A DNA stretch of 32,736 nucleotides. Origin: Bacteroidota bacterium. GTDB lineage: Bacteria > Bacteroidota > JABWAT01. The DNA lies in the NCBI GenBank assembly GCA_017303995.1, contig JAFLBE010000006.1, positions 1-32,736 on the forward strand, given 5' to 3'. Of this stretch, positions 1 through 32,736 are shown one piece after another. Each line of letters opens with the position of its first letter. The stretch's first letter is position 1. Below the pieces are notes generated by a model, which had not been told where the DNA came from, searched no databases, and saw only the letters and a list, made by a program, of their open reading frames with translations. The position numbers were made by a program, and so were the translations under genes.

Positions 1-3000
1 AATTACCGTTTCTCCAACCGGACTTCCCGGAATATCTAAATCACGAGCTTTGAGGACAAACCGGTTTACTCCTTTTTTTAATGGAACGGTCAGTTCGGTT
101 CCTTTTCCAAGTTCGGATGTGCCGTTGCTCCATCTGATTTCGGTGGTTTTTAAATCACTCCGGTTCAAGGCCGGTGCCGAAAGAGAAATGCTGGGGTTGC
201 CCGGATTCCAAATAATGGTTACTGCCGGGTGAGTTTTCACAAACCGGATAGGTTCGAACACAACGATTTGGAATGGCCAGGTTTTGAGGACTTCCTGTTT
301 GGGTTTCCATCCCAGCTGAACCGTTGAAGTTCCGGTAGAACGAAGTTCAAAGGATGACACAGGTCGTCCACCATCCAGTAAATAAACATCCTTTGGCAAC
401 CGGAGCGAAGAGGCCAGAATCACGGTTCCGGTAATCACTCTTGCCGGGAATGGATTTAAAACTTCGGGGGCAGGAATTCCGGTTATCCGAACCGACCACG
501 ATTGTCTGGAGTTTTTAAAACCTCGGCCATCATCCTGAGTTAATGTGAGAATTTCATTTCCTTCTTTTACCATCCACATTCCGGTAAAGGGTGCTGATCC
601 TGCCGTCCAGGTTGAGGTGAGATTATCACCATCGACATCTTTGGTTGTGGCCGGCGTTAAACTCAAAAGTTCGCCTGCATAAACCACAACGGGAACTGTG
701 AAATTGGGAACCGGACTTTGATTGACCAGAACGGTTTTGGTTTTGGTTGTCCGTTTGGAAGATGTGGGTGAATCATCACGAACCGTTAACGAAACGGCAA
801 GTTTTCCCGGCTGATTCACCGGAATGCTGACTTTCGGTTCTTTGCCGATTGATTTTCCGTTGACAACCCAGTCAAATTCTGCTACTACACCATCTGCATC
901 TGAAGAACCGCTGGCATCCAGATCCAGATAACTTCCGAACGTCACTGAATCGGGAACCGACCAGGCAATTTCCGGTGCAGCGTTGACTCTGATTTTCTTT
1001 TCCAGAAAAGCCATGTTGCAATCGGTTTTGCTTTCTGTTTTAATGACCAGCCGGATCGTGTAAAAACCGGGTTTTTCAAAAGCATAAGTTACTTTTTCAC
1101 CCTTGAGATTGACTGATTTATCCTGATCGGTGATCACCCATTCTGCATTTGCAATTGCATCCTGAGGAGAAGAAAGTCCGGCGTCAAAAACTACCGTTTC
1201 GCCCACTGAAACCCATGGTTCAAAGGTGAATTCGGCTTTTGGACCTTCGATTACGGTCACTCTTGCCGATGTTTGGCTGACGTTTGAACAGTTTCCGGTT
1301 GGTGTTCCCACAACGGTCAGGCTCAGATTGAAAACGCCTTTTTCCTTGTAGATGTAATTCACAATCTGCCCCAGATCACGGTCACCGTTTCCAAAGTCCC
1401 AGGTGTAGGCACCAATGGGTCCGTTCGGATCCGTCGACAATCCGCCATCCAGTTTCAGAAGCGTTCCCACACAAATCGTGGTGTCAGAGAACGCCAGTTT
1501 TGCAACCGGAGACCCTTTGATTATAACAGGAATCGTTGCAACCGTAGGCTGTTCAGAAAATCCGTCACTTAAACTCAGTTTCACCTGATAAAATCCCGGA
1601 GAGAAATAAACCTTGGCCGGATTCGTCTCAGTTGATTTCGTTCCGTCAGCAAAATCCCATTCGGTTGTGAGTCCGTCACCATCCGGATCAAAAGAAGCAG
1701 ATCCATTAAACAAAATCGTCTGTCCGGTACAGGCAATGATTAAAGTATCGACTTTGGCCTGAGGCGGCCGATTGACTTTAATTTCAATTTTCTGGGTAGT
1801 GATGCTGTTGGGTAAATTGTTGTTATCGCGTGCAACCAGGCTCACAAGATGAAGTCCGCCGCTGGGTGCCTGCCAGGTAAAGGCAGCTTCCGACCGTTTT
1901 TCGCCGCCGGGAAGAATCCATTCCAATTGAACCGGATCCCCATCAGGATCGTAAGACCCGGAAGCATCGAGACGAACGGAACGTGAATTCTGGCGGATTG
2001 CCGGTTGAGTGACGATGATCGGTGTTGTGTTAATCAGGAAGTAATACGTCTCAGATGTTTTTCCGTTTGAAAAGGAAGTTCCGTCTGAAACGGTCATCAC
2101 AACCGATTGCTGACCTGAAGATGCAAATGATTTCGTCACTTTCATTCCGGTCAGAACCGAACCGTCGCCAAATTGCCACGAAGCCGTTTTAACCGAACCG
2201 TCCGGATCTAAACTTGGTGAGGCATCGAAAGTAACCGTTTGTCCGGGAGCCGTTGCAAATGGGGAAATGATCGATTTTGGAACCGGCGGATAGTTCACGG
2301 CCACGGTTTTTGATAAGGTATTCACCGAAACATCAAATCCGGAATCATCAGTAACCGTGAGGGAAATGGTGTAAACGCCGGGTTCATCCGGGGTGAATTC
2401 GGTTTTGGCATTCCGGTTTAGGACGGAACCGTTCACTTTCCATTCATATTTTGAAACGGATCCATCCGGATCTGAACTTTCAGTACCATCCAGGGAAACG
2501 GCAGAACCGGGCTCCGTTTTTTCAATCAGGTCAAACCGGGCAACCGGGAATTTAACAATGATCAGATCGTGGGTGACCGACTGGATGCTGTTGGGCTGAT
2601 TTTGTCCGTCATCCACAGAAAGCGTAATCGTGTATTTTCCGGTTTTTTCATACCGGTGATCCGTTTCAATCCCTTCAGCCGTACTTCCGTCACCAAAATT
2701 CCATTTGTATTTCACGATCGACTGATCGGCATCAGAACTTCTTTTTGCAGAAAATTCCTGATACGATTCCGGTGAAACGTCTTCGGCAGTAATAACCGGT
2801 TGAGGCGGATAGTTGATGTGGATTTTCCGTGTGATTTCCTGAACCGAGTTTTCTACATTTTCCTGATCATCAACCTGAAGGGTGAGCGAATAATCTCCCG
2901 GACTTTTAAACTGAATGGTATTCATGGGTCCGGAAAGCCGTCTGCCGTCGGAAATGAGCCAGGTATAAACCAGATCACGGGAATCTGCATCAGTCGTCAA

Positions 3001-4695
3001 AGCTCCGTTGAGTGAAAGTGAAACACCGGGAGCCGACTGAACCGGAAGGGTAAAACGGGGTTCAGGTTCTGCATTTGACCGGTAAGTAGCTGACGTCTGA
3101 TAAACGGAATTGGGCGTACCCTGATTATCATTGACCGATAAATTAACGGTATAGGTTCCGGGTTTTTCATGAAGAATGCTGACCGTTTCACTGTTGGCAG
3201 AACCGGTTACACCTGGACCTGACCAGGAAAATGAAAGTTTATCAGCATCGCCATCAGCAGTTTTGATCGTTTTAAACTGGTTTTGGGTTCCGGTTGCCAG
3301 AACGGCGGGGAAACTGATTTCAGTAAAAGGTTGTGCATTGACGGTCACGGTAACTTCTCTGGAATCGGTGGCACAACCCGGTTTATCAGACTGATCGGTG
3401 ACAATCAGTTTAACGGTGTAAGTTCCGGGGAAAGTACTCGAAAAAGGAAATGGTGTGCCTGATCCCGCTGTGGCACCATTAACCAGCCACTGAAACGTGA
3501 GCGGATCGCCATCAGGATCGGTTGACTGTCCGGCACTGAGAAGTAAAACTTCGCCGGTTCCGATTCTTTTTGAAGGTGCTGAAAGTTGTGCAACCGGTGA
3601 GGCATTGACGTTGATTTCAGTTTTGGCTGTCCAATAGGCCGGAATGAGAATGGCTTCCGTTTCAATTAAAACTGAAATTTGTTTTTTGCCCGGATTTCCG
3701 AAATCAACTTCAACGGGGTTTCCTGATTCCTGCTGTCCGTCCATCGTCCAGTGAATCGTGCCGGGATTGGTAACTGGCTTGCCACGGTTCATCAGGGTAA
3801 GTCTGAACCGGGTACAATCCCCGATATAATCCGCCTTGATGGTGTAAACCGGCTGAACCGGAATGGTTACAACCGTGGCCGGTAACCCGAAAACAACTGG
3901 AGAGGATGCCCCTGTAATGGTGAGGTTGTTTACTTTGAGTTTGGTGTTTTTTACAACCACTCCCCATTGATTTCGCCTGCCATTTAATGTTGGATCCCAG
4001 GACGAAGCAGGATCAGAAAGTGATAAGTTTTTTCCAGTTCCGTCTTTGATTGAGACAGGGGAATCTTCTTCACCGGCAATTGTAAGTGGAACCGGATCAG
4101 AATTAAGTTTTTGATCGGGAAGAAACTGAACTTCCTGATTGTCACGGATACCGGAAATCCCGATACTCAGATTAACCGCCAAAGTTTGCCAGCCAGATCC
4201 GTTTCCTGCCAGACGGAGGTTATAGGAGTTGACGTCATTTCCATCACCGGCGCGGACACGCAAAATCCAACCGTTTCCGCCGGAAGTCAGTGGTTTTGAA
4301 AAGGTCAGCCACCGGTTGAGATATTCGGGCTCTGTTGAAAAAGACTGGCTCCCGGTGATCTGTGGGTTTCCGGAAAGTGGCTGAAGTCCGGATTCTGTAA
4401 TCCGGTAAACCTGATCAAAGGCAATCAGTTCAAATGTTGTTTTGGTGTCTGCCGGACCTGAAAGAATATCCATCGGTCCGCCAAGAGCAGCATCGAAGAT
4501 TTCTACGGAAGTTTGTGCGGCCCCTGCACCCGGACGAAACCAGAAGTCAGTGAAGGGAAGTGTTTCCCCGGCAGAAACCGGACCCGTTGTACCTTTTGAC
4601 ATGTAAAAAACAGAAGATTGGGCAAATACTGATCCGCCAAAAACTGAATATAAAACTGAAAACAGAATGAAACTCCGGTAAAAAAGTCGTTTCAT
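1..4695 (-). CDS. Giant secreted multi-PKD-domain protein (3' end outside window)
   Basis: One uninterrupted minus-strand frame of 1565 codons runs from ATG at 4695 to the left edge; its stop lies outside. The N-terminus is a clear Sec signal peptide (MKRLFYRSF..., likely cut after FAQ, about residue 26). Residues about 28-360 are non-repetitive and include a segment with PGAGAAQ and VEIFD motifs. From about residue 362 to 1430 there are about 12 tandem repeats of 85-90 residues with PKD hallmarks: SxDPDG (for example STDPDGDPL, SSDPDGSV, SFDPDGDG), W-x-FGDG, and PGxYTVxLxVxD, each starting with a PP or SPVA motif. PKD repeats are surface-protein adhesion or spacer modules; the ligand is unknown. 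The start is 3 nt past the stop of the FecR-like gene, with GAGG in a suitable ribosome-binding position inside that gene, so translation is probably coupled. A C-terminal sorting domain cannot be checked here. Confidence 0.88.
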   Translation of the reverse strand, partial: MKRLFYRSFILFSVLYSVFGGSVFAQSSVFYMSKGTTGPVSAGETLPFTDFWFRPGAGAAQTSVEIFDAALGGPMDILSGPADTKTTFELIAFDQVYRITESGLQPLSGNPQITGSQSFSTEPEYLNRWLTFSKPLTSGGNGWILRVRAGDGNDVNSYNLRLAGNGSGWQTLAVNLSIGISGIRDNQEVQFLPDQKLNSDPVPLTIAGEEDSPVSIKDGTGKNLSLSDPASSWDPTLNGRRNQWGVVVKNTKLKVNNLTITGASSPVVFGLPATVVTIPVQPVYTIKADYIGDCTRFRLTLMNRGKPVTNPGTIHWTMDGQQESGNPVEVDFGNPGKKQISVLIETEAILIPAYWTAKTEINVNASPVAQLSAPSKRIGTGEVLLLSAGQSTDPDGDPLTFQWLVNGATAGSGTPFPFSSTFPGTYTVKLIVTDQSDKPGCATDSREVTVTVNAQPFTEISFPAVLATGTQNQFKTIKTADGDADKLSFSWSGPGVTGSANSETVSILHEKPGTYTVNLSVNDNQGTPNSVYQTSATYRSNAEPEPRFTLPVQSAPGVSLSLNGALTTDADSRDLVYTWLISDGRRLSGPMNTIQFKSPGDYSLTLQVDDQENVENSVQEITRKIHINYPPQPVITAEDVSPESYQEFSAKRSSDADQSIVKYKWNFGDGSTAEGIETDHRYEKTGKYTITLSVDDGQNQPNSIQSVTHDLIIVKFPVARFDLIEKTEPGSAVSLDGTESSDPDGSVSKYEWKVNGSVLNRNAKTEFTPDEPGVYTISLTVTDDSGFDVSVNTLSKTVAVNYPPVPKSIISPFATAPGQTVTFDASPSLDPDGSVKTASWQFGDGSVLTGMKVTKSFASSGQQSVVMTVSDGTSFSNGKTSETYYFLINTTPIIVTQPAIRQNSRSVRLDASGSYDPDGDPVQLEWILPGGEKRSEAAFTWQAPSGGLHLVSLVARDNNNLPNSITTQKIEIKVNRPPQAKVDTLIIACTGQTILFNGSASFDPDGDGLTTEWDFADGTKSTETNPAKVYFSPGFYQVKLSLSDGFSEQPTVATIPVIIKGSPVAKLAFSDTTICVGTLLKLDGGLSTDPNGPIGAYTWDFGNGDRDLGQIVNYIYKEKGVFNLSLTVVGTPTGNCSNVSQTSARVTVIEGPKAEFTFEPWVSVGETVVFDAGLSSPQDAIANAEWVITDQDKSVNLKGEKVTYAFEKPGFYTIRLVIKTESKTDCNMAFLEKKIRVNAAPEIAWSVPDSVTFGSYLDLDASGSSDADGVVAEFDWVVNGKSIGKEPKVSIPVNQPGKLAVSLTVRDDSPTSSKRTTKTKTVLVNQSPVPNFTVPVVVYAGELLSLTPATTKDVDGDNLTSTWTAGSAPFTGMWMVKEGNEILTLTQDDGRGFKNSRQSWSVRITGIPAPEVLNPFPARVITGTVILASSLRLPKDVYLLDGGRPVSSFELRSTGTSTVQLGWKPKQEVLKTWPFQIVVFEPIRFVKTHPAVTIIWNPGNPSISLSAPALNRSDLKTTEIRWSNGTSELGKGTELTVPLKKGVNRFVLKARDLDIPGSPVGETVI

Positions 4696-4698
4696 CAC

Positions 4699-6468
4699 TT
4701 ACCTCACACTGTAAATTATCTGGTGGATGAGTTCGTCGGAAGTGGTCAAGGTAAACCTGATCGAGACAGGTTCTTTGCTTTCCGGAACAAATCGGATTGC
4801 CCAGTCGCCATCGGGACTGGTTTGAACGGATTGAATCTGACTGCCCTGAGTCAGGGTGACCTTTATATTTGGATAAGCCTTACCGGATGCAGTAACCGTA
4901 GTTGAACCGATAGTGAGCACCCGATCCTTAACCGGAATATTCCAGTTAATTGCCGACATTTTTGTTGTATCCATCCGGGTAACCGTGAGTTTTCTTTCCC
5001 TGCTGTTTCCGGCACGGTCAGTCACTTTCAACCGGAAATAAAAATTCTGATCCCTGAGAACACCTGAAAGTGAAAAGGAACCATCAGCTTTGATTTCAAC
5101 CGGTTTTTCATTTGAAATCAGTGTAGCAAAGGCTTCGGTTTGTCCGGTTAACTGATAGTCACTTCCGGGAATGTAAACCTGATCACTGGTGACGCCGTTG
5201 AGGAAAATCGCCGGCGGAATTTTATCATCATTCCGGATCACCCGATAAGTCGGACTGTCACCACCCCGGATATCCTGACTGTCAAAAGCTTGAACCCTTA
5301 CAAAAACAGGTTCATCCAGTGGCAGATCAGACTGAAGTGAAGTTGAATTGACCCGCTGTTTGGAAAAAACGGTTTTAAAATCGGAGTCTTTTGCCAGTTC
5401 AACCTGATAGGATTTGCTGTTTTTAACAGGCGTCCATTTGAACACAATTGAACTTTGGAAAATGATGGAATCCTGCCGGGGCCAGAACATTTTCGGACTT
5501 GGAAGCAGGTCAACCGGAAGCTGAGGTGCTTTACCTTCAACCACTACCGTTCCCTGATTTTTCTTCAGGGTCACCGAAACATTTGAGGCGGTCAGTTTTG
5601 CTTCACCGTCATAATTTGACATCTGAATTTTCTTGTCGGCGCTTTTGTTTGCCCAGAATTTACTGGTTTGCAGATCTGATTTCGTAGTTCCCAGATTCAG
5701 ATTAAAGCTCCGGTTTTGTTTTGAATTTTCTGCAATTTTGGCGAGCAGACTTCCGTTAACCAGCGTGACTTCAGTTTTGACCTGCTGATTCAGTCTGTCA
5801 ATCCGGGCAGCTTTGACGGTTGCAATGGTAAGTTCTTCGACAACCACTTCAGAGCCGTCCTTAAACTCAAGCGTGGCCTGACTTTCCTTCAGGGTTTTGA
5901 TTCCGTCGTTTTCTTCAAAAAAGTTTCCGGTAACGGCATCATTCCAGCTGCCGAGAAGTCCTTTTCGCTGAAAAACCGATCCAATTCTTTCTTCCAAACG
6001 GGCGGATACCGACTGAACCCGGTTTTGATCAAGGGCTTCACGGGTTTGTTTCAGGGCTGATTGGACCTGATCAGCTAACTTCAAACAATCGGCAAGGTTG
6101 CCGTTTCCGATAGCCTGGTCGTATGCATCGAGTGACTGATTCAGTGCCGTCAGTTCCTTTTCAGCAAAAAGTTTTGCGCCATTTCTGATGAGACCGCTTC
6201 TGCTTTCTTTGGCAGAAAGTACCGCTGCATGACTCAGTTTAAATCTTTTGAACAGGTCAGTTTTCGAACCTTTTGCCAGGAAGCTGTTTGTCAGTGCATC
6301 ATAATCGGCCTGCTGGTATAAAACCGGCCAGGCTGCTGAGTCGCCCAAAATCTGAAAACTTTTTTTATTAAGTTCACCGGCAGGAAACCGAACATCCTGC
6401 TGAGCCTGAACCGGCAAAGCAAGACAAAGCAAAAGCAAATAAAGTCCTGTTTTGATGTCAGTTTTCAA
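4699..6468 (-). CDS. FecR-domain periplasmic protein with Fn3/Ig-like C-terminus
   Basis: The predicted product is 589 aa. The longest open frame begins at 6726, but that upstream part is the histidine kinase coding region read in another frame. The best start is TTG at 6468: it has AGGA about 8 nt upstream and is followed directly by a signal peptide (KTDIKTGLYLLLLCLALP, cut near VQA-QQ). The start overlaps the kinase stop by 11 nt. Residues about 30-190 are helical and charged. A FecR-like segment follows (about residues 195-330, with ATLEFKDGSEVVVEELTIAT and later GEAKLTASNVSVTLKKNQGT), then an Fn3-like segment (FKWTPVKNSKSYQVELAKD) and Ig-like segments. FecR domains sense or transmit periplasmic signals in sigma-factor systems; here no sigma factor is adjacent, only a kinase, so the role is inferred. 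It may act as a periplasmic partner of the PKD protein. Confidence 0.82.
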   Translation of the reverse strand: MKTDIKTGLYLLLLCLALPVQAQQDVRFPAGELNKKSFQILGDSAAWPVLYQQADYDALTNSFLAKGSKTDLFKRFKLSHAAVLSAKESRSGLIRNGAKLFAEKELTALNQSLDAYDQAIGNGNLADCLKLADQVQSALKQTREALDQNRVQSVSARLEERIGSVFQRKGLLGSWNDAVTGNFFEENDGIKTLKESQATLEFKDGSEVVVEELTIATVKAARIDRLNQQVKTEVTLVNGSLLAKIAENSKQNRSFNLNLGTTKSDLQTSKFWANKSADKKIQMSNYDGEAKLTASNVSVTLKKNQGTVVVEGKAPQLPVDLLPSPKMFWPRQDSIIFQSSIVFKWTPVKNSKSYQVELAKDSDFKTVFSKQRVNSTSLQSDLPLDEPVFVRVQAFDSQDIRGGDSPTYRVIRNDDKIPPAIFLNGVTSDQVYIPGSDYQLTGQTEAFATLISNEKPVEIKADGSFSLSGVLRDQNFYFRLKVTDRAGNSRERKLTVTRMDTTKMSAINWNIPVKDRVLTIGSTTVTASGKAYPNIKVTLTQGSQIQSVQTSPDGDWAIRFVPESKEPVSIRFTLTTSDELIHQIIYSVR

Positions 6469-8563
6469 ACGTTTTTTCCTGACGGGTGGGAAGGGTGATG
6501 GTAAAACGGCAACCGATTTCTTTTGATGATTCAAGGGTAATATTTCCGTTATGCCGTGAGATAATTTCTTTAACATAAGCGAGCCCAAGTCCGGTTCCAA
6601 CCTGCTTATATGCTTTTTCGTTGGATTTAACTCTGAAAAATTTGGTAAATAACCGGCTTTGTTCCGAAGCGGGAATCCCATAACCATGATCGGTAATGCT
6701 GAAGGTGACTGCATTTGGCTGAGCAATCAGCTTAATGTCGATTGTTCGTCCCGGATCACCGTATTTGATGGCATTCGAAAGTAAATTCTGAACAGCTTCA
6801 CTCATCAGTTCGGGTGAGGCTTCAACAAAAGGAATCTCATTCCCAACTGAAAGATTAACCTTGAGTTCTTTTTCTTCCAATTGCGGGATGAAGTTCATGA
6901 CCAGATCTTCAACCGTTGCTTTCAGATTGACCTGGCTGAACTGGATATCAATTTTACCCGATTCAAGACGCTGAACATCCAGAAAACGGTTAATCAGCGC
7001 ACTGAGTTTTTCACCGCTTTTTCTGATAATATCAATGTACTTGGTTCGCTCTTCATCCAGCCCGCCATCATCCAGCATGATATCAGAAAATCCGATAATC
7101 GAGGTAATCGGATTCCGGAGCTCGTGAACCATGATGTTCATCATATCTTTTTTCAGCTCTTCCAGAGCACGGTCTTCGGTCAGGTCATGAAGGATAAGAA
7201 GCGACCCGAGCATTTTATCTGATATTTTTTCACGGATCTGAACAAATTGATACCGGCAGATCAGATCACGGGTGGTTTCTCCGGTTGCCAGTTTGCTTTC
7301 ACCCTGCTGAACCGAAATGTTATATTCAAGATCAGAATGATCGACATGAACCGGTTGCTTGACATGATTCACTGAAAGCAGATTCACCATTTCGGCCATC
7401 GAATAAGACGGTTTCAGCAAATTATGGTGGCTGAGCAGATCCTGCATTTTCTGATTAAGAAAGTGGAATTCGCCGGTTTCATTTGCAATGGCAAGAAAAT
7501 CATCAATGTAATTGATCATGAACTGATTCCGGCTTTCTGCAAGAATCAATTTCTGCGTTTTCATCCGGTCATACTCGTCCAGAATTGTCCGCATGGATTC
7601 CAATGCTGAAGCAATGGGTTTCAGTTCCGCAAATTTTACATCTGCAATGGGTGCCGAAAATTTTAATTTCTGGATGGGTTCAATACTGGCTACCAGTTCT
7701 CTGACGGGTTTGGTAATGGCAACGAAGTAAAACTGAAAACCGGCAAAAAACACTGCCGATAAAAGAATCAGTAAACCAAGAACAAGCAAGAATAACCGGT
7801 CAACAGGTGCCGTGATATCATGCTCTGCAACACCGATTGCAAGTCCGAACGGGAAGGTCTGAAACTGACCGGTAAGCAGGAAAATTTTCCCGGAATCCGA
7901 TTCTTCCGTCTGAATTTGGGTTCCGGCACCTGAATTAAATGTCCGCAGTGACGCCTGCTTATGCGTCGAATAAATAACCGAGGTTGGATCTGAAAACGAA
8001 AGAGAATAGGGGATTCCCAGATTGTAAGACTTGAGTTGACCGATGATATACGAAGCATCAAAACAGGTGTAAACAACGACTCTGATTTCATTGACGGTCG
8101 TGTATTCACGAATCACGAAAAGAAACAAATCCTGATCAGGTTTACTCCAGCAATAGGCTAATCCTGAGTCAGATTCCGTAAAGGTAAGAGCCGTAAATTC
8201 AGGAATCGGCCCGGTGTAATCATTGTTTTTTGAGGAAAGCGCATCAGGTTCACCTGGAGCAATTACTTCCTGCGTAATCAGTGTTTTATTCAGATTCACA
8301 GAAAAAATAAAGGCGCTCCGGTATGCTTCCGGACCTGAACCCAACCAATCCTTTAACTGGAAAGCAGTTTTTCGGGCATCTTCAAAAAAACGATCATTCT
8401 GATCAAGAAAATAACCGTGGAATTGATTGACAACCGTCATTCTTTCTTCAATAATGGCATTGGCAACCATTGGTCTGATTCCAAACCAGAATCCGGCAAT
8501 AATCAGTGCCAGCATCAACCCTGCACCCAGAAAAACCCGTGAACGAAGTGTCATAATTCTCAT
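6458..8563 (-). CDS. Membrane-bound sensor histidine kinase
   Basis: The product is 701 aa. A first membrane segment lies at residues about 10-30 and a second at about 257-283, enclosing a periplasmic sensor region of about 225 residues (probably Cache-like by layout). A HAMP-like linker (about 284-340) and a PAS-like segment (about 345-460) follow. The catalytic core is complete: H-box VHELRNPITS with phospho-acceptor His480, N-box NLLSNAIKYG (593-602), G1 DHGYGIP (625-631), F-box FTKFFR and G2 GTGLGLAY (656-663). It should autophosphorylate and pass phosphate to a response regulator, but no regulator gene is in the window. It is the first gene of the kinase/FecR/PKD run and its stop overlaps the next start by 11 nt. 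ATG at 8554 is an alternative start. The upstream region is a repeat cluster with no clear promoter. Confidence 0.93.
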   Translation of the reverse strand: MRIMTLRSRVFLGAGLMLALIIAGFWFGIRPMVANAIIEERMTVVNQFHGYFLDQNDRFFEDARKTAFQLKDWLGSGPEAYRSAFIFSVNLNKTLITQEVIAPGEPDALSSKNNDYTGPIPEFTALTFTESDSGLAYCWSKPDQDLFLFVIREYTTVNEIRVVVYTCFDASYIIGQLKSYNLGIPYSLSFSDPTSVIYSTHKQASLRTFNSGAGTQIQTEESDSGKIFLLTGQFQTFPFGLAIGVAEHDITAPVDRLFLLVLGLLILLSAVFFAGFQFYFVAITKPVRELVASIEPIQKLKFSAPIADVKFAELKPIASALESMRTILDEYDRMKTQKLILAESRNQFMINYIDDFLAIANETGEFHFLNQKMQDLLSHHNLLKPSYSMAEMVNLLSVNHVKQPVHVDHSDLEYNISVQQGESKLATGETTRDLICRYQFVQIREKISDKMLGSLLILHDLTEDRALEELKKDMMNIMVHELRNPITSIIGFSDIMLDDGGLDEERTKYIDIIRKSGEKLSALINRFLDVQRLESGKIDIQFSQVNLKATVEDLVMNFIPQLEEKELKVNLSVGNEIPFVEASPELMSEAVQNLLSNAIKYGDPGRTIDIKLIAQPNAVTFSITDHGYGIPASEQSRLFTKFFRVKSNEKAYKQVGTGLGLAYVKEIISRHNGNITLESSKEIGCRFTITLPTRQEKTFEN

Positions 8564-8620
8564 TAAAATGGTAAAGTCTCAAAATACAACCAAAATGGCA
8601 TTTTTGCACGGGGAATTACA

Positions 8621-8787
8621 AAATGCTTAACCACAGAGGACGCAGAGTTAGTCACAGAGTTTTGTTGAGTGAAGGCTTTTGTTTTTGAAGGAAAAAATCC
8701 AAATCACTTATTTTGAAGAATTTTGTTTTCCTCTGTGAAAAACTCTTGTCCCCCTCTGTGGTTAGCGTATTTCCTGAAATTCAATGC
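8621..8787. repeat. Gene-less repeat unit A (terminal inverted repeats)
   Basis: A unit of about 167 bp starts with AAATGCTTAACCACAGAG and ends near CTCTGTGGTTAGCGTATTT followed by CCTGAAATTCAATGC. The two ends are imperfect inverted repeats; a second inner pair (GTCACAGAG and CTCTGTGAAAA) extends the complementarity to about 37 nt, so a single strand could fold into a long hairpin. It abuts unit B as a direct repeat. Confidence 0.85.
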
Positions 8788-8957
8788 AAAATGCTTAACC
8801 ACAGAGTAAACAGAGTTAGTCACAGAGTTTTGTTGAGTAAAGACCTTTTTTTTGAAGGATAAAATACAAACGAATTATTAACCGAAGAATTTTATTTTCC
8901 TCTGTGTTTAACTCTTGTTCCCCTCTGTGGTTAGCGTATTTCCTGAAATTCAAAACA
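8788..8957. repeat. Gene-less repeat unit B
   Basis: A unit of about 170 bp, closely similar to unit A and in the same orientation. It has the same ends (AAATGCTTAACCACAGAG and CTCTGTGGTTAGCGTATTT). Its middle, around CGAATTATTAACCGAAGAA, matches the two sequences that flank the GxxExxY gene in unit C when these are joined, which shows where the gene would sit. Confidence 0.85.
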
Positions 8958-9557
8958 AAATGCTTAACCACATAGTAAACAGAGTTAGTCACAGAGTTTA
9001 CTTAAGTAAAGACTTTTTATATTTTTGTTCATTCCCGATAAAATTCAAATCAATTCGTCAGAAAAATGTTAATCAATCAATTGACTGAACAAATTTTGCA
9101 TTGTGCATTTAAAGTTCATGCAGAACTTGGCCCCGGACTTTTGGAAAATGCTTACGAAGAATGTTTGTTTTATGAATTAAGACAATCCGGGTTAAACGTT
9201 GAAAAACAAAAAGTATTGCCATTGGTTTATCACGACGTTAAATTGGAATCAGGGTACCGAATTGATTTATTGGTCGAAAATCGGGTCATTGTAGAAATAA
9301 AAGCTGTGGAGGCTTTAAATGATGTACATACTGCTCAGGTTCTGACCTATTTGAAATTATCAAAATGTAAAATCGGCTTACTCCTGAATTTCAATGTAAC
9401 CTCACTCAAATTTGGAATAAAAAGGCTAATTTATTAATCCTGGTGATTTTTATAACAAGTCCATTCCCACCGAAATTATTAACCAAAGAATTTTGTTTTC
9501 CTCTGTGAAAAACTCCTGTCCCCCTTTGTGGTTAGCGTATTTCCTGAAATTCAATGC
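8958..9557 (+). mobile_element. Repeat unit C carrying a GxxExxY gene
   Basis: The left half of the repeat unit (8958 to about 9060) and the right half (about 9470 to 9557) are separated by a complete gene at 9066-9437. The outer ends are the same inverted repeats as in units A, B and D (TTAACCACA... and ...TGTGGTTAGCG). This is the arrangement expected of a small gene-bearing element with shorter gene-less relatives next to it. No transposase is present, so mobility is inferred from structure only. Confidence 0.6.
9066..9437 (+). CDS. GxxExxY protein (PDDEXK_3 nuclease-like fold)
   Basis: The product is 123 aa with the family signature GPGLLENAYEECL (GxxExxY at about residues 24-30). A downstream RIDLLVENRVIVEIKA segment has the D-x(n)-EIK arrangement of the PD-(D/E)XK nuclease superfamily; the family is classed as PDDEXK_3. 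The length matches the full family length. The biochemical role is not established. The gene lies inside one unit of a repeat cluster, with the left half of the unit upstream and the right half downstream; genes of this family are often found embedded in such CACAGAG/CTCTGTG repeats. ATG at 9066 is preceded by an A-rich stretch and no clear Shine-Dalgarno site. Base composition is more AT-rich than the genes on either side. Confidence 0.9.
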   Translation: MLINQLTEQILHCAFKVHAELGPGLLENAYEECLFYELRQSGLNVEKQKVLPLVYHDVKLESGYRIDLLVENRVIVEIKAVEALNDVHTAQVLTYLKLSKCKIGLLLNFNVTSLKFGIKRLIY

Positions 9558-9744
9558 AAAATGCTTAACCACAGAGGACGCAGAGGTAGGCACTGAGTTT
9601 TGTTGAGTAAAGACCTTTTGTTATTGATGGATAAAATTCAAATCAATTAGTTTGGAATATTGTATTGAATCAACTTCCCAGAACTGTTTTCCTCTGTGAT
9701 TAACTCTTGTCCCCCTCTGTGGTTAAAGCATTTCCTGAATTCCA
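9558..9744. repeat. Gene-less repeat unit D
   Basis: A fourth unit, about 187 bp, same orientation, directly after unit C. It begins AAATGCTTAACCACAGAGG and ends CTCTGTGGTTAAAGCATTT. The centre is more diverged, but the stretch AAATTCAAATCAATT is identical to the sequence just before the GxxExxY gene in unit C. Confidence 0.8.
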
Positions 9745-9771
9745 CCAATAGCATCTGATTTCCCCATTCCC

Positions 9772-9779
9772 TACCTTTG
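9772..9779 (+). promoter_or_regulatory. Candidate Bacteroidota -7 box
   Basis: TACCTTTG fits TAnnTTTG exactly and lies 7 nt before the ATG of the acyltransferase gene, which would give a nearly leaderless transcript. No clear TTTG is found 19-21 nt upstream, so this is weaker than the promoter at 30646. Confidence 0.4.
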
Positions 9780-9786
9780 TTTTCAA

Positions 9787-10788
9787 ATGAACAGCCAAAA
9801 CACTCGACCTTTTCTTCTCACCCAATACAAAGCTGGTAGTTTTCCCCCAGACTGGGATTCCTGGGTTTTATCCCAATCAACAGGAACCTGGTTTCAAACC
9901 CTTTCTGCCTTCCGGGCAGTCTGGAATCAGGATCCCCGCTTGCTCGAAATTACCGATTCTGCCACTGGTCAGCGTCTGGCAGGATTCGCTTTTTTCCCTG
10001 CAAAAAAAGCCGGACTTTCCTATCCGAAAAGACACGCTCTTTTGTATTTTTCTGCTCCGGTTTTTGCAGATGGTATTGATCAAAAAATTCCTGAATTGAT
10101 GGACTTTTTATTTTCCGACGGAAATTTTTCTTTTGCACTGTTCAATCTTGCCTTTCAGAATGAGGGTTACCCAAAACTCAAATTTAAAACCAGTTCGCAA
10201 ACCGGACTTTGGCTTGATCTCCTTCCTGATGAGTTTGCTCAGATAAAACAAACCTCCGAACTGGTTCGCAGGAATTTAAAAAAACAGGTTTCGGGTCATT
10301 TTGAGTGGATTGCTCCGGATAAACTTTCACTTTCAGAACTTGAATTGCTTGAAAAAACTTACCTTCATCACGGAGTAAAAAGTCCGGTTTCAGCCAAAGA
10401 ATTGCACCAGGTTTTATCCAGAGTTTCTCCCAATGAAATATTGGCAATCCGGTATCAGACGGATGGAAAAACCACTGGCTGGAGGTTATGGATTTATGAT
10501 CGGAGGGGTTGGTTGACTGACTGGCTTTCTGCCGTTGACCGGGATTCGGGAAAAGAGCCGGTTGGATATCACCTGGTCTGGGAATCAGTGAAAAAAGCCC
10601 GGGAATTGGGTTGTACCGGACTCGATTTTGGCGGTGGAAACACACCGGGGATCGCCGATTTCAAAGAAAAGTTCGGTTGCAGGAAACGCCAGGGTTTATT
10701 TATTCGTTATTCCCGTAATACGGTAGTTTCGGTTTTACTTTCAGTCAATGACTGGTTACTGCAAAGAAAAAGGAAATCAGGTCTATGA
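9787..10788 (+). CDS. GNAT/FemAB-like acyltransferase
   Basis: The product is 333 aa. The C-terminal half (about residues 150-310) has the layout of GNAT/FemAB-type transferases: RRNLKKQ, then LSLSELELLEKTYLHHGVKS, then strands with EILAIRYQ and TGWRLWIYDRR, and the helix-strand GYHLVWESVKKARELGCTG leading to LDFGGGNTPGIADFKEKFG. The last motif is typical of proteins that move an acyl or aminoacyl group onto a cell-envelope or peptide acceptor. The N-terminal half resembles a degenerate copy of the same fold, as in FemAB proteins. No signal peptide is seen, so it is cytoplasmic. The substrate cannot be read from sequence. The next gene starts 117 nt later on the same strand. Confidence 0.7.
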   Translation: MNSQNTRPFLLTQYKAGSFPPDWDSWVLSQSTGTWFQTLSAFRAVWNQDPRLLEITDSATGQRLAGFAFFPAKKAGLSYPKRHALLYFSAPVFADGIDQKIPELMDFLFSDGNFSFALFNLAFQNEGYPKLKFKTSSQTGLWLDLLPDEFAQIKQTSELVRRNLKKQVSGHFEWIAPDKLSLSELELLEKTYLHHGVKSPVSAKELHQVLSRVSPNEILAIRYQTDGKTTGWRLWIYDRRGWLTDWLSAVDRDSGKEPVGYHLVWESVKKARELGCTGLDFGGGNTPGIADFKEKFGCRKRQGLFIRYSRNTVVSVLLSVNDWLLQRKRKSGL

Positions 10789-10802
10789 AAGAAAACTTCC
10801 AT

Positions 10803-10819
10803 CCCCGAAAGTGTCGGGG
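10803..10819. repeat. Short inverted repeat after acyltransferase gene
   Basis: CCCCGA and TCGGGG form a 6-bp stem with a 5-nt loop, 14 nt after the stop codon. There is no T-run, so a classical terminator is not supported. A related sequence (CCCCGAAAGCGTTCGGGG) occurs near 16346, inside the 16256-16390 element. Confidence 0.5.
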
Positions 10820-10840
10820 TCTTCGTTTCACTACGATTTC

Positions 10841-10875
10841 TAACTTCTAACTTCTAACTTCTAACTTCTAACTTC
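10841..10875. repeat. Perfect heptamer array TAACTTC x5
   Basis: Five exact, contiguous copies of TAACTTC lie between the acyltransferase and the membrane protein genes. It is the only perfect member of a set of 7-nt-period arrays in this window. Confidence 0.9.
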
Positions 10876-10905
10876 ATTTACCATTAACCATTAAGAATTA
10901 ATCCC

Positions 10906-12399
10906 TTGCTCCACGCCCAACATTACCTCACTTACGTCCGCCGGGAATTTACGGAATATCTCTTTTACACGGTGCTTTGGGTTTCCGCCTGTCTCGTCAT
11001 TTTTAAACTTTTTCCACCGGAAAAGGCAGCAGCTTTTACCGGACTTCTTTTTTCAACTTTTATTCTGATTCTATCACTCAAAGCGCTTTACCGACGAATC
11101 TTTTTCGTTCATCACACGCCACTTTCAGAATATAAAATTCCGGAATTAATTACCCAAACTCTTCTTTTTTCCTTTCTGATTGCTTTGATGGTTTTTTTGC
11201 TTTTCATTGGTCTTGCCGGATTGCTCCACTGGACAGGAAACACCATGATTCCTGCTTCAGTTGTAGCCTATTTTGGTGCTTTTTCCGCAATTCTGATTCC
11301 TACTCTTTTGTTTGAAATTGCCTATTCCCATGTCAATAAATCCAAAATTGCTTCAGTTTTACGGATTTCTACCTGGTTGATGTTCATTTCAGCTTTCGTC
11401 TTCCCGCTGATTTTTCATCCGGATCTCCTGCTGATCGTTCGTCTGCTTTTGGTTTCGGTACTGATCCGGTTTGTTCTTTTTATCATTTTACTCATTGATT
11501 GTCAGCTTTTGGATGTCATGATGACATCAGGAAATAAACTTTCACGTATTCTTGGTGCTTATTTTTCCTTTTACCGTTCTGACTGGTTGCAATGGATGTT
11601 TTTCATTCTGATTTTCTGGGTTGCCTGGTTTAATCTTCGCATGGAATACCGCATTGTCTGGACGCTGGGAAGTTTTCTGTTTCTCGTCGTGCTAACAGCT
11701 ATCAGCCAAGCTTTGGCGCTATGGAGTCTGATTTTTAAAAATTTTATCCGTCTCTATCTGCCTGATCAATACATATTATACGCCCGCCACGTCAATGTCT
11801 GGCATATTATGGCCTTCTTTTCCTTTGTTCCGTTTTTACTTTTAATTCTGACTCCGCTGGTCGAGTTTGAACTTCCTTCTATTCCATCTGATTTTAACTG
11901 GATGTTTTTGGTCGTGTCGATGTCGTTTCTTTCGATCGGAAGTTACTTTCTCACCAATCCGATGGCTGAACTGATGATAATGCTGGAACGGCAAAAGGAA
12001 TTGAACTGGTTTACCCTGTCTTCCATGGGTGGATTCGCGCTTGCATCGATTTTATTTTTTGCGATGAACGGTCCCTGGGGATTTTTCTTTGCCACTCTTT
12101 TCGCCGGATTTTTCTATTGGGTTGGCGTGAACGTGATGATTCAGCAGCTCATGAGCTGTGATTATCATTATCTGTTCCCGACCAAAAAACTGAACAGGAT
12201 TTTATTTTCCTCCGGTATGGCGCTGGCGGCCGGACTTGCAGTTTCGTTTAGTCCGTTCTCATTCATGAATAAATTGGGGTGGATTTTCACTGCCTACTTT
12301 GTCACTTATCTGATTCTGATTGCCTATTTTGGCGTTTTGAAATCAGATAAACAATCGGGATTCATAAACTGGACCCGCAGAATCGGAAATTTTCACTGA
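10906..12399 (+). CDS. Polytopic membrane protein of unknown function
   Basis: The product is 497 aa with about 12-14 hydrophobic segments, beginning at about residues 18-35 and 41-60 and continuing to about 455-475. A short charged N-terminus (YVRREFTEY) precedes the first segment. I do not recognise the family; no ligand or catalytic motif stands out. The start is TTG at 10906, since there is an in-frame stop at 10885 and no ATG before the first membrane segment. The next gene, sua5, starts 1 nt after this stop, so the two are cotranscribed. The upstream acyltransferase might act on an envelope component with this protein as its membrane partner, but that is only a guess from adjacency. Confidence 0.75.
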   Translation: MLHAQHYLTYVRREFTEYLFYTVLWVSACLVIFKLFPPEKAAAFTGLLFSTFILILSLKALYRRIFFVHHTPLSEYKIPELITQTLLFSFLIALMVFLLFIGLAGLLHWTGNTMIPASVVAYFGAFSAILIPTLLFEIAYSHVNKSKIASVLRISTWLMFISAFVFPLIFHPDLLLIVRLLLVSVLIRFVLFIILLIDCQLLDVMMTSGNKLSRILGAYFSFYRSDWLQWMFFILIFWVAWFNLRMEYRIVWTLGSFLFLVVLTAISQALALWSLIFKNFIRLYLPDQYILYARHVNVWHIMAFFSFVPFLLLILTPLVEFELPSIPSDFNWMFLVVSMSFLSIGSYFLTNPMAELMIMLERQKELNWFTLSSMGGFALASILFFAMNGPWGFFFATLFAGFFYWVGVNVMIQQLMSCDYHYLFPTKKLNRILFSSGMALAAGLAVSFSPFSFMNKLGWIFTAYFVTYLILIAYFGVLKSDKQSGFINWTRRIGNFH

Positions 12400-12400
12400 T

Positions 12401-13372
12401 ATGTCTGAACTAACCCCAATCTGGCCTGCAGATCCAGAGTTTTTAGAAAAAGCAGCGTCCATTCTGAAAAATGGCGGAATTGGTGCAATGCCCACGGAAA
12501 CGGTTTATGGTCTTGCCGGTGATGCGTTCAATACTTTTGCCATCAGCCGGATTTTCGAAGCCAAGAACCGGCCAACTTTCAACCCACTGATCGTCCATAT
12601 TTCTGATCCGGCCGATCTCGAAAAACTGACTTCATTTCCACTTTCGAAACTTCAAAAATTGATTGAGGCGTTCTGGCCGGGTCCATTGACATTGGTGCTT
12701 CCGAAACTGGAATCCGTTCCAGATTTAACAACCGGCGGTCGGCCTTCTGTTGCAGTCAGACTTCCTGCTCACCTGGTTGCCCGTGATTTAATCAGGCTTA
12801 GTGGCGGATTTCTGGCAGCTCCGTCTGCAAATCCGTTCAACTATATTTCACCCACAACTGCAGAACATGTTCAGTCTCAGCTCTCCGGAAAAATTGATTT
12901 TATTCTGGATGGCGGATCGTGTAAAGTCGGCGTGGAATCAACGGTAATTTCTCTGACTGAAGACCGGCCGGTTCTGCTCCGTCATGGCGGACTTTCTTTC
13001 GAGGACTTAAAAACCGTTCTCCCTGATCTGCATGAAAGAACTGAACTTCATGGTGGTCATGGACCCGATTCACCCGGACAGCTCGCTGTTCATTACAGCC
13101 CTGGAACTCCCATGAAATTGTGGAAAGGTGAACCTCTATCCGGTAAAAAAACAGGATTAATTTCCTGGAATTTTATCCCTGAAGATGCAGACGTTACAGT
13201 TTTACGGTTGAGTGAAAAAGGGGATTTACGGGAAGCTGCGTCTCGGATTTTTGAATTTCTGCATATTCTGGATAAACTGAATCTCGATATGATTTACGCA
13301 GAATCAGTTCCCGAAATGGGTCTTGGAAAAGCCATCAATGACCGGTTAAGAAAAGCCGCCGGGAAAGGGTAA
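12401..13372 (+). CDS. sua5: L-threonylcarbamoyladenylate synthase, Sua5 type
   Basis: The product is 323 aa. It makes threonylcarbamoyl-AMP from threonine, bicarbonate and ATP, the first step of t6A37 formation in ANN-decoding tRNAs, in the cytoplasm. The YrdC domain spans about residues 13-200 with MPTETVYGLAGDA (30-42), KNRP (55-58), PSANPFNYISPTTA (141-154) and GGSCKVGVESTVI (171-183). The Sua5 linker motif SPGQLAVHYSP (224-234) and a C-terminal domain to residue 323 distinguish it from the shorter TsaC. ATG at 12401 is 1 nt after the stop of the membrane protein gene. It converges with the ABC importer genes; the 68 nt between them (13373-13440) hold no clear terminator hairpin, only a repeat of CTTAGCG. 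Confidence 0.95.
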   Translation: MSELTPIWPADPEFLEKAASILKNGGIGAMPTETVYGLAGDAFNTFAISRIFEAKNRPTFNPLIVHISDPADLEKLTSFPLSKLQKLIEAFWPGPLTLVLPKLESVPDLTTGGRPSVAVRLPAHLVARDLIRLSGGFLAAPSANPFNYISPTTAEHVQSQLSGKIDFILDGGSCKVGVESTVISLTEDRPVLLRHGGLSFEDLKTVLPDLHERTELHGGHGPDSPGQLAVHYSPGTPMKLWKGEPLSGKKTGLISWNFIPEDADVTVLRLSEKGDLREAASRIFEFLHILDKLNLDMIYAESVPEMGLGKAINDRLRKAAGKG

Positions 13373-13440
13373 AAAGATTTCTGTTGGTCCCTGCTATTGA
13401 ATTTCTTAGCGTCTTCGTGCCTTAGCGTTCTCCCCGCATT

Positions 13441-14211
13441 TTACCGGTGAACCACGAACGCTTTTCCTTCAAATGGAATCGTTTCAAGCGGAGTGTCAAA
13501 GATTCCCGATAAAAAGTCAGCATCCCAAGATTCTTGCCCCGACTCTGGTTTCACCAGTTTTCCCTTCCTCAAAAAGAAAAACTCATCACCAAAACGAAAT
13601 GCCAGATTGGGATCGTGCAAAACGGCAATCATAGTAAACTGATCTTTTGACAGCGATTTTAGGGTAGAAAGTAACGCCGACTGGTAATATAAATCGAGGT
13701 GACTGGTTGGTTCATCGAGGAAAATAACAGCCGGTTGCTGGGCAAGAATCCGGGTCGCCATGACAAGTTGCTGTTCTCCGCCCGAGAGCTGAGTGTAAGG
13801 TTTATCGGCAAGATGGAAAATTCCGGTTTGATGAAGGGCAGCTTCAGATATTTCATGATCTTTTTCTGTCGGAAGGAATCCTGAGCGACCGGCTCTCCCG
13901 GTAAGGATCACATCACGGACTGAAAATGGAAAAACGGCACGGTGAAACTGAGGCAGAAATCCGATGTGTCCGGCACGTTCTGATCCGGAAAGATCATCCG
14001 GATTTTTCCCGTGAACCAAAGCAGTTCCCGAAGACGGTTTCAGCAAACCCGCCATGACTCTGAGTAAAGTCGATTTTCCTGATCCATTCCGGCCAAGAAT
14101 GACTGAAAACTGATTTTCTGGAATGTCGACTGATAAATCCGTCCAAACGGGCTGATTACCGTAGGAGAACGAACAATTTTGAAGGGAAACCGCAGACTGA
14201 GTCACATCCAC
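13441..14211 (-). CDS. ABC importer ATPase, FecE/BtuD type
   Basis: The product is 256 aa and is the energy-coupling ATPase of a metal-chelate type importer on the cytoplasmic face. All core motifs are present: Walker A GRNGSGKST (40-48), Q-loop Gln88, signature LSGGEQQ (142-148), Walker B VIFLDEPT (162-169) and H-loop His199. The start overlaps the permease gene by 10 nt, so it is the last gene of a binding protein/permease/ATPase set. Family membership covers iron-siderophore, haem, cobalamin and nickel systems; the NikR gene at the head of the locus favours nickel or cobalt. Confidence 0.95.
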   Translation of the reverse strand: MDVTQSAVSLQNCSFSYGNQPVWTDLSVDIPENQFSVILGRNGSGKSTLLRVMAGLLKPSSGTALVHGKNPDDLSGSERAGHIGFLPQFHRAVFPFSVRDVILTGRAGRSGFLPTEKDHEISEAALHQTGIFHLADKPYTQLSGGEQQLVMATRILAQQPAVIFLDEPTSHLDLYYQSALLSTLKSLSKDQFTMIAVLHDPNLAFRFGDEFFFLRKGKLVKPESGQESWDADFLSGIFDTPLETIPFEGKAFVVHR

Positions 14212-15230
14212 CCCGACGATTTTTTTTTCATCAGCCAGAGAAAAACAGGTGCACCCAGAAACATGGTAAAAACCCCGATTGGAATTTCAAACTGAAATAA
14301 ACTTCTCGAAGCCGTGTCGATAATCAGCAGAAACGATCCGCCCAGAGCAAAATTGGCCGGAAGGCTTTTCCGGTTATCGGGTCCGACCAGCATTCTCACC
14401 AAATGAGGAACGAAAAGTCCGAACATGGCAATAATCCCGGCCGCTGCCACACAAGCCGCCGTAGCCAGTGTCGCCAAAATCAGAATCATCAGCTTCTCAC
14501 GTTCAGGATTTACACCGACAGCTTTGGCTTCTTCGTTACCCAGAGCCAGAACATTCAGCCTCCATCTGAAAAGAAATAATCCTGAAAGTCCGGCAACAAC
14601 CGGAATCAGCAGCAGATTTACTTTCGTCCAGGTTGCCTGATGAAGATTGCCCATGGTCCAGTGAATGATTGTCTGAAGGCGGAACGGATCACTTACAAAC
14701 TGAATGACCGTAAGTAAAGCCGTAAAAATCCCCGAAACCATCATTCCGGAAAGCACCAGATTCACAGAAGAATGTTCAGCTTCCTTCCCGGCAAAATGAA
14801 TACTCATCCAGACCGCAAGAAACCCAAATCCAAAAGCAGAAACCGGAACGGGAATCCACGAAAAAGCAAGGGCCAGAGCTGCACCAAAAGCGGCACCCGA
14901 AGCAATTCCCAGAATAAAAGGATCAACCAATGGATTCCGGAAAACTGCCTGCAAACTGCTTCCTGATACAGCCAGCGTTCCGCCAACCAGAAATGTGAGT
15001 AAGATCCGTGAAAGTCTGACGTCGGTGACGATGGTAAGCATCAGGGAAAAATCGGGATCACTTTGAAAGTTTGATGAGGTGAGTGCTGACCAGCAGGAAG
15101 AAATAAACTGCGAAACGGGCATGACATCAGACGGACCGACCAGAAGGGAGGCCAGAATCAGGGGAATTGGGATCAGCCAGATCCAGAATCCGGATTTAAT
15201 CCAGCGGGAGTTGATAGCCTTTTTCTCCAT
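14202..15230 (-). CDS. ABC importer permease, FecCD family
   Basis: The product is 342 aa with about 9-10 membrane segments and FecCD/BtuC family features: GGTLAVSGSSLQAVFRNPLV (plug and first transmembrane region, about 81-101), DPFILGIASGAAFGAALAL, and GIIAMFGLFVPHLVRMLVG near 265-285. It would form the homodimeric inner-membrane channel. It overlaps the binding-protein gene by 35 nt at its start and the ATPase gene by 10 nt at its end, so the three are translated as a unit. The length is normal for the family. There is no obvious Shine-Dalgarno site before ATG at 15230, consistent with translational coupling. Confidence 0.94.
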   Translation of the reverse strand: MEKKAINSRWIKSGFWIWLIPIPLILASLLVGPSDVMPVSQFISSCWSALTSSNFQSDPDFSLMLTIVTDVRLSRILLTFLVGGTLAVSGSSLQAVFRNPLVDPFILGIASGAAFGAALALAFSWIPVPVSAFGFGFLAVWMSIHFAGKEAEHSSVNLVLSGMMVSGIFTALLTVIQFVSDPFRLQTIIHWTMGNLHQATWTKVNLLLIPVVAGLSGLFLFRWRLNVLALGNEEAKAVGVNPEREKLMILILATLATAACVAAAGIIAMFGLFVPHLVRMLVGPDNRKSLPANFALGGSFLLIIDTASRSLFQFEIPIGVFTMFLGAPVFLWLMKKKSSGWM

Positions 15231-16236
15231 AAAAGTGAACCAGAATCGTCCGTTTCAGTGAATCTGAGAGTGCCAGAGCTACCAGTTCCGGATGAGCCCA
15301 TTCTGCAACCTGACGAACTGCAAGATGATATTTCAGCGTCCAGAAATCACAATAAAAAGCAGAGGGAAGTTCATGAACTTTGCCTGATTTCACAGCTGTG
15401 AGGGTTTTAAGTTCTGGTCTTGCAAGAATATCAGCAGGTGACCGGGCCGGATCAGACCACAGAACGATGACATCCGGATTCCAGCTCAGCAGATTTTCAA
15501 GGGAAATAACGGCATGTTCTTCGGGGATGGGAACAGCATTTTGTGCCCCTGAAAGGGCAAACAAACTGTTAACCGTACTGTTGGTTCCCGAGGTTTCAAA
15601 AAGTCCCTGATTCCAGGAAAAGTAAACTTTAGGTTTCGATTCGGTTTTTGACAGAATTGTGAAAAGGGAATCGGTGAGCTTTTGTGAAAAAGAAAGAAGA
15701 GAATCTGCCCGGGATGACGTTCCGGTCAGTTTTCCTAAATCCGTGATTTCTTTTGAAAGATCATCAAATGAGTTCAGAAAAACGCCGTAAACGGGAATGT
15801 TGTGACTTTCGATGGATTCGATTGATTCTTTCTGTTCACTCCAGATAATGACTAAATCCGGTTTGAGTGCCAGAACCGATTCCAGACTGACAAAATCCCA
15901 GTTGCCCGGGGAGGGAAGTTTCCTGTCTGCAATCCGGTGATCAAGAATAGAATAATACCGGATCAGCGGTTCCTGAGTCACATTTCTTGAAATCCCGACA
16001 ACACGATCTCCAGCTTGAAGCATGTAAAGTCCGGAAAGTGCACTTTCGATCAGACAGACAATCCGTTCAGCAGGTTTTTCAAGATGAACCGTTTTTCCCC
16101 TGAAATCAGTCACCGTAATTCCGGTTGAATCCGCCGGATTGCGGGTGATTTCGCTGGTTTTCACCGTTTTGCTCATCACACCGATGAGTAATCCGATTCC
16201 GGCAAGACCGATAAGAAAAATGGCGATTTTTTTCAT
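15196..16236 (-). CDS. ABC importer substrate-binding protein (TroA/FepB-like)
   Basis: The product is 346 aa. An N-terminal hydrophobic segment (residues about 3-21) with no lipobox cysteine suggests a signal peptide or uncleaved anchor. The periplasmic-binding-protein 2 fold is visible: TVTDFRGKTVHLEKPAERIVC (slightly over the start of lobe 1), then SLESVLALKPDLVIIW at about 115-130, and the second lobe with SLENLLSWNPDVIVLW. The C-terminal FYCDFWTLKYHLAVRQVAEW is of the type seen in metal or metallophore binding proteins, with aromatic, Cys and His residues available. It is the first gene of the importer and is separated from the TonB receptor gene by 262 nt holding a repeat element. The ligand is inferred as nickel or a nickel chelate from the linked nikR. 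Confidence 0.88.
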   Translation of the reverse strand: MKKIAIFLIGLAGIGLLIGVMSKTVKTSEITRNPADSTGITVTDFRGKTVHLEKPAERIVCLIESALSGLYMLQAGDRVVGISRNVTQEPLIRYYSILDHRIADRKLPSPGNWDFVSLESVLALKPDLVIIWSEQKESIESIESHNIPVYGVFLNSFDDLSKEITDLGKLTGTSSRADSLLSFSQKLTDSLFTILSKTESKPKVYFSWNQGLFETSGTNSTVNSLFALSGAQNAVPIPEEHAVISLENLLSWNPDVIVLWSDPARSPADILARPELKTLTAVKSGKVHELPSAFYCDFWTLKYHLAVRQVAEWAHPELVALALSDSLKRTILVHFYGEKGYQLPLD

Positions 16237-16255
16237 TTAATGGCTTTTGTTTTTT

Positions 16256-16390
16256 ATTCCCCTCCTTTTCCAAAGGAGGGGCCAGGGGTGGTTTTAATTT
16301 TCTTTTGACTGTAAATAAACCAAACCACCCCGCCTTCGGCACCCCCCGAAAGCGTTCGGGGCAGGCTCTCCTTTAGAAAAGGAGGGGAAT
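16256..16390. repeat. Nested inverted-repeat element, about 135 bp
   Basis: The outer arms ATTCCCCTCCTTTT and AAAAGGAGGGGAAT are inverted repeats, continued inward by GGGGTGGTTT and AAACCACCCC. Each arm also folds on itself: CCCCTCCTTT-TCC-AAAGGAGGGG on the left, and CTCCTTT with AAAGGAG on the right. The right arm has an extra block with CCCCGAAAGCGTTCGGGG. It fills the gap between the receptor and importer genes and may affect readthrough. Confidence 0.85.
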
Positions 16391-16441
16391 ATTTCTTTCT
16401 GACCACCCCAAAGCTAGTTCGGGATCTTCGCCGCGCTCGAC

Positions 16442-16493
16442 TTATAACTTGTAACTGTTTCCCCAGTCCCCCGTCCTTTGTCCCTTGTCACTG
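16442..16493. repeat. Degenerate heptamer array downstream of TonB receptor
   Basis: Two blocks keep a 7-nt period: TTATAAC, TTGTAAC (16442-16455), and GTCCCCC, GTCCTTT, GTCCCTT, GTCACTG (16466-16493). The second block ends 5 nt from the stop codon of the receptor gene (read on the minus strand it begins just after the stop). Confidence 0.75.
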
Positions 16494-16498
16494 GCATT

Positions 16499-18541
16499 TT
16501 AAAAACTAATTCTCATCCCACCTGTCCACGAAAAACCGGGATCCTGAAATCCCCATGGCATTTCAAACCGGTTATCGGTAAGATTATAAAAGTTGGCAAA
16601 GGTCTCAAGACTGAAAAGATCCGATTGGTAAACCGATCCGGTTGCGTTCAAATTCAGCAGTATTCCCTGATCGTAAGATTTTCTGCTGGATTTAGACGTT
16701 CCGTCATAAATTTTCCCGGATGCATGAAGATACGGGCTGATTTTAATTTCGTAAGGAAGGAAAAACGTCATTCCCGTATTTGCGGTATAATCGGGGACAA
16801 AAGGAACATTCGATCCGTCCTGATCTTTGTCTGCCGAATTTTCAATTCTAGTAGGAGTGTAAGTAACATTTCCAAAAATGGAAATTAGATCAACAATCAG
16901 ATACGAACCATCAGCCTCTGCACCCAGCAAAACTGTTGTCCCTGCATTAATACCACGACTTCGGGATGGTTTTTCAATAACAACATTTTCAACAATTGCA
17001 TTTGAAATCCGGGTGTAAAATCCTCGCAATGAAAAAATACCACCTTGTGCGAACTGGAAGTTAAATCCAAAATCCATTGAAATTCCTGATTCTGGTTTCA
17101 GTGTGGGATTTGGTAAAATTCCATTTGAAGATGTGTCCGACTGTTGTGTAATTGAAAGGTTTCCCCCAATATGTTTTAAGGCTGGATTTATAAAACTATT
17201 TCCCGCATTTGCAAAAATTGAAATTTGATCATCAATGGTGTACTTCGAACCCAGATTCCAAAGCAAAACTGATTCAGATTCGTCTTTGCCATTAACAAAA
17301 TCACCGTTCTGCCAGGAAATTTCCTTTCCAACGAGATTGAATCTAAGTCCTCCGCGAATGAGAAGCTGGTCAAAAGTCATTTCTTCCTGTGCAAAAAGTC
17401 CATACTGGTAACTGGCGGCATCATTACCGGTTGATTTTTTCAATCCAACTGGTTCTGACCAGGTTTGATAATCGGCAAGCTGAACATCACCCCCAAATGA
17501 AAGAAATGCATCCTTATCTTGTTTCCATGAAACTGTATTATCCACTAATAAAAATTGCTGATCAACACCGTTTTCAGAGGCGAGATAATAAGTGTTTGCA
17601 ACAGAAACATCGTCCTGCCAGAAGCGTGAACTACTCCTGAATCCCAGGTTTAATTGATTTGAAAAATCGTTATTGAGTTCAACTGAGTAACCAAAGTTGA
17701 CCAGGTTATAAGTATGATCATACTTTCTGAATTCACGCCCCACATTTCCGGTATGGGTGGCATGGTTTACAAAAACCGACACTTTTTGTGGAAGATCAGT
17801 TTCAAAGGGGATAGAAAATCCGCCATAATAAATTTGTTTCTGGTAATCCGGATTTTTTTTCATGTTTAACCAGGATCCGGGTGCACCGTAATTGGTGTAA
17901 TCTGAAGATTCAAATGAAAAACCGGTGATTAAGCTGGTACTGACAATATTCTGTTCGGTATGAACTCCCGTTGTGTAAGTGTTGTACGAACCACCTGATG
18001 CAGAAATAATCGTTTTGGGGGAAGTGACCTTTTCTTTCAGAATCAGATTGGTGGTTCCTGCAAGGGGTGACTGATTTCCGTCAAAATCCTGAGATAAATA
18101 TGTCGGATACAACACCGAAGCAGGACCCCGCTGAACTTCAATTTGCTCAACGGCATTCAAACTCAGAGCCTGAACATCGGTAAAGGCGTCAATCGGGAGA
18201 CCACCCAGCATAAAAGTAGAATATTTCGGACCAATTCCGCCAAAAGCTCCCCAGTTCGCATCATTTCTGGAAAGTGCCTTAACCGCATTTCCGGGCAGAT
18301 ACATGAGAGCTTCAGCCACATTCCGGTTTCCTGAAACCTGCCGGTTCAATTCCGCTGCAGACAAAACATCAATTTTCTGTGTTACATTTCCCCTCGATTG
18401 AGGTGTTTTTGATGCGGTAACGACAACGGCATCCAAAGTAAACTGAGAATCCAGTGTATCTTTTGAAACCTGCTGGGCAGTTACCTGAACCGTTAATAAA
18501 AATGAAAACAGAAGAGTCGTGTTAAGAAGCCTGAAATTCAT
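16499..18541 (-). CDS. TonB-dependent outer-membrane receptor (probable nickel/metallophore)
   Basis: The product is 680 aa with a signal peptide (MNFRLLNTTLLFSFLLTVQV, cut near TAQ). A TonB-box-like DAVVVTAS lies at about residues 37-44, followed by a plug domain to about residue 170 with IEQIEVQRGP-type motif (VEQIEVQRGPASVLYPT) and a beta-barrel ending in the classical C-terminal Phe (GGMRISF). It would carry a metal complex across the outer membrane using TonB energy. It lies 63 nt after nikR and upstream of the ABC importer, so nickel or cobalt is the most likely cargo; cobalamin or a siderophore are alternatives. AGG about 9 nt before ATG at 18541 supports the start. No NikR-type palindrome is seen directly upstream, which suggests readthrough from the nikR promoter. 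Confidence 0.9.
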   Translation of the reverse strand: MNFRLLNTTLLFSFLLTVQVTAQQVSKDTLDSQFTLDAVVVTASKTPQSRGNVTQKIDVLSAAELNRQVSGNRNVAEALMYLPGNAVKALSRNDANWGAFGGIGPKYSTFMLGGLPIDAFTDVQALSLNAVEQIEVQRGPASVLYPTYLSQDFDGNQSPLAGTTNLILKEKVTSPKTIISASGGSYNTYTTGVHTEQNIVSTSLITGFSFESSDYTNYGAPGSWLNMKKNPDYQKQIYYGGFSIPFETDLPQKVSVFVNHATHTGNVGREFRKYDHTYNLVNFGYSVELNNDFSNQLNLGFRSSSRFWQDDVSVANTYYLASENGVDQQFLLVDNTVSWKQDKDAFLSFGGDVQLADYQTWSEPVGLKKSTGNDAASYQYGLFAQEEMTFDQLLIRGGLRFNLVGKEISWQNGDFVNGKDESESVLLWNLGSKYTIDDQISIFANAGNSFINPALKHIGGNLSITQQSDTSSNGILPNPTLKPESGISMDFGFNFQFAQGGIFSLRGFYTRISNAIVENVVIEKPSRSRGINAGTTVLLGAEADGSYLIVDLISIFGNVTYTPTRIENSADKDQDGSNVPFVPDYTANTGMTFFLPYEIKISPYLHASGKIYDGTSKSSRKSYDQGILLNLNATGSVYQSDLFSLETFANFYNLTDNRFEMPWGFQDPGFSWTGGMRISF

Positions 18542-18566
18542 GGATTACCTGCAATGGATTTTTTTT

Positions 18567-18594
18567 CTTGTCACTTGTCGCATGTCACTCGTCA
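18567..18594. repeat. Degenerate heptamer array downstream of nikR
   Basis: CTTGTCA, CTTGTCG, CATGTCA, CTCGTCA run in exact 7-nt register. On the coding strand of nikR the array begins 10 nt after the stop codon and follows AATGCCGGTGAC, which resembles the AATGCCAGTGAC after the TonB receptor stop. Confidence 0.8.
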
Positions 18595-18604
18595 CCGGCA
18601 TTTT

Positions 18605-19006
18605 TCATTCCAGATCCGTCATAACAAGTTTCCCGTGGTGAATTCCCTTTATTCCGACCATCTGATCAGACAATGCCTTCAGCTCAGAGGCTTTGCCTTT
18701 AATTGAAATGGTTTCGAGACAGAGGTGATGTGAAAGGTGGATATGCTGGGTGGATAGAATCAGATGGTGGAAATCATGCTGAACGTGCGTAAGTTTATTG
18801 TTTAGATCCCGTTTATGATGATCATAGACCAGCACAACAGCACCGGCAACCAGTTTATCCTGATCCCAGTTGTCTTTAACCAGATAATCTTTAATCAGGG
18901 CCCGGATGGCTTGTGACCGGTTTGGGAATTTGCTTTCAACCACAAATTCATCCAAAGCTGAAACCAGGCTTTCATCGAGGGAAACACCGAAACGTTTAAT
19001 CTTCAT
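18605..19006 (-). CDS. nikR: Nickel-responsive regulator NikR
   Basis: The product is 133 aa, the normal NikR length. The N-terminal ribbon-helix-helix DNA-binding domain (residues 1-45) includes KRFGVSLDESLVSALDEFV and NRSQAIRALIKDYL. The C-terminal ACT-like nickel-binding domain keeps all four high-affinity ligands, as judged by alignment from memory with E. coli NikR His76, His87, His89 and Cys95: here His77, His88, His90 and Cys96 (VQHDFHH and QHIHLSHHLCLE). It should bind DNA when nickel is present. A 28-bp palindrome ends 1 nt before its ATG, so autoregulation is likely. It heads the receptor and importer genes on the same strand. There is no Shine-Dalgarno site, because the palindrome occupies that position. 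Confidence 0.95.
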   Translation of the reverse strand: MKIKRFGVSLDESLVSALDEFVVESKFPNRSQAIRALIKDYLVKDNWDQDKLVAGAVVLVYDHHKRDLNNKLTHVQHDFHHLILSTQHIHLSHHLCLETISIKGKASELKALSDQMVGIKGIHHGKLVMTDLE

Positions 19007-19007
19007 T

Positions 19008-19035
19008 GTAACACTTTTATTTAAATTTGTGTTAC
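19008..19035. promoter_or_regulatory. Candidate NikR operator
   Basis: GTAACAC and GTGTTAC are perfect inverted half-sites separated by 14 nt, 28 bp overall. With 6-bp half-sites this is GTAACA-N16-TGTTAC, the same geometry as the known E. coli NikR operator GTATGA-N16-TCATAC, with a different half-site sequence. It ends one base before the nikR start codon. Function as an operator is inferred. Confidence 0.75.
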
Positions 19036-19191
19036 GAACTTCCTGTTTTCAACGGTCAGGATCAAGGAAGAAGCGGAAAGATTAATTCAATTATAATGGG
19101 GGGAAGGAGTCAAAAGATAGAAGGAAGAAGAATTTTAGGTTTATAATTTAAATATAGCTGAAAATGATTGCAAGATTAACAAATGCATTTC

Positions 19192-19596
19192 TCAGCGTTT
19201 CCTGCGTCGCTGCGGTGAATCGGCCTTCTTTTTTTTCTTTTTTGCTTCAGCTGCCAGTTCATTCAGAATCATGGCCTCCATAAGCGTTTCCCTGATGACG
19301 TCCTCTGGAAAGGGTTCTTCCGGACGTATATGAATACTTTTAATCTGTTTGCGGTTTCTGACTTCAAGACGGCCGTGTGCATCAGACAACTCAAATCCAC
19401 GAATAAAAGACATGTCAACGCCACCCTTATAAGTTGTGAGATAGACCATCCAACCGGAATAATAATAAAATGGGATTTTGAAGGAAAACTTTTCTTCGAT
19501 TTCCGGACCCTGACTTAAAACCATGCTTCTGATCCGGCTCATAATCCGGGCCAGAGGTTCCGGCTGAGCAGCCAGGTAGTCGTCAACTTCTTGCAT
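19192..19596 (-). CDS. DUF1801 domain protein
   Basis: The product is 134 aa. The DUF1801 fold (frataxin-like, YdhG group) spans about residues 1-110, with SRIRSMVLSQGPEIEEKFSF, then KIPFYYYSGWMVYLTTYKGGVDMSFIRG and the C-terminal helix FPEDVIRETLMEAMILNELA. The tail is strongly basic (KKKKKK and RRRKR), so it may bind nucleic acid or simply be disordered. The biochemical role of the family is not settled. It stands alone, 185 nt upstream of nikR with the palindrome in between; no Shine-Dalgarno site is visible before ATG at 19596. The 19036-19191 gap holds nothing else I can identify. Confidence 0.85.
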   Translation of the reverse strand: MQEVDDYLAAQPEPLARIMSRIRSMVLSQGPEIEEKFSFKIPFYYYSGWMVYLTTYKGGVDMSFIRGFELSDAHGRLEVRNRKQIKSIHIRPEEPFPEDVIRETLMEAMILNELAAEAKKKKKKADSPQRRRKR

Positions 19597-19711
19597 AGAT
19601 TTTATTTTTGGAGAAATGCAAAACCCTTAAATTATGAACAGTTCTGAAAAATACAATCCTCAACCTGGGCAACATTTATAGACCGTCGGTGGTAATCAAA
19701 GTAGTTTTTAC

Positions 19712-19879
19712 TCAGGCGTGTTCTTTGGTCTTTTTAATAAGTGTCGTCCTAACCACTTTTTTGGGTGAAGGTGATTTTTTCCTTTTGAAAAAATCAATCA
19801 GGGCTTTCTCTTCACTCTCCGTAAGACTACCCATTCCGCCAATAAAATCAACATTTAATTCTTTACTTTTTGTTTTCAT
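19712..19879 (-). CDS. Small basic protein, 55 aa, paired with GNAT-like gene
   Basis: ATG at 19879 to TGA at 19712 encodes 55 aa: an N-terminal MKTKSKELNVDFIGGMGSL, a predicted helix TESEEKALIDFFKRKK, and a Lys-rich tail (KKVVRTTLIKKTKEHA). It begins 12 nt after the stop of the 173 aa gene on the same strand, so the two are almost certainly cotranscribed. I recall similar short DFIGG...EEKAL proteins in Bacteroidota but know no assigned function. The coding region is AT-rich like its partner. There is no clear Shine-Dalgarno site. A noncoding explanation is possible but the composition and pairing favour a real gene. Confidence 0.7.
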   Translation of the reverse strand: MKTKSKELNVDFIGGMGSLTESEEKALIDFFKRKKSPSPKKVVRTTLIKKTKEHA

Positions 19880-19891
19880 GATTCAATAGTA

Positions 19892-20413
19892 TTAAAAATA
19901 TTTTTCAATAAGTTTTAGCGCTGCATTTGTTTCAATTATCATAATCCTGCCTCCAAAATGAAAAGCACCAAGTGTTTTTTCATAATGTTCAATTAATTGA
20001 GTTTTTGAAAGAAAAGAAACATTTCCTTTGTGACCTCTTTGAAAAGAAAGCTTACAGGCATAGGCGACTAAATTTCCAGGCACTCCAGAATATACCTTTG
20101 TTTCTCCTTTATTGAATGGTGCACTTTCCAATAAATGCATATATACGTAGTCTGACTTAACCTCCAAACTAATAATACCTTGAATAATAGTGGGGTTGTT
20201 CACTATTGTTAGCTTGAAAACATCTCTGGCAGGTTCTTTAAATTCCTTTTTCCAGTCAAAAAGCCAACCTTGTTTCTTTGTTACTGTTTTTAAATCGCTG
20301 ATTGTAAGCAATGAAATATCTGTTGCAAAACTGTCACCGGTAATTACGTTTTCAATTGAGTTTGTAAGCTTGTCAATCAAAAAATCAAGACCGGTATTTT
20401 CTTTTTTTGTCAT
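19892..20413 (-). CDS. GNAT-like protein, 173 aa
   Basis: No confident family name. The second half fits a GNAT acyltransferase order: strand GIISLEVKSDYVYMHLLESAP, then GVPGNLVAYACKLSFQRGHKG (helix with an acetyl-CoA-loop-like QRGHKG), strand NVSFLSK, helix QLIEHYEKTLGA and strand RIMIIETNAALKLIEKYF. The N-terminal 60 residues are helical and variable. It is followed 12 nt later by a 55 aa basic protein. Codon use and base composition are more AT-rich than those of the neighbours DUF1801 and trmO, which suggests acquisition. The size and two-gene arrangement resemble GNAT toxin modules, but the small partner is downstream and is not a recognisable ribbon-helix-helix antitoxin. Confidence 0.75.
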   Translation of the reverse strand: MTKKENTGLDFLIDKLTNSIENVITGDSFATDISLLTISDLKTVTKKQGWLFDWKKEFKEPARDVFKLTIVNNPTIIQGIISLEVKSDYVYMHLLESAPFNKGETKVYSGVPGNLVAYACKLSFQRGHKGNVSFLSKTQLIEHYEKTLGAFHFGGRIMIIETNAALKLIEKYF

Positions 20414-20500
20414 AGTGCCAATTTACTGAAAAAATATAAAACTTTCTCTTCGTTCATTAGTTTTAACGATGCCTAATAAACCATCAAAACCTTATAATCT

Positions 20501-21274
20501 TCATGCCTGAAACAAAGTTTCCCTGAACTGGCGGTGAAGTTCAGGTTGCTCGGCATTTTTTTGATATCCAGAATAAATTTCAAGAATCTGGACTTTATTT
20601 CCTTCAGTCCGGAATGAAAGGCGCCAGTCTTTCCAGGCAAGTTGAAAAAGACCATTTTCCAGTGTTTTGATTCTTTTATAAGGATGTGGTTCTGGCGAAG
20701 AGGATAAAACCTGTACCACTTTTTTGCTGAAACCTGAAAGTCCGGCCCGCTCAAGAAATAAACGTTGCTTGACCGCCGTTATTGACCATTCAATTTCCCA
20801 AACAGGCAAGACTTCACCATTGGTCAGATTTGAACCAATCCATCCGGTGGTAGCTTCTGGTACCGATTCCACATAGGGCAAGTAGGGTTTAATGTCGAGA
20901 ACCGGTGTTCCGTTGAGTAAATCGCAATCGCCAATTCTGATTTCCAATCCGTTAACTTCTTCAATTCGAACCAGTGAAAGTCCGACCGGATTTGGCCGGT
21001 GTGGTGAACGGGTTGCAAACACACCCCGTTTAACAGCAGAACCTCTTGGCGGAAGAATAAGCGGTTTCCAGCCGGAAACCCGGTCAAACCAGTAAATAAT
21101 CCAGATATGAGAAAAACCATCCAGATCTTTCAAGGCTTGTTCATACCGGTTGCCGGGTGTCAGCCGGATGACAGATTTGGAATGAATACCTTCCAGACCG
21201 GGTTGCCGGGGTGCTTCGTATTTTTCCTCGAAGGGTGTTTCAATAAATCCGATGGGTGTCAGGTTAAAGGTCAT
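20501..21274 (-). CDS. trmO: tRNA (N6-threonylcarbamoyladenosine(37)-N6)-methyltransferase TrmO
   Basis: The product is 257 aa. It methylates t6A37 to m6t6A37 in a tRNA-Thr, using S-adenosylmethionine. The N-terminal single-beta-barrel domain (about residues 1-150) shows PIGFIETPF (7-15), FSHIWIIYWFD (54-64), GVFATRSPHRPNPVGLS (84-100) and DLLNGTPVLDIKPYLPY (118-134), which are strong family signatures. The C-terminal domain (about 155-257) includes HPYKRIKTLENG and a final FRETLFQA. The length is close to the usual 230-260. It depends on the t6A made through Sua5 (12401-13372), which is in this window but not cotranscribed. It is divergent from the radical SAM gene, with 142 nt between the two starts. 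Confidence 0.94.
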   Translation of the reverse strand: MTFNLTPIGFIETPFEEKYEAPRQPGLEGIHSKSVIRLTPGNRYEQALKDLDGFSHIWIIYWFDRVSGWKPLILPPRGSAVKRGVFATRSPHRPNPVGLSLVRIEEVNGLEIRIGDCDLLNGTPVLDIKPYLPYVESVPEATTGWIGSNLTNGEVLPVWEIEWSITAVKQRLFLERAGLSGFSKKVVQVLSSSPEPHPYKRIKTLENGLFQLAWKDWRLSFRTEGNKVQILEIYSGYQKNAEQPELHRQFRETLFQA

Positions 21275-21416
21275 TTTCCTGGTGGATTAGATGTTGATTA
21301 GGTTCGTTTCAGGTCCATTGCAGGTAACCGGCAATTTGGTGAAGTTTGAAAATAGCAGGTCTTTTCGACTAACCAAATCACCATGAAATAAAAATGATCT
21401 GCCGGCCAGGGAACTC

Positions 21417-22592
21417 ATGCTCAGTATCAACTTTAAACCAGCAACCGTCACCATTCTGACAGATCCGGTCAGGCAGTTTCACTTCGATTATGCCGGTCGG
21501 CTTATTGGACATTTCAATCATGGCGACCATTACCGGGTCGGGTTGGATGGAAGTATTCTGTTTAAATCATCGAATCAGGATGCTGAAGACCGGTATTTAC
21601 CCATGAGTGATGTAGAATACTGGTGGAAGGAATGGGGCAGGGAATGGGAAGACTGGCGGAAAATCCCTGAAGCTGCCTGGAAAATTGCTGAATTTGATGT
21701 TGAGCCTTTTCCCGTTTCAGAATTTTTGAACCGGATTATTCTTTTTCTGAAAAATATTGGATTCGTTCATCAGCAGTTTTTAAAAATCTGGGGACGGATT
21801 CCGATTCTTCCGCCCGAGTTTTACCAGTCTGTTATTGCAAACTTTACCGTCGGGTGCAGTTATGATGATTGCACTTTTTGTACGTTTTATAAAGACCGGC
21901 CTTTCCAAATCAAAAATATAGAGACACTGAACGATCACCTGAACGAAATTTCTGAATTTTTCGGAGAGGGACTTTCTGCCCGGCGTGACATTTTTATCGG
22001 TGAAGCCAATGCACTGGCATCACCCAATCGCCGGTTTATTTTTCTGATGGAAGAACTTCAGGATTGGATTTCGGAAATGAAAAGCCTGCATCCGAAATTC
22101 AGGGTAAACCGCATCGGGAGTTTCCTGGATGGATTTACTGGTCACCTGAAAGATGTTGAAGAATGGAAAATGATCCGTCAGTCTGGTCTTACTGATATTG
22201 CAATCGGAATTGAATCTGGAAGTGAAGAGTTGCTGAAAGGGGTTGGTAAACCTTACGATCCTGAAATTATTATCCTAATGGTAAACCGGATCAAGGAAGC
22301 CGGATTTACCCTTCAACTCATTTTTCTGCTGGGTCTGGGTGGGAAGCAATTCCGGGATTCCCATTTCGAATCTTCGGTTGCTATGATCGGCCGGTTTAAT
22401 TTAACTCCTGAAGACCGGGTTCAGTTGTCTTTGTTCAATCCGGCCATTTCAACCGGAGATTACCCGTTTAAAGGTGATTTGCTTTCAATGGACGAATTGG
22501 ATCTGGAATATACCAGGTGGAAGTCCGCCCTGAACGGACTTGAAAAGGGCATTTCCGCACGGAAATACCCCACGCAGTTCTTTATTGTTTAA
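21417..22592 (+). CDS. Radical SAM protein (COG1032-like)
   Basis: The product is 391 aa. The radical SAM cluster motif is GCSYDDCTFC, with Cys147, Cys152 and Cys155, a CX4CX2C spacing rather than CX3CX2C; this spacing is known in the CTFCxxYK subgroup. Further SAM-domain features are IFIGEANALASP (about 191-202), FRVNRIGSFLD, and DIAIGIESGSEELLKGVGK (about 260-278). An N-terminal region of about 135 residues has a Trp-rich stretch (YWWKEWGREWEDWRK). No partner gene or substrate clue is present; it is a lone gene divergent from trmO. AGGGA 7 nt before ATG at 21417 supports the start. It converges with the oligopeptidase gene across a repeat-filled 412-nt gap. Confidence 0.88.
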   Translation: MLSINFKPATVTILTDPVRQFHFDYAGRLIGHFNHGDHYRVGLDGSILFKSSNQDAEDRYLPMSDVEYWWKEWGREWEDWRKIPEAAWKIAEFDVEPFPVSEFLNRIILFLKNIGFVHQQFLKIWGRIPILPPEFYQSVIANFTVGCSYDDCTFCTFYKDRPFQIKNIETLNDHLNEISEFFGEGLSARRDIFIGEANALASPNRRFIFLMEELQDWISEMKSLHPKFRVNRIGSFLDGFTGHLKDVEEWKMIRQSGLTDIAIGIESGSEELLKGVGKPYDPEIIILMVNRIKEAGFTLQLIFLLGLGGKQFRDSHFESSVAMIGRFNLTPEDRVQLSLFNPAISTGDYPFKGDLLSMDELDLEYTRWKSALNGLEKGISARKYPTQFFIV

Positions 22593-22801
22593 TCAGAAAG
22601 TTATTTCTAGTCTAGCCTATGGTTTAAAAATCTTTGATTAGCAAAAAAAGGCAATGTCATCCCCGCGTTAAAAACCAGGCAACCGACTGGAAGGCGGGCT
22701 AACGAAGTTCTGCGACGCACATCCATGTATTTTTTTACCCAGCGCTTTTCTTTTTTGACCGTTTCTTCTGAACCAGTTTTAAAATGATGGAATAGAAGTT
22801 T

Positions 22802-22985
22802 AACCAGAAATCCTGGTTTGAACGAGCACCGGAGGTGCGACCCGTTTGTAGAAATGGAAATCCAACCAAAAAAAGTTCCGTAGGAACGACCTATTAAAAA
22901 TACAATTTAACAGGCCACTCCTACGGAGCTTTTTAAATTATAACGATGAAAATTTTCTACAAACAGGCCGGGGCTATGCCCCTGC
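22802..22985. repeat. Intergenic cluster of triloop hairpins with shared tails
   Basis: The 22593-23004 gap has no gene. It holds AACCAG/CTGGTT (22802-22818) and four hairpins with 3-nt loops: GCACC-GGA-GGTGC (22826-22838), GTTCC-GTA-GGAAC (22875-22887), CTCC-TAC-GGAG (22918-22928) and GGGGC-TAT-GCCCC (22970-22982). Two point right and two left. Each is followed on its own strand by a GRCCYRTT-like tail, and the outer two continue to TTTGTAGAAA (22845-22854 and, inverted, 22954-22963). The whole is therefore two nested inverted pairs. The 5' part (22650-22720) resembles decayed copies of other intergenic repeats. Confidence 0.8.
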
Positions 22986-23004
22986 TTGAAATTGAGAAAA
23001 ACCC

Positions 23005-25119
23005 CTACATTTTCATCCCGAATTGTTTAAAAAGAAACGAATAAATATCGGCAGCTTCGTCAATCACTTTTGACGTTGGCTTTCCTGCGCCGTGTCCGGC
23101 TTTGGTTTCGATGCGGATCAGGATCGGGTTTTTCCCTTTGTAAGTATATTGCAAAGTTGCAGCAAATTTTTTCGCATGGGCCGGAACAACACGGTCATCG
23201 GTATCAGCGCTGGTGATCAGGGTTGGCGGGTAGTTTACCCCTTCCCGGATGTTATGCAGTGGTGAATAGGCAAGCATAAATTTAAACTGGGTCGAATCGG
23301 CTTCTGCATTTCCATATTCAGGAATCCAGTAACTGCCAACAGTGAATTTATGATACCTGAGCATGTCAATAACCGGCACCTGACAAACCACCGCCCCGTA
23401 CAGTTCCGGGCGTTGAGTCATGGCAGCAGCAACCAGAAGTCCGCCATTACTTCCACCATTTATGGCCAGCTTCTCAGCGGATGTATATTTCTCTTTTGCC
23501 AGATATTCAGCAGCGGCATGAAGATCATCAAATACATTTTGCTTTTTCTCAAGCATACCTGCCTGATGCCAGTCTTCACCATATTCACCGCCGCCTCGAA
23601 GATTGGCCATGGCGAAAATACCACCGGCTTCCATCCAAATGAGTCGTGAAAGTGAAAATCCGGGTGTCATATTCACATTAAATCCGCCATATCCGTAAAG
23701 TAACGCCGGAGCAGTTCCATCCAGTTTCAACCCTTTTTTAAAGACTATAAACATCGGAACCCGGGTTCCATCCTTTGAAGTGTAGAAAACCTGACGGGTT
23801 TCAAAATCTTCTGGGATAAACTTCACTTCCGGCCGGCGGAAAAGTTTCAGATTACCGGTTGTGAAATCGTATCTGAAAATAGTTGGCGGATAGACAAACG
23901 AGGTAAACGTGACAAACATATCAGTATCTGTACTTTTTGAAGAACTGATGCCAACGGTTCCCACTGCGGGGAGTGGGATTTCCTTGATAAATTCACCGCC
24001 AGCAGAATAAACTTTCAACTCGTGATGAGCGTCTTTCATGTAACCGGCAACAAACTGACGGTTCACAACGGTAACGAAATCTAAAACTTCCGGCTGTTCA
24101 GGAATAATGGTTCTCCAGTTATCAGAACCAGGATTACTGATATCAATTGAAATCAATTTTCCTTTCGGCGCATCCAGATTGGTGAAGAAATAAAAAGTAG
24201 TTCCCTCATTATGAACCGGTGACCAGGTTGCATCGCCGGCATCAAGAAGTTTGACCAGCTTATTTCCACCTTTCAGATCAAAATAATAAACTCTGTTTCT
24301 GGGGTCAGTTCCCTGCCAGACATAAATGAGAAGATACCGGCCATCTTCAGTCACCATGGGTGAAAATCCACGGTCAGGGTTTGATGGCTCTTCGTAAATC
24401 AGTTTATCCTGACTTTGCTGGGTCCCAATTTTGTGGAAATAAACTTTGTTGAAACGGTTTTCATCTTCCTTTTTAACCGTTCCGGGTTCAGGGAAGCGGT
24501 TGTAATAAAATCCCGATCCATCTGGAAGCCAGGCAATCGAAGTAAATTTGCACCATTTAATGGTTTCGTTAAGATCGGTTCCGTCTTTTACCTGCCGGAT
24601 TTTCACATCCTGACGGTCACTTCCGCTTCCAGAAAGTCCGTATGCAAGCAGACTTCCGTCTTCGCTCACAGTTGTCAAGGTTAGGGCAACTGTTCCGTCA
24701 GCACTCAGCGTGTTGGGGTCAATCAAAACTTTGGGTTCACCTTCAGGACCTTCCTGCCAGTATAATACCGATTGATTCTGAAGTCCGTCATTTTTCGAAA
24801 AAAAGTAATTGTTTCCTTTTTTTGCAGGTGCAGAATATTTCGGATAATTCCAGAGTTCGGAGAGGCGGGATTGAATTTTTGCCCGGTCAGGAATGGAATC
24901 GAGAAAAGCACGGGTGATGGTATTTTCGGCGGTTACCCAAGCAACTGTTGCAGAGTCGTCCGGATTTTCAAGCCAGCGGTATGGATCTGCAATGGCGACG
25001 CCATGCAGGGTGTCAACCACATTTTCACGTTTAGCATCCGGGTAGTTTAATTTTGGATTCATACAGGAGTTAAAAAGAATGGAACTGCCAATGATTAGAG
25101 TCAGATAAGAGAATTTCAT
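23005..25119 (-). CDS. Prolyl oligopeptidase, S9A family, lipoprotein
   Basis: The product is 704 aa from ATG at 25119, which has AAGGGA in a good ribosome-binding position; an open frame extends 23 codons further to TTG at 25188 but those codons cross the promoter region. A lipoprotein signal ends in LFNSC with Cys19, so it is probably membrane-anchored in the envelope. A beta-propeller occupies about residues 75-420 and the alpha/beta hydrolase domain follows. The catalytic triad is present: Ser557 in GGSNGG, Asp near 641-642 in DTDDRVV, and His676 in KAGHGAGKPT. It cleaves short peptides after proline. The length is normal for the family. It is monocistronic, divergent from the flavoprotein gene. 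Confidence 0.95.
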   Translation of the reverse strand: MKFSYLTLIIGSSILFNSCMNPKLNYPDAKRENVVDTLHGVAIADPYRWLENPDDSATVAWVTAENTITRAFLDSIPDRAKIQSRLSELWNYPKYSAPAKKGNNYFFSKNDGLQNQSVLYWQEGPEGEPKVLIDPNTLSADGTVALTLTTVSEDGSLLAYGLSGSGSDRQDVKIRQVKDGTDLNETIKWCKFTSIAWLPDGSGFYYNRFPEPGTVKKEDENRFNKVYFHKIGTQQSQDKLIYEEPSNPDRGFSPMVTEDGRYLLIYVWQGTDPRNRVYYFDLKGGNKLVKLLDAGDATWSPVHNEGTTFYFFTNLDAPKGKLISIDISNPGSDNWRTIIPEQPEVLDFVTVVNRQFVAGYMKDAHHELKVYSAGGEFIKEIPLPAVGTVGISSSKSTDTDMFVTFTSFVYPPTIFRYDFTTGNLKLFRRPEVKFIPEDFETRQVFYTSKDGTRVPMFIVFKKGLKLDGTAPALLYGYGGFNVNMTPGFSLSRLIWMEAGGIFAMANLRGGGEYGEDWHQAGMLEKKQNVFDDLHAAAEYLAKEKYTSAEKLAINGGSNGGLLVAAAMTQRPELYGAVVCQVPVIDMLRYHKFTVGSYWIPEYGNAEADSTQFKFMLAYSPLHNIREGVNYPPTLITSADTDDRVVPAHAKKFAATLQYTYKGKNPILIRIETKAGHGAGKPTSKVIDEAADIYSFLFKQFGMKM

Positions 25120-25177
25120 GTTATTATCCCTTTGATGAGACAGAAGACCTAACTGTAACGGAATTTTAATCGTTTCA

Positions 25178-25185
25178 CAAATATA
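25178..25185 (-). promoter_or_regulatory. Candidate -7 box for oligopeptidase gene
   Basis: On the minus strand this reads TATATTTG, an exact TAnnTTTG, 58 nt before the ATG at 25119. No good TTTG at 19-21 nt spacing is seen upstream, so it is tentative. Confidence 0.45.
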
Positions 25186-25189
25186 CAAC

Positions 25190-25221
25190 TTTGGTTCAAA
25201 ACAAGCCTGTGTCTATCTTTC
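25190..25221 (+). promoter_or_regulatory. Bacteroidota-type promoter for flavoprotein gene
   Basis: TTTG (25190-25193), a 20-nt spacer and TATCTTTC (25214-25221) match TTTG-N19-21-TAnnTTTG with one mismatch. It overlaps the divergent oligopeptidase promoter region and shows that codons upstream of 25251 are probably not translated. Confidence 0.6.
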
Positions 25222-25250
25222 GGAGAGTAAAATTAAGTCATTCTAAGTTC

Positions 25251-25829
25251 ATGACCTATTCAGAATTAGATCACATATTAGATTCCATCTGGGATTCTGT
25301 TGAGCTTGGGGCAACCTTGAGCAAACACCCGTTTCGCCGTGCGGTTTTGGGTACATTCGATGGCGTTTCACCCCAGATGCGAACAGTCATTCTCAGGTAT
25401 TCAAACCGGGAACGCCGCTGCATTCAGATTTATTCGGATGTCAGATCAAACAAAATTCAGGAAATCTCTGAACATCCCAAAATCTCACTTCTTTTTTATG
25501 ATCAGCAGGAGAGTATTCAGATCAGGCTGAATGGAACGGCTACGGTTGAATCCGGCGGTTCTCACCTGAAGACTATCTGGGCTGCACTTCCCATTGAAAA
25601 TAAAATCAATTATGCCACACCTGCCCGGCCGGGTTCTGTTGCTGACGATCCTGTTTCAGCATTCCCGGTAGTTGACAATCAGATTCCCGATTTTGCCTTT
25701 AAGAATTTCAGTGTGATCACCCTGGTTGTTGATCAGATTGATTGGCTGAGATTGGGTGTTGCCGGTCATTACCGGGCAAAATTCAACTTCCGGAATAATG
25801 GTTTCACCGGCGGATGGGTTGTGCCCTGA
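25251..25829 (+). CDS. Pyridoxamine 5'-phosphate oxidase-like flavoprotein
   Basis: The product is 192 aa from ATG at 25251 (MTYSELDHIL); the open frame reaches TTG at 25191 but this lies in the promoter. The split-barrel FMN-binding fold is indicated by RRAVLGTFDGVSPQMRTVIL, then CIQIYSDVRSNKIQEISEHP (a typical phosphate-contact turn) and SLLFYDQQESIQIRLNGTA. The C-terminal part includes WLRLGVAGHYRAKF. It resembles the FMN-binding Alr4036 group of this superfamily more than classical PdxH, so pyridoxal phosphate synthesis should not be assumed. It is expected in the cytoplasm. It is monocistronic and has its own promoter. Confidence 0.85.
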   Translation: MTYSELDHILDSIWDSVELGATLSKHPFRRAVLGTFDGVSPQMRTVILRYSNRERRCIQIYSDVRSNKIQEISEHPKISLLFYDQQESIQIRLNGTATVESGGSHLKTIWAALPIENKINYATPARPGSVADDPVSAFPVVDNQIPDFAFKNFSVITLVVDQIDWLRLGVAGHYRAKFNFRNNGFTGGWVVP

Positions 25830-25990
25830 GGGGAAGGGAAAATTTTAAAGGTTGAAGCATGAATAATTTTGTTTTGTTTTGAGATAACTGCTCTTGAAAT
25901 GTGGCCTTTCTTGATCCTGAAATACTGCTGTAATATCAAGTCCCTCCCAATAGTTGATCTATGTTTATCAGTTTTGTAAGAAATCAAAAT

Positions 25991-26288
25991 ATGAAAAAAC
26001 TATCCGCTTTAGTTTTAATTCTTCTTTTTTCTGGGTGCTACCCTATTGTAAAGTTTTTTACAACTGATTTAGTTCGGGGTTCAGTGTGTGATTATGCAAT
26101 TAATCTGGAAAGAGATACAGTCGAGACTGAGTTTGGCTGGCTATACTTTTCTTGGAAATAAAAGAACAAGCTGGGATGATGACTGGAAAACTGATAAAGT
26201 TGTCTGTAATGAGTTTGAAAAACAGGTTTTATCTCCTTTTGAGAGATTTTTAAAAGAAAAATATCCTCAGGCGAAAATTGAATTTTAA
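25991..26288 (+). pseudogene. Small lipoprotein gene, probably frameshifted
   Basis: Starting with ATG at 25991, a lipoprotein signal (MKKLSALVLILLFSGC, Cys16) leads into a 56 aa frame that stops at 26161. In the +1 frame an open stretch continues from before this stop to TAA at 26288 and encodes a well-formed, charged tail (TSWDDDWKTDK, then FEKQVLSPFERFLKEKYP). Joined, the two give about 99 aa. The simplest reading is one small lipoprotein broken by a 1-nt change between about 26130 and 26160; two overlapping genes or a sequencing error are alternatives. The family is not recognised. The upstream 25830-25990 stretch shows no other feature. Confidence 0.4.
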
Positions 26289-26364
26289 TTTTAACTCGTG
26301 ACTTTCCCCAGACCCGCGAAACGAAGTTGCCTGGGTGCGTTTAATGTATTGTTCTGATAAAAAT

Positions 26365-26383
26365 CTCCGACCGGAGGTCGGAG
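26365..26383. repeat. Triloop hairpin CTCCGACC-GGA-GGTCGGAG
   Basis: A perfect 8-bp stem with a 3-nt GGA loop lies in the 213-nt gap between the broken lipoprotein gene and the convergent dehydratase gene. It has the same loop type as the 22826 hairpin but a different flank (TTACAAAG). There is no adjacent T-run, so it is not a typical terminator. Confidence 0.75.
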
Positions 26384-26460
26384 TTACAAAGACCATAATA
26401 CCGGGCACCTCGATTATCAACCTGAGGCTGAACCCGGTGACCGGTAATTCCTAAATCCCC

Positions 26461-26495
26461 CGTAAAACGTACCCCGTACCACGTACAACGTACAG
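26461..26495. repeat. Degenerate heptamer array downstream of dehydratase
   Basis: CGTAAAA, CGTACCC, CGTACCA, CGTACAA, CGTACAG keep exact 7-nt register. On the dehydratase strand the array starts 6 nt after the stop codon. Confidence 0.85.
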
Positions 26496-26501
26496 CGATC
26501 T

Positions 26502-27452
26502 TCATCCCCAAATCTCAGGAAACTTCGATTTATCCACATTTCCTCCGGAAAGAATAATCCCGATTTTTTTTCCGTCAGCTTTAATTTTCCCTTCCAGAAA
26601 AGCTGCAAAAGGAACTGCTGATGAGGGTTCAATATCCAGCTTCAAATGGTGAACCAGAACTTTCAAAGCTTCCAGAATGGAATCTTCACTAACCGTTATT
26701 ATTTCATCAACAAAGTTTTGAATGATCGGGAAATTGTGGGTTCCAAGTGAGGTGAGAAGTCCGTCTGCAACCGATTTTCCACCGGTTGGCGGGTGAATAG
26801 TGCCAGTTGTGAGGGAAAGAAAGGCATCGTTCACGGCTTCAGGTTCAACACCAATGACTCTAATGCCGGGTTTTACAGATTTTGCTGCAAGAGCTGTTCC
26901 GGCAAGCAATCCGCCGCCACCGACCGGAGTCAAAATAAAATCCAGATCCTTGATTTCTTCCAGGAACTCCAGAGCAGCGGTTGCCTGGCCGGTAATAACT
27001 TTCAGATCATTTGACGGATGAACAGGAACGGCGCCGGTTTCTTTCACAAGTCGGGCCAGAGTTTCTTCTCTGTCTTTTTGGGTGGGCGGGCAAAAAGTGA
27101 TCATTCCGCCAAAACGCTTCACATTTTCAATTTTTGGCTTTGGTGCGTTTTCGGGCATGACAACAAATGCAGAAATTCCACGAAGTGAAGCTGCCAAAGA
27201 TAACGCTGCCGCATGATTCCCCGAGGAATGGGTTGCAACTCCGAATTTTGCTTCTTCATCCGTCAATGAAAAAACAGCATTTGACGCACCTCTCATTTTA
27301 AAAGCACCGGCCTTCTGCAGGTTTTCACACTTAAAGAAAAACTGACCGTTGAAAAGGTGATTTAGTTCACGGGAAGTCACGACCGATGTCTGGTTAATGA
27401 ACCTTGAAATCCTGATTTCGGCAGCAACAATATCAGAAATGGAAATCAACAT
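26502..27452 (-). CDS. PLP-dependent serine/threonine dehydratase family protein
   Basis: The product is 316 aa, fold-type II PLP enzyme, close in layout to serine racemase and small catabolic threonine dehydratases. The PLP lysine is Lys52 in KAGAFKMRGA; SSGNHAAALS (76-85) binds the substrate carboxylate; GGGGLLAG (178-185) holds the cofactor phosphate; SGGN (302-305) contacts the pyridine ring. There is no C-terminal ACT regulatory domain, so it is not the allosteric IlvA form. It probably deaminates L-serine or L-threonine in the cytoplasm; racemase activity is possible. It starts 19 nt after the receptor stop and has AGGG before ATG at 27452, so it may be transcribed with the metal locus. 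Confidence 0.9.
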   Translation of the reverse strand: MLISISDIVAAEIRISRFINQTSVVTSRELNHLFNGQFFFKCENLQKAGAFKMRGASNAVFSLTDEEAKFGVATHSSGNHAAALSLAASLRGISAFVVMPENAPKPKIENVKRFGGMITFCPPTQKDREETLARLVKETGAVPVHPSNDLKVITGQATAALEFLEEIKDLDFILTPVGGGGLLAGTALAAKSVKPGIRVIGVEPEAVNDAFLSLTTGTIHPPTGGKSVADGLLTSLGTHNFPIIQNFVDEIITVSEDSILEALKVLVHHLKLDIEPSSAVPFAAFLEGKIKADGKKIGIILSGGNVDKSKFPEIWG

Positions 27453-27471
27453 TCAATTACCCTGGTTTTCA

Positions 27472-29697
27472 TCAGAAAAAGAATTTATAAAGCAATTTAA
27501 AATTTCTTCCGGGCTCGGGAACAATTGATTTTACCCGTGACAAATGATTTCTATATTCTGTATTTAAGATATTTTCGACAGTGAAATCTAAGGTATGAAG
27601 ATAGTCGTTATTGGTAAAGTGAATTTGAGCAAAAAGATCATAAACAATGTATCCGTTGGTTGCCTGCTCGAATTCTCCAAGTTGGTTTTGTTTATCTGCT
27701 GCTTTCACGGTAAATCCAAAATCAGAATGATCAAACTGATATTGGGATTTCAGTTTTCCGGAAAGGGGAGGCATATAGGGCAACGGATTTTTTGAATCTG
27801 TCAATTCACCCTGTACATAACTTACATTACCTGAAATTCTTAAATTCACAGGCAAAACATAATCCCAGGTGAGTTCAGCACCTGTCATCAGGGCATTGAC
27901 GCCCGCATATTGATAATCAAACAAATAGGGAAGTTTCGAGTTCAGCCGTCCGGTGTTTACAGGAAAAATAAAACCCTGAATCTGATTTCTGAATAGGGTG
28001 AACTCTGTCTTTCCGAATTCATCGAGATGTTTCAGAAAAACTTCGATGCCGAATCCGGTTTCTTCATTGATGTCCGGGTTTCCGATTTCGAAAGAATAGG
28101 CGGCCAGATGGGGTCCGTTTGAATACAACTCTTCAATTCCAGGCGCTTTAAAAGACCTGATCAGGTTGGAACCAGCCGTCCAGTTTTGGGTAATCAGATA
28201 AATTGCACTGAAACCGCCTGACACATTCTGAAAATTACGCTCTCTGATGTTTCCGATTCGTTTCGAGACGGATTCATTTTTAGGGGAAACGGTTTTGTTG
28301 TCATATCTGAATGAAAGTTGAAAGGTGAATGGGTACCAATTGATCTCTTCAAACAGATGTCCTGAAAAAGTATTTTCAAAGGAATTGGGAGTGAAAGTGA
28401 GTTTCGCTGAAGCATAATCCCGTTTTTCAAACCAGACACCAAACCTGCCGCGGTCGAAAAATCCGAGTTTTTGGTGAAATCCGTTTAAAGATACAGTATT
28501 GGTCAGCAGACCAAATTCAGCACCCGAAAGTCCGCCTTTTTCAAGTTCAAGATGGTAATAATTGATGTGAGCTGTATTGAATTCCAATTTCGTAAGCCAA
28601 ACCCAGGGCAGGTGATAAATTCCCTTTATTTCATATTGGCGCCGTCTGATTTCAATATCAACCCCATTTTTATGTCCGCCAACAAACCCGCCGGGAATCC
28701 CATAAAACGACTCAAAATATCCGGCTGATGCGCCCACATATCCTTCACCAAAATGCCAGTTCCAGCCATTTGAAAAATTACGGGTTTCAATGCCTGTATT
28801 TTCAAGGGTGCCCGTTGGAGTTTTCATATTTCCGGCTTTCCGGTAACTTCCATCCAAATGAGTTTGAAGAAAGCCAACGGGTCCGGTAAGAGAAAGTCCG
28901 CCGGAACCGCCTTTGTTCACTGATTCAGCCTGACCTGAAAGTGATCCGTGAAAGTGCGGATAATTTTCGAGGGGAATTTGCTCTCTGATCACATTGATTA
29001 CGCCACCAAGTGTGTTCGATCCGTAAATAATTGCTTCCGGACCCCTGATAATTTCAATCCGTTCAGCCGTCATTGGGTCAATGGTTAGGGCATGATCAGC
29101 TGAAGTTGCAGAGAGATCGCCGGTTCTTCCGCCATCTTCCAAAATCAGCAAACGATCGCCACTGAGTCCGCGGGCAACTGGTCGTGCCGGTGCAGGTCCC
29201 ATGCTTCTTTGCGACAACCCGGCTTCATTGCTAAGGGTTTCGGCAATAGTTTTACCCAGCATTTGTCTGAGATCTTTTCCGGAAAAAACCTGATCTGGAA
29301 CCACTTTTATTTCGGAAGAATCCCGGTCAGATTCCACATTAATGGTCTGTGTTGAACGGTAAAGTTTTTCGATTGAAAAGTTTAGGATTATTGCTTCATG
29401 CGGGGTGACCTTTATCGTCTTTGAATCAGAATGATAACCAACCCGGTACACCTTAATTGTATAAGTACCAATTGGGATTTCTGTGAACAGGAAAGAACCA
29501 TCGGGTCGTGTTGGTGATGTCTGGTTTAACTCTACAATCAGAACAGCAACAAAATCAACGGGTTCGCCTGTTTCTTTGTCTGTTACCACTCCAGATATTT
29601 TGCCAACATCGTGCACTTCTGCAATAACATTTCCACTAAAACAAAGCAGAAATAGAATAAAAAAATATTTCATCAGCTTTTCAATTACTTTCTTCAT
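27472..29697 (-). CDS. TonB-dependent receptor, ZnuD-like
   Basis: The product is 741 aa from ATG at 29697 (ATG at 29673 is a plausible alternative; the signal peptide MKYFFILFLLCFSGNVIA works with either). A carboxypeptidase-regulatory-like domain (about 33-115, GVVTDKETGEPVDFV and PDGSFLFTEIPIGTYTIKV) precedes the plug. The plug motifs PARPVARGLSGDRLLIL, ADHALTIDP and AERIEIIRGPEAIIYGSN resemble, from memory, the zinc receptor ZnuD (RGQSGRR, SPDHAI, VEILRGP). The barrel ends in Phe (LLYKFFF). It would import a metal, most likely zinc, across the outer membrane; copper or another metal is not excluded. The gene follows a His-rich lipoprotein gene and has an 11-bp hairpin covering its start codon. 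The inner-membrane step is not encoded nearby. Confidence 0.88.
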   Translation of the reverse strand: MKKVIEKLMKYFFILFLLCFSGNVIAEVHDVGKISGVVTDKETGEPVDFVAVLIVELNQTSPTRPDGSFLFTEIPIGTYTIKVYRVGYHSDSKTIKVTPHEAIILNFSIEKLYRSTQTINVESDRDSSEIKVVPDQVFSGKDLRQMLGKTIAETLSNEAGLSQRSMGPAPARPVARGLSGDRLLILEDGGRTGDLSATSADHALTIDPMTAERIEIIRGPEAIIYGSNTLGGVINVIREQIPLENYPHFHGSLSGQAESVNKGGSGGLSLTGPVGFLQTHLDGSYRKAGNMKTPTGTLENTGIETRNFSNGWNWHFGEGYVGASAGYFESFYGIPGGFVGGHKNGVDIEIRRRQYEIKGIYHLPWVWLTKLEFNTAHINYYHLELEKGGLSGAEFGLLTNTVSLNGFHQKLGFFDRGRFGVWFEKRDYASAKLTFTPNSFENTFSGHLFEEINWYPFTFQLSFRYDNKTVSPKNESVSKRIGNIRERNFQNVSGGFSAIYLITQNWTAGSNLIRSFKAPGIEELYSNGPHLAAYSFEIGNPDINEETGFGIEVFLKHLDEFGKTEFTLFRNQIQGFIFPVNTGRLNSKLPYLFDYQYAGVNALMTGAELTWDYVLPVNLRISGNVSYVQGELTDSKNPLPYMPPLSGKLKSQYQFDHSDFGFTVKAADKQNQLGEFEQATNGYIVYDLFAQIHFTNNDYLHTLDFTVENILNTEYRNHLSRVKSIVPEPGRNFKLLYKFFF

Positions 29698-29725
29698 CCC
29701 GGTCACGAATTCCATGACCGGGATG
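29695..29725 (-). promoter_or_regulatory. Hairpin overlapping receptor start codon
   Basis: CATCCCGGTCA and TGACCGGGATG form an 11-bp perfect inverted repeat with a 9-nt loop. On the mRNA the 3' arm ends in the ATG at 29697. It could limit translation of the receptor, mark an RNA-processing site, or act as a weak attenuator; there is no T-run. Confidence 0.6.
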
Positions 29726-29739
29726 AATCAGTTACTTTA

Positions 29740-30228
29740 TTATTTCACAATTAACGGGATTTCAATAGTTTCAAAATCCGGATGGCCACCATGAAGCAGT
29801 GATACCTTTAAGGTTGTTGATCCTGCTTTTTTCCCCCGGATGGTCATTGCATAGTCATCCTCATGCATTGTTTTCAGAAATCCTGCTGGAATAGCTACAG
29901 TTGCAACAGCTACAGATGTATCTGCAACAGTTAGTTTTAGTGTGAGTTCTTCGGTGTGAGTATCTGCCACTTTGGATGAATCCAGATCAGAAAGAAAGGT
30001 AATTTCAATAATCGGCGATACTGAACCCTGAGGAACTTCAAATTGTCCCTTAACTTTTGTGTCCCAATAAGTGACCAACCGGTTGCCTGAAGCATTGAAA
30101 GCGGCACCACCAACTTCAGCATGTTCTTCATTATGGTCGTCATCAACCGAATTATCCTTACATCCAGCGATAAGAGTAAAAACGAAAAGTACAGAAATAG
30201 CAATACGAAAAGTAGAAAACGAGGTCAT
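29740..30228 (-). CDS. His-rich periplasmic lipoprotein, probable metal binder
   Basis: The product is 162 aa. ATG at 30228 is chosen because GGAG lies about 8 nt before it; a TTG at 30240 also opens the frame. The lipobox LIAGC places the lipid-modified Cys at residue 23. Just after it comes an Asp/His-rich segment (VDDDHNEEHAEVGG), and further His clusters are DTHTEE, MHEDDYAM and HGGHPDF. The rest looks like an Ig-like beta-sandwich. Such a protein could bind zinc or copper in the periplasm or at the outer membrane and pass it to or from the receptor encoded next. It is the middle gene of a three-gene run. Metal identity is inferred. Confidence 0.8.
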   Translation of the reverse strand: MTSFSTFRIAISVLFVFTLIAGCKDNSVDDDHNEEHAEVGGAAFNASGNRLVTYWDTKVKGQFEVPQGSVSPIIEITFLSDLDSSKVADTHTEELTLKLTVADTSVAVATVAIPAGFLKTMHEDDYAMTIRGKKAGSTTLKVSLLHGGHPDFETIEIPLIVK

Positions 30229-30314
30229 TATTGACTCCAATTTGATTTAAAATTAAAAAAAGACGGATTTCTTCCCATCAGGAAAAAATCAGAAAAAGGG
30301 AAGTAGTGGGGAAA

Positions 30315-30638
30315 TTAAATAACCGGGGGACCCCGTGGGGTGATGCAAAGGTCTGACCTGTAAGTGATCAGAGAAAGTTCAGCAGGCGCTGGAAGATCAA
30401 CCGAAACCATGACTGTTCCCGAAACGGGTTCTGACGAACTCCATGCACCCAGAAAAGTGTGGAGTAAACAGAAATCACCATCCTGAATCTGACCCGAAGG
30501 CAGATCAGGCGAAGTCACAACAGCTGAATCAGGACTTCCTGCAACCGCATGGAAATGCCAAAGGTTTACCGTAACCACAAGTGGCAGATAAACGAAAAGC
30601 AGCAGAATTGCCAGATTTTTCAGTGTTTTTTGTTTCAT
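30315..30638 (-). CDS. Small exported/membrane protein, 107 aa (DUF2946-like)
   Basis: The product is 107 aa from ATG at 30638; the open frame extends to 30677 but that part contains the promoter. One hydrophobic segment (LAILLLFVYLPLVVTVNLW, residues about 9-27) is followed by HFHAVAG, an FCLLHTFLGAW segment and a C-terminal RSDLCITPRGPPVI. The H-x-H and two Cys residues could bind a metal. Short proteins with a similar layout and an RGPP-like ending occur beside TonB-receptor genes for metals; I class it as DUF2946-like with caution. It is the first gene of the receptor operon. The 74 nt to the lipoprotein gene are A-rich with no further feature. Confidence 0.65.
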   Translation of the reverse strand: MKQKTLKNLAILLLFVYLPLVVTVNLWHFHAVAGSPDSAVVTSPDLPSGQIQDGDFCLLHTFLGAWSSSEPVSGTVMVSVDLPAPAELSLITYRSDLCITPRGPPVI

Positions 30639-30645
30639 GGTTCTG

Positions 30646-30678
30646 CAAAAATAGAGGATGCGGGTACGAAATTGCAAA
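30646..30678 (-). promoter_or_regulatory. Bacteroidota-type promoter of the metal-receptor operon
   Basis: On the minus strand: TTTG, 21-nt spacer, TATTTTTG, then 7 nt to the ATG at 30638. Both boxes and the spacing fit TTTG-N19-21-TAnnTTTG exactly. The transcript would be almost leaderless, in line with the missing Shine-Dalgarno site. Confidence 0.75.
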
Positions 30679-30729
30679 AAGGATGTATTTTGGGGTTTAA
30701 AAAGGAAATAAGAATTTATGAAAAAGACA

Positions 30730-30805
30730 TGGATTCCCGCCTTCGCGGGAATGACATTGTGGGCTTTTTATTAAGAGGTGTCATTCCCGCGAAGGCGGGA
30801 ATCCA
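30730..30805. repeat. Perfect 27-bp inverted repeat
   Basis: Two 27-bp arms (30730-30756 and 30779-30805) are exact reverse complements, separated by 22 nt. Each arm contains the near-palindrome ATTCCCGCCTTCGCGGGAAT. It lies between parC and the downstream operon and may affect parC transcript ends, although no T-run follows. An open frame crossing it is not a gene. Confidence 0.9.
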
Positions 30806-30855
30806 GTATTTTAAACTTTTAAAACAGCCCAGGTAAGAAACTTTACGTCGCCCCC

Positions 30856-32736
30856 TTACTCAAATAACCCGATCTGTTCCTTATCCTCATCGTCATCACT
30901 TTCTGTGGGTGACGATTCTTCGGGTTCTTCAGGCAAAGGTTCAGCTTCAGCGGTTTCCATCAGATCATCTACCGGACTCAGTAACTGAATCGATTTCACG
31001 GTAAACTGGCTCAACCGGTTTCCTAAGGCCTTCCAGCCTTTCACATCCATAAATTCAACAAGGTTCAGTTCTTCAGTAATTTCTTCCTTCGTTTTTCCTT
31101 TTTCAATGGTGAAAGAAATCGAAGGTTCCTGAACAACCGAAACGGCCGTCAGTTTGGATTTCTTTTCATCGCCGATGAAGGAGAATCGTTTATCCAGAGT
31201 CTGGGTTTCAATCTGGAAGCGTTTCACAAAATAATTTTCCTGAGATGCTTCCCAGTAAACAGCTGAAATCACGGTTTCAGTGTGGAATTTACGAATGACC
31301 AGAACATTCTCAGGCTCATACCGGTTGGTAATTTCATGGGACGTCAGTTCATACGTTCCGTCTTTGTAAATAACCAGAATCGAGTCACTCGTGTTGAAAT
31401 TCCCGATCCATTTTCCACGTCCGTCATGGTTTAGCCGGCCAATAGTGGCATCATACCAGACTTTTCTTGCACCGAAAGACGAAGGACCTACCGATTTTCT
31501 CACAATTTTCTTTACCGGCCAGCGGGTGAGAATATTCCCCATTGAATTCCGGCCTTTAATACTCAGATCACCAAAGTCGTAATCGAAAACTTTAATCTTG
31601 GCACGGCAACCCTGAGACAAGGTGACATTTACAACTTCTGATTCACCATTCGGATTGGAAGTAAAATAGAGAATCTTCGAACCCTTGGTTCCTTTAGTAA
31701 CCGGATATTCACGGTCACGGGTGATGGCAGTTACATTAAACCGTTTGGCGTAGGCAAAACCGGAATCCCCATCGAGATAAACCACGTTGTAAATCCGGCG
31801 CTCATCACTTTTCTTCCAGACATCAACATGAAGAATGTCTTTGCCGACAAACTTCTTTTCTTCGATTTTGGTAACAATCAGAGTTCCGTTTTTCAGGAAA
31901 ACAATGATGTCATCCATGTCTGAACAGTCAGAAATGTACTCATCCTTTTTAAGTCCGTAACCGATAAAACCGTCATCCCGGTTCACGTACAATTTCTGAT
32001 TGGCAATCACCACCTGACGGGCAGTAATCGTGTCAAACGTTCTGATTTCAGTTTTCCGTTCACGTCCGGCGCCATACTTTTTCAGAATTCCACGGAAATA
32101 GTCAATGGCATATTCAATCAGGTGAGCAAGGTGATGATTGACTTCACCGATTTCTTTTTCGAGATTTTTAAGTTCTTCATCTGCTTTGAACGAATCGAAT
32201 TTGGAAATCCGTTTAATCTTGATTTCGGTCAATTTCAGGATATCATCACGGGTGATTTCCCGTTTGAAGAGTTTCTTGTAAGGTTCGAGTCCGGAATCAA
32301 TGGTGCTCAGAACCGATTCCCATGTCGTACATTCTTCAATATCCCGGTAAATCCGTTTTTCGATAAAGATTTTTTCCAGGGAAGAAAAATGCCACTTTTC
32401 CATGAGGGCATCACGGGTATTTTCCAGTTCCAGCTTCAGCAGATTGACGGTGTGTTCGGTGTTGAATTTTAGAATTTCAGTCACACCCATAAAAACGGGT
32501 TTGTCATCTACAATAATACAGGCATTTGGTGATTCAGAAATTTCACAATCGGTAAAAGCATAAAGCGCATCAACAGTGACATCCGGTGAAACTCCCGGCG
32601 CCAGTTCGACCACAATTTCAACGTCTTTGGCCGTATTGTCGATCACTTTTTTAATTTTGATTTTGCCCTTGTCATTGGCCTTGATGATCGATTCAATCAG
32701 TCCTGTCGTGGTTTTTCCGTAAGGGATTTCACGGAT
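30856..32736 (-). CDS. parC: DNA topoisomerase IV subunit A, Bacteroidota type (5' end outside window)
   Basis: The frame stays open to the right edge, giving 626 visible residues; the GTG at 32646 is internal, since coding continues upstream with IREIPYGKTTTGLIESIIKA. The N-terminal winged-helix domain with the catalytic tyrosine is outside. Visible parts are the tower and coiled-coil region (ITRDDILKLTEIKIKRISKF, then a coiled coil to about visible residue 220) and the C-terminal beta-pinwheel-like half (FDTITARQVVIANQKLYVNRDDGFIGYG, YNVVYLDGDSGFAYAKRF, ILYFTSNPNGESEVVNVTL). The acidic tail ends DDDEDKEQIGLFE. From memory this matches the Bacteroidota ParC-like A subunit very well. The enzyme unlinks daughter chromosomes with ParE. 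Confidence 0.92.
   Translation of the reverse strand: MREIPYGKTTTGLIESIIKANDKGKIKIKKVIDNTAKDVEIVVELAPGVSPDVTVDALYAFTDCEISESPNACIIVDDKPVFMGVTEILKFNTEHTVNLLKLELENTRDALMEKWHFSSLEKIFIEKRIYRDIEECTTWESVLSTIDSGLEPYKKLFKREITRDDILKLTEIKIKRISKFDSFKADEELKNLEKEIGEVNHHLAHLIEYAIDYFRGILKKYGAGRERKTEIRTFDTITARQVVIANQKLYVNRDDGFIGYGLKKDEYISDCSDMDDIIVFLKNGTLIVTKIEEKKFVGKDILHVDVWKKSDERRIYNVVYLDGDSGFAYAKRFNVTAITRDREYPVTKGTKGSKILYFTSNPNGESEVVNVTLSQGCRAKIKVFDYDFGDLSIKGRNSMGNILTRWPVKKIVRKSVGPSSFGARKVWYDATIGRLNHDGRGKWIGNFNTSDSILVIYKDGTYELTSHEITNRYEPENVLVIRKFHTETVISAVYWEASQENYFVKRFQIETQTLDKRFSFIGDEKKSKLTAVSVVQEPSISFTIEKGKTKEEITEELNLVEFMDVKGWKALGNRLSQFTVKSIQLLSPVDDLMETAEAEPLPEEPEESSPTESDDDEDKEQIGLFE

Follow-up and report, generated by a model that had tools for sequence, protein, structure and literature searches.

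GxxExxY genes are bracketed by inverted arrays of short iterated words, and different clades of the protein possess different, private words—the main fact of this analysis, and one that the first-pass annotation could not see. The words on the two sides of a gene usually match each other, and they follow the protein clade; gene-less and empty states of the same units occur as well, and the catalytic residues of the protein are intact.

In the window (the whole stretch of DNA analysed, 32,736 nucleotides from a Bacteroidota bacterium), the repeat array that had been described at 8621–9744 proved to be real, with four units in tandem and a complete GxxExxY gene inside the third. The direct repeats D1–D3, whose starts lie 168, 169 and 601 apart, define these four units (A–D), and unit C is about 430 bp longer than the others because the open reading frame at 9066–9437 lies within it. 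The features of the array are as follows.

8619 to 9744, no strand assigned: whole tandem array, with units, linkers and the end inverted repeats AAATGCTTAACC / GGTTAAAGCATTT
about 8627 to 8765, forward strand: unit A, a gene-less hairpin with inward words CACAGAG at 8632 and 8653 and CTCTGTG at 8731 and 8754
about 8795 to 8934, forward strand: unit B, a gene-less hairpin with words at 8800 and 8821 and at 8900 and 8923, interior CGAATTATTAACC
about 8964 to 9536, forward strand: unit C as a whole, gene-bearing
8964 to 9065, forward strand: left arm of unit C, first word mutated to CACATAG, second word CACAGAG at 8990
9066 to 9437, forward strand: GxxExxY (PDDEXK_3) gene in unit C, 123 aa, by profile matches, with E27, D67, E77-x-K79 and Q91xxxY95 intact
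9438 to 9536, forward strand: right arm of unit C, with CTCTGTG at 9501 and a mutated outer word, CTTTGTG
about 9565 to 9727, forward strand: unit D, gene-less, with words at 9570 and at 9692 and 9715

The terminal inverted repeats exist and are longer than had been given (AAATGCTTAACCACAGAG at 8.62 kb versus CTCTGTGGTTAAAGCATTT at 9.73 kb). They are not a product of chance, since TTAACCACAGAG (at most one mismatch) has 90 matches in the genome versus 22 in the reversed control; hairpin folding scores z = -4.4 for unit A and z = -5.4 for unit B. A common sequence had also been proposed for the gene-less units at the point occupied by the gene; this is clear in unit B (CGAATTATTAACC), where unit C has CGAAATTATTAACC at the corresponding point immediately to the right of the gene, but units A and D differ there. 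The interior of unit D resembles that of unit C up to and slightly beyond the start codon (74% over 58 nt), a likeness too weak past that codon for unit D to be claimed as a deletion derivative retaining the gene start. Linkers of about 30 bp are common to all four units, which indicates that the array grew by tandem duplication and rules out four independent insertions. The array lies between a histidine kinase gene and an acetyltransferase-like gene. In a relative of the same family (L229) only a short intergenic region, free of the repeat, separates these two neighbours, and in a relative of the same genus (L227) the downstream gene likewise has no repeat ahead of it, so that the array was either gained at this site or lost from it elsewhere.

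Other repeats were observed in the window. At 30730–30805 lies a perfect inverted repeat of 27 bp (TGGATTCCCGCCTTCGCGGGAATGACA), its arms 22 nt apart; it resembles a palindrome found in many bacterial genomes and could represent a further dispersed repeat family. At 16255–16391, a 24-bp inverted repeat (TATTCCCCTCCTTTTCCAAAGGAG, 96% complementary, arms 89 nt apart) resembles another gene-less hairpin unit, and a short tandem CTAACTT run sits directly after an acetyltransferase-like gene (10838–10876).

The association between gene and repeat turned out to be general, as we observed on surveying 80 GxxExxY loci from GTDB genomes of nine phyla, including an archaeon, 76 of which had enough flanking sequence. 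At 58/76 loci the word CRCRRAG lies in both 300-bp flanks and points towards the gene, about 30-fold above the local background and with a strong orientation bias; in the 100 bp nearest the gene on each side its density was ~1.8–1.86 per locus versus ~0.06 per 100 bp beyond, reaching background within ~300 bp of the gene. Searches that presupposed no word agreed: inverted 7-mers found de novo reached a score of at least 8 at 32/76 loci versus 10/542 shifted controls, and a wider search over 191 loci recovered such 7-mers at 38% versus 0.3% of shuffled flanks. At CRCRRAG loci the word recurs with a period of 8–12 bp (modes 9 and 10), and the word nearest the gene sits, at the median, 28 bp upstream of the start codon and 14 bp downstream of the stop codon. 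Genes without CRCRRAG often carry another iterated word in the same layout—TTAACC, words, gene and mirror image—such as CACGAAA (e.g., L193), ACAGAAG, CACTAAG, CACATAG (e.g., L197), CACGAAT, CGCAGTG, CGCAATGG (e.g., L040), CACAGATT or CATATAAG. CACAGAT (e.g., L185) and CAGGAT (e.g., L034) are further iterated words of such genes, and about a quarter of the loci have no assignable word. Both arms had the same majority word at 71/99 loci, as compared with 18.9 expected by permutation. The gene does not always occupy one fixed internal point, as had been supposed: at L034, L035 and L053, for example, it lies between tandem units. Four loci (L155 in G091, L168 in G197, L052 and L073) each have a pair of tandem GxxExxY genes inside a single repeat array, from which it follows that gene-bearing units duplicate in tandem too. 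On contig 30 of genome G161, near L129, a GxxExxY gene has next to it a run of CACAGAT words that recur at 47-bp intervals on one strand, and all 39 matches in that genome are on one strand.

The word tracks the clade of the protein rather than the host, and this holds even among the paralogs of a single genome. Across 16 genomes with paralogs of different word classes, and based on a FastTree topology, heuristic word calls and some rare classes, we counted 25 word-class changes on the protein tree versus a mean of 32.8 when words were shuffled among same-genome paralogs; none of the 2000 paralog-restricted shuffles gave as few as 25, the minimum being 26. This result for paralogs within one genome argues against a gene that simply lands in any repeat its host happens to possess. 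In the source genome, all five GxxExxY genes lie between iterated inverted words, and these words differ: CACAGAG in two genes, a mixture of CGCAGAG and CACAGAG in one, and two variants of CAGGAT in the remaining two. Iterated CAGGAT, matching the word of the latter two paralogs, is dispersed at 42 places in this genome versus 0 for the control. The dispersed copies of the array's repeat elsewhere in the genome have only the ~35-bp ends in common with the array units, and not the interior. The alignment columns that differ most between the RRAG and RGAT clades are 113, 116, 112, 85 and 8; this residue–word covariation was set aside as evidence of specificity, being confounded by phylogeny.

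The abundance of dispersed repeats was also compared across the phylum to which the window belongs, in 198 genomes (99 with and 99 without the gene) that owing to relatedness are not fully independent of one another. The CRCRRAG repeat CRCRRAGNNNCRCRRAG was counted 730 times versus 76 for the control in the gene-positive genomes, and 169 versus 160 times in the gene-negative ones. An excess of at least 8 occurred in 25/99 gene-positive and 0/99 gene-negative genomes, and all 17 genera with such an excess carry the gene (p about 5e-5). The CRCRGAT repeat CRCRGATNNNCRCRGAT (438 versus 119) displayed the same trend, with exceptions. Part of the excess adjoins the gene itself and is not dispersed (e.g., in G193). 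The chief exception, genome G148, contains at least 67 CRCRGAT double words (e.g., L344 and L348) and, above the cut-off, no cognate gene for GxxExxY; it does retain a C-terminal GxxExxY remnant directly followed by CACGAAG words (L351), a different word from CRCRGAT. Repeat abundance thus depends on the presence of the gene for CRCRRAG, and tends to do so for CRCRGAT. The earlier proposal that the nuclease is tied to the spread or maintenance of the repeat gains support from the former, where no excess occurs without the gene, and is weakened by the exceptions to the latter.

Gene-less derivatives and empty sites could be followed at an orthologous site in 30 Nostocaceae genomes. Five loci hold the complete element (L284, L286, L288, L293 and L313), L285 has it cut to the first 29 codons, only the bare hairpin TTTAAACGCAGAGTAACTTTTTGCTGCGTTACTCTGCGTTTAAA remains in L287, a remnant persists in L294, L297 and L303, and L301 and L307 are empty—a comparison between species that does not separate gain from loss. 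In L289 the element has collapsed, relative to L288, by deletion at a 4-bp CTAA microhomology; a gene-less unit need not be a transposed remnant, since this junction arose by deletion in situ. The planctomycete G204 carries one and the same internal deletion of the gene (residues ~37–80 missing) on two contigs, the copies being 88% identical over ~500 bp including the arms, with no likeness beyond in the stretches compared; alike within unlike surroundings, they represent one deletion derivative in two copies at different places. End-sharing gene-less copies of the kind that had been likened to MITEs therefore exist in Nostocaceae and in G204, but units A, B and D of the window are local tandem copies. 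Moreover, the target duplications that had been suggested as a check were visible neither in the window nor at the source-genome units nor at the Nostocaceae site. Near the latter, L300 (genome G262) carries a solo hairpin (TGCAAAGACGCAAAGTTCTTCTGAACTTTGCGTCTTTGCG) with a word spacing of 8 bp; the Nostocaceae element found elsewhere at the site neighbouring L300 has a 10-12-10 spacing.

The protein encoded in the window is a full-length GxxExxY protein that matches TIGR04256 (E 7e-47, 158.6 bits, cut-off 35) and, over its full length, PF13366 (E 3e-44, 150.5 bits, cut-off 22), and these only; no HUH/Y1 tyrosine transposase domain was detected. The catalytic residues E27, D67, E77 and K79, together with the QxxxY motif (Q91, Y95), are conserved in 98–100% of 193 genes. 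No relative was found in the PDB by sequence. An AlphaFold2 model (mean pLDDT 96.4) had as its closest solved folds Cas4 SSO0001 (E 2.5e-3, TM 0.55), lambda exonuclease, LHK-Exo and RecE, none below 1e-3, and profile comparison gave a weak similarity to Cas4, consistent with the fold matches. Taken from sequence and model together, the protein is best read as a predicted minimal RecB/Cas4-like PD-(D/E)XK nuclease. None of 50,697 phage records contained a GxxExxY match, on which ground a phage origin was rejected, and matches occurred in 8 of 72,556 plasmids. The family has a name and a fold class, but in the open-access literature we found no description of its function; of 5.39 million papers two mention it, both incidentally and neither about repeats. 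For the long iterated repeat words that literature offers no microbial context, the single match being a paper on cardiac connexin. Judged on that literature alone, GxxExxY-linked repeat elements appear, provisionally, to be undescribed.

We consider it probable that the GxxExxY nuclease binds its own word and drives the spread of gene-less units, in a manner similar to REP/RAYT systems with an unrelated enzyme. The window would then contain one copy of such an element, tandemly duplicated, with two inward arms around one nuclease gene, each arm repeating a 7-bp word at intervals of roughly one helical turn. The protein would bind the word of its own clade on the phased duplex array and cut or resect DNA at the arms or at their hairpin; host repair could then copy, duplicate, prune or rearrange the element, and gene-less units with the same word would become more numerous and be retained as trans substrates. 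Recognition, word binding, cleavage and mobility are steps that we infer, as is protein-driven spread; what is visible is presence and absence between species, and no movement event was observed. Repair-mediated copying fits better than classical transposition, given the tandem arrays, the deletion at a microhomology and the missing target duplications.

Several other explanations were weighed against this element reading. The protein might instead be a domesticated DNA-repair or chromosome-maintenance nuclease whose words serve as address sites or operators that selection maintains and that ordinary duplication and recombination, not the nuclease, have spread. RecB-family enzymes are mainly repair enzymes, the Nostocaceae site retains gene and words over a long divergence, and the gene is almost absent from phages and plasmids; however, several paralogs in one genome whose words differ, a patchy presence, frequent deletion derivatives and relics suit selfish elements better, making domestication rather unlikely. 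We regard as improbable that the gene is a passenger, inserted into or captured by repeats that a different enzyme, for instance a Y1 (RAYT-type) transposase, mobilises. The source genome does have seven Y1 transposase genes, some repeat-rich genomes lack a cognate GxxExxY gene, and REP-like repeats are known to move in trans (PMC3116915). Yet the seven Y1 genes are located elsewhere and none is bracketed by words, on which ground a Y1/RAYT driver was rejected, and a passenger is also at odds with a word that tracks the GxxExxY clade within genomes and with the absence of a CRCRRAG excess from gene-negative genomes.

The arms could also act as RNA, with a transcribed hairpin serving as a guide or structural RNA in the manner of HEARO/IscB-like or Cas4-linked systems, as the hairpin scores of units A and B and the Cas4-like fold would allow. 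Helical-turn spacing and word-level identity, in contrast, fit recognition of duplex DNA; the words of the two arms show no clear gain in similarity when compared in register instead of out of register, so that register pairing was dropped as a sign of a selected hairpin, and a search of Rfam gave no family at threshold, only sub-threshold chance matches. Taken together, a role as RNA seems very improbable. Finally, many arms lie directly after stop codons, where hairpins are common, and chance inverted words might arise from intergenic hairpins or from base composition near short genes. Such an artefact is hardly credible given that word density falls to background by ~300 bp, that reversed-pattern, shifted and shuffled controls fail to reproduce the words, and that the words are common to both arms and clade-specific.

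More tentatively than for the element reading itself, GxxExxY genes could be the autonomous partners of bacterial and archaeal miniature elements, with a minimal RecB/Cas4-like nuclease that recognises a clade-specific 7-bp word, iterated at helical spacing, and spreads its own arms without known transposase chemistry. If so, many unexplained microbial repeats of the CCACAGAGG, CCGCAGAG, CCACGAATT and ATCCTG types would be gene-less offspring of GxxExxY elements; a very common family would acquire a testable function, and several abundant dispersed repeat families a likely source. Should the word code be real, each GxxExxY protein would have its predicted DNA target beside its gene, providing hundreds of natural specificity pairs. 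The system would also constitute a second, unrelated solution to the REP/RAYT lifestyle and provide evidence that mobile or self-maintaining elements can be built on a Cas4-like nuclease.

Among known systems, the Cas4 / lambda exonuclease / RecB nuclease family resembles the GxxExxY protein in providing the closest solved folds, at modest significance, and in the motif order E..D..ExK..QxxxY; GxxExxY differs in being only ~123 aa long and encoded by a stand-alone gene inside its own repeats, and the window showed no CRISPR genes next to it. As with MITEs and autonomous insertion sequences, gene-less units share the ends of the gene-bearing unit and internal-deletion derivatives occur, end-sharing gene-less copies being present in the window only as tandem copies. 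However, GxxExxY elements have neither a DDE-type or other known transposase nor target duplications, and their arms are iterated, whereas a MITE has a single terminal repeat. REP/RAYT systems (for REPINs, see Bertels and Rainey 2011, PMC3116915) combine a gene between inverted cognate repeats with dispersed gene-less repeats, repeat–protein co-evolution and a repeat number tied to the gene (PMC2817692). GxxExxY loci correspond closely to this description in layout and genomics: the gene is similarly flanked on both sides by inverted cognate repeats, gene-less repeats are dispersed, repeat and protein co-evolve, and repeat number is tied to the gene for CRCRRAG and, as a trend with exceptions, for CRCRGAT. 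In contrast, the GxxExxY protein is of the RecB/Cas4-like PD-(D/E)XK type and RAYT is a HUH/Y1 transposase; its arms are 7-bp words iterated at 8–12 bp, unlike the one short palindrome with a GTAG tag of REP; and its elements occur in nine phyla including an archaeon, the origin of RAYT having been placed after the branching of the gammaproteobacteria (Nunvar 2010, PMC2817692). Because the bracketed gene does not encode the defining HUH/Y1 enzyme, the GxxExxY system is an analogue of REP/RAYT rather than a member of it.
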